Positions 1 to 64,000 of a stretch of 64,000 nt of DNA are shown here, one piece after another. This DNA comes from Owenia fusiformis (lineage: Eukaryota; Annelida; Polychaeta; Sabellida; Oweniidae), in contig CAIIXF020000011.1 in assembly GCA_903813345.2 (NCBI GenBank), positions 809,001 through 873,000 on the forward strand, read 5' to 3'. The stretch's first letter is position 1. Every line of letters starts with the position of its first letter. Under the pieces are notes generated by a model. It had not been told where the DNA came from, ran no database searches, and saw only the letters and a list, made by a program, of their open reading frames with translations. Both the position numbers and the translations under genes were made by a program.

Positions 1-731
1 ACATATTATACATTTAGTGATAGCATTTTATAATTACTTGTTTACAAAGACATACATGTAGTTGTAGTATATATTTAGATTTATTAGCTTTCAATTCTTC
101 ATTGACTTTGATGAGAAACATTTTCAATTGATGAACTACTAGTTTGAAATATAGGGTCAAATTCCTTATTTCCAAGATGCATAAATTTTAATTAAGATAA
201 ACAAGTGTCAACTCCTTACCTTGTGGTAAGCATTAGCAGAAACAGTAGAACTAGGATTTGGGTCAACATGTGTTTTAATGAATCTATGAAGTTTTCTCTT
301 GATTAATACAAAATTAGAACTTATACTACAGGAAATATTGTTGACTATATGTCTTACAAATGAATGTGGCCAGGGATATACAATTTTAACCACAGATCAG
401 CAATTTGCAACTATCAAATGGCAGTGGGTGTGACCATTGTAATAAGTTGTCATAACATGGTTGGAGAAAAAATGTACATACAAACCTAAGAATAGATGAA
501 AATAGTAACAATCATGGTAAGTTAAAATTAATCCTTAGAAACTGATAAGTAACTGAGTTATTAAGTGACAAAACAATTAATTAAAAAACAAAACAATTAA
601 ATACACAATTAATAAAAACTATGTAACATGTTGTAGCCTACACAACTCTTTAAAATAACTATGATATTCTGAGTAAATATCAAAAGACCACATGATTTGT
701 CCAATTTTCATGTCTCGACATTTTCTTTCAG
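1..731 (+). other. Region upstream of the Academ-like transposase exon
   Basis: AT-rich DNA with no convincing reading frame apart from the transposase fragment at 349-442. It ends in a good 3' splice site: a pyrimidine-rich stretch and TTTCTTTCAG at 722-731. The next exon therefore probably has earlier exons or a first intron to its left, which may lie outside the window. Short ORFs here have no recognisable content. Confidence 0.5.
349..442 (+). pseudogene. Fragment of an Academ-like transposase
   Basis: This stretch closely repeats the transposase coding sequence at about 17042-17132, in the same orientation. It covers the segment around the second catalytic Asp (…TNECGQ…TTDQQ…). It holds small changes and an insertion that shifts the frame after the DQQ motif, and no coding sequence of the family flanks it. 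I read it as a broken duplicate of a related copy or of the downstream gene itself. Confidence 0.7.
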
Positions 732-1739
732 GCGGATGAGTGTTTTTTTAAGAAAACATGTACATTTCAAGATAGGGAACTAATAACTGTCTATGCCAAA
801 AGGATAAGGTCCATTATAAAAGCAAGCAAAGAACGTAATGATAATCTTGGTGTGGAACTGGAGAATAATTTGAACAAAAATGAAAACTTAACATTAAAGT
901 GCCACCATAATTGTGTAAACACTTATGTCTCTTCATTCCATATAAATCATGCTAAACGGAAACCTTCAACATCGAGCAAAGAGGAACCTTCCATGAAGAG
1001 AACTCGAAGGTCAAATGTCGAAAACTTTGACTTCAAGAGTCATTGTTTATTTTGTGGACTTGATTGCCCAGTGAAACGAGACAAGAAAAATCCCCATCGA
1101 TGGAAAGCAGCTTATATTTGCAGAACTGTAAACAAAAGTCTAGGTGAGAGATCTCTCAAGGAAAGAATCCTTGAAACATGCAGGAAACGCTCTGATGACC
1201 AAGCACGCCTAGTAGAAATACGTGTTAGTGGAGCAGTAAGTGATTTACATGCGGCTGATGCTAGATACCATGGTAAATGCTATTCATCATTTCTTGGGAC
1301 AAGGAATGTGTCAGCTGCAGTTTCTGGAGCAAGCAAAATAGAGCTTAATAAAACTGATTTAGCTTTGGAGAAGGTTATTGAAGAAGTACGAAATGATACA
1401 TCTAGAATGTGGACGTCCACAGAGCTCTTGGACTATTATATCTCTGCCGGAGGTGTTTATTTCCAAACCGGCAATAGAAGCATAATGGAATGCATTGTGA
1501 AAACATTAGAGGGTGAATTCATTTTACTCTCAACAATTGGCTATGCCAGCCTTCTTATCTCAAAAACATTTGCTCATCAAATACTAAAATTGAAGTCCCA
1601 TGAAGATGATGACAGTCATATTCACATAAAAAACATATCAGCTAAAATTGTCAATGAATGCAAGGAGGTGGCCCCTGATAAAACATGCTACAAAACCAGA
1701 TTGAGTCCCGATGCAGTAAGCTCTCCTATAAGTATGACA
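732..1739 (+). CDS. Academ-like transposase, N-terminal part (exon interrupted by a transposon)
   Basis: 336 codons open from the splice acceptor at 730-731 to the point of a transposon insertion. No ATG supports a start here: codon 852 is GTG and the frame is open upstream to the acceptor, so this is an internal exon. Visible features are a Cys/His cluster (CHHNC, about 900-914), a second cluster HCLFCGLDC (about 1041-1067) and a motif with HAADARYHGKCY (about 1251-1286). These are typical of the N-terminal zinc-binding region of a large, multicopy invertebrate family that I recognise as Academ-like DNA transposases. Read onward, the frame ends at a TAG at 1761-1763, but its last 8 codons belong to the inserted element. 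The true continuation is at 16282. Family call by recollection; continuity by sequence. Confidence 0.7.
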
Positions 1740-2190
1740 CACTGTGCCAAAAAGGTTATATAGTAATAGAATCTCCTGTTAACTATGCTCTAATATCAAC
1801 TGTCATAGTGTGAAATATCTCCCGTATCTCCCGTGTTGTAGAGACACAACCTATACCAAGAGATTTGGCGGACAACCAGTATAGTTAGTACTATTTTCAA
1901 CTCTACGAAATATGACCTAATATAGGCTGCGTTATATATCTAGGCTAACAAATAGTTTGCCTACCACTCTATTGGACCTATAGAACCAGACATACCCGCC
2001 GATTCTATGGAAAACAGCTTCTTCTGGCCTATTTCAGGATATACTATTAAATCAGAGCTCTAATAACAGGAGATACGCTAACTATACGAAATGACGTCAT
2101 CGTTTCTTATTTCTTTAACTTATCTGGCTTATTAATGATTTACAATGCACTGTCAGCGTTAAGTAATTAAACAAACAAAATAAAACTGAT
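1740..2190 (+). repeat. Left terminal inverted region of the CACTA-like element
   Basis: It aligns in reverse complement with 15780-16278. The best block is 2065-2101 against 15871-15907 (AACAGGAGATACG, then AACTATACGAAATGACGTCA), identical except at one base. Further matches are AAGAGATTTGG (1859-1869) and CTTATCTGGCTTATTAA (2120-2136). Copies of GGAGATAC/GTATCTCC occur several times, as expected of subterminal transposase-binding repeats. Confidence 0.75.
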
Positions 2191-2477
2191 AGATTCACTT
2201 TATACACATTATTTAGTCAGATATAGTATTAATTGAGATGATTTTTATCATTTTCACTTGATGAAATCGATTTGGTCATATTTATCAATCCAAACTGATG
2301 ATTGTAGTTTATTTAGAATTTTTTCTATTCAAAAAAATATTATTTTCTAGTATTTTCCAATCTAAGCCGAAAATATCAAATTACATCATTTTGATTATTC
2401 TATTTCTATTTGAAAAATATTTACAAAATAAATATTTTAGAAGAAAGAAAGAAATTTCATTTGATTTAAATTAATGT

Positions 2478-4248
2478 TAACAATGGAGTAAAAAATGTTA
2501 AGAAAAGTCATCAATTAAAAATCAAAAAATTAACTTTCCAATGAGTTAATTGATTCAATCCAAATTTTAATACAGTGTTAATCATAGAATGAGGGACAAT
2601 ATACAATCATATAAATATGAAAAACTTAATTTGCAAATTATTATTTTTGTGGAAATTAGAACAATCGGCTCTAGATATTAATCCATTAACTCTAACAAAC
2701 GGATTAGTTATCAGTTAACAAAACTCATTCATAGAAATTGAAAATAACTTAGGGATTAAAGTATTACTTCTATTGCTCTGACATCAATACATGCATGTGA
2801 ATGGTGAAAATCTGCATGATTTTGAAAGAAATGTTGGCAAAGGGGAGGGAATCGTTACTTGTTAGGTACTGGCCTGTTTAAAATGCGTAATGTATTTAGC
2901 TAAAATTTGAGCAGTTCTGTGTCTATCAAGACTATTTTTGTGGTCTGCAAAGTGAATACAGGTGGTTGTTTGTGCCTGTGTAAGATGGGGCCTTTTTGTT
3001 GTAAACTTAATGTACGTAGTAGAGAAACAATGGAGTAAAAATGTCAGAAAACCCATTTATTAAAAATTAACTTTACGTTGAGTCAATCAATTAAATCCAA
3101 ATTTTAACACAATGTTAATCATTACTTTAGGGACATTATGCAATCAAATAATTATGAAAAAGTTTTCAAATTATTTTTGTGGAACTTAGAACTGTTGGCT
3201 GTAGGAAATTAATCCATTTCCACTAACAAATGGATTAGTTACAGGTATTAGTGTTAACGAAACTCATATTAGAGAAATTGAATAATTGGGGATTAAAGTT
3301 TTACTTATCATATTGTGTCAATATGTTATTTACATCAGTTTGTTCTACCATGCTCCAATTTGCTCAAAGTGTAATCATCGCTTTGTCAGATGAAACATTA
3401 GGAATTAATGTAAAATGTACCCGCTTCTTTATTTTCATTTTCAAACAACTAAACATACCGAATCTCGCACCTTTTGATATTTGGAAGTGGAAAACAAAGA
3501 AAGGTTAATAATAACTAGCTGTAATAAAAAGAAATAGTCCAATTGTAGTAGAAACAAATGTATTACATCATGGACTAATCTGTTGTTTATATCCCTGGTT
3601 TATATCTCAGATATTATATTGATAACAGAAAAAATAAATTGTTAAATGTGAGAGAATTCAAGTTTTAATTTTGTTTTAGCATGGCTTATAACACCACTTG
3701 TATCATGCAAACTTAATGCATGTTTCCTAATTTATTATCAAAGATTTGTGAGAAGAAATCGGAGCAATACATCCAATATATTACAGTAATAAGTTTTAGC
3801 CCTGAGGATCAATTTTCAAAACATACCAACGGGTCACAATTTGTCAATTTTGGCCCATAATCACTTAACAGTGCCCAGATTGGTAAAACTAAATAGGATT
3901 TTGACAGAGAAACAATTGAGTTAAATTGTGAGGAAACCCAATGGAGTAAAAATGTGAGGAAACCCATTGATTAAAAATTAACTTTCCGTTGAGTCAATCA
4001 ATTAAATCCAAATTTTAACACAATGTTAATCATAACATAAGGGACATTATACAATCAAATAATTATGAAAAACTTAATTTGCAAATTATTTGTTGGTTCA
4101 AATTAGAACCATCGGCTGTAGAAATTAATCCATTAACTCTAACAAACAGATTATCTATCAGTGTGAACAAAACTCAAATCATAGAAATTGAATAATTAGG
4201 GATTAAAGTTTGACTTATTACATTGCTCTGGAATGTCAATACATGTAT
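2478..4248 (+). repeat. ~540-bp tandem repeats inside the CACTA-like element (left part)
   Basis: Units start with ACAATGGAGTAAAAA-like sequence at about 2480, 3027 and 3938. A fourth starts at about 15402, beyond the nested insertion. Shared landmarks are a stretch near AATCAATTAAATCCAAATTTT, another near GATTAATCCATTAACTCTAAC, and CATGNATGTGAATGG. The second unit holds about 370 bp of extra sequence (about 3500-3900). The third is split at 4248/15175 by the nested element. No coding content was seen. Confidence 0.7.
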
Positions 4249-4379
4249 CCCAGCAAACAGTGACGTCCATGTAACGTCACTCATATGTGGTATATAAGTT
4301 CACTGGAGACGTTGTATATTTCCGTTATATAAACGTCAAAGCAACGTAAAATTGTGACATTCAGCAAAACGTCGGTGGA

Positions 4380-6300
4380 TGGTTAAAAAATGACGTTGTA
4401 GTAATGTGTTAGTAAAGTTCGAAATTTGTGCTGGTGTGAAAAACGTAACAATGACGTTGAATTTTTACCAGTTTGGTTCATTTGCAACGTAATATAAACG
4501 GTAAAATTTAACGTTGTCGTAACGTGTTTTAAATGTGAAAGATATTTGTAAGTGTAGAAAACGTTACAAAGACGTTGTGTTCTCACCAAATTTGGTACAT
4601 TTGCTACGTAATGTAAACGGTAAAATTTGACGTTGTCGTAACGTGTTTTAAACGTGAAAGATATTTGTAAGTGTAGAGAACGTTACAAAGACGTTGCACT
4701 TCTCACCAAGTTGTTTCATTTGCTACGTAATATAAACGGTAAAATTTGACGTTGTCGTAACGTGTTTTAAATGTGAAAGATATTTGTAAGTGTAGAAAAC
4801 GTTACAAAGACGTTGTGTTCTCACCAAATTTGGTACATTTGCTACGTAATGTAGACGGTAAAATTTGACGTTGTCGTAACGTGTTTTAAACGTGAAAGAT
4901 ATTTGTAAGTGTAAAAAACGTTACAAAGACGTTGCACTTCTCACCAAATTGTTTCATTTGCTACGTAATATAAACGGTAAAATTTAACGTTGTCGTAACG
5001 TTTTTTAAATGTGTAAAATATTTGTAAGTGCAGGAAACATTACAAAGACGTTGCAGTTCTCACCAAATTGTTTCATTTGCTACGTAATATAAACGGTAAA
5101 ATTTGACGTTGTCGTAACGTGTTTTAAATGTGAAAGATATTTGTAAGTGTAGAAAACGTTACAAAGACGTTGTGTTCTCACCAAATTTGGTACATTTGCT
5201 ACGTAATGTAAACGGTAAAATTTGACGTTGTCGTAACGTGTTTTAAACGTGAAAGATATTTGTAAGTGTAGAAAACGTTACAAAGACGTTGCACTTCTCA
5301 CCAAATTGTTTCATTTGCTACGTAATATAAACGGTAAAATTTGATGTCGTCGTAACGTGTTCTAAATGTGAAAGATATTTGTAAGTGTAAAAAACGTTTC
5401 AAAGACGTTGTGTTCTCACCAAATTTGGTACATTTGCTACGTAATGTAAACGGTAAAATTTGACGTTGTCGTAACGTGTTTTAAATGTGAAAGATATTTG
5501 TAAGTGTAGAAAACGTTACAAAGACGTTGCACTTCTCACCAAATTGTTTCATTTGCTACGTAATATAAACGGTAAAATTTGATGTCGTCGTAACGTGTTC
5601 TAAATGTGAAAAATATTTGTAAGTGTAAAAAACGTTACAAAGACGTTGCGTTCTCACCAAATTTGGTACATTTACTACGTAATGTAAACAGTAAAATTTG
5701 ACGTTGTCGTAACGTACGTGTTTTAAATGTGAAAGATATTTGTAAGTGTAGAAAACGTTACAAAGACGTTGCAGTTCTCACCAAATTGTTACATTTGCTA
5801 CGTAATATAAACAGTAAAATTTGACGTTGTCATAACGTGTTTTAAATGTGAAAGATAATTGTAAGTCTAGGAAACGTTACAAAGTCCTTGTTTTCCCACC
5901 AAATTGGTTCATTTGCCACGTAGTGAAAATGGCTAATTGTAACGTTGTCAAAACATGGTTTGAATGTGAAAAATATTTGTAATTGTAACACACGTTACAA
6001 AGACGTAATTTTCTGACCAAAATGGTTCATTTTCAACGTAGTGCAAACGGTTAATTTCAACGTTGTCGAAACGTGTTTTCAATTGAAATGTAAAAAAATA
6101 TTTGTAAGTGCAGGAAACGTTACAAAAAGACGCTATGTCCTCACGAAATTGGTTTATTAACAACGTTGTCGAAACAGTTAATTTTGACGTTGACGAAACG
6201 GGGTTTAAACGTGAAAAATACATATACATGTATGTGAAAAAGAACGTGACAAAGACGTTGTGGTCTCAACAAATTCGTTTAATTTGTGACGTGAAGTAAA
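4380..6300 (+). repeat. 119-bp satellite array
   Basis: The landmark GTAAAATTTGACGTTGTCGT recurs at 4501, 4620, 4739, 4858, 4977, 5096, 5215, 5334, 5453, 5572 and 5691, an exact 119-bp step, and decays after about 5800. Each unit is dense in ACGT, AACGTT and GACGTT. Alternate units share variants (GTTGTGTTCTCACC against GTTGCACTTCTCACC), so there is also a ~238-bp higher-order period. Short ORFs within are repeat artefacts. Confidence 0.9.
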
Positions 6301-6489
6301 TGTTAAATATATAACGAATATACATGTATGCCTCGAGTTGTGGTAACTTTAAATACTGATCGGTGGAGGCACAGGCATATGTTGGCTCACACAGATGAAC
6401 TTAACGTGGTAATTGAGAGTGAGAGTGGAAATATGATGTAAAGAAAACGTTTCTCCGACGTTGTAATTTTGCCATGGGTTATTGCTGAC

Positions 6490-6765
6490 AAAAGTCTGAC
6501 GGTCTGTCCCGAGGGGTTCATTCCAATATACCTCTTAATACCTATGTGCCGCGCCAAAGACCCCCTTTTTGAGCATTTTTTCCATGTCAATTTCCTCTCA
6601 AAATTGGAAGTTTCCATGTATTATTCCTCTCAGAGTTATAAAATTCCATATTTTCTTCCTCTGAACTTCATAGATGTCCATGTCGACTTCCTCTGGAGCT
6701 TGCCGGTGTAAAATAAATTATGGTCCCCTGGGGATTATGGTCCCCTTTCTTAAAGGCCCTTACTG
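6490..6765 (+). repeat. Dispersed repeat, second copy at 36490-36890
   Basis: It begins GGGTTCATTCCAATATACC and runs through TTTTTTCCATGTCAATTTCC. Both stretches recur at 36487-36610, and a trailing AAAGGCCCTTA occurs in both places. Part of an unidentified interspersed element. Confidence 0.65.
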
Positions 6766-6899
6766 GCCCTGATTGTGGATACGATAATAAGGGAGAGTTG
6801 TATTTAGGTCACCATATAAATCAATGGAAAGTAGGACCATAATTTGATAGGACCTCCTACCCTTTTACGCCGGGACTAAAAATGGCGAATTATCGGTAA

Positions 6900-7220
6900 A
6901 TTGACTAAAACTCCACTCTTCCGGCGATTTGTCAGACCTCGGGACAAAAATTTTAGTCCCTTTCAACAAGGGCGAGCGTTACAAACGGAAAGTACATCGT
7001 TCGCAAATTTGATGTATTTCTCGTTCGGCTTTTTATCGTATTCTGTTCTATCAACCAATAGAAATAGAGGAATTTCCGCGTCGAAATCAACATGGAGGAC
7101 AGTTCCAAGTTCAAGAATATTGCTGCTTAAAAGCAACTTGGGAGCCGTACTGCCAGCTTTCGAAGGTAAGAATGATGCATGCATGTTACACAATCACCAA
7201 AGGTTAAAATGAAAGCATTC
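6900..7220 (+). other. Possible decayed first exon inside the nested element
   Basis: A less AT-rich stretch with an ATG at 7091 in good context, a short frame (MEDSSKFKNIAA, then a stop) and a consensus-like donor (AAG|GTAAGAATG at about 7164-7175). Overlapping ORFs of 76-103 residues on both strands match nothing I recognise. It could be the remnant first exon of a gene once carried by the element, or chance. Confidence 0.2.
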
Positions 7221-8022
7221 CATGGCCGGTACTTGCAGCGAGAACACAAATAATCTCATGTGAAAGTTGGGATCGTTTCAATTTTCAAAATTTTTGTCAG
7301 TTGAAATTAGACTTTTGAATATTCTGATATTTGAATCGATGTTATTGATTTTCAATTTCATCACGATTTTCAATCATAATTCCTGGTTCATAATTTTCGT
7401 TAGGTCAATTACAAGGGGTCCAGGGGTCAATTAACCATCAGCGACTTTCAAGTCAGATCCTAGACTATATCCTATTTAGTCTGAATTATATTCAGACTAT
7501 AAGGCACCTATGTTAATGTTTGGTAATTCCAATTATTTGTTTACATAGGAAGTGCTATTCAAAATGGCTGATTGGGTAAAATTAATTTGCACAGTGTTAG
7601 TTCATCTAGCTTTATTTCCACTAGACAATATGCTGTGTTACTTTTTATTGCATTTAATTGTACCTTACTATTTAATTGAAATTTTGTAATGTTTATTTTA
7701 TTGAAAAAATGTTTCCTCCAATTGATAATTTTGTGCAAAAAATTTCACTGCAATTTCCACAGGAAAGTAGTACATCATAACAGACTGACTTCTAGTCAGT
7801 CTGTTGGATACATACTAAGTCAGATCCGGTCCCTGGGATCTGGCGCAGAGGTGTTGATTGGATGGTGAAGTGTTTATGGCAAATGGTTTATGCAGTTATC
7901 TTAATCTTGATGGTGATCTCTGTTAGATCTACCTCTTTCAAAGAATAGACTTTGCCCGGGGAGTCCGTGATTGCCATCTTTAGCCTGATAGATAATCATG
8001 ATGGCAGAAATACAGAAATACA

Positions 8023-8277
8023 CAAACATGTATCAGTTTCATATGCTTTAGAAAATGTACATGTTTGCGAACAAATAGTTCAGAAAACAATAGAATCGTC
8101 GATTTAATTCCTCACTTAAGTACGGTTTTTCGAAAAACAGTTAAGATCTGCACTTTTAACCCGAACCGTTTGTGTAACTTAAGTGAGGAATTAAATCGAT
8201 GATTCTGTTGTCTTCTGAGCTATGCCTATTTTTCGCAAACATGTTCATTTTCTAAAACATATGATGCTGATACATGT
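8023..8277. repeat. Foldback (inverted) repeat
   Basis: Arms of about 95 bp, 8023-8120 and 8179-8277, face each other around a ~60-bp spacer. The inner edges hold TTTAATTCCTCACTTAAGT and its reverse complement. The outer edges hold ACATGTATCAG/CTGATACATGT. MITE-like, with no reading frame. Confidence 0.75.
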
Positions 8278-8654
8278 TTGTGAGAAAAAATGTTGTGGGG
8301 ATTCTGCCTACAATGCGTGAAATAAGGAAAAAAGAAAAATCGTACCTTCGACGTTCCGACATTTTGTTACCAAAATGAACCGTTTCGGTAACCAGTGTAA
8401 TCGAGCGGATCACCAGTGAATAGATAGCATACTATATTTAGGGAGTTCTTTAATTTTTTTGAAAATAACATGGCAGAGAAGCATTGAAATATGAGGTCAC
8501 AGATATGATAGCTAAACTACAAAACAAACTAAAATAAACAAAAGTAAGAACATGTATAAATGTTTCTATTTTTACATGTTCTGTTTCAATGTGGTCCTTT
8601 AATTGCTTATTTTTTAGATTCAGAGAAGTTCCAAACATTCAAAATTTTACTGTA

Positions 8655-8835
8655 ATCTCATCTACTCTACGACCCCCACTTAAATTTGTAAAAAACATAA
8701 GTGGGGGTAACCAAACTCGTCTGGCCCTGTTATCCACTCCCTGATTCTGAAATGTCGTAGACCAACAACGTCAGGCGTAGATAACTGGGCCATACAGGTT
8801 TTTGTTAAAGTGGGGGTAGAATGCGATAAATCGCA
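8655..8835. repeat. Small foldback repeat
   Basis: The left end CTACGACCCCCACTTAAA pairs with the right end TTAAAGTGGGGGTAGA. Inner blocks GGCCCTGTTATCCAC and GTAGATAACTGGGCC also pair. Non-coding, MITE-like. Confidence 0.65.
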
Positions 8836-9079
8836 TGATGTATGGTCTCTCTAAAATTCTCTTATTTTTAACATGGGAAATCGTCACTTCAGCAAATTCA
8901 CATGTCATTTATTTATGTTCCAAAATTCACCCTATGCAGACAGAGCCTGTGGGAAATATTGGGTGCTGAGCAAATGAGCGGAGGGTGCTGAGCTAACAGT
9001 CATTTTTGAAAAAATTCTTTCAAAATCATGCAGTTTTCACCATTTTGAGCACTTCTCAAGTGATTTTGTCCATATTTGG

Positions 9080-9165
9080 GCCAAAATTGTCAAATGTGAA
9101 CCCCCCCTGGAAATTTTTGAAAAATGAACCCCCCTTGGCAAATCCTGGCTACGGGCCTGATTATT
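9080..9165 (+). repeat. Dispersed repeat tail, second copy at 49075-49165
   Basis: Both copies share CCAAAATT…CCCCCTGGAA, then TTGGCAAATCCTGGCTA and a GGG(C/T)CTGA end. It looks like the 3' end of an interspersed element of unknown class. Confidence 0.55.
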
Positions 9166-9334
9166 GATATTTATATTTTTTAATCGAAATGGTGTTTGTT
9201 ATAAGCACACGCCTTTTAACAATTGATAGAGACTGAAAAGTGTATTTCATTTTCAGCAAATCTGAAATTAAGCTTTGTTTTTATTGATCGAATTCAATGA
9301 AAGTTAATTTCTTTTAAGTTAAGTTAACTTTTAT

Positions 9335-9990
9335 CAGCCTTTAAAAAAACTACTATTGTCATCTGTTTTTCCATCTTAGTGTACAATAGTTCTCTACTCT
9401 GTTTTCAGAAGTAGGAGATGAACCAGATTTTTGTAGCTTTCATCCATGATAACCCTGAGACCTTGTTGGTTGTGTTTAGATGATGGTGTTTCATACTAAT
9501 CAGGTATATTATTTCATCGTTTGATTTAATTAACTTGCATCATTTGTGGCTCTTTGCTTCAGAAAGTATTCATTTGTATTTAATGCAGTTATTATTTAAC
9601 TTTCACAGTTTCACAGCAAATGAGATACTGTAAATTGCTTTAATTTGGTGCTATTTAATTTGGCGCCCTGTGCAAATTTTAAAAGTATGACTGCTATATA
9701 ATTAAGTTCTTTTAAAAGGTTTGAACTTAATCCTGATTGACACAATGTTAAAACATCTCAGTAGATTTACTCATCATATTCACAATTTAAAGGTCTTATC
9801 TTAATCAATACAATTTGAAATAAAAGTATAAAATAAAGTAACAGTCTTTTAAAGTACTACTATTGTCCTCTATTTTCCCATCTACCTATTCTGTTTTCAG
9901 GATTGTTGTAGCCTTCACCCATGATAACCCTGAGATGATTTTGGCTGTGTTGAGATGAGTGGTGTTATGCTAATCAGGTAGGCCTATATT
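9335..9990 (+). repeat. Pair of duplicated exon-like segments
   Basis: About 9345-9503 and 9855-9981 share CTACTATTGTC, a polypyrimidine tract ending TCTGTTTTCAG, a block with CATGATAACCCTGAGA, and an end reading CTAATCAGGTA. Each copy has an acceptor-like start and a donor-like end, but all three frames carry stops. They may derive from a duplicated exon that has decayed. Confidence 0.5.
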
Positions 9991-10249
9991 ATTTCTAGAG
10001 GTGTCACACTGACCCGAAGTTGACCTGCCATATTTTATCTCAGAAAGTTAAGAGTCATTCTCAGGTATCTACTTTCCTACCGTTCCAACATTTCAAATTA
10101 TTATCCAATAGAATATTTTAATAAATAGATCTCTAGTTAAATCATTGGATGAAGATTATGAGAGTCAACGAAGGAATGTTTTGGCTATATGATTCTACTG
10201 TAGAAATACAAAAGGATGGTACAAAAAGCTACTAGGGATCTATAAACAG

Positions 10250-10505
10250 ATGAGCATAGGGATTGTTTTACCCCAGAGTAGTCCCAAAAAGTCTCCTGAG
10301 ACAAAGATCAGATCTGGTGGAAGAAAGATTACACCCTCAGGTGCATTTTCAGATAACCAACTAATAAAATGTTTATACTACAAGTCTCTAAAATATTTCA
10401 GACAAACTAGCAGTACAAGCAGAATGGAACATTTGACGGTTTGGAAGTTAGGCAGTCTAGAGTCCTCTGAGCTTGGGGAGTTGCGAGGAAAGTGACTTCG
10501 GTAAG
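10250..10505 (+). other. Possible decayed exon, unrecognised
   Basis: An 81-codon frame with ATG directly after an ACAG acceptor-like end (10245-10249) and a strong donor (CGGTAAGT at 10499-10506) just past its TGA. The N-terminal half is Ser/Pro/Lys-rich. I do not recognise the product. It may belong to the same lost gene as 7091-7164, which is speculative. Confidence 0.2.
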
Positions 10506-10589
10506 TCCAGGTTAATCTATTATTCATTATAGAAGTATTTTATATATATTAAGTTTACAGCAGAATCAAATCTAGCAAGATCCTTGTCA

Positions 10590-10830
10590 TTCTATTCTAA
10601 AAATATAAAGTGCAGACTTTACTTCACGAATACTAGAGTATTTTACCAAAGAATTTTACAATTATGTATTTTATTTTATATATATGGCTTCCATATTTAT
10701 ATTTGGAAGAATTTAAAAATTTTCCCGATTTTCGCACTTTTAATCCTCAATAACTTACTGATTTACAACACATTGTAGACCTTTGAGACATATTGTATCT
10801 GAGATTGTAAAGAATAGATCGCTAGCTCAA
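10590..10830 (+). repeat. Dispersed repeat, second copy at 55970-56200
   Basis: Shared blocks are TCTAAAAAT followed by AAAGTGCA(G/C)ACTTTA(C/T)TTCA, GAATTTAAA…TTTTCGCACTTTTAATC, and GATTGTAA(A/G)GAATAGAT. Same orientation in both copies. Unknown element. Confidence 0.6.
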
Positions 10831-11528
10831 TTTTGGTTGAAAATGACACTGCAAAATATACAGAGTGGGTATGGGTATACAGGTTACATTTCATACTTTT
10901 CAATAGATTGATTTTTTCCAGGAAAATGTCCAAAAACAAGCAGAAATGGCAATGTGTTAAACATGCAACCAGGGAAACAACGACTGAGCTGTACAAGTCA
11001 TTTGAAAAAACATTTGGAAAGTGATGAGGACCAATGAGAGCTCATGCTTTCAAGGAAAAATGAACACTTAGCATAAACAATATCTGTTCCGAGAAGCAAG
11101 CCAGTTTGAATTAAATTTTTATCTCTATGACAAGTAACGGGACAGTACTTTTAAGATTGCATAGATATAATGGCTTCATATCTGAAACATGCAATTTTTC
11201 TAGATTTATTCCCAACTTAAAATGGTCATTATTGCTTTTTGAAAATCAATACCATGTTAACTAATAGAGCATTTGTTCAAGCTCAAATTAGAATATTTAT
11301 TCATTCCCGTTCAGAAAAATAACAATATAACCCCTAAACAGTTAGGCTATAGATAATTACATTCATAGTAAAGGGGGTGAATAGATCTGCCGAGATCTGG
11401 GCACAATCTCGGAAATGAAATATCTAAATATCATCAAAGTTAATCCCATACTTAGTAGTGTTATAGGTAAATAACATGCGGGAATATAATTGATATCTGA
11501 GTTGAGCGGGAGATATACAAGGGCTATG

Positions 11529-11656
11529 TACTGGGAGGTTTTGGATACAGGTTTTATCCCAAGGGAAATATGTGTATATCCCGACGGACCGCAGGGACCA
11601 AGGGATATACACATATTTCCCGAGGGATAAACCCAATATCCAAAACCGACCGTACA
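11529..11656. repeat. Long hairpin
   Basis: Arms of about 54 bp flank a ~19-bp loop. AAATATGTGTATATCCC (11567-11583) and GGGATATACACATATTT (11603-11619) pair exactly. The outer parts GTACTGGGAGGTTTTGGATA and its partner TATCCAAAACCGACCGTAC pair with few mismatches. Overlapping minus-strand ORFs are shadows of the palindrome. Confidence 0.8.
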
Positions 11657-12309
11657 TAAAAGATGTATTTCATACCTACTGATGTTCTTGGTACGTCATA
11701 TACCTTATAAAGTTCCAAAATTCAAAAATATACTTAAGATACACATTTTCTTGGTGTTTTAAAGTGGTTTTTAAGTTTCTGAGATTATCAAACTCATAAA
11801 TGTGAAAATCTTTTTTTTTTAAATGTGAAAAAAAATTGGGGAAAAATGGGAAATTTCAATGCATATTTAATTCTCATAATCTACTAAGTATAGGATAAAT
11901 CAGTTATTAAATGCTCGATTTTTGATACAGTGTATATCCCTCAGTAAATACAATATAGTCACGATTTATTAGTTAAAATATGCCTAATTCAATTTTAAGA
12001 CAAGCCAGAACGGCAAATCTCCCCTGCCCCTTAACCGTTTAGGGGTTAATAAAATACTCAATAAAACTTATTAACGATAGGATAGATTTTTGATAGATGA
12101 CATACGAGACTGTAATTATATTTAAGTTCAATTCTGTGTGTCAATATTCTCTATTTGGATGCTCAAAAAAGTTCTTGTGTATTAACTCATTAATTATTGG
12201 AAAAACAATATACATTTGTTAATAAGTCAAAGCATAAGTTAGTTGTGTTTTACCTTCACATGTGAAAATGTTAGGCTTAGTGTGTTATATATAATTTTAC
12301 TGAACATCG

Positions 12310-15112
12310 GTGTCTACATCTTCCTGTACAGGAACTTTAAATTATGTTCATGTAATGATTCATTTAACTGGACGTTAGTCATTACTATCACTATATCTTG
12401 TTGATGGCATAATTAAGGTTACTAGAACATTCCTTGCATGTGTTGTCCTAACTTGATGTAACCAGAAGTTATGAATTTGCCATGTATGTGACAAGCACGT
12501 TACAGTCTCTTTATTTTGGCAAAGTCGTTGTTAAGGTTGGTACTACATTCCTGGCTCGTGATATCTAAGTCGAACGTAACTTGTATACTCATTTATGCGT
12601 GTCCACACTTTCCTTTGCCTACAACGTTCTATAGTTAATGTTACCAGAACTTTAACTTGGCCACGTATATGTGACGTTGCATTAGCACGTTACAGTCTGT
12701 TATTTTATTTTTGCAGTCATTGTAAGGTTGCTACTACATTCCTAGCACATGATATTTAAGTAAAATGTAACGTTGTATAAACATCTGTGCGAGTCCAGAC
12801 CTTCCTGTGCCTACATCGGTCCAAGACAAACGTTACCAGAACTTTAAACTGGCCAGGTATATGTTACGTTGCATAAGCACATTACAGTTTCACTATTTTT
12901 GCGAAGTCATTGTTAAGGTTGGTTCTACATTCCTGGCACGTAATATTTAAGTCAAATGTAACGTTCTTTAAACATCTGTGCGAGTCCACACCTTCCTGTA
13001 CCTACAACGTTCCATAATTAACGTACCAGAACTTAAAACTGGCCACGTATATGTGACGTTGCATAAGCACATTACAGTCTAGTTATTTTTGCGAAGTTAT
13101 CGTTTAGGTTGGTTCTACGTTCCTGGCACGTGATATTTAAGTCAAATGTAACGTTCTTTGAACATCTGTACGAGTCCACAACTTCCTGTACCTACAACGT
13201 TCCATAATTAACGTATCAGAAATTTAGATTGGCCACGTATTTATGACGTAATGTAAGTACGTTACATTTTCGTTATTTTGGCGAAGTCATCGTCTAGGTT
13301 GGTTCCACGTTCCTGGCACGTGATATTTAAGTCAAATGTAACGTTCTTTAAACATCTGTGCGAGTCCACACCTTCCTGTACCTACAACGTTCCATATCAA
13401 CGTTTCCAGAAATTTAGATTGGCCACGTATATATGACGTAATGTGAGTACGTTACATTTTCGTTATTTTGGTGACGTAATTGTTAAGGTCGCTACTACGT
13501 TCCTGACACGTGATATTTAAGTCAAATGTAACGTTCTTTAAACATCTATGCGAGTCCACACCTTCCTGTACCTACAACGTTCCATATCAACGTTACCAGA
13601 AATTTAGATTGGCCACGTATATATGACGTAATGTAAGTACGTTACAGTTTCGTTATTTTGGCGACGTAATTGTTAAGGTCGCTACTACGTTCCTGACACG
13701 TGATATTTAAGTCAAATGTAACGTTCTTTAAACATCTGTGCGAGTCCACACCTTCCTGTACCTACAACGTTCCATATCAACGTTACCAGAAATTTAGATT
13801 GGCCACGTATTTATGACGTAATGTAAGTACGTTACATTTTCGTTATTTTGGCGAAGTCATCGTTTAGGTTGGTTCTACGTTCCTGGCACGTGATATTTAA
13901 GTCAAATGTAACGTTCTTTAAACATCTGTGCGAGTCCACACCTTCCTGTACCTACAACGTTCCATATCAACGTTACCTGAAATTTAGATTGGCCACGTAT
14001 TTATGACGTAATGTAAGTACGTTACATTTTCGTTATTTTGGTGACGTAATTGTTAAGGTCGCTACTACGTTCCTGACACGTGATATTTAAGTCAAATGTA
14101 ACGTTCTTTAAACATCTGTGCGAGTCCACACCTTCCTGTACCTACAACGTTCCATATCAACGTTACCAGAAATTTAGATTGGCTACGTATTTATGACGTA
14201 ATGTAAGTACGTTACATTTTCGTTATTTTGGTGACGTAATTGTTAAGGTCGCTACTACGTTCCTGACACGTGATATTTAAGTCAAATGTAACGTTCTTTA
14301 AACATCTGTGCGAGTCCACACCTTCCTGTACCTACAACGTTCCATATCAACGTTACCTGAAATTTAGATTGGCCACGTATTTATGACGTAATGTAAGTAC
14401 GTTACATTTTCGTTATTTTGGTGACGTAATTGTTAAGGTCGCTACTACGTTCCTGACACGTGATATTTAAGTCAAATGTAACGTTCTTTAAACATCTATG
14501 CGAGTCCACACCTTCCTGTACCTACAACGTTCCATATCAACGTTACCAGAAATTTAGATTGGCCACGTATATATGACGTAATGTAAGTACGTTACAGTTT
14601 CGTTATTTTGGCAACGTTATTGTTAAGGTCGCTACTACGTTCCTGACACGTGATATGTAAGTCAAATGTAACGTTCTTTAAACATCTGTGCGAGTCCACA
14701 CCTTCCTGTACCTACAACGTTCCATATCAACGTTACCAGAAATTTAGATTGGCTACGTATTTATGACGTAATGTAAGTACGTTACATTTTCGTTATTTTG
14801 GTGACGTAATTGTTAAGGTCGCTACTACGTTCCTGACACGTGATATTTAAGTCAAATGTAACGTTCTTTAAACATCTATGCGAGTCCACACCTTCCTGTA
14901 CCTACAACGTTCCATATCAACGTTACCAGAAATTTAGATTGGCCACGTATATATGACGTAATGTAAGTACGTTACAGTTTCGTTATTTTGGCGACGTAAT
15001 TGTTAAGGTCGCTACCACGTTCCTGACACGTGATATTTAAGTCAAATGTAACGTTCTTTAAACATCTGTGCGAGTCCACACCTTCCTGTACCTACAACGT
15101 TCCATATTTAAC
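12310..15112 (+). repeat. 190-bp satellite array
   Basis: ACGTTCTTTAAACATCTG-type landmarks recur at 12961, 13151, 13341, 13531, 13721, 13911, 14101, 14291, 14481, 14671, 14861 and 15051, an exact 190-bp step. More diverged units lie to the left. Like the 119-bp array at the other end of the same element it is rich in ACGT and AACGTT, but it is not its copy or inverse. No coding content. Confidence 0.9.
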
Positions 15113-15174
15113 GTTGCTACAACTTGAGACATATATTCTGACGACGTTATCACAACGTAAAATTGTTAGCTGGG

Positions 15175-15779
15175 ATGTGAATGGTGAAAAACTACATGAT
15201 CTGGAAAGAATTGTTGGCCACGGGTAGGGGGGGGGGGGGTCCTTAAGTACGGGTCTGTATAAAATGCATAATGTGTTTATTGAATATTGAGCAGTTCTGT
15301 GTCATGACTGTTGTTTTGGTTGGTAAGGTGAATGGTTGTTTGTACTTGTGTTAGAGGGGGATTTAACTGTTGTTTGCTATAAACTTAATGTGACAGAGAA
15401 ACAATGGAATAAAAATGTGAGGAAAACCAATTAATTAAAAATTCAAAAAATAACTTTACTATGATTTAACTGATTGAATAAAAATTTAACACAATGTTAA
15501 TCATAACATGAGAGACATTATACAATCAAATATATATGAAAAAACTTATTTTGCAAATTATTTTTGTGGAATTAAGAGCCATCAGCTGTAGAGATTAATC
15601 TATTAACCCTAACATACGGATTAATTGTTGAATAATAAATTATTATTAACAGTACAGTATGTACCGAAGAATGCTGTACATTACCTAAAACCTAAGTGCT
15701 AAAATTACAGTTCTTTATTTTATTAACATTAAACTTTATGGATAAACAAGAGATAAAGAATATGGTTCAGATTCTCCCT
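15175..15779 (+). repeat. Right remainder of the ~540-bp repeats of the CACTA-like element
   Basis: 15177-15230 continues the unit broken at 4248, with a poly-G run at 15226-15238. A fourth partial unit starts near 15402. From about 15640 to 15780 I see only AT-rich unique sequence. Confidence 0.6.
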
Positions 15780-16278
15780 ATTTGTTTATTTAATGACTTA
15801 ACTACCGGGGTAATTGTTAATAAGCCAGATAAGTGATGTTACCTAATTAGCGTTGCAAATTATGAGACTTGATGACGTCATTTCGTATAGTTACCGTATC
15901 TCCTGTTTTGGAAAGTCTGATATGAGAGTATCTCCTGATATAAGCTGATATCTGCTGTTTTTAGCACAGAATAGGCAGCGTATCTCTTGTTCTTCATGTC
16001 CGATATTGTATGAATAGTAAAGAATAGTCAGTGTTTTAAGAGTATAAATAGAAGATGTATAGTATAGTTAGGAAATCTCCTGATTACCACGAGTATAATA
16101 TGGGACCTATTCTGTGGCATACCATCAAATAGTTAAGTAGAACTGGTTCGATACGCAAATTTGTCCGTATCAGAGATATTATATCTAACTATATTTCGGG
16201 GGATTCTAGAGATATATACAAACTATTTGTCCAAATCTCTTGAAATAAAACGAGAGATACCGCAAATTTTGCACAGTG
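15780..16278 (-). repeat. Right terminal inverted region of the CACTA-like element
   Basis: Reverse-complement partner of 1740-2190. It carries several GTATCTCC/GGAGATAC-like motifs (for example 15896-15904, 15928-15936 and GAGAGATACC at 16253-16262) and ends GCACAGTG. Confidence 0.75.
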
Positions 16279-16281
16279 ACA

Positions 16282-18111
16282 CTTCAATCGCTTTTGCGCG
16301 AAATATCTGAAAAATTAAATGAAACGTCCTTATGCTCCTTACTAATTGGAAACATAATCACCAACTTAGTCACCAACAAATATACACCTCTACAAATATC
16401 ACTCGGGGTTCTACTGCGGGAAAAACATCTCATTGAAGCTATGTATGATTTTAAAGTGTGCTGTTCATACAGTGAGGTCTTAAGGTTCAAGGCTTCTGCT
16501 GCTGTATTTTCTGAAAAACATGCAGGATTAAAGGGTACATTTAAAAAAGAAAATGGGTTGATACAGATAATCTCAGACAATTTTGACGCAAACATCTCCT
16601 CTCAGAATGGACAGAAGTCCACCCACGCATTGGCGATACTGGCTGTACAGCCAAAAAAGGACATCGAGTCAACCATGGATGATACGATCCCGAGAATAAC
16701 AAAACAAGCCATGTCTACTCATGCAGAGGATTTACCCATGCAGATTTATGATGGTCCAAAGAAGCCAGCAATGCCACCCGCTGCTGTCATTGTCAATCCC
16801 ACCTCCCTGAAAATGTTATGTAAAATGGAAATAGCCCTCAGATACAGCCAAAATGAAGATTTTAGCTTCTTAAATCTTGTGGCAGCAGAACCTTTAACTC
16901 CAGAGTATGGAGGGTACTGTACCAGATCGACTAGAATGAAAGGGCAATCAGTTAAGCCTGCCACCTTAACAAAGTATCAGCCATTGATTGACATGAAACC
17001 ATCCGATCCTAGCACAATGATGACCATGATGATTGAGGCTAAACGTCTTACAAATGAATGTGGCCAGGAATATACAATTTTAACAACAGATCAGCAACTC
17101 TATAAAATAGCAGTAGGTGTGACTTGGACATACCCTCAAGTATTCCCAAAATTTATCAACCGGCTTGGTGGAATGCACATGTTTATGAGTTTCATCGGTT
17201 GTGTTGGGTATCTAATGGCTGAAAGTGGAATGCAAGAAATTCTTGAAGCAGCTTTTGCTGGTGTCCCAAAGATGCTGTCAGGAAAAAACTACCCTCAAAA
17301 CTTCCGTGCATTAAGAATGCTGGTAGAGGAACTCCTAAATAGCTGCATAAGTGATGCTGGAAGCTTCCCTAAATTACTTCAGATCCTTGAAGACAAAGCC
17401 ACCAAGAGTCAAACATGCAAGCAATGGCTCCAAAATTTAATCAAACCAGTTTTGATTATGATGATATTTACCCGAGCAGAACGTGAAGCAGAGTGGCCCC
17501 TACACATATGGGCAGTGCGAGAGATGATCCCATATTTCTTTGCCGCCAGGCACAACAATTATGCAAGATGGGGTCTGTACTATTTGAGGGATATGGAACG
17601 ACTGCCAGAGCCTATTCTTGAATCATTTCTCAGGGGTGAACATGTCACTAGACACAACGCAGGTCTATGGAATGGCATGTGGAGTGACATGTTCATTGAG
17701 ACCACCTTCATGAGATATGGACATGGCCCTTCTGGCATCATTGGCATCACTTTGAAACCATCTGCTCTTAAACGATGGGCACAAAGCCTTCACACATGTA
17801 GCCAACTTAACAAGGACTTAACTGAATTGAAAGAGGCAAAAGAAGACCCAACAGTCTTGTACCACAAGGAAGAAGGTGCCTCGAGAGTGAAAGATGACCA
17901 ACAGGATCGTTCCAAGCTTAAACAGAAACTAGCTAGTTGTGTAGATCCACTTGACCCTGATAGTCATACTGGGAAACTGGTGAACATTGTTACTGGTCGT
18001 GTCAGTACTGACTTAGTTAATGTACCAGATGCAGTTGATCTTGGAAATGCTCAGTGGCGAGCATTTGAATCAACATGGCCCGAGGGATTTTATGGAACAT
18101 TATCATCAAAG
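16282..18111 (+). CDS. Academ-like transposase, DDE core (continues the exon from 1739)
   Basis: 610 codons with no stop. It resumes exactly in the frame left at 1739 once the CACTA-like insertion is removed; the GTG at 16276 is an insertion-end artefact and not a start. Candidate catalytic acidic residues are Asp in SDNFDANI (codon 16576-16578), Asp in TTDQQLY (17089-17091) and Glu in DMFIETTFMR (17698-17700), which is followed by a GIIGIT glycine motif. The spacing and motifs fit the D-D-E core of the Academ-like family. LGGMHMFMSFIG (17164-17199) and ARHNNYARW (17545-17571) are further family landmarks. The exon ends AAG|GTTGGC at 18111/18112. Function inferred: cut-and-paste DNA transposition in the nucleus, if expressed. 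Confidence 0.75.
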
Positions 18112-18325
18112 GTTGGCTTCTTTATATAAATAACTATAAGGATAGCGTGTAAATTCTTCCAGTAAAATATAACCTTAAGATTATTATCAAACACCACTGA
18201 CAAATCTCATGATATTATAATTGCTTTTTATGGATTAAAGATATTTATTTTCCATAGTTATAGTCTTAGTTAAACAATCCACAAATATTTTATATATATC
18301 GTTTTATTAAATGTGCTTTATCAAG
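18112..18325 (+). other. 214-bp intron of the transposase gene
   Basis: It starts GTTGGC and ends TTTATCAAG at 18325. Splicing in phase 0 joins SSK to VVTMAVTKK, which restores the family motif at this point. Reading through instead gives a stop at 18127-18129. Confidence 0.75.
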
Positions 18326-19909
18326 GTTGTTACAATGGCAGTCACTAAGAAAAAGATTCAAGTGGAACAGATGGCAGTATATGATACTGAGCTGATATAT
18401 TCACGAGTCATTGGACTGATGTCTACAAGGGAATTTGACATTAAAGATCTCCTCAGTTACGAACTTGCACCAATTCCAATGTCTCTTTTTACAGAGGACA
18501 ACAACATTAGAATAGCAAAATCTAAATCTGTTCTAAAACAAAAGCTCCAGGAAGAAATGTCAACGAGAGGATATTCACCTGAAGTCCAAATAATAGATGG
18601 GTGTGCGATACTCTGGGTGATCAGCTGGCCAATTGTGGGAACTGTTCAAGATTTCATAAAGAGTTTTGGTACATATATATTCAGACATCTAGCAGCAAGT
18701 GATGTCAACTTGATATTTGATCGATACAATGAATACAGTATCAAGGAGGGAACTCGTTTATCACGATCAAAATGTGCAAGTCGGATTCATCATCTGTCTG
18801 AGCTGACACCACTTCCACCACAGAATGTGGCACTGACTGTAACGGAAAACAAAATCCAGATAATTAAACTTATCTGTGAGTATCTGGTCAAGGTAGCCAA
18901 AGACAGATCATTCTCAAATACCTTGATTGTTACAGGACCAGAACCCGTACCAGTGCAGATCAAGGATGGTGATATAACTTTCAGACATGACTTGACTAAC
19001 ACCCACGAGGAGGCTGACTGTATAATCATCCACCAGGTATTAAGTCAATGCCAAGCTGGTGTTCAGAAATTGAATGTGATATGTGATGATACAGATGTAT
19101 TTATTCTTCTTGTTCACCATTACCACAAGCATAAGTTGCATGTTCAACTCACCATGCAGCCAACATCACCTGGGAGGGCAGTGACAGATATAAAAAAATC
19201 TGTTGAAACCCATGGTTTTGTAGCAGACCAGCTTTTGGCAGTCCATGCAGTTTCTGGCTGTGATACAGTAGGTCAGCTATATGGAGTTGGAAAGTTGAAA
19301 GTGTTAAAGGTTTTACAATCAAACCACACCTTGAATCTCATGGGAGACATCAAAAGTAGCATTCCAGATGTGATAAAAGAGGCAACTGACTTCATAGCCC
19401 ACTGTTATGGTGTAACTCCATCAGTAAACGCAACCATGTCCTCTATTCGATTTGAAGTTTGGACCAAGAAACATTCCAAACGGTCTACAACAGCACCAAA
19501 GCTTCAAACCCTACCTCCAACAACTGAGGCATTTGCAGAAAATGTTAAAAGGGCCCATTTGCAAACTTGCATCTGGAAGTATGCAGATCGTCCCAATCCA
19601 CCCATCCTTGAATCAACAGATTTTGGTTGGGAAAAAGTTGAATCAATGAAAATTGTCACTGCAAGAGCTCTACCGGAAGACACACAGTGCGCCCCATCAG
19701 AAGTCTTGAAGCTCATTAAATGTGGATGCTCTTCAGAGGAAAATGCTTGTGCATCAGGTAGATGCACATGCCACATGTCAAATTTACCATGTACCTTGTT
19801 TTGCCATTGTAAAGGCAAAATAAACTGCTATAATGAGCAAACCAGAAAGGCAATGATAGAAGTTGATGAAAATAATGATGACACAGTCAATGAAACGGAA
19901 GAACAATGA
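18326..19909 (+). CDS. Academ-like transposase, C-terminal part with PIN/XPG-like nuclease and CxC cluster
   Basis: 527 codons plus TGA (19907-19909), the 3' terminal exon. FDRYNEYSIKEGTR (about 18717-18758) is a family landmark. THEEAD (19000-19017), DDTDVFILL (19084-19110) and SGCDTVGQLYGVGK (19253-19294) form a set of acidic motifs like those of PIN/FEN1/XPG nucleases, as in the nuclease-bearing Academ lineage. A cysteine cluster (about 19721-19835) resembles a tesmin/TSO1-type CxC zinc-binding domain. No stop or frameshift is visible. The three coding parts together give about 1,473 residues, a plausible near-full length lacking only 5' exons. Disrupted in this copy by the upstream insertion. 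Confidence 0.75.
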   Translation, partial: VVTMAVTKKKIQVEQMAVYDTELIYSRVIGLMSTREFDIKDLLSYELAPIPMSLFTEDNNIRIAKSKSVLKQKLQEEMSTRGYSPEVQIIDGCAILWVISWPIVGTVQDFIKSFGTYIFRHLAASDVNLIFDRYNEYSIKEGTRLSRSKCASRIHHLSELTPLPPQNVALTVTENKIQIIKLICEYLVKVAKDRSFSNTLIVTGPEPVPVQIKDGDITFRHDLTNTHEEADCIIIHQVLSQCQAGVQKLNVICDDTDVFILLVHHYHKHKLHVQLTMQPTSPGRAVTDIKKSVETHGFVADQLLAVHAVSGCDTVGQLYGVGKLKVLKVLQSNHTLNLMGDIKSSIPDVIKEATDFIAHCYGVTPSVNATMSSIRFEVWTKKHSKRSTTAPKLQTLPPTTEAFAENVKRAHLQTCIWKYADRPNPPILESTDFGWEKVESMKIVTARALPEDTQCAPSEVLKLIKCGCSSEENACASGRCTCHMSNLPCTLFCHCKGKINCYNEQTRKAMIEVDENNDDTVNETEEQ

Positions 19910-20524
19910 ACAAGGAGCCATTTTGATGTATGGACAATTGAATGGCTGTGTTGACTATGTAATGGTAATCTAATGCGTTAACCAATTAAACCTGATGTAC
20001 ATTTGCATTCAATGATATAAGAACATGGATGTTTCTAAGATTATCGGTATAAATGTTCGAAAAAATCAATTCTTAGAAAAAAATGATGACTCAGCACTTT
20101 TATGACATGATCATTTTATTCATTTATTCTGTTCTGAAGAGGTATGTGTTAACTAAGTGCTAAATATAACTTGATAATACAATTTTCAGTGAGATAAATT
20201 AGAATAATTGAAAAATAAAGTTAAAAAATTTGCTGAGTCAGCAGAAAAAAATGCTCAACCTATAAAATTTTGCAGATTGTTTGATTTACTTAAGAATGTC
20301 AAGTACTATCAGAATATGCAAAGAAAAAAACTTTATATCCTAAAACGACCCCTTCCTTCTTGGCCACCGGACTAAACTGGCTCAACCAGATTAAATCATT
20401 ATTTTTCAATGTTTCACGATCACTTTTCATTTGATATTACATCCTAGCACTACAAATAACTTTTATAAATTGTCCTGATGTAAATAAAATGAAAATAAGT
20501 ATTATTTATCAACAGAAATTTAAA
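19910..20524 (+). other. 3' flank of the transposase gene
   Basis: AT-rich, no gene. A possible polyadenylation signal AATAAA lies at 20214-20219. I searched by eye for terminal inverted repeats of the Academ-like element between this flank and 1-731 and found none. Confidence 0.4.
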
Positions 20525-20952
20525 ATTCGCCGCGCGGCTGCCGTGGGAAATGTGACTGCAAAAGTATGAGAGCGCAGAAATTCTACGGCGAGCGTAGAAA
20601 AGCTACTGACGGCAGAAATGATAGACCGCACGGCGGCCGTAGGAAATGTTACTGGGGTGTAAGTTTACTGATACCACAGCAATTTATATTTCACTTGCAC
20701 TTTTTATTCGATACTTTATCCCAATACTACAAAAAAACATTTATATGTTGTACTAATGTAGATATCATAAAAATAAGAATTAACGTAAAATCAACAGAAA
20801 TTAAAAAACTCGCCGTGCGGCTGCCGTAGAAAATGTGACTGCAAAAGTATCCGACTGCAGAAATTCCACGGTGAGCGTTGACATGTTACTGGCCGCAGAA
20901 ATGATAGACCGCACGGTCGCCGTAAGAAATGTGACTGGGGTGTAAGGGAACT
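20525..20952. repeat. PIF/Harbinger-like MITE sequence, two partial units
   Basis: Two units (about 20525-20660 and 20811-20942) share blocks with CGGCTGCCGT, AATGTGACTGCAAAAGTAT, CGGCGAGCGT and a terminal CTGGGGTG followed by TAA. The same sequence ends the complete copy at 54872-55362. The left end is missing here. A short ORF over the first unit is an artefact of the repeat. Confidence 0.65.
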
Positions 20953-21263
20953 CCTCCCAACGGGTATTGTGTTTAGCTTTAACCTGCGTCTGGTTTAAAA
21001 AACATCCTCACATAAACGATGAGAATATAGAATTGAAGATAAAAGACATAATTTCCAAATATAATCATCATTATTCTGAAAGTTTAAAATTGGAAATCTT
21101 ATTTAAGAATAGGCCAACTTAGTGCAGTCAGTTAGCACTTTAATTTCACTTCCTATATTTACGTCACCATTTTTTGACCAACGTATCATTAAAACATAAA
21201 TTTTTGATATCTACCGACGTGGTGTTAAAAAGTAGCCCCAGTGGATAATAACAGGGCTCGAAA
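20953..21263. other. No gene seen
   Basis: AT-rich sequence with short unrecognised ORFs only. Confidence 0.4.
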
Positions 21264-22145
21264 ATGTTGCCTGTTTCCATTGAGTTCAATGTTAATTTAT
21301 CAATCTTCAAAAGATCCCCTGCGGAGGAGTCAAGAACGATAAAGTCAATCTTCCTTGTATTTAAGCGTGACTTAAACGTCTTCAAACTAAGAACGGTTAC
21401 AAGCTGGATATATTGGTGTTTGAATTTTGGAAAATTCCCATTGACTGCCATTATAAACTGCTCCCAATATGGTCTTATTAAAGTGTCATTTTTTCCAAAA
21501 TTCCACTATGGATTTTTTTTTATATTGCAGATATCTATAGCCAATATATTGAATTTTAAAAAAAACAAACAGGCACATTTCTAAAAATCCATTTTTTTAT
21601 ATATATCTAACCATTGAGTTGCTCACGAAAACTCCCATTGGCTGCCATTATAAAAGCTATTAATATGGCTTTGCTAATAAAGTGCCATTTTCTCCAAAAG
21701 TTCACTATGAAGTTTTCTGATATTGCAGATTTCTATACCCAACTTGATGACTTTCCAAAATCAAAACAGGCACATTTTTAAAAATTTCTTATTTTTGAAT
21801 TCTCTTGTTATTAAGTTGCTCACGAAAACTCCATTGAGTCCCATGTTAATTTATCAATATTCAAAAGACGGTCAAAAGACACCCTGTAGAACAGTTCAAG
21901 AGCAAAAAAGTCATCCTTCCTGGTATGTAAACATATCTTGCATGTCTTCAAAATAAGAAGGGTTACAAGCTAGATTGTATCTAGTTCAAAAGATATTGGT
22001 GTTTGAATTTTGGGAAATCCCCATTGACCGCCATTATAAACTTCTATCAATATGGCTTAACTAAAGTGCCATTTTCTCCAAAAGTCCACGATGGAATTTC
22101 TGATATTGCAGATTTCTATAGCCAATATATTGACTTTTAAATACT
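21264..22145 (+). repeat. Tandem repeat of ~556 bp with a partial unit between
   Basis: Blocks such as ATGTTAATTTATCAAT (21289 and 21845), GATATTGGTGTTTGAATTTT-like, and CCAAAAGTCCACGATGGAAT-like recur at a ~556-bp step. A shorter middle unit (about 21627-21825) carries only the second half. Frames overlapping it are not conserved between units. Confidence 0.65.
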
Positions 22146-22149
22146 AAAT

Positions 22150-22875
22150 AATCTTTCAAAAGTTGAAATTAATTGTATAGAATTCTGTTATATTTCAAGT
22201 TGGGAAGAGTTGTATTGGGAATGAGTTTTCTGGGGGATGAGATGTCTTGGGATGAGTTGCCTTTGGATGAGATGTCTTAGGATGAGTTGTCTTGGAATGA
22301 GATGTCTTGGGGATGAGTTGTCTTGGGATGAGTTGTCTTAGGGATGAGTTGTCCTGTTACCATCTTATCTAGGATTAAGCCAAAATATTTAAAAGCAAAG
22401 ACTGAATTAATCGGAGAGATTTATTCTGATAGTACCTTGGATACATTCCAAGGATACATTCCAAGGATACATTCCAAGATAGTACCTTGGATACATTCTT
22501 TGATTTAATAATCAAAGTATATATTAATTTGAACATGTTTATTTTTATCCCAATCAGTCAACAAAAATTAACTAAAACTAGGCTAAACTAACTACAAAAT
22601 ACAAAAACATTAGTAAAAACAGCATGACAAAATATGAAATGTGTCAGTTTAAAATACAGTATAAAAAATGTATATAATAAAAAAAACAAAGACATTCAAT
22701 TACCAGTGTGCTAGCTGCTGAAATCTCTAAAAAAATTTCATTCTTTCAAAAGTGAAAATTAATTGTATAAAAGTATGTTATATTTCAAATTGGGAAGAGT
22801 TGTCTTGGGGATGAGTTGTCTTGGGATGAGATGTCTTGGGGATGAGTTGTCTTGGGATGAGTTGTCTTGTTACCG
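22150..22875 (+). repeat. GATGAGTTGTCTTGGG minisatellite, two blocks
   Basis: A ~16-bp unit is repeated at about 22200-22355 and again at 22798-22871. Both blocks are preceded by the same ~60-bp leader (ending GTTATATTTCAA, then TTGGGAAGAGTTGT), so leader and array were duplicated together at a step of about 590 bp. A small GGATACATTCCAA repeat lies at 22437-22498. Confidence 0.75.
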
Positions 22876-23777
22876 TTGCCAAGTAACAGAGACCGTGTAG
22901 CAGACCGGCTACTGATAGCATCTTTCTAGATCTGTTTCGTCTTAGGGGCTGAGAAGAAATGAGATGTCATGTTTTATCATGATGATGATTGAGACAAATA
23001 TAGGGAATATGAGTTCCATCTTCCATTATGGTTCATAAAAGGTCCTGTAACAAGATTTGGGTAATTTTACAGTAAAATTGTTAGTCGCACTGGAAGGAAA
23101 ACAATGTTAAGAGTACTACTATAAAGTATTGCCTTGCCTAAGTTGGTGTCTTTTTAATTCTTTTTTTTATTTTCATAATAATTCAAGATCAGATAAGTAA
23201 ATAATACCGATGTATTCGCAATTTTCCAAGTAAAGCTGTTTTCAGAGGAATCACTCGGTAAGAACGGTGCAACTTTATATGTTTTCATATGTTCATTTTG
23301 CATTTTGATTTACATTTCATACTATTTCCCGATCTCATGTACATTTACGTTGCAAACAGTGAAAATAATGCTTTTTTAATATTAACTCTTTATTTCTTAA
23401 AAATCATAAATAATTTACATTAATTACGGCGTTATCGTCCAGAAAGGACATTTCTAATAAAATAATGCTAAAACCGCCCGTCGATGCTTTGTTTCACAAT
23501 GTTGTTTATAGATAATTTTAACGCCATATTTGCATCATTTAAAACATTAATCCGTCATACACGAATAAACGGTGTGCAATTGACCTTTTGCGATCAGAAT
23601 TCAGGAATTTTGTTTATGGATACTGTTGTCACGTATTTCGTCTTATTGGTATGACGTCATATAGAAATGATATTAGACATGATGGAATCACGAAATGGCG
23701 GACACGTGGCAGTTTTGAGCTAAAAATATTGTCGTTCCTTATATAAAAACCATGGGTCGGATATTTACCAGGTATGC
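22876..23777. other. No gene seen
   Basis: Unique-looking AT-rich sequence. No coding frame, RNA gene or clear repeat recognised. Confidence 0.4.
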
Positions 23778-23966
23778 CTATTTGACTAGATCATGAGTAT
23801 GTCTATATATATGCGAAGTTTGGGTGAAATTCATACTAAACATCGATGCCTATAAGCGCCCCCCGTTTTTGTCAAAATCGGGGGGCGCTAAACCGCTATC
23901 TAAATCATGTCAGTAAGACCTTAGACTTGGTATGTGCTTAGCATGAATGTTGATCTAGTCAAATAG
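23778..23966. mobile_element. 189-bp foldback MITE with a GC-rich central hairpin
   Basis: The ends are CTATTTGACTAGATCA and its exact reverse complement. The centre (23855-23889) holds AGCGCCCCCCG against CGGGGGGCGCT, giving a 17-bp stem with one mismatch and almost no loop. The GC-rich core is sharply unlike its AT-rich surroundings. No coding content. Confidence 0.75.
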
Positions 23967-24860
23967 AACGCTTTCGTGAAAAATAAATCAATAAAGCACG
24001 AAATATAGAAGATAATCTCTCAAAATCAAGCATCTAAAGCTGTGTGACCTAATTGTGACGTAACTAAAAGACAGAATCCATTCGGTGATCGCAAATCATC
24101 AATTTAATCAGAATCATCACACAAGAACAATGCTTATAGTTTGCTAATATCTATATAAATGACCCGGTAAGTACCTTAATGTAAAAGTAATTGATTCCAA
24201 AATGTAATTCAATTTACATTAACCATAGCATCCGCCAATAATATATTGAAATTGCACCACAATTTAGATTTTGAAAGTATGAAAGTATTTCTCCAATTTC
24301 TCAGAGTTGGATTACTATCAACAAGCTACATTAAATAAAAGTAGTGTCGAAACACTCAAATGGAAATTGCAATTTTGTATTGTGAACGTTGAACACTAAT
24401 CGAAAAGTTCGGTAAGGGTATGAGGATATACCTCTCATTTATTGTGTTTGGTCCTTCATTGACACTGCTTTACTGATCTAGAATGATAGCATTTCATAAT
24501 TGCTTCCTCAGACAATCTTGACTAAAGACGTCATCCGATAAAAGTTCAAGGTCAAACAACTAGCCACTCAAAGCTCCTTCTTCCTTCTTTATTGGTTAAG
24601 CGGGGGGATGCGATTATTCACCAACCAATCGCACCCCTCCCGCCTGGTTACGCCTATGTGTTAAAACAAACTTTACACAATATCAATATTTAAAACGCCA
24701 TTTAAAACGGTATCTTGTAAGTGGCTTATTGAATTAAGCATTAGATCAATCACTAAGAACCCTTCTTATCTGCCGTTTGCGTTTGGAAGGATAAAGACAA
24801 AGGGGACGCGGCTACATATATATCGCGATATACGTAAAATCTTTATGACATTTCCCTTCA
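23967..24860. other. No gene seen
   Basis: AT-rich. A C-rich stretch at about 24600-24655 (GCGATTATTCACCAACCAAT, then CCCCTCCCGCC) may be the end of an interspersed element. Nothing else recognised. Confidence 0.35.
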
Positions 24861-24861
24861 C

Positions 24862-25268
24862 CAGGGCCTACACCAATACTCTTAACACCACTTATTAAAG
24901 GATGCATGCATCAAGAGCTAGACATCATTCAAAAGACATAAACATGACCGGGTCGGTCAGGGGAAGGTTTGCATACGATGCAATTTGTACATGCAAGCTC
25001 ATTTTCCACATATAAATTAATTAAGTCGATTCCTTGGTAATACGTAATTGGGTTAATAAGCGTAACAAGGGGGAGCGATGGGTTCGCAACCCCTCCTACA
25101 ACCAATAAAAAACAACCATAAGGTAGAGGAAGGTGAGAGCATTAAAATGATTTTTTGTTTGAAGCCTCTTGCTCAGGTTTGAGGGAAGTTGCATCATTTT
25201 TGTAAAAAATCAAATTGCCTCATTTATGTCACGATCGCACCCCCTGAAAACCTAAAATATTTTGCAGT
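24862..25268 (+). repeat. ~410-bp dispersed repeat, second copy at 50127-50545
   Basis: Both copies begin CCAGGGCCTACACCAATA and share long near-identical stretches, including a block with ATGACCGGGTCGGTCAGGGG and one with ATGTCACGATCGCACCCCC. The second copy extends to GGCTACGGCCCTGG, which loosely inverts the first bases, so the whole may be a MITE-like unit. Internal short ORFs are not conserved. Confidence 0.75.
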
Positions 25269-26599
25269 GGCGTAGGAACAATGTACGCCAAAACGCCGGT
25301 GCGTAGTGTTGAAAAGTGAGAATAAAAAGTCTTATTAATTTTCCTATGTTCTTTATTCATATTTTCTCATTGTATTGTGCAAAAGTAGTCTCGAGCACAC
25401 TAGCCTAAAGAAATGTTTTGTCACCATGTGGTATGCTCGATTTGTTCAATAGTACTCTGCATGGTTTTTGTGCCTCTGTTATTTTCCTAACCTGGGCCAC
25501 AGATAAATGACACTTTTTGAAAAACAAAATATTGAAAGTTACCTTGTTTCTACAGTTCTAATACTGTAGAAAATGCAAAGTAATCATTATTGCTCTGTTT
25601 GGCAAATAATCATTTAACAGATTGAATTCCCTTACCAACATGCTTTATTTCATGAAAATCGAGCCACTTTTGACTATCTTATGGATTTTAAAACTAAAAT
25701 ACAATTTCGCCAAATATTCGTGATTCGCGTTCTCTTTTCGAATTTGAGAGAAACAGTTTTTTCCAAAAACTACGTGATGAATACCTTTGCAATTTTTTGT
25801 GCATGTTCCGTAATGCTTTTGCAAACTGTGGTATCATTTCATTATAATGATGAACCTCTTTAAATTAGATGTATATTTTTTATTCTCCCCTACCCCAATT
25901 TTTCAATTTCACTATATCGATTTATATTCCGTTGCTAGGCAAATTCATAGACAGAAATTATAGTTAAGTCAGCAATTATCTATTTTCTTACTAAATCACC
26001 AATTGTTATTCTTGAAATATGAATGTTAAAAACAAAAACAACTTGAAAATGTTGATTATTCAATTACGCGTTCCATTGATTTCAGCTTTAGAATATCTAT
26101 TACCTAGATTTTTATTTCATTTGAAAGATAATAGATTATTGTTTTAGGAAATACAACATTTTTTGGCACCCCCTAATAAATAAATAATTACGATCTGGTT
26201 TTACATCAGCTTTATCAAATATAAATTAAAGCAAATTACATGAACTACATGGCTCTAAAAGCAAACTCTGACTTTAGTCGATAACAACTCACAAAAAGAT
26301 TACAAAGGACTTAATTAAGATGGCGACTATATTTCAGCCCCTATGATCAAAACAACATCGAGCTTTAAGAGAGGCGATTGTCACACTGCGCGCTGAGCAT
26401 ATCAAAATCAGTCCAGATTCTCACTAAGAAAATCAATCACAGTAGATCAACTGTTCCAAATAACCAAATCAAATGCACACAAAATTGACAGCTCAAAGTC
26501 AAAGACAAAATAAAATATGAAAATAATTCACAATAATTCTACAAGTAAGTTTATGCTCAACACTTTTTTTATTTTTGGGAGTGGTGGCTTAGACAATGT
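25269..26599. other. No gene seen
   Basis: AT-rich sequence with one 60-codon frame (25681-25863) that has no recognisable content. Confidence 0.4.
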
Positions 26600-26999
26600 C
26601 TTGAGACATCACCTGTATTAAACGCGCACATGTCATGCAATCTGTGTTTATGGTGAGAGGTCTCGGTCGGGGGGCCTGGGAGACAAGGTCTAGTAGCTAA
26701 GCTTCCCCTAACCACCGTCAGTACTCATGTGACGGGTAGTGTATATTTGGTAGATCCTAGGGTAATGACATCGGTGTGTTATTCCCTATCTTCATTCACG
26801 TAGAGAGAGGCCGGCCATCCCGATCCTATAGCGGATCTTCTCTCTTATATGTTCATTATAAGGGCCCAAGATGTTTCGAACTCATGGGGGTATCCTATGA
26901 TTGTTCTTCCTCAGCGGCCGAATGAATGTTGTGTGTGATTTGATTGTGAATGATAATGCTGTTTTATTTCTATCATTCAGTTGTATTTTAATAGGTTCC
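26600..26999. other. GC-richer patch, unidentified
   Basis: About 26640-26900 has higher G+C and unusual content (TCGGGGGGCCTGGG, a block with GAGAGGCCGGCC, AAGGGCCC). No frame and no matching second copy were found in the window. It could be part of a retroelement terminal region or a regulatory patch; I cannot tell. Confidence 0.25.
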
Positions 27000-27452
27000 C
27001 CGTATTCGTTTTTAGCGGGGGGGGTTGTTGCTTATGCGTATTGGTTTATTGCATAAAGGCGTGGTCAGTTTATTGATGAATTCTGGTTTGGTTTGGTTTG
27101 TGGTTAAGCCCTATGGTCATGTATGTTATATGTTGATATTGTGTGTATTTAAAGGGTTGTTGGCTTGTTCGTGTTCGGTTGTATTTTGTGGCATTTCGTG
27201 GTGTTTTCAATTTGTTGAGTTGGTGTGCGTTTGGCGGTGTCTGTGGTAGGTTGAGGGTAGGTAAATTACATTTTGGTGGTTCAGGTGGTAAGATTAGTGT
27301 TTCAGCTTTCAGTTGGTATATGTGATATGTTGCTAGCATATCTTGTTGTTGAGATATTAACTTAAATGTACCGTTTAGTGGTCCGTATTTTGAATATTTC
27401 GATTTTCTTGTATTCTGTTTTAATCGAACATGTGTGTGTATTGGTTGATTGT
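27000..27452 (+). repeat. G+T-rich dispersed/tandem repeat, left part
   Basis: A strand very poor in C. It shares long stretches with 32255-32945, including a TTTCAATTTGTTGAGTTGGT-type block and CATATCTTGTTGTTGAGATA. The unit is about 412 bp. The array is interrupted at 27453 by the element that follows. ORFs on either strand reflect base skew. Confidence 0.7.
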
Positions 27453-28765
27453 ATTTACTGTAAGTACGCTATTGGTGCACACTCCCGTTTCACGGGAAAC
27501 AATGAAATGTGACGTTATGAAAAATATTCTCGCAATTTGACGAACATTCGACGACGGCATTATTCCTTCGAAATTCACTGAAGCCATGTAAATAAGATTA
27601 TGAAGATGACACACTACATTTTTATTACCTACATTCTATCTAAGGAATGCATCGATGAAAAAGGTATATCAAAATAAACCAAGGAACTTCAATCAAAGCA
27701 TCAATTTAAAATTGAATAAACATGGAAACCAAGACAAATATTCTGAACTTTAAAATTGAAAACTTTGTACTAATCTTCCATTTTTGATGAATTTATATGC
27801 AAATCCTACAAGATATAATCATTAATAATATCAATAGATAATCATTACATCAAAATGACATGGGCATCTTTATTTCAAATGAGAATTCATCATGATTGAA
27901 AGTTATGATTTGTAGAGAATTTGTTCTGATAACTTTTAATGCGGGACTCATCAATCGCTTTTTACGTTTTCTCGCGTATTATAACCTATAGCGCGGAAAT
28001 TTCTCTATTCTTTAAGACTCAAAGAATGCGGTATATGTTCATAAAGAAGTATGGGTTACCTCATCATTTGGTACCACTGTAATGTATGGAACATGCGCAG
28101 GCAAGTAAAAAAGCTATCAAATTATTTTAATAAAATCTGTTCTCTCTAATTCCGATGAAAAGGGACACAAAGTCCCCATTTTGAGTGTTGATGACGTCAA
28201 AATGGTGTAGGCACATTTAGTTAAGATTCTGGTATCATTCATTTTAAAAGGTGAAAAACTAAAATAGAGTCTCTAATTTTTTAATACATTATAATCACCT
28301 GATGCGCAGCTGAGAAAAATATTTTTTAGGACTCAAAATATTAAAATACTCACACTCGCATAGATTAAAAATGCCCAATTGATTTTAACGGGGATTTTTA
28401 TCATGAAGGCTTCACTTGCACATTTTTCAATATTTTATAGAATTTACGAGGTTTATATGACCATCAGGTCATCAAATATACTTTTTTGTAGAACAAACAT
28501 CTTCTTAATTGTTGACCATAAGAATTTGAGATGATTCATTGCAATTTAAAAAAACTTAGATGGCTTAGAACATATCTATCGTGGTAAAAAATGACGTAAT
28601 TTTGACGAGGCTTCACTCCTAATATTCGTACAAAATCCATCGTGGCTGATACGTTTACATCTGAATCACTGATAAGTATAGTTTCAGTATGTTCGTGAGA
28701 CTTTTCTGGATCTAACAATATAATAACTGTATGACAAACTGCTATATAACTCACAAAATCTACAT

Positions 28766-28793
28766 TTAACATCCATTCTCAATAACTAGGCAC
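28766..28793 (+). repeat. 28-bp inverted repeat, left copy
   Basis: The sequence begins TTAACATCCATTCTC and is an exact reverse complement of 31741-31768. It lies 1.3 kb inside the 4.8-kb element. No target duplication is visible around the pair. Confidence 0.8.
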
Positions 28794-31740
28794 ATTTCCA
28801 TGAGTGAAATGGACCAAAAGTGAAGTTGGTTTAAATGGTTTCAATTTGATGTTTTATTATTTGAATATATGTCAAGTAGCTAAACCGCAAATATCTTCAT
28901 CAATCTCAAACTCCTTCATGAAAATTTTGCATGTCGAAGCGCATATGATATTATCTTAAAAATGCAAGTCTCTGTCATTAACGTTATAGTGGGGTGTCAT
29001 ATCAAGAGACCTGTATTTTGAGCCAAAGCAATATTCTCATGTTTACTTTTGCATCTAAAAATAAGGATATATTTTGCCTTGATAATGAATCATATATCAG
29101 AAATTTTGAAGATATATAATTGAAACAGACTCACATTGAAGACGGAAATCACAGATGAACTTATTATTCCCTTTCACGAACAAATCCTAAGTGCTACACG
29201 TCATTTCAATTTTGAAGAAAATTAGTCTAACTACGTTACACTTAGCTTCCTTTTCTGATGATGGATAGTATGAAGAATAAAATGATAGCTACGTTTTGGT
29301 GTTTGACACAGGAGGCATGATTTAATTGAGATGTATATATCATGACACCCTTGGTAACGTATATGATTCAAAAATAGTAACATCGTAGAATCAGTTATTT
29401 CTTTATGAATAATTGCAAAATATCAACTGGTGTTTCTTATATCATGTTTACACTGAAGTTTAAGCAATAATAACACTTGAAACAGACATAGTCCAATGCC
29501 TCATCATGTCACGTAAATGATGGTGAAAGTCACTAAATTCTAAAATAGCTACATTAAAGATAACACCAACCTCAACTATGTATGCAACACATATGTAATT
29601 AACTAAGTGCAACATGCGCTACATGTTTTAAAGAAAAAATGCAGGCTTAAAGTTACTTTTTCTTTCTTTACACATTTTAAATGCTAAAATCCTTTGTAAC
29701 GTAAATGATACAAAACTCACAATCGGGGAATCAATACTATTTAGTATAAAATATGTGAGTATCGTCAAGAAGAAGCAACGCTAAGTGTCTCCTGATATCA
29801 TACGATACATAACTACTAAAAACTTTACTTATTCCTCCATTACCTTTACTTTGTCATATATATCCTGGACCAAGTTTGCATCTCAGGACTCAGTTCGAAT
29901 AGCCTTGGGGTTGGCTTCTCCATTTCAGATAAAATATTAGTATTGGAGATTTTCAGACAAATAATGTCACTTTTAAGAGGAAGAAGACACATTTTGCTTC
30001 TCCATAAAATAATTTCCCTATCATTAGTATCTACACATACAAAAAATATTTTAATCAGCGGTTATCATAAACTGCAGTGACATATTCGTCAACGTGTACC
30101 CCAATATCTTCACTGTCAGTATGCATGTCTCTGACATTAACACTCTTGAAAGGTGTTGTATCTTCTTGTATATCCATAAACCTGTGTGCGGTTCGACTTT
30201 GACACGATTTATTTGCGTTGACCAAGGTAGCCTATGTCCCTTTGCCTGTGACAACCGTCGGGTACACAGTCTCGTTTTGTTGTCCTCTTGCAAAATTCAT
30301 GTTTAATGTGTTACTTGATCATGAAACACTGTCATAGCCGCTTGTGTCACAATGATTATTTCGGCATCTCTGGGGTCATTAGCTGCCAATAGTATCTTCT
30401 CTGATTTTTCTTTTGTTTTTCTTGCTGTTAGGCTATTTATATATTCTTAAAACGACCTCTTTATCTTTTCAGATGGCATTGCAGCTATTGGGACAATAAA
30501 ATTATTGAACACTTTCTTTGGTCATGTATGATCCACCTATTTTGTTTTTTTCCTCTCGTGATAGTATTTTTGAATTTCTGCACTCGTCTCTCCCATCTAC
30601 AGAGTGTACATGTTGATAAATAAATATACCGGTAAAGTTTTGACGGCAAACAAATGTGTGCAGCAGAGTTCATCAACTACGTTACCATCGGTAACGTAAG
30701 TTATCATATAAAAACACAGGGCCAGAGCTTCAATACAAAATCAATGATAGAAACGTGTTTTTATGTTCATTTTCACATTTATTCTAACAATGTTTATGCC
30801 ATAGTTAACATTAAATTAACAACATATATTCGTTTCACATGAGAGATACTATATAGGGTGTAATACATACCTTAAATTGCGTGGTTTTACTCCGAAAAAG
30901 TGGTAGACTTTCTTGATTCAGATTCAAACCAATATGTGAGCTTAAATTTCCCTCGTTATAAACTTTATTCAGAGCTAGGAGTATGGTAATAGTTATTTTC
31001 GTACCACAAGGTATCGAAAATGATGGTATAGTAAATGATGCAAACGACACTCTCGCTGCTGTATTGTATTCAAACAAAGTTAAATTGGTTGAACATAGTG
31101 ATTAATCAGGTACACCCCTACTATACAATTAGTTGATATAACATGAATATGCTCAACTACGTATTGACCGTGGAAACATTGATCACGTAAATGATTTTCT
31201 TATCTATAACTTCATGAAAAACTGTGATTATAATTTTCTAATGCCCAAATCTTCACGTTTCCAACTGCAACTTGTACGACTTTCTAACAAGTATTTACAT
31301 GTGAATCCAGAAAAATATATAGCACATTGAATACATTATTTTTTCACCATCTTTATATAATTCATAGCACAAGGGGGTAAACATAAAAAAAGACTGGCGA
31401 CATTTGCTTGGGAATATTTTTGGTAAGGTGAAAATGTCAAAATGATCGTTTCTATCATTTGACTAGAAGCTAGGATCATCTTGTGTATAAGAAAACACTT
31501 TATATGGGATGTTACGTATAAAAAGTTCTTCAATGACACCATACAATCCTGATTTTTGATATGGCGACAGTCACGTAAATTATGAATAGGCATATTCGAG
31601 TACATATAATAAAATATGTGTAACTTAGAAATCATATATTACATACGTGCTTGGTAGAGGGTCATATATACTACTTGTAAACACATCAAAAATTGATGTC
31701 AGTAATGTTAATACTAAGACTGAGCCTGGCGACATCAATT

Positions 31741-31768
31741 GTGCCTAGTTATTGAGAATGGATGTTAA
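31741..31768 (-). repeat. 28-bp inverted repeat, right copy
   Basis: Exact inverse of 28766-28793, 2.95 kb away. The pair may mark an older internal element or a subterminal signal of the 4.8-kb element. Confidence 0.8.
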
Positions 31769-32254
31769 GTACCATACGCAGGCTGAATAAGTCAGAGTTG
31801 AACACGAGTCACTCACAATTACGATTGTGACAATAGCTATTGTGACGTCATACGCTGTTCGTTATTTGTAAATATTTATGCATAGAATTGATAATCCATG
31901 AAATTGGGTATTATCCTGAAAATATCATAAACATTGATGGGACAGTTAAAAAGATATATACTATTACATACTTCATGGCCATTTCGTTTCGTTCCTCCTT
32001 GTAACGTTGAACACGCCTTTTAGGGTGTTTTTATTCAATTGAGAGCTATTTCGAAGGGCTGTGAATTGAATAACCAGAGAGGATATTTCAAAAGATTCAG
32101 TTCGAATAATTGCCTCATATAATAGCAAGAAGGATATATAAAAATTATTATAAATTATGTCGAAATGCATGTTAAACGAAGGCCGAGATCTTTATAGACG
32201 TCTTAATTATATTGGCGATTTCAAATGTGTACCAATAGCGTACTTATAGTAATT

Positions 32255-32945
32255 AGGGTATGGTCAGTTCAATGTTGGAATTTGGTTTGGTTGTTATGTT
32301 CATTATTTGCGCTTCATTGTCATGTGTGTTTTGTGTTGATAGTTTGTGTGTTCGAGGAGGCATTAATTTGTTCGTGTATGGTTGTATTTTAATTTTCCGG
32401 CATTTTGCGGTATTTTCGATTTGTTGAGTTAGTTTGAGTTTGGTGGTGTCTAGGGTAGGTCTATAGTCGGTAAATTGTTTTTCTGTTGGTTCAGGTGGCT
32501 TGTTTAATGTTTTAGATTTCTGTTGGTGTGTGCATGATGTTCGTGGCATATCTTGTTGTTGAGATATTAACATGAATGTGGGGTTTAATGGCCCGTATTT
32601 TAAATATTTTGATTTTCCCATATTTGTGTTTTATCGAGAGGGTGTATGCGTATTGGTTAAATGCATCGGGGTATGGTCGGTTCAATGTTGAACTTGGATT
32701 TGGTTGTTTTGTTCATTGTTTCAGCTTCATGGTCAGGTATATGTTATGTTCATATTGTGTGTATTAGAAGAGTTGTTGACTTTTTCGTGTTTGGTCGTGT
32801 TTTGGTGTTTACGACATTTTGCGGTATTTTCGATTTGTTGAGTTGGTTTGCGTTTGGTGGTGACTAGGATGGGTTTATGGGAGGAAATTGTATTTTGATG
32901 GTTCAGTGGCTTGTTTAATGTTTAATGTGGAGTTCAAATATAAAA
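32255..32945 (+). repeat. G+T-rich repeat, right part
   Basis: About 1.7 units of the ~412-bp G+T-rich repeat (unit starts near 32258 and 32671), continuing the array broken at 27453. Confidence 0.7.
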
Positions 32946-33984
32946 ATACAACCTCAGTTTTGCAGCCACTCGACTCTCCTCATTCTTCTGGCTGCCATAA
33001 CGATGGATCAGGCCTAATCAAGTGTCGAAAGTAATCCAAATCTCCAATTTAAATCAAAACTGTCGCGTGAGTAAAAAAATATGGCAACAACTCTCTTCTC
33101 GCTGTCTCTCGCGAGAGATTGACCCTTACATTAAGTTACAGCAGAAATTATTAAAAATACCCTGGCAAAACAGTTGTACTGAATACAAAAGCTACAGAGC
33201 TAAAAGTAAATATATTAACTCATGACCCTACAGCGTTACTATTCGCGCTCCGAGCGGATGAGAAGAAGCGACATCGTGTGAAAGGTTGGCATTTTATTTT
33301 AGAGTAAAATATGACTAGCCAAGCCAGAGTCGCTACATATACATGTATACTGTCATCAGGATAGCCCCTTAAATTTAGGATTAAATATTCGACCTAGAAA
33401 CAAAAATCTTTAATAATACAAAAGATTAACGTAATAATGGAATTTAGTTTAATACACGTACTTGTGCAAATCTCATCGAACGGCTTCGAGAAATATATAC
33501 AGGACGCTTTCTCCCCTGCCCCTATACCAATCCTTTTCGTCCATTCGTCCTTCAATTCTAGCAATATTGACCACATATTGTATATGTTCTTCTTTCTCGT
33601 CCCCTTATGATTAGACTGTAGATGAAATCCGGAGTATATTGTATTTTTATTTTTCATTATTCTTCAGATTAAAAACCAGTAAAATCTGGATTAAATTGTA
33701 TATGTCATTTTCTTAATAATTTCTTCGAAATCTGGAGTGTGTTTATCTTATTTTCTTTATTTATGATATTATACTCAGAGGTCTCCTATTTATCTGATAT
33801 ATGTGATGTCATTAGAAAGATGTGTATTAAGTTTTAGTTTGTCACTTAGCCTCAGCAGATTTGCCTTAAAATAGATACAGATACGTAGATCAGCATTCTA
33901 TTAGTGTTGTCCTTTTTAAAAAAAAAAATTGCTAGGATTTTGTGATAGTAGAATCCGCTGCTAGAATAAATGTTTTTGTTTTAT
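32946..33984. other. No gene seen
   Basis: AT-rich sequence upstream of the TSP1 cluster. No earlier exon of that gene could be supported here. Confidence 0.4.
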
Positions 33985-35020
33985 ATAACGGGGGTCATTG
34001 CACGTGGTCAGCTTTGGGATCGTGTTCTACAACCTGCGGAGATGGAGAGCAAATTCGCACGAGAACATAAAATAACCCATTGAGATAGATAATTTGATTA
34101 TTCTAACTGAATTTATTTTTGTTTTAGTGAACGGAGGTCCTGGTACATGGTCAGCTTGGGGAGCGTGTTCTGCAACTTGCGGAGGTAGGGGGCAAACTCG
34201 CACAAGAGCATGTGACAACCCAGCCCCAGCTCATGGAGGAAGCCAATGCAATTCAAGTGATCTGACGGACACACGGTCCTGTAATGATGAAGAATGCCCA
34301 GGTATAATTTGACAGAATTAGGAATTTATAATTAGCTTATGATGTCATTCAAAGAGATAAATAACTTGATTTAAAATGCGATTTTGTTCGTGTTAGCTTG
34401 GGGAGCATATTTCATAACCTGTGGAGATGGAGAGCAACCTCGAACAAGAGCATCCGACATCCCACTGATATACAGAATTCTATTATTTCTACTGAATGTA
34501 TTTTGTTTTAGTTGACGGAGTTCCTGGTTCGTGGTCAGCTCAGAGAGCGTGTTCTGTAACCTCCAGAGATGGCTAACTTTTTGACTATAAATCAACCCAT
34601 TGAAATAGAGAATTCGATTGTCTCAACTGAATATGTTTTTGTTTCAGTTAACGGAGGTCTTGGTACGTGGTCAGTTTAGCGAGCGTGTTCTACAACCTCC
34701 GGATATGGTGGACAAACTCGCAGAAGGGCATAAAACAACACATTGAAATAGAGAATTCAATTATTTCAACTAAATAATTATCTTTTAGTTTAACTTAATG
34801 GGGTCCTTTACGTAGCTAGCTTGGTGAGCGTGTTTTGCAAACTGCTGGGGTGGTGGACAATCTCGCACAAGAGCATAAAACAACACATTGGATAGAAAAT
34901 TATATTAAATGAATAATGATGTTTTAGTTTTAGTTAACGGGGTCCTTACGAAGTCAGCTTGGAGAGCATGTTCTGCAACCTGTGGAGATGGAGTGCAAAC
35001 TCGCACAAGAACATAAAACA
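33985..35020 (+). repeat. Cluster of truncated TSP1 exon copies around one intact exon
   Basis: Beside the intact exon at 34128-34301, six partial copies lie at about 33985-34068, 34394-34455, 34511-34570, 34648-34727, 34796-34873 and 34934-35015. Each keeps part of a TGGTCAGCTTGG-like start, TGTTCTGCAACCTG-like Cys codons and GGAGATGGAG-like sequence. Most are preceded by TTTTAGTTAACGGAGG-like acceptor sequence, and most break off at the RTRA codons into intron-like sequence with CATTGA(G/A)ATAGA. The step is about 140 bp. They carry stops and cannot complete the disulfide set. Confidence 0.75.
34128..34301 (+). CDS. Thrombospondin type-1 (TSP1) repeat exon
   Basis: A 174-nt exon between TTTTAG (AG at 34126-34127) and GTATAA (34302), with phase 1 at both ends, the usual layout for a TSP1-encoding exon. 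It encodes GTWSAWGACSATCGG…RTRACDNPAP…CNSSDL…RSCNDEECPG: the WSxW-type core, the CSxTCG motif, the basic RTRxC strand and six cysteines. TSP1 domains are extracellular adhesion and matrix-binding modules. No further intact TSP1 exon is seen in the window. The downstream NHL exon starts in the same phase, so the two may be spliced together. Confidence 0.85.
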
Positions 35021-35393
35021 ACCAACTGAGATAGAGAATTCGATTATTTTAACTGAACATGTTTTTGTTTTACATTTATTTGAATCGTTATTCTCGTGAC
35101 ATGCACAAAAAATGTAAATATTTGAAAATTCGACTTTGCTTTCAATCAAAATCCCTTGTACTATTTCAGTTAAATATACTCAACGTTCTTGAATAATTAC
35201 CCACAATACAATTTTTTTAGAGAACATTTTGATACCTCTTTTTCTTATTGGTCTCTTTGTTTACTTTTACATAAGAATGTACATGCTATATGACCATATT
35301 GAAAATTGAATGTATTCGAGACAATACTAAGGCATATCTATATTATAATACTTTTTGCAATAGAAAAAGGGAGGCATGGCACTGCTCAATATC

Positions 35394-35822
35394 CTAGATG
35401 CGAGTAGAAATAATCTTTATTTACGTTATTAAAAGTTCACAATTCAGTGAAACTGATGTCATTTTTGGAATCTACATGTAGAATTACACCTAGAAATGTG
35501 GTTTTGAAAAGAGTTTATCAACTTTGAAAATTTAATTTTCTTTAAAAATGTGACTTCTAGGTCGGGGAGATTCCCCATTGGCCCCATGTTGTAAAGCCAC
35601 AAAAAGTGAAATATCTTTTCTTGTGTTGGCCAGATGATATTTTCTTTTACTGGACATATTTTAGTTTATATAACTATCACATACATAAGGATAATATGAA
35701 ACGTGAACCACTAAAACGGATGAATAATCAGGTTTAAGGGGATTTTGTAATACCCTGCCATGTTATTTCCCCCGAATCAGCCACCTGGTGGCGAAACTGG
35801 TAACTACCTACTCGCATCTGAG
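35394..35822. mobile_element. MITE with AGATGCGAGTAG ends; inverted copy at 56738-56970
   Basis: The left end AGATGCGAGTAG (35397-35408) is inverted at the right (CTACTCGCATCT, about 35809-35820). About 220 bp of its right half recurs in reverse complement at 56738-56970, with shared blocks around GGTAGTTACCAGT, CACC(A/T)…GGTGGC and AAATATGTCCAGT. No coding content. Confidence 0.6.
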
Positions 35823-35916
35823 TAATTGGAGTTCTCATGTTTATAACACAGAGTTGCATACCCTTTTCTCTCTTTAAAGCCCATGATAACGCATAAATAC
35901 AATCTTACATATACAT

Positions 35917-35950
35917 AGGGTGTCCCGAAAGTATGGTCCCCCTGTACTTA
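35917..35950 (+). repeat. Possible mariner-type terminal repeat (single end)
   Basis: ATAGGGTGTCCCGAAAGTAT resembles the outer terminal repeat of mariner-family transposons. No partner end or transposase was found, so this is at most a remnant. Confidence 0.3.
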
Positions 35951-36112
35951 TGTCCATGGCCAAACAGACCGTGCTGTTCAATGCTCTAGCATGAACAGTT
36001 AACGTCGATATGGAATATGTTAACCGTATTGTGAAACAGACTCCATAAAAAGATTACAAATATATGAGCAAGGGTGTATGAGCAAATAATTTGCAAAATG
36101 ATTATTAAGAAC

Positions 36113-36245
36113 ATGGATGATTGAGAATACAACTTTTTGATTTATTTCTAAAACTTCTTCGGGTTCTTGAGTTTACCTGAAGAAGATTTAGAAATAAATC
36201 GAAGATTTGTATTCTCAATCATTTTTGATTTTTTAACACTTATTA
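36113..36245. repeat. Palindrome
   Basis: ATGATTGAGAATACAA near 36117 pairs with TTGTATTCTCAATCAT near 36207-36222. Inner blocks around GATTTATTTCTAAA and TTTAGAAATAAATC also pair. Non-coding foldback. Confidence 0.7.
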
Positions 36246-36479
36246 ACAATATACAAGAAAATGGATAATATTCAAAGACTCGCCTTTATCACGCAAATAG
36301 CTACTTGTGATTCCAGCTTTGGTCTACTTATAAATACCCTTAATATCGTGTGTCAAAGTAATGATGTGATACACGTAAGAATGTTAAACCAATCAAAAAT
36401 GTCGACCTTGTCCGTTTCTAAATGGTTTGCTGAATTACAACGTTGACATTTTAATCAATCCATTCTACATATAAATGCC

Positions 36480-36895
36480 CCCCGGGGGGTTCACTCCAAT
36501 ATACCTCTTAATACCCATGTGCCACGCCAAATACCCCCTTTTGAACATTTTTTCCATGTCAATTTCCTCTCAAGATTGAAACTTTTCATGTATACTTCCT
36601 ATCGGACTTATAAAAGGGAGTAAATTTCCTGAAATATTGGTGTGTAACTATAAAATCCACTTTTTAGGTGATTTATCCAAGACCTCGCCAACTGATTTTA
36701 CCGATTTATTACCATTATTTGTAGAACAACTGATTTTTGACTTAAAAAAGGCTCTCTCTTCAACAAATTTTCCATGTTGTTTTCCTCTCAGATTGGCCAG
36801 CTTCCATGGTTTATGCCCTAAGCCAAAATTGCCCCTGCTGCACATGCCTACCCAAATTATTTAGAGTGAACCCCGGGAAAGGCCCTTAATACCGT
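36480..36895 (+). repeat. Dispersed repeat (partner of 6490-6765)
   Basis: Begins CCCGGGGGGTTCACTCCAAT and holds the same blocks as the copy at 6490. A related CCCCGGGGGTTCACACT start occurs at 51272. The CCCGGG-type start may be an element end. Confidence 0.55.
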
Positions 36896-37173
36896 GTGTC
36901 AAAGAAATGATGTGATAAACGTAAGAATGTAAAATCAATCAAAAACGTCGACCTTGCCCGTTTCTAAATGATTTACCGAATTACAACTTTGACATTTTGT
37001 GCATGAACAGAACATTTTATACTTTAAAACCATCATTCCATTCCACATTTTTTGCATCCTCTAGCATTCTTATTTCATACGATGTTTAAATAAATCTGAA
37101 ATCCTTGTATCATATAATTACAACATGATTCCATGATTCACTTATTATATGTTTCTTATTTATGTTATTGCAG

Positions 37174-37961
37174 TAACCGTTGGCAAATTAAAAAGCAGCC
37201 CAATTGTTGCAAAGAGAAAGCTGCAGTCAAGCTATATAGAGGATCTTGCAGTAACATCAAGTGGACATATTGTGGTAACAGGTGGAACAGGATCCAAAAC
37301 AAAGATATATGCCAGTGATTATAGTCTCATCAAAGAAATCGGCAAAAGATTCTGGTGGGTTACAGTCACAAGTGATCATCAACTGGTATTCACTGATATA
37401 TCTAGCACAATCTACTTCTACACAGCAGACGGTAATCATATACGCGACATAACAGTAGGGTCTTCATATCGACTACGTGGTATTACTACACTATCTACTG
37501 GTCAGTTGGTTGTCTGCGATGATTACACAGCCAGAGTATATATTGTTGAACAAGATACAGGGAATGCAACACAACTTTCTGCTCCTGGTACGTTTAGCCG
37601 TCCTTACTATGTGACAACGAACAGCAAAGGAGTAGTTATAGTGAGTGGCCGTGAGGGACATTCTATAAAGGGATTGGACCAGGATGGTCAAGTACTCTTC
37701 AGTTATGGTACATACGGATCAGGGAAGGGGCAGTTGGCATATCCACGTGGTGTCGACACAGATAAGGAGGACTACATTGTGGTAGCAGACGCAAGCAACG
37801 ACAGAGTACTACTACTCACCCCTGATGGCATGTTCCATAGTTACCTCCTAACAGAGAGTGATGGTTTGTCCAAGCCACGTGCTGTTTGTATAAACCAAAC
37901 CGGACAGTTACTGGTTGGGGATAGCAATGGACAATTATTCACTATCACATACAGAGAATAA
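37174..37961 (+). CDS. NHL-repeat beta-propeller, 3' terminal exon
   Basis: It opens after TTATTGCAG (AG at 37172-37173) in phase 1 and ends with TAA at 37959-37961, giving about 262 residues. It reads as a run of six NHL-type blades, for example IEDLAVTSSGHIVVT, LRGITTLSTGQLVVCDD, LAYPRGVDTDKEDYIVVADA, SNDRVLLLTPDGMF and PRAVCINQTGQLLVGDSNG. The shape is that of a C-terminal six-bladed NHL propeller as in TRIM2/3/32-like and other NHL proteins. There are no transmembrane segments. The ATG at 37149 lies in the intron and should not be taken as a start. The phase fits direct splicing from the TSP1 exon (both phase 1), which would give a TSP1-NHL protein; an unseen exon between them is possible. 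Confidence 0.8.
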
Positions 37962-38144
37962 GGTAAATTTAACACAATGACAACTAACAGATTAATATTG
38001 CACGATACATGATACTGCAATATTACACATAATTATTATTGTACACAAAGTCATGATGCTATTTCAATTCGATTCGAATTAGCAGGATCGGATTGATTGA
38101 TATTATGCTGTATATACATGACATTGCTCTGCCCATGGTATAAG

Positions 38145-38150
38145 AATAAA
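38145..38150 (+). terminator. Possible polyadenylation signal of the NHL gene
   Basis: AATAAA 184 bp after the NHL stop codon, the first clear hexamer downstream. Confidence 0.4.
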
Positions 38151-38399
38151 ATAGTTTTTTGGGGGAGGGGTATAAATAGTAAAAAACGCATTAGGTGAAT
38201 CGCAAACCAGTAACTATGATTCATACTTTTTCTTTTTTAACCGTTTGCATTATATTTATTTGATGATTCTTGGAACGAAATTGATGTATTTTAAAATGCA
38301 AAAATATTAAATTGCATGTTGGCTTTGTGTTTCAGTCCAAACCCGATGACAGAAATGAGATTTGAAGATGGCCAACAATTTCAACAACACGAAGCTATC

Positions 38400-39470
38400 A
38401 AAGGCACATATTTACATTATCGTATCCTAGTGCCAACACACTCTGACGATTGAACAATGAATATGTGGAACAGTCATTGATTGTTGTATGAACAACGTAG
38501 TAACTACATAACTTCACAATAACAATGACTTTACAATAACAATGACTATACATTATTGTATAAAACATAAATTTAATTGAATGCAATGTAATGTACAAAA
38601 CTATGAGTTTATTGTATAAATCATTAACGTTATTGTACTAAACAGCAATTTATTGTTCAGAACTATAAGTATATTTTATAAAGCATAATTTAAAAAAATA
38701 CACTGTACAGAACTATGAATTTATTATATGAATCATTACAAACACAATCATTCCAAAATGAGATATTTTGTCCAACACTACAAGCTTATTGTACTGAACA
38801 ACAATGCAATGTGCAGAAGTATAAGTGTATTGTATAATACATAATCATTCTGAAATGCAATTTATTGTACAAACTATGAGTTTATTGTACTGAACAACAA
38901 TGTATTCTGTAGAACTAGTGTATTGTATGAGATATAATCATTCTGAAATGCAATTTATTGTACAAAACTATGTGTTTATTGTATTAATCATTAACATTAT
39001 TGTACTACAACAATGTAGAGCTATAAGTGTATTGTATGAAACATAATCATTCTGAAATGCAAATTATTGTACAAAACTATGTGTTTATTGTATTAATCAT
39101 TAACATTATTGTACTACAACAATGTAGAGCTATAAGTGTATTGTATGAAACATAATTATTCTGAAATGCAAATTATTGTACAAAACTATGTGTTTATTGT
39201 ACTAATCATTAACATTATTGTACTACAACAATGCAGAACTATAAGTGTATTGTATGAGATATAATCATTCTGAAATGCAATCTACTGTACAAAACTATGC
39301 GTTTATTGTACTGAACAACAATGTAGTGTGCAGAACTATAAGTGTATTGTATGCAACATAATCATACTGAAATGCAATGTACAGTACTATGAATTTATTG
39401 TTTTAATCATTACTATTATTGTACTGAACAACAGTTCATTGTGCAGAATTATAAGTCCATTGTATTGAAT
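38400..39470. repeat. Degenerate ~105-120-bp tandem repeat
   Basis: Landmarks TCTGAAATGCAA (near 38849, 38950, 39051, 39170 and 39275) and AACTATAAGTGTATTGTATG recur at uneven steps of 90-120 bp. Units near 39000-39230 are nearly identical over about 119 bp. It is dense in TATTGTA and ACAATG words. It lies between the converging 3' ends of the NHL gene and ATE1. Confidence 0.8.
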
Positions 39471-39549
39471 ATCACAATCATATATTGCATACATGGCAAT
39501 GGAATAACTTGTTACTTGCGACAAATTGTCCATTTGAAATAACATGAAT

Positions 39550-39728
39550 TTAGGACCTGTATAATAGCATGCGTTCACAACAAGTCTGACCAACTAATTT
39601 TGCATACTGTAAAACTTCATCTTGGTCGCATACATTTTCTCCTACAGCTTTGTATATCATATATGGCATTGCCTGCCTCAAATAGAGCACCAGAACATTG
39701 TCAAGTTCTATAGTCCCATTTGTATCTC
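39550..39728 (-). CDS. ATE1: Arginyl-tRNA--protein transferase 1, last coding exon
   Basis: Minus strand, from acceptor CTGTCAG (AG at 39729-39730) in phase 1 to TAA at 39550-39552. It encodes the ATE1 C-terminus: a QAMPYMIYK segment, then LQYAKLVGQTCCERMLLY close to the stop, a signature of the animal ATE1 C-terminal domain. ATE1 transfers arginine from Arg-tRNA to N-terminal acidic (or oxidised Cys) residues, marking proteins for the Arg/N-degron pathway in cytosol and nucleus. The phase matches the donor of the exon at 42680-42797. The apparent ATG at 39774 is intronic. Confidence 0.85.
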
Positions 39729-42160
39729 CTGACAGCACAAATATATGTTGTAATGAATTTGATGTTTGGCCCATAACAAAAGTTTTCTTTTAATTTACCA
39801 TTTTGGGTAGTAACACGTAAGAACATTTTTGTTATGGATCAAGTAACCTACCCAATGAATTTTGTCATTGTATTTTAATATTATTTTGGTGATAAATATG
39901 TATTTTGTAAATAAATGTATATTGATGCGCATTCTGGGTTATGCCACACATATAACACGCCCATAGTCAGGCAGGTGGAGTGGGTGTGGTTGTGTTCTAT
40001 AAAATTATTTTATTATAAGTACATCAATATTATGATAACTAATGCATATACACAACGGTTTTAACCTATATAAATATATTATTCAATATTTAAATGTATG
40101 AATTTTCAAAACTGAAAATAGTGAAAAAATGATGCCCTGATAGCCACCACAAGAGAATGAATTCTGCCTCGCTATTCAAAGTTGCCTCCTCTGTATTTTG
40201 CCTCTTCTGTATTTTGCCTCACCTGTATTTTGCCTCTTCTGCATTTTGCCTCTTCTGTATTTTGCCTCTTCTGCATTTTGCCTCACCTGTATTTTGCCTC
40301 CTTTGTATTTTGCCTCACCTGTACTTTGCCTCCTCTGTACTTTGCCTCGCCTTTGTTTTGCCTCATCTGTATTTTGCCTCACCTGTATTTTGCCTCTTCT
40401 GTATTTTGCCTTACCTGTATTTTGTCTAACCTGTATTTTGCCTCACCTGTATTTTGCCTCCTCTGTTTTTTGCCTCATTTTTATTTTGCCTCACCTGTAT
40501 TTTGAATAATCTGTATTTTGCGTCATCTGTTTTTTGCCTCACCTGTGTTTTGCCTCACCTGTGTTTTGCCTCTTCTGTATTTTGCCTCACCTGTACTTTG
40601 CCTCCTCTGTACTTTGCCTCGCCTTTGTTTTGCCTCATCTGTATTTTGCCTCACCTGTATTTTGCCTCTTCTGTATTTTGCCTTACCTGTATTTTGTCTA
40701 ACCTGTATTTTGCCTAACCTGTATTTTGCCTCCTCTGTTTTTTGCCTCATTTTTATTTTGCCTCACCTGTATTTTGAATAATCTGTATTTTGCCTCAGCT
40801 GTTTTTTGCCTCACCTGTATTTTGCCTCTTCTGCATTTTGCCTCCTCTGTATTTTGCCTCACCTGTATTTTGAATAATCTGTATTTTGCCTCCTCTTTAC
40901 TTTGCCTCATTTGCATTTTGCCTTACCTGTATTTTTCCTCACCTGTATTTCGCCTCATCTATTTCAATTTGCCTAACCTATTTATTTTAACTAATTCTGC
41001 TTATTTAAATTTGGCTTATTATCAGGACTTTTGGCCAGTTGAATTGAACTTGATTTTTCAAGATTATCGTTATGAATTCATATGAGGCTATTGTATGAGT
41101 GGCATAATCAATTGATAATGATTGATTCAATTGTACTTTTTCAAAAATGTATGTAAATAATTGTTTTAACATTATTTAAGGAATAAAGACCAAGATTTTA
41201 TGATTCATGGTGTCATGACAAAAATGTTATTCTGTTCATTGTTAAAAGACTGAAATCGCTTATATTGAGGTCTTTGGGAATAGAATGGCCTGAATAAAAT
41301 TTGAGGTCATCTATTTGACATAAATCATTAAATTAAAATTTTAGCGGTTATACATATTCCAATATAGACCAGTAAATCAATTGTTCTAGCTATTGTGATG
41401 TCACGTATCATTTTAGAATATAGATGATATAATTCAAAATAAAAATGTTTTGTTACAATTGTGATGTCAAGCAGTTACCCCATGCGATACACTGTGACAA
41501 TACGAATTATAATATTCAAACATTGAGAAAAAAACAGAAAGAAAAAACACTTTAATTAGATTTTGGATTGGAATCAAAAACTCTTTGATATATCGATGTC
41601 ATCATCAGTCATTTTCTTGGACCTTAGGACAGTTTATTTTCCACATAATGTGGTTCTTATGCTATTCAAACGCTGAAAAAAAAGAAAGAAAAAACTATTT
41701 ACTCAGATTTTGAGGGGGGGTGAACTATGTGTACCTTTATCAGTTAATACATAATAATAAGAGAATATTGAATTCTTCAGTTAACATTCTGGCGCTAGGA
41801 ACAGTAGATATAGATGAATTGCTATATAGCTGAATGAAGCTAAAAAGATGTCAGCACTTGTTTATTATTTATTTTGATGGGCCATAGACTGGACTGCCAT
41901 AGTCTTAGAAAAGTTGAAAACTGATGGAAATTGATTGAAATAACATAACTGTGTAAATCAAAGTTATCATCAGAGAAAACTTTTCACTGAATTCAAATAT
42001 GTCATTAAAAAGAAGGAAAACAAAGACATTAAAGGTTTCATATGCAAATCTCCTAAAATTACACGAAAATGAGAACAAGTGACATTTCAAAATCCGCATT
42101 AATTTTACAAGGGTTTCCCTGAATACAAAATATATGCGCAATGGGGATGGGAGCACATAC
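39729..42160 (-). other. ATE1 intron (last), largely repeats
   Basis: Separates the last ATE1 exon from the exon-fragment array. It holds a 16-bp minisatellite at 40190-40970. The remainder (39,730-40,185 and 40,975-42,095) is AT-rich with no gene seen. Confidence 0.7.
40186..40975 (+). repeat. 16-bp minisatellite TATTTTGCCTCACCTG in an ATE1 intron
   Basis: About 49 units of 16 bp, with variants such as CTCTTCTG, CTCCTCTG and ATAATCTG. A run of 17 units is repeated with the same variants at a 272-bp step (for example GCCTTACCTGTATTTTGTCT at about 40408 and 40680), so there is a higher-order repeat. As 16 is not a multiple of 3 and the unit lacks stops in most registers, several overlapping long frames appear on both strands. 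They are artefacts. Confidence 0.9.
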
Positions 42161-42223
42161 TTTTGTCAGTAGCAGCAAATCTGGAGTATTTGTTGACATC
42201 TAGTTTAGGCGTGCATTCTGGCA
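42161..42223 (-). CDS. ATE1: ATE1 candidate cassette exon (copy 3)
   Basis: 63 nt between TTCCCAG and GTATGTG on the minus strand. It reads PECTPKLDVNKYSRFAATDK from the second codon, phase 1 at both ends and without a stop, so inclusion would keep the ATE1 frame. Whether it is spliced is unknown; it may be a pseudo-exon. Confidence 0.4.
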
Positions 42224-42333
42224 CTGGGAACAATAGATAGATATATCTACTGGCACAAGTTTTACAAGAAATGGATATAGAGGGGGGTTCCCTTGATACA
42301 AAATATATGAGCAATGGGGATGGGAGCACATAC

Positions 42334-42396
42334 TTTTGTCAGTAGCAGCAAATCTGGAGTATTTGTTGACATCTAGTTTAGGCGTGCATTCTGGCA
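42334..42396 (-). CDS. ATE1: ATE1 candidate cassette exon (copy 2)
   Basis: Same 63-nt segment as at 42161-42223, with acceptor-like TTGTTCCCAG and donor GTATGTG. Frame-preserving and stop-free. Expression unproven. Confidence 0.4.
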
Positions 42397-42506
42397 CTGG
42401 GAACAATAGATATATCTATCTACTGGCACAAGTTTTACAAGAAATGGATATAGAGGGGGGTTCCCTTGATACAAAATATATGAGCAATGGGGATGGGAGC
42501 ATATAC

Positions 42507-42569
42507 TTTTGTCAGTAGCAGCAAATCTGGAGTATTTGTTGACATCTAGTTTAGGCGTGCATTCTGGCA
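42507..42569 (-). CDS. ATE1: ATE1 candidate cassette exon (copy 1)
   Basis: Same 63-nt segment, with a slightly weaker donor (GTATATG). It is the copy closest to the real exon at 42680-42797. Frame-preserving and stop-free. Expression unproven. Confidence 0.4.
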
Positions 42570-42679
42570 CTGGGAACAATAGATATATCTATCTACTGGC
42601 ACAAGTTTTAGAAGAAATGGATATAGAGGGGGGTTCCCTTGATACAAAATATATGAGCAATGGGGATAGGAGCACATAC

Positions 42680-42797
42680 TTGTCTCAGTAGCAGCAAATC
42701 TGGAGTATTTGTTGACATCCAGTTTAGGCGTGCATTCTGGCACTGGGAACCACAGGTAGCTTTCTGGGCACAGGAGATATGATCCAGCATACTTTCC
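42680..42797 (-). CDS. ATE1: Arginyl-tRNA--protein transferase 1, internal exon
   Basis: 118 nt from acceptor TTTTCAG (AG at 42798-42799) to donor GTATGTG (42679 downward), phase 0 to phase 1. It begins GKYAGSYLLCPESYLW and continues FPVPECTPKLDVNKYSRF, matching the ATE1 C-terminal domain just after the CPKM motif encoded by the preceding exon. The last codons differ from those of the three downstream cassettes (ATET against ATDK). Its 3' half has been duplicated in tandem downstream. Confidence 0.85.
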
Positions 42798-46568
<3,771 letters not shown>

Positions 46569-46763
46569 ATGTAAGGATGTACTTTGAACATCATAAATAA
46601 TGCGCCAAATTGAACTATACTAATGCGCCAGATTGAGCTTTTTAATATATTGATGAAGTTAGAGCATATCACATACTATGTCCCAAATTGAAACATACTA
46701 GTGAGCCAAGTTTAACCTTTCAATGTAAGGATGTACTTTGAACATCATAAATAATGCGCCAAA
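46569..46763. repeat. 154-bp satellite, left remnant
   Basis: Same sequence as the array at 59083-61090 (AAGGATGTACTTTGAACATC, then AATAATGCGCCAAATTGAAC). Cut at CAAA (46760-46763) by the 12.3-kb element. Confidence 0.8.
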
Positions 46764-47559
46764 AACAGGATCTTAAGAGGTTCTGGACAAATCATTTGAT
46801 TCTGGACTTGACATATTTTTTTTTCCAACGAAATCACATCCAAGGGTTGAATTTTTATAAGCTACGTGTATTTAGAGAATGAGTCCTGAGAAGTATTAAT
46901 TTCAAAAAAGTTAAAATAGAACCCTAATTGAGAGTTAATCTAAAACTTACATTACATTGATAAATTAGGGCAAATCCTGTAAATCCAATCCAGTATTTTT
47001 TAAGTGCATTTTCAATGAAATATTATCCAAGTATTTAGATGAAACGGTCTTATTCAAATACAAATAATAACATGATGATATTTTTTCATAAAATATTTTT
47101 CCATGAAATTCAATTGAAGGGTCAAGATCAACGAGCTAATTTAGATGAAAACCCTTACATAATGATGTGTTTTCATGACTTCTTTTATAAAATTCCATCA
47201 AGGGGTGAAGATAAAATGATCGAATTTATTTAAGGATCACGAGGATATGTTTTCTTGAATATTTTTTTTATGAAATCCCATCCAATGGTCAATGTAAAAT
47301 TTTGATTTTGATCTGGTATTTTTGGTCACGTGTTCGAAAGATCCATATAAGGCCCGTAGAACCATATAGGAACGTCATTTTGAATGTCACGTGATAGATC
47401 CATATAAGGCTTCTAGAACCATGTCGGGAAAGATGAGGGGAAGCCCTCCGACACCTGTTTCACGATTTTATCCGAACGTTGTTCGGGTCATTTAGGTTTT
47501 TGTGCACTTCATTATTCTACCGAAGTTATTCTACCATTATTCTACCGAAGCCGATTTGA

Positions 47560-47930
47560 TTCGTCGTATTTCGGAATCCTGGTGACAATTTTATACTCCA
47601 CTTGGAGTATTTTTGATCTACTTCTTATGACGAAAATTCCCGAACCTTGTTCGGATTAATCCGGATTTTCTGACCTACTTTATCTTCCGAGATTTCGCGA
47701 GTTAACATTCGTCTCATTTCGGAATCCTGGTGACAATTTTATACTCCATTGGAGTATTTTTGATCTGCTTCTTATGACGAATATTCCCGAACCTTGTTCG
47801 GATTATTCCGGATTTTCTGACCTACTTTATCTACCGAGATTTAACGAGTTAACATTCGTCTCATTTCGGAATCCTGGTGACAATTTTATACTCCATTGGA
47901 GTATTTTTGATCTACTTTTTCTCGATTTTG
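47560..47930. repeat. ~145-bp tandem repeat in the left arm (mirror copies at 58000-58345)
   Basis: About 2.5 units built on TCCTGGTGACAATTTTATAC, ACTCCATTGGAGTA (itself palindromic) and CCGAACCTTGTTCGGATTA. The same units occur inverted in the right arm, so both arms carry the array. Confidence 0.8.
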
Positions 47931-48389
47931 CTCTACTTATTATAGTTTGACAACAAGCAAATCAAAAAATTCGACATGAATGGGTCTCGATCGACTAACC
48001 TACGGCGTGGAAGCTAGGCACGTAACCCATGAGGCCAAGGTGCTACCGATATGAAAGGACGAAAGTATTATATATTTATACCGAGCGTCAATTCAAAATG
48101 ATCTTCACTTTTGACTCCACTTAACAGGCGTATAGCCTTTTTATTTTTTCGTGAAGCCACTCGGTAAAAATACGATTTCTCTGCAACCTGATGTCCAATC
48201 AAGATCTATGTGTTTCTGACACGTTTGGGCGTCCGGGAATAGCAAGGTCTACACAAAGTTTGCACGCGAAATTGACGTAATTCATGACCGAAATCGGGAA
48301 GACAAAATTTGAGATTCACAACAAAATTGCTTGTGAAAACTATTTACAAAAGTGTCCTAGAGACTCTAATCACTGCGTCAAAAGTGAAA

Positions 48390-48540
48390 TTCCAAGCAAT
48401 TTCTAGACGTGCAAAGATAGTCTAGGAACTCCGCGTATCTAGAGATTCCAAGACGTGTCAAGAGGTGCAAAGACCTCGCGTGTAAAGAGCGTGTCAAGAG
48501 TTTTGATATCTCTTTGCACAGCCTTATCAAAACAAACAGT
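48390..48540. repeat. Inner arm repeat with CGTGTCAAGAG words
   Basis: Short words GACGTGTCAAGAGGTGCAAA and TTTCTAGACGTG recur here and, partly inverted, at 53515-53640 and 50075-50120. They mark the inner edges of the arms. Confidence 0.6.
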
Positions 48541-50126
48541 ATAATTAGACTGGCCACATGTTGTTATGCCCTATAGTCGCGCTTTACTTTACTAGGATTG
48601 GAATATAACAATCATTTTAATTTCGTGTTAATAATAATTTGTGTTTTTTAAATCATTATCAAAATAAAATTAATTTAAAAGTATGAGTGTGCGTGTAAGT
48701 ATAGGCAATAGCTTAGTCGGAATGAGTAGATGTGTGCAGATGGAGATCGCCTATGTATTTTGCTAAATCTGACATTTTTACAGGATCATGTTAAAGATCA
48801 AATGAAAACACGAAATGTGTTTTTCTTAGGTTTATCTACCCTGATTTCGAGTGATTTTAACTTGGACGCATATTCCTAGATATTAAAACAGTTTGAATAA
48901 TTAACAAAGTCCACTTTGAACCGTGTCAATCAAATTATCAATTGTCAAATATGTAGATAGCACATGCAGGCCCGAATACAGGGGGGATAGATTGGTTCTA
49001 GCGACCCCCCCCCCCTCCGTGACCAAAATTGCATTTTTTACCCCATACTGAGCACCTTTTAAATTATTTTGCTCATTTTTGAACTAACATTGCCAAAATT
49101 AAACTCCCCCTGGAATTTCTTAAAAAAGTAACCCACCCCTTGGCAAATCCTGGCTATGGGTCTGAAACGCCTGAAACATGCTCTGATATAATGAGGCATA
49201 TTCTGTGATCTGAGCATATCAGATGGGAAGAGTTATGAATGTCAATAAGTGTGATTGTTATCATGTAATCATCTACCTTAATGTCAATACATTACATAAT
49301 GTAGTAAGGCATTGTACATGTATTTAACAACAGGCACATCCTTCTTCAAAGGACTTCATTTATACTTGTAAAATACCCTTCCAGCGAGGATGCAACAGGC
49401 ACAGTTACACAAGTTTTATGACCCCAATTAGATGAAATATGAGCTGGGATGAAAGATCTCAAAAATCAAGGGCTGGGAAGATTTGAGATGTCATGGTTTA
49501 CTATCATGACGCTGAAACATGTGTTGCTTATTGTCACCTGTATTGATCATGAATGGGCGACGGCAGTGCCCCGAGTCTTTTTGATCTGTTTAATCTTATT
49601 AGTTACTATTTAAAATTGAATAATTTAGGACCCCGGAAGCAAAACAACTCTTTGTTATGAAAGGAATACACCACCCACATGGACAGAACCCCTCATGTAA
49701 ACCATCTATAAATACCTTTGAAATCAATTTGATTTTCGACCTACATCTGAATCTCAGATGGAGAGTACTCTTTGACAAGATCAACATTTAAAAGTGTAGG
49801 AAAGTTTTGATAAAGATATTTAATAGCTAATTATTCAGACATATTGTTCTTTCATGTTGACGATCATCGAACATAATTGCAATCAACTTCCATGATATTT
49901 GCAATTTTGAATTATTTTGAATGCAAATGTACTCAAGTACTATATCCTGAGTTCTGCCCGGATCCCCGAAAACGTTTAAAATCAAACTCGATTATTTAGC
50001 TAGACTTCAAAATAAGGCATTCAATAGAAACATGAAATCCATATCACTGTATAAATTGTGGAATTTCTAGTAATTTTTAGACGTGCTTAGCCGGTCTAGA
50101 AACTCTGCGTATCTAGAGATATTGAC

Positions 50127-50575
50127 CAGGGCCTACACCAATATTCTTAACACCACTTATTAAAGGATGCATGCATCAAGGGGTAGACATCATTCAAAAG
50201 ACATAAACATGACCGGGTCGGTCAGGGGAAGGTTTGCATACGATGCAATTTGTACATGCAAGCTCATTTTTCATATATAAATTAATAAAGTCGATTCCTT
50301 GGGAATACGTTATTGGGTTTATAAGCGTAACGAGGAGAAGCGATGGGTTCGCACCCCCTCCTACAAGCAATAAGAGGTACCATAAGGTAGAGGAAGAAAA
50401 AAGCATTAAATTGATTTTTTGTTTGAAGCTTCTAGCTCAGGTTTGAAGGAAGTTGCATCATTTTCGTAAAAATTCAAAACAAATATTTTTTGCCTCATTT
50501 ATGTCACGATCGCACCCCCGACTGAAAACCTAAAATATTTTGGTGATTGCATCACCCCTCCCCCCGACTGAAAGC
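50127..50575 (+). repeat. ~410-bp dispersed repeat (partner of 24862-25268)
   Basis: Near-identical over most of its length, same orientation. Ends in GGCTACGGCCCTGG. Confidence 0.75.
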
Positions 50576-51264
50576 TGGCTACGGCCCTGGGGTTTTATCG
50601 AAAACTATATCGTCAACATTTTATCATTATGCGGAAAGTCCAATATGAAATCTTAAATGGTAAATATGTTGCATTTATGGAGGGAATTCCACTGTAAACT
50701 ATAATGTGAATGTTTGATATGAATACTTCCATGCAACCATCAATATCCATTCTTTTGAAATAAGATGTTACAACAAAGGGAATATTGAAAACTACAGTGG
50801 TAAGAGCATCTTTCTGACTGCTAATTATGTGTATCAACATTTTGATTGCACCTCAGCTGGAGATTAAATCTTATAATAATTTGATCAAAGGGATTGCAAT
50901 TTTCCCCAATTCGCTTATCTATGTTACAATCTGTATACTTGTTATATTGTGAGCGGTATGTGTTGATAAACCAAAAAGATATGTTTTTTGGATATCAACA
51001 TTTTAGAGAAAAAAGTGTAAAATACCATTCTATATATTTCTTAGTGTTTAGCATAGGTAAGAATGGGGGATGGGCTGGCGGGGGTCCGTCTTTGAATAAT
51101 TCCAAGGGGTTCATATATTATCACAATTTTGCTACAAAATCACTTGGAAAGTGCATGATTTGAAAGATTATTTGGCCAAGGCGTCCGCTATTAACATGAG
51201 TATGAATTTTATAAAAAAAATTACTTGAATCAAAATCGAAGAATTCCTTGCCCCGTGTGTTCAC

Positions 51265-51650
51265 CATTCACCCCGGGGGTTCACACTCGGCTCAGGTGGG
51301 GTACATTTTTTACATTTGGTATGTCAAGCCAATGGACCCACATTTTAAGACAGATTTTTCCATTTTCTGGTATAAGAGTCGGTGTGGAAAATATGTTACC
51401 CCTCAATTGTGGTACGGCATTGGTCCCGGGGCATTGGTCTAGTTGTTACACATATCCTTCATTTGAGGTTGTTTATGATCATTTTACTCAAAGATCTGCC
51501 TTCTTCTCGGGGCATTCGATATTTCGAATGGCCTTGGTCTTATATTCTGGATATTTGGTACCCGGGGGTATGGCATTGGTTCTATATTTGGATGTTTGAC
51601 ATGGCATTGGTCTTGTGTTTGGACATTTGATATGGCTTTTTGGGGTTTAT
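51265..51650 (+). repeat. CCCCGGGGGTTCAC-type element with short internal repeats
   Basis: The start resembles 36479-36496. The right half repeats TGGCATTGGT and GGACATTTGATATGGC-like words. Overlapping ORFs of 64-124 codons are not recognised. Confidence 0.4.
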
Positions 51651-54619
51651 TTTAGTTTGTATGAGAACACATTTAATGCCACCCCCCCCCCCCAAATTAC
51701 AAATCTACATCTATTCTCTCTATCCCAAAGGTGGATCGGAAGCATGAAAAACAGATGCAGACTCGGGACAGTTGCGAGGGGGGCTATAATGGAGAAATTC
51801 GTTTTGATTTTGAGTCTAACTGAAATATTTTGTCACAAATATTAATTAAATACGCAAATAGCCTGTTTTGTTAAATGAGACTAGGGCAAAAAATCTATTC
51901 ATTAAATCTAAAGCCTAGACGATATCTTCTGTAATCAAGGTGGTTTTGGTACACTTCCGCAATTATAAAAACAAAAACATAGACTAAGTTATTAATCTTT
52001 TGTTATCATATCAGATTAAGTCAGTTTTGTCTCCGATTGTTATGCAGGTGTGTGTATCGACTCCAGTGACCAACATTAAGTGAATCAATCCTTGAAATTC
52101 CCAAATTCATTCCAAATTCTGGCCGTTAACCCCCCCCCCCCCCCTCCCCCATGTCTCTTAATTACATTTATTTTGCAAATGATATATAAATTATAGATTA
52201 AAATATTTCATTTTCGAATTGCACAAAGGGCAACATGTGAAGATAAAACCGCGATCCTAAAGCTACTTGCAAAACAAAGTGGTTTATGGTCCCCAATATC
52301 ATTATTATATTAATACCAATACAATGTACCTCTATGAATATCATAAATTCACTCCTTTTTAATATCAATAGTCAAACAAATTAAGTAGTATGCTACAGTT
52401 GGTTATCGGAGTTCACGACCTATTGATTACTCTTTAATACAAAATTTAACCATTTTAGAATGGGTAACTCACACACCCCCCGTCCATGTCCATGAAGTGC
52501 GTAGACTGCCATAATAGTGCCATTTATTAATTAAACATCACTGATTTATGTTGAGACATTCAGTGCGATTATTTCATTTCTTTGTTCAAAAAGTTAAAGC
52601 ACCAATTAAATACATATTTTTATCATACAAAAGGGGCAGAATACTTGACCTTGCATCAATTCATATCCCGATAATTCTTTACAAGGGAATGTTTCTTATT
52701 AAAACATAAGCAGCGCCTAGGCGTCGATGGGGGGGGGGGGGGTCAATCCGGTGTTCTCAGGCTATGTACAGCCAAGTATCCTGTTTATGTAAAAACCCTA
52801 CGTTCCCGAATCACAATCAGACAATTAATTAGTATATTTGCTGTGTCTAGCAATTGATCATAGAATTAGATGTTGCGAAAACTATGGGAACTTGTACCTG
52901 TCTGTTTATGGATAGGCTGGGAAAGAACAGCAGAGAGAATGGTACATTCGATTGAATATGCTTGTTTTGCCCAATTGTGTATTAAAATGCCCCTCATTTA
53001 CATGTATCATATGTATGGTCACAAGTTAAGTCGGCGATAATTTGTATTGACTTAACTTGAAACAAATTACTCCGAAATCCAAATACTCATCGAAAAGTAA
53101 GTTTATCTTTATATTAAGCTAATTAAGGAATAAATATATAAATAGGCCTGATGTATCAGTGTTTTCAAAGTTTATTGCACGTTTTATCCTTGAAACGCCT
53201 TTCTTTTTCTTATCATGATATGTATTTCCTTCACTTAGGATCAATGCGTCGATTAGCATTGCTTGTAACTGATTTATATTTTCAAAAGGCGGCATGAAAT
53301 TGCCAAAATGTTTAAATAAGTCAATGTGTCAGCGTACATACAAAATAGTCTGTTTAATATTTGCTACATGTACTTGTTCCAAACAGTCTGCGAAAGAATG
53401 ATTAAAAAATATCAATAAAAGTATCAGAGAAAATACTTGCAATCGTTAAAATACTGTATGTATTGCTATTGGTAATTAGGTTAGTTGTTTACACATAATT
53501 ATGTTGTTCAGTGTGCCAAGAGCGTGTCAAGAGGTGTAAAGAGTTGAATTCATCGCGTGTCAAGAGGTGTAAATAATTGGCACGTCTAGAAACCCGGCGT
53601 GTAAAGACCAGTTTCTAGACGTGTCAAGAGTTGGAATCCCATATTTCACGCAGTGAATCTACTTGGCTAAGGTTTTATTTGGAAATGCATTGCCTTCTTA
53701 AGCAGGTAGAGGGGCAGACAGAACACGGAAGCAAATGCTATGTTGAAAATTTTCTATATTTCAATTTGAACATGTTATTACATGTCACGTAGGCCAGTGT
53801 TTTATATGGGGATTACATGTATTTTACTTGTTTACATGAACTTAAATCATTTCATGAAATCTGCATTCTTCCGGGTTTAATTTTGGTTTGTAATGTCTTA
53901 TTGGGGCTTTTCGACTTTAAAACAAACCTTACCTACATGGATTTGTGTCCCGGGAACATTTTTGTAAATAGTTATTATAAACAATTCTGAAAGAATATCA
54001 CATATTTTTGTCTTCCCGATTTCAGTCATGAATTACGTCAATTTTGCGTGCAAACAGTGGCTAGACGTTGTCATAACCGGATGCCCAAACGTGTCAGGAA
54101 CACATAGATACTCGAATGATGTTGATTGAACACCAGGGTGCAGAGAAATCGTAATTTTACTATGTGGCTTCACGATAAAAAATAAGCAGCACTTTAGGCC
54201 ACCTTAAATACAACTCGTCAGTTGTATCCAGTTGGAATTCCAGCGTTATTTAAAAAAAAATTATTATATGGTTCTACTTTGATTTTACGCTTAAAACATT
54301 TATAACTACATGAGCGTCAACCTTATATTAAAACATTTATTATCTTTTCAGTTTTATTAAAATGTAAAAAAATAATATATGTCAGCTTATTGCTTTCTGG
54401 AGAACAGTCAAGGTTTAAATGTGCTACAATGAATCGGACACTCATGTAAATCGACATGGTTATAACATTGAACTCAATGCAGTAAATTGGTTATTTCTAT
54501 GAATCACAGCGGGATTGGTTTCATTTTATATGATTGCCAACTCTGGCTGTATTTTTGTAAATGCTTTTGACCGCGGTAAATGTGAAACTGATACGGTTGT
54601 GTATTATTCAATTGTTTTA

Positions 54620-54735
54620 TGCCTTGGTCACATTTGCTCCGATTTTCACTACGGCGCCCGGCCGATTGAGTATTGTGTTCAGAAATGTATTCAATTTTGA
54701 ACAAAATACTCGCAGCAAATGTGACCCAGGCATTA
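54620..54735. repeat. Small MITE-like inverted repeat
   Basis: TGCCTTGGTCACATTTGCT near 54620 is mirrored by AGCAAATGTGACCCAGGCAT near 54715-54734. GC-richer centre (CGGCGCCCGGCCG). ORFs over it are shadows. Confidence 0.6.
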
Positions 54736-54871
54736 CACAGCGGTATTTCGAACATGCTATTGTTGCATAACCATGACTTAGCCAATTTTAAAGATTAAAA
54801 CCATACTCCTTATTTTAATCCAACGATAGGAGCTCATGGTCAGTATACATTTTAACTTTTATACATCTTTA

Positions 54872-55362
54872 CACCCCAGTCACATTTGTCGCACGGCGGC
54901 CGCAAGTCGACCGCAGATCAATTAAATCGGTGAATTTCTGCGGCGAGCGTAGAAAAACTACGCTCGCCTTGCGGCCTCCGTACGGCGTATGCAGATTTTT
55001 ACAGGCCGCAGGGAAGGCGTAGAAATTATAACTCGGAGTTATAATATTTGTTCATTTCTGAGGTCCCCGTAGAAATCAACTGGCTCAACAAGATTGCATC
55101 ATTATTTGTCAATGTTTCACGATCACTTCTCATTTGATATTACATCCTAGCACTATGAATAACATTTATAAATTGTCCCGATGTAAATAAAATGAAAAAA
55201 GTATTATTTATCAACAGAAATTTAAAATTCACCGTGCGGCTGCCGTTGGAAATGTGACTGCAAAAGTATGAGAGCGCAGAAATTCTGCGGCGAGCGTAGA
55301 AAAGCAACTGGCCGCAGAAATGATAGACCGCAAGGTCGCCGTAGGAAATGTGACTGGGGTGT
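54872..55362. mobile_element. PIF/Harbinger-like MITE, complete copy
   Basis: The ends CACCCCAGTCACATTT and AAATGTGACTGGGGTG are perfect inverted repeats of 16 bp. TTA flanks both sides (54869-54871 and 55363-55365), the 3-bp target typical of PIF/Harbinger elements. The interior holds GC-rich GCGGC/GCCGT words and inner inverted copies. Partial relatives lie at 20525-20942. Non-coding. Confidence 0.75.
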
Positions 55363-55399
55363 TACAAATACTAGAAATCTACATGTTCGAGTGGATCAC

Positions 55400-56620
55400 C
55401 AGGGGTCCCCACATAGCAGCAGTCTCCATAAAATGCAAAAATACCTGTATTGATAACGTGACTTTGACTGATTTTTTAATTAAGATGAACTTGTTGAAAC
55501 CTCGCGAAACCCCAGATACCTAGATATGACCTTGAAATGACGTTGGCCAATACACATTGACTTTGACCTCAGGTAACCTAATCATGTGTCGTCAAGGGTC
55601 ATTGTAGCCCCAAGGTAGTTACTACGCCAAATACTTAGATATTAATATTTGATCTTGAAACAAACTTGACCCATTAACATTGCCCTTGAACTCAGTTCCC
55701 CTAATCATTGGTTGCCAAGGGTCACAGCAGCCCAAAGGACTTTAAATCACCAAATACCTAGATATTGATATTTTACATAGGAATGACCTTGATTCAGGTC
55801 ACCTAATCATGCCTCATCAAGGGTCGAATCTCAGACCAAGGTTAAAAAACGCGTAAACCTATAGATATTGGCATTTTAAAGAGACAATCAGATCTAGCTA
55901 ACAGTTTAACAAAAATTGTTTCAAATTTAGAATATTTCTGGCTTATGTTATTCCTTTTCATGTCTATTTTCTAAAAATCCCAAAAGTGCACACTTTATTT
56001 CAGGAAAACTAAAAAGTTCACAACAATGTACATTTTGTCTATAAGAATGGTTACTTATTATTTGGGAGAATTTAAACAATTTTGCACTTTTAATCTAGAT
56101 GTATTATAACCTCATCAATTTGTAACATATCGTAAATATTTTGTGAGATATTGTATTAGAGATTGTAAGGAATAGATTGGTACGTCAATTGTACATGTTG
56201 CTTGTAATTTTGTCAACCCCATATATCTGATTCTGCCTTTAACCTAGAATGACTTTGACCTCTGACCTTAGTAGAACGCTCACTGGCCCATCACTGACCT
56301 ATTATAAAGCATGTTTGGTCCGTCTGTCATTTTGTCTGTCTGTTGGGACATCTCCTTCTACACGATTTAACCTTATAGTAAGTTGGTCTCCGAAGGTCAG
56401 AGTTAAGTTCATCAAAGGTAAACGATCAATGTCTAGGTATTTGGCGTTTGATGATACTATGGCCCTTGGCGAATTATGATTAGATGTACCGAGGTCAACA
56501 TTAATGTTTCTTGTACAAGGTCATCCCAAGGTCAAAGATAAATATTGAGGCATTTTACGTTTCAAGACCTTTGGAAAAATTCGATTCGAAGAATCGGTCA
56601 AGGTCAAAAAATCAATATAC
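55400..56620. repeat. Inverted arms rich in GGTCAAGGTCA / TGACCTTGA words
   Basis: About 55490-55860 holds repeated CCAAATACCTAGATATTGAT and GACCTTGA words. About 56370-56620 holds the reverse complements (TCTAGGTATTTGG, AAGGTCAAAG). The middle includes the dispersed repeat shared with 10590-10830. Confidence 0.55.
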
Positions 56621-56737
56621 AGGTATTTTGTATTTTTTGTAAAGATGTATTAAAGTTAAAATGTATACAGAGATAAAATAGGTTAGCTCCTATCGTTTCC
56701 TTGTGTATACGTTTATGTCTCTGCGTAATAAGGCAGA

Positions 56738-56970
56738 TGCGAGCAGGTAGTTACCAGTCTCACCACAAGGTGGCTCGTTCGGGTCAGATAGCATGGCGGG
56801 TATGGTAGAAAGTTCCCTTTAACTTAAAGTACATCTGTTTTCGTGGTTCAATTTTCATATCACCCTTATGTATCTAATAGCAATGCAAATTAAAATATGT
56901 CCAGTGAAAGAAAATGCAATACAAGAATAGATATTTCACATTTTGTGATTTTGTAAGAATGGGGTTATTT
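56738..56970 (-). repeat. Partial inverted copy of the MITE at 35394-35822
   Basis: Begins AGATGCGAGCAGGTAGTTAC and shares blocks with 35600-35822 in reverse complement. Confidence 0.65.
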
Positions 56971-57694
56971 TTTGTATAACGCATTGAAACAACTTTAAAA
57001 AGTGAGCAATGTCAGTGTTGTAATAATAACGCCCCTTATACCTATTTATTACAGGTCGTGTAGACCATTGTTGCCTGAGTTATAGCAAAAACATTGACTT
57101 TTGCACGTTGATGAAGATGATGCGCCTTTTATAATAGATCTCATATCTTAGAAGCGTATCAGTTCAAAAAAATACTAGAAGACCTAACATATTTTGCCAT
57201 GCACTGCGCCTATTCATTTGACAATTCAGTTGTAAATTTTATCTAAAATAAATCTTCCAATTTTGTTGAGTTTTCTTGCAGAAATCGCCTACTCCCCCCC
57301 CCCACTCCATCCATTTCGTATGATCACCGGGCGTGGTTTAAGCTGCCGATATTCTTCTTGAAACGAGTCGGATCTTCAAAATCTATAAGTTGGACTCCCT
57401 TTATAGAAGCTTTGAACTAAATTTGCACTGCTCAATGCTGAAATTATATTGTTTATACATACATTTTGAGAAAAAATGTATAAAAGTTGATTCTACAGGC
57501 TAAAGTATGAAAACGTATCACATATATCTAAAAAAACTAATAAATTTCATAGATCTAGAGGCCCTTCAGGAGTGGAAAACCTTTAATAATCAGAGGTTAA
57601 TGTTTCCAAACTGTTTTGAAACAAACTAACGTCTTGTTTTCAACCTACACCTTGCTCCTTTCTGTCGTACTTAATAAAACAAAAATAGTATATC

Positions 57695-57757
57695 ACGAAG
57701 GGATACGAACCACCGACCTGAGGCTTGGTTATTCACTAGCGCCATAGGCGTTCACCT
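57695..57757 (-). ncRNA. tRNA-like (SINE-type) segment with pol III boxes
   Basis: On the minus strand TATGGCGCTAGTG fits an A box and GGTTCGTATCC (57711-57701) fits the B box GGTTCGANTCC at 10 of 11 places, about 25 bp apart. No full cloverleaf or anticodon could be assigned, so a tRNA-derived repeat is likelier than a tRNA gene. A weaker tRNA-like stretch lies in both foldback arms (about 47990-48050 and 57860-57930). Confidence 0.35.
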
Positions 57758-59082
57758 ATTCTGGATACAACTGACGAGTTGTATTTACGTGGAGTCAAAA
57801 GTGAAGATCATTTTGAATTGACGCTCGGTATAAATATATAATACTTTTGTTCTTTCATATCGGTAGCACTTTGGTCTCATGGGCTACGTGCCTAGCTTCC
57901 ATGCTGTAGGTTAGTCGATCGAGACCCATCCATGTCGAATTTTTTGATTTGCTTGTTGTCAAACTATAATAAGTAGAGCAAAATCCAGAAAAAGTAGATC
58001 AAAAATACTCCAATGGAGTATAAAATTGTCACCAGGATTCCGAAATGAGACGAATGTTAACTCGTGAAATCTCGGAAGATAAAGTAGGTCAGAAAATCCG
58101 GATTAATCCGAACAAGGTTCGGGAATATTCGTCATAAGAAGTAGATCAAAAATACTCCAATGGAGTATAAAATTGTCACCAGGAATCCGAAATGAGACGA
58201 ATGTTAACTCGTGAAATCTCGGAAGATAAAGTAGGTCAGAAAATCCGGATTAATCCGAACAAGGTTCGGGAATTTTCGTCATAAGAAGTAGATCAAAAAT
58301 ACTCCAAGTGGAGTATAAAATTGTCACCAGGATTCCGAAATACGACGAATCAAATCGGCAAACTTCGGTACAATAATGAAGTGCATAAAAATCGTGAAAC
58401 AGGTGTCAGGGACTTCCCCTCATCTTTCCCGAAATGGTTCCAAAACCCATATATGGATCTATCACGTGACATTCAAAACGACGTTCCTATATGGTTCTAT
58501 GGGCCTTATATGGATCTTTCGAACACGTGACCAAATATACCAAATCAAAATCAAAATTTTACCTTGACCATTGGATGGGATTTCATAGAAAATATCCAAG
58601 AAAACATATTCTCGTGATCCATAAATCACTTAAATTCGATCATTTTATCTTCACCCCTTGATGGAATTTTATGAAAGAAGTTATGAAAACACATCATCAT
58701 GTAAGGGTTTTCACCTAAATTACCTCGTTTTATCTTGGCCCTTTAATTGAACTTCATTAAAAATTGTTACATGAAAAATATCTTCATGTTATGATTTGTA
58801 TTTAAATAAGACCGTTTCATCTAAATACTTGGATAATATTTCATAAAAATGCAATCAAAAATATTTCAGGATTTGCCTTAATTTATCAATGTAATGTAAG
58901 TATTAGATTGACTCTCAAATAGGGTTCTATTTTAACTTTTTTATTGAAATAAATACTAGGCAGGACTCACTCTCTAAATAGCTAATAAAAATTCAACCCT
59001 TGGATGTGATTTCGTAGAAAAAAAAATATGTCAAGTCCAGAATCAAATGATTTGTCCAGAACCTCTTAAGATTCTGTTCAAA

Positions 59083-61095
59083 TTGAACTTTTTAATACAC
59101 TGATGTACTTGAAGCACATCACATACTATATCCCAATAAAAATTCAATTCAATTCAATTCAGCTTTATTTTCTTATATAGTATTATTTACAAGGTTTTAC
59201 ATGACACCCTTGTGGGTGTATACAGTATAAAGAATATGTTGTTTGAATAGTAGGTATATGGTAATCAGCTGATCCAATGATGAACACTTACTAAGACTAA
59301 CTATAACTAGTACACATTTAAATTGAAACATACTCATGAGCGAAGTTTAACCTTTCAATGTAAGGATGTACTTTGAACATCATAAATAATGTGCCAAATT
59401 AAACTATACTAATGCGCCAAATTGAACTTTTTAATATACTGATGTACTTGGAGCACATCACATACTATGTCCCAAATTGAAGCATACTCATGAGCCAAGT
59501 TTAATCTTTCAATGTAAGGATGTACTTTGGATATCATAAATAATGCGCCAAATTGAACTATGATAATGCACCAAATTGAAATTTTTAATATACTGGTGAA
59601 CTAACTGCACATCACATACTATGTCCAACATTGAAACATACTCATGAGCCAAGTTTAACCCTTTAATGTAAGGATGTACTTTGAACATCGTAAATAACGC
59701 GCCAAATTGAACTATGATAATGCGCCAAATTATACTTTTTAACATACTGATGAACCTGGAGCACATCACATACTATGTCCCATTGAAACATACTCATGAG
59801 CAAAGTTTAACCTTTCAATGTAAGGATGTACTTTGAACATCATAAATAACGCGCAAAATTGAACTTTTTAATAAACTGATGAACTTACAGCACATCACAT
59901 ACTATGTCCCAAACTGAAACATACTCATGAGCCAAGTTTAACCTTTCAATGTAATGATGTACTTTGAACATCATAAATAATGCGACAAATTGAACAATGA
60001 TAATGCGCCATATTGAACTTTTTAATATACTGATGAACTTGGAGCACATCACATATTGTGTCCCATTGAAACATACTCATGAGCCAAGTTTAACCTTTTA
60101 ATATAATGATGTATTTTGAACATCATAAATAATGTGCCAAATTGAACTATACTAATGAGCTAAATTGAACTTTTTAATATACTGATAAACTTAGAGCATG
60201 TCACAGATTATTTCCCAAATTGAAACATACTCATGAGCCAAATTTAACCTTTCAATGTATGGATGCACTTTGAATATCATAAATAATGCGCCAAATTGAA
60301 ATATACTAATGCGCCAAATTGAACTTTTTAATATACTCATGTACCTGGAGCACATGACATACAATGTCCCAAATTGAAACATACTCATGAGACAAGTTTA
60401 ACATTTCAATATAAAGGATATACTTTGAACATCATAAATAACGCGCCAAATTGAACTATGATAATGCGCCAAATTGAACTTTTTAATATACTGATGTACT
60501 TGGAGCACATGACATACAATGCCTCAGATTGAAACATACTCATGAGCCAAGTTTAACCTTTCACTGTAAGGATGTACTTTGAACATCATAAATAATGCGC
60601 CAAATTGAACTATACTAATGAGCCAAATTGAACTGTTTAATATACTGATGAACTTAATTAGAGCATGTCACAGACTATTTCCCAAATTGAAACATACTCA
60701 TGAGCCAAGTTTAGCCTTTCAATGTAAGGATGTACTTTGAACATCATAAATAATGCGACAAATTGAAATATACTAATGTGCCTAATTGAACTTTTTAATA
60801 TACTGATGTACCTGGAGCACGTGACATACTATGTCCCAAATTGAAACATACTCATGAGACAAGTTTAACCTTTCAATGTAAGGATGTTCTTTGAACATCA
60901 TAAATAACGCGCCAAATTGAACTATGATAATGCGCCAAATTGAACTTTTTAATATACCGACAAACTTAGAGCATATCACATACTACGTCCCAAATTGAAA
61001 CACTCAAGAGCCAAGTTTAACCTTTCAATATAATGATGTATTTTGAACATCATAAATAACTCGCCAAATTGAGCTATACCATTGCGCCAAATTGA
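59083..61095. repeat. 154-bp satellite array
   Basis: CATACTATGTCCCAAATTGA and TAAGGATGTACTTTGAACAT recur at about 154-bp steps (for example 59470, 59624, 59778, 60214, 60368, 60836, 60989), some units lacking a short block. Minus-strand frames of 65-86 codons recur in many units (…SIWRIIIVQFGALF…), but the period is not a multiple of 3 and the frame breaks at unit edges, so I treat them as repeat artefacts. Confidence 0.9.
59137..59318 (-). mobile_element. 3' end of a CR1-like non-LTR retrotransposon
   Basis: On the minus strand it ends AATAAAGCTGAATTGAATTG followed by further ATTGA units, a tail typical of CR1/L2-type LINEs in invertebrates. It splits a satellite unit (…TCCCAA | AATTGAAACATAC…). 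Only about 180 bp remain and no reverse transcriptase is present. Confidence 0.6.
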
Positions 61096-61149
61096 ACTTT
61101 ATATACCAAACCTCCAATTTACCGAGACACAAATACAAATCAGCACAAA

Positions 61150-61635
<486 letters not shown>

Positions 61636-61661
61636 GAAGCACATCACATACTATATCCCAA

Positions 61662-61843
61662 TAAAAATTCAATTCAATTCAATTCAGCTTTATTTTCTTA
61701 TATAGTATTATTTACAAGGTTTTACATGACACCCTTGTGGGTGTATACAGTATAAAGAATATGTTGTTTGAATAGTAGGTATATGGTAATCAGCTGATCC
61801 AATGATGAACACTTACTAAGACTAACTATAACTAGTACACATT
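61662..61843 (-). mobile_element. CR1-like LINE 3' end, duplicated copy
   Basis: Copy of 59137-59318 carried by the tandem duplication; same junctions with the satellite, so it is not an independent insertion. Confidence 0.6.
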
Positions 61844-63622
61844 TAAATTGAAACATACTCATGAGCGAAGTTTAACCTTTCAATGTAAGGATGTACTTTG
61901 AACATCATAAATAATGTGCCAAATTAAACTATACTAATGCGCCAAATTGAACTTTTTAATATACTGATGTACTTGGAGCACATCACATACTATGTCCCAA
62001 ATTGAAGCATACTCATGAGCCAAGTTTAATCTTTCAATGTAAGGATGTACTTTGGATATCATAAATAATGCGCCAAATTGAACTATGATAATGCACCAAA
62101 TTGAAATTTTTAATATACTGGTGAACTTACTGCACATCACATACTATGTCCAAAATTGAAACATACTCATGAGCCAAGTTTAACCCTTTAATGTAAGGAT
62201 GTACTTTGAACATCGTAAATAACGCGCCAAATTGAACTATGATAATGCGCCAAATTATACTTTTTAACATACTGATGAACCTGGAGCACATCACATACTA
62301 TGTCCCATTGAAACATACTCATGAGCAAAGTTTAACCTTTCAATGTAAGGATGTACTTTGAACATCATAAATAACGCGCAAAATTGAACTTTTTAATAAA
62401 CTGATGAACTTACAGCACATCACATACTATGTCCCAAACTGAAACATACTCATGAGCCAAGTTTAACCTTTCAATGTAATGATGTACTTTGAACATCATA
62501 AATAATGCGACAAATTGAACAATGATAATGCGCCATATTGAACTTTTTAATATACTGATGAACTTGGAGCACATCACATATTATGTCCCATTGAAACATA
62601 CTCATGAGCCAAGTTTAACCTTTTAATATAATGATGTATTTTGAACATCATAAATAATGTGCCAAATTGAACTATACTAATGAGCTGAATTGAACTTTTT
62701 AATATACTGATAAACTTAGAGCATGTCACAGACTATTTCCCAAATTGAAACATACTCATGAGCCAAATTTAACCTTTCAATGTATGGATGTACTTTGAAT
62801 ATCATAAATAATGCGCCAAATTGAAATATACTAATGCGCCAAATGGAACTTTTTAATATACTCATGCACCTGGAGCACATGACATACAATGTCCCAAATT
62901 GAAACATACTCATGAGACAAGTTTAACATTTCAATATAAGGATATACTTTGAACATCATAAATAACGCGCCAAATTGAACTATGATAATGCGCCAAATTG
63001 AACTTTTTAATATACTGATGTACTTGGAGCACATGACATACAATGCCTCAGATTGAAACATACTCATGAGCCAAGTTTAACCTTTCACTGTAAGGATGTA
63101 CTTTGAACATCATAAATAATGCGCCAAATTGAACTATACTAATGAATTGACAAATTGAACTGTTTAATATACTGATGAACTTAATTAGAGCATGTCACAG
63201 ACTATTTCCCAAATTGAAACATACTCATGAGCCAAGTTTAGCCTTTCAATGTAAGGATGTACTTTGAACATCATAAATAATGCGACAAATTGAAATATAC
63301 TAATGTGCCTAATTGAACTTTTTAATATACTGATGTACCAGGAGCACGTGACATACTATGTCCCAAATTGAAACATACTCATGAGACAAGTTTAACCTTT
63401 CAATGTAAGGATGTTCTTTGAACATCGTAAATAACGCGCCAAATTGAACTATGATAATGCGCCAAATTGAACTTTTTAATATACCAACAAACTTAGAGCA
63501 TATCACATACTACGTCCCAAATTGAAACACTCAAGAGCCAAGTTTAACCTTTCAATATAATGATGTATTTTGAACATCATAAATAACTCGCCAAATTGAG
63601 CTATACCATTGCGCCAAATTGA
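61844..63622. repeat. 154-bp satellite array, duplicated block
   Basis: Second block of the satellite, offset 2525-2527 bp from the first, with a few small indels (for example near 63144). Confidence 0.9.
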
Positions 63623-63676
63623 ACTTTATATACCAAACCTCCAATTTACCGAGACACAAATACAAATCAGCACAAA

Positions 63677-63968
<292 letters not shown>

Positions 63969-64000
63969 TTAAAATACTGATTTTTGATTTTTGTATGTTT

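Follow-up and report, generated by a model that had tools for sequence, protein, structure and literature searches.

Do partial copies of an exon, standing in tandem behind it in the ATE1 gene of the annelid Owenia fusiformis, serve as exons themselves, so that their number sets the range of protein isoforms? ATE1 encodes the arginine-adding enzyme, and the window in which the copies were found is a stretch of 64,000 nt, positions 809001–873000 of contig CAIIXF020000011.1 (hereafter C11), within a searched genome of 498 Mb and 525 contigs. A first-pass annotation of this window had proposed that inclusion of zero to three 173-bp copies would insert repeats into the C-terminal domain of the enzyme, and had drawn an analogy with the alternative exons of mammalian ATE1. 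As far as the excerpt of one study states, tandem exon duplications are common, and some of those lacking annotation, at least, may be expressed (PMC9013439); the excerpt of a further study deals with the mutually exclusive exons 7a and 7b of ATE1 and with RNA structure (PMC8052449). Among the titles and abstract openings returned by a literature search, no paper on a cassette array in ATE1 was found.

Results

Paralogous ATE1 blocks on one contig

ATE1 lies on the minus strand of the window, which contains its Pfam ATE_C exons and last two coding exons: two copies of exon 8 (63766–63947 and 61239–61420) and exon 9 (45911–46004), all three matching ATE_C, exon 10 (42680–42797; 118 nt, GKYAGSYLLCPESYLWFPVPECTPKLDVNKYSRFAATET, donor phase 1) and exon 11 (39550–39728; the last coding exon, acceptor phase 1). 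The exon numbers are our own, modelled on the mammalian gene, and are not an annotation. When joined, exons 10 and 11 match residues 421–518 of human ATE1 isoform 2 (PDB 8tzv_A) with an E-value of 3e-22.

ATE1 exons occur in several blocks on C11. Block A (C11:914–936 kb) holds the only complete-looking ATE1 found, in which ATE_N exons, one 7a/7b pair, an exon 10 followed by two cassettes, and exon 11 are present; its exons, joined by eye, give a 516-residue protein. Block B, the block of the window (876–848 kb), contains two 7a/7b pairs, two exons 8, exon 9, exon 10 with three cassettes, and exon 11. Its exons and splice sites look intact throughout C11:848550–875772, that is, from window position 39550 to past the window end. 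ATE_N and ATE_C stand together in block A, whereas block B shows ATE_C exons only. B is a 5′-truncated duplicate whose sequence sets in where exon 6 ends or intron 6 begins, with AT in place of the donor GT; the stretch between B and A yielded no exon 1–6 match other than a single weak one, near 878 kb, which contains a stop (35%, E 0.77). The window holds only the 3′ part of ATE1, as a truncated duplicate, so any question of isoforms bears primarily on gene A, the complete one. Since B lies ~38 kb downstream of A in the same orientation, splicing from the 5′ exons of A into B is conceivable.

Block C, which is inverted, contributes exons 10 and 11, with no cassettes found in the 1040–1048 kb fetched; block D contributes part of exon 8 and exons 9 and 11, with no clear match to exon 10 in the 626–636 kb fetched. 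Searched against the genome with very common words skipped, the full 704 bases of the annotated stretch (42097–42800) matched at three places: the window, A, and C. The cassette copy number is two in A, three in B, and zero in C, paralogue counts that represent search matches only, behind which gaps or missed candidates could hide others.

Three further features of the contig were observed. ATE1 exon 11 is found at nine places on C11, A–D included and one of them partial (914552, 848553, 1047193, 626750, 783732, 709176, 2072848, 2132245, and 2230167), and exon 10 at three; the spread of the last exon is perhaps that of a spreading segmental duplication. In all three 7a/7b pairs (C11:929084–929439, 875416–875772, and 873253–873607) the gap between 7a and 7b is 31–33 nt, which is too short for ordinary splicing and would therefore enforce mutual exclusion. 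Finally, gene A contains between its exons 2 and 3, at C11:931800–931889, part of an ATE_N exon in a second copy (KYCHKSTVDVTCCPHFTLRCKTLEF...), which retains 73% identity to the real exon over 30 residues and keeps TCCP...RC; it is one more duplicated exon fragment in this gene and possibly an alternative exon.

A 173-bp array built on the end of exon 10

Tandem Repeats Finder reports an array of period 173 bp and 3.7 copies at 42111–42750 on the minus strand (97% matches, score 1196), in agreement with the three copies originally described as following the exon; in this minus-strand gene, copies that follow exon 10 lie toward lower coordinates. An array is not in itself unusual here, because tandem arrays of period at least 10 make up 24% of the window. 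Large minisatellites between ATE1 exons occupy 42962–45685, 40182–40960, and 59320–63627 (19-bp, 16-bp, and 154-bp units).

The unit of the array repeats the 63 nt at the 3′ end of exon 10, and the window contains three extra copies of them, each bounded like an exon, as had been claimed: cassette 1 at 42507–42569 (donor GTATAT), cassette 2 at 42334–42396, and cassette 3 at 42161–42223 (donor GTATGT in both), all on the minus strand and in phase 1-1. CCCAG precedes and GTAT follows all three, and successive cassettes are 110 nt apart. The three are identical to one another and carry three changes relative to exon 10, the end of which reads GAGACAA in A and B; the cassettes and block C have GACAAAA at this point. 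Downstream of cassette 3 the flank is intron as in block C. The copies are homologous to the neighbouring exon, lie in the same gene and orientation, keep the frame, and have splice-site-like borders on both sides, as tandem exon duplications do; only 63 of the 118 nt of exon 10 are copied, however, so that they are partial-exon copies rather than a whole duplicated exon.

Because the cassettes are stop-free and in phase 1-1, joining 0, 1, 2, or 3 of them between exons 10 and 11 leaves the frame open to the normal stop, each adding the 21-residue block MPECTPKLDVNKYSRFAATDK. The absence of stops and the preservation of frame are not independent, since the copies derive from coding sequence and the 1-1 phase brings both; the phase itself would match by chance about one time in three. 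If exon 10 instead continues as far as a later donor, each of the three resulting forms hits the same stop, after ...QNARLN.

A 28-nt relic resembling the cassette acceptor joint lies beyond the array at 41785–41812 (minus strand) and is present in A and C too, in C without an array. In C, the relic agrees with two window cassettes at 26 of 28 positions but with exon 10 over 18 nt only; the window relic has, by eye, one mismatch more. If C never had the array, the relic predates it. The new joint could have arisen by recombination of such a relic with the exon. For the linker, no match with E < 0.3 was found in the fetched region besides the arrays and a self-palindrome.

Splice-site quality of the cassettes

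Sites were scored with a weight matrix derived from gene A, the complete one, using ten of its acceptors and ten of its donors, no cassette sites among them; these were assigned by reading frame, and the acceptor of exon 4 (−3.5 when left out) may be misplaced. The acceptors of cassettes 1, 2, and 3 score 7.17, 7.17, and 7.77 bits, values equalled or exceeded by 1.3%, 1.3%, and 1.0% of the 4847 AGs of the region, a background that includes the cassette sites themselves. Leave-one-out scores of the real acceptors lie between −3.49 and 11.11, six of the ten below 7.17. The coding bases TTCCCAG had been said to become the acceptor of each copy, and the scores bear this out with one refinement: within exon 10 the same letters score only −1.81, a value equalled or bettered by 33% of AGs, so that it is the linker, and not the coding letters alone, that makes the acceptor.

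The cassette donors (5.58 for cassette 1 and 6.25 for cassettes 2 and 3) equal the donor of exon 10 (5.96), and 3–4% of 4974 GTs, the cassette donors among them, are as good. They are nevertheless on the weak side, because the exon 10 donor is itself in the matrix and, when left out, falls to 2.82, the lowest of the ten, the other nine real donors scoring 6.16–10.45. With acceptors above six of ten real ones and donors like that of exon 10, some level of cassette inclusion is plausible. With eight AGs per unit, the chance of so good an acceptor is ~0.10; combined with the one-third chance of a matching phase, this would amount to a modest coincidence of ~3%, judged post hoc.

The cassette acceptors are closely preceded by the short palindrome TAGATATATCTA (window 42234–42249 and the equivalents in other units). 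It gives self-hits on the opposite strand, and a putative hairpin there could hide the cassette acceptor.

An identity tract common to A and B

Exon 10 and the array, ~791 nt together, show 4 substitutions between A and B, besides a 1-nt indel and one complete unit; the count varies with how two units are aligned to three. The flanks differ far more, at 22 of 160 positions before this tract and 54 of 836 after it. The regions of exon 8 (58 of 458 positions differing) and 7a/7b (29 of 498) played no further part in the analysis, and the exon 9 region (161/536) was dropped, since its alignment apparently ran into a minisatellite. The apparent gene-conversion tract spans 41851–42810 in the window (minus strand; approximate ends, placed by offset from A 917480–918269), from 14 nt before exon 10 to ~260 nt beyond the last cassette. 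At the far-flank rate its Poisson probability is 3e-17, with the 118 coding bases included uncorrected.

The 262 nt past the array are identical in A and B (0/262 vs 54/836, Fisher 5e-7), whereas A and B each differ from C at 17 of 261 positions. Because C diverges from both at the usual rate, this stretch is not slow-evolving, and ultra-conservation of the array was rejected in favour of conversion. The identity tract is most simply accounted for by recent gene conversion, in one direction or the other, between A and B.

Tests for selection

Compared with the exon of C, the window cassettes differ at 3 of 63 positions, and the second cassette of A and exon 10 of A and B at 4 of 63. The adjoining intron differs from C at 3–4 of 44, so that the coding part of the cassettes does not stand out as better preserved; no sign of constraint on the 63 nt was seen in this comparison, which has few differences and low power, and whose record conversion erases.

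Over exons 7a, 7b, 8, 9, and 11 (exon 10 left out), A and B show dS 0.101 and dN 0.018, a ratio of ~0.18, with 15 synonymous and 11 nonsynonymous differences (Fisher 2.5e-5), a constraint-like pattern. Polarized with C and D, which was done for part of exon 8 and exons 9 and 11, the A branch carries 6 synonymous and 3 nonsynonymous changes and the B branch 2 and 4, with 2 synonymous changes unplaced; within B, exons 7a, 7b, and 8 each exist twice, and 4 synonymous and 8 nonsynonymous changes separate their copies. Measured against the synonymous share of 0.215 expected under neutral, uniform mutation, a significant deviation appears for A (P 0.0045) but not for B (6/18 synonymous, P 0.17). Fragment D, in which no exon 10 was found and exon 8 is partial, also has a low ratio to A (0.19), and the unpolarized dN/dS is for this reason no proof of use. 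A claim that block B is functional on the strength of dN/dS was dropped, since the B branch alone shows no departure from neutrality.

Discussion

The anatomy of the array, the phases, the site scores, the A/B identity tract, and the copy numbers are best explained, with a probability of about 0.72, by a young partial-exon duplication that yielded plausible cassettes, was carried between A and B by gene conversion, and is mostly skipped or included at a low level without a selected role. Under this explanation, a young tandem duplication would have repeated the last 63 nt of exon 10 together with its donor and ~110 nt of the DNA that follows. At the new joint, coding TTCCCAG would have met a pyrimidine-richer stretch, creating a good-looking acceptor, and each copy would therefore have become a complete, frame-keeping cassette exon by accident. 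The array would then have passed between the paralogues A and B by gene conversion, its copy number diverging to two in A and three in B, with none in C. The cassettes are probably skipped for the most part, or included at a low level without a selected role. Two points call for caution: the array is present in the complete gene A as well, and a lack of constraint is weak evidence.

The proposal of copy-number isoforms fared unevenly. The copies do keep the frame and do vary in number between paralogues, but the genome gives no sign of their use or selection, and what is seen suits DNA that is young and was recently converted. Use of the cassettes as alternative exons, contributing 0–3 blocks of 21 residues before exon 11 in B and 0–2 in A, would accord with their phase and open frame at every copy number, with acceptors (7.2–7.8) well inside the range of the ten real ones (−3.5 to 11.1) and donors (5.6–6.25) that bracket that of exon 10, and with a spacing of 110 nt, unlike the short gap between 7a and 7b. 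We consider it unlikely, given that the 63 nt show no excess conservation, that C lacks the array, that the donors score low against the nine remaining real donors and gain from the presence of exon 10 in the matrix, and that frame symmetry and so good an acceptor could each arise by chance at the rates given above. A bolder version, in which a paralogue-hopping array with a self-made acceptor adds blocks according to its length, is spread by conversion, and shifts the isoform repertoire as a minisatellite allele shifts, appears quite unlikely from these sequences. Four near-identical donors and three good acceptors might instead act as decoys that lower or tune the joining of exons 10 and 11, with mRNA decay of the run-on forms, which share the same stop; there is no sign of selection keeping the array, and this role strikes us as very doubtful. 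Tandem arrays are hard to assemble, yet misassembled reads are an extremely improbable source of this one, which was found twice, with different copy numbers, private substitutions, and flanks differing by 6–14%.

The array is best read as a young partial-exon tandem duplication with plausible splicing potential. Like the tandem exon duplications described in the excerpted study (PMC9013439), it places an exon copy with splice-like borders and a kept frame in the neighbouring intron; it is unlike them, as far as that excerpt goes, in that the copy takes in only the 3′ 63 nt, its acceptor arises newly at the joint, and the unit belongs to a 173-bp minisatellite-like array apparently moved by conversion. 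The 7a/7b pair treated in the excerpted ATE1 study (PMC8052449) is likewise a duplicated exon of the same gene, and a 7a/7b-like pair is present here once in A and twice in B; it is separate from the array and a different case, its members being whole, diverged exons (58% protein identity in A) with a gap of 31–33 nt, in contrast to partial cassettes that are identical in the window and lie 110 nt apart. Intronic minisatellites consist of near-identical head-to-tail units in variable copy number, and the array resembles them in all three respects, with the difference that its unit contains the end of a coding exon and a donor.

These paralogues may therefore capture an early stage in the birth of cassette exons, in which the joint supplies the acceptor and the parent exon supplies the donor and the frame. 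Paralogues with zero, two, and three copies allow a before-and-after comparison, and, if transcripts include the copies, a change in repeat number would directly set the protein isoforms.
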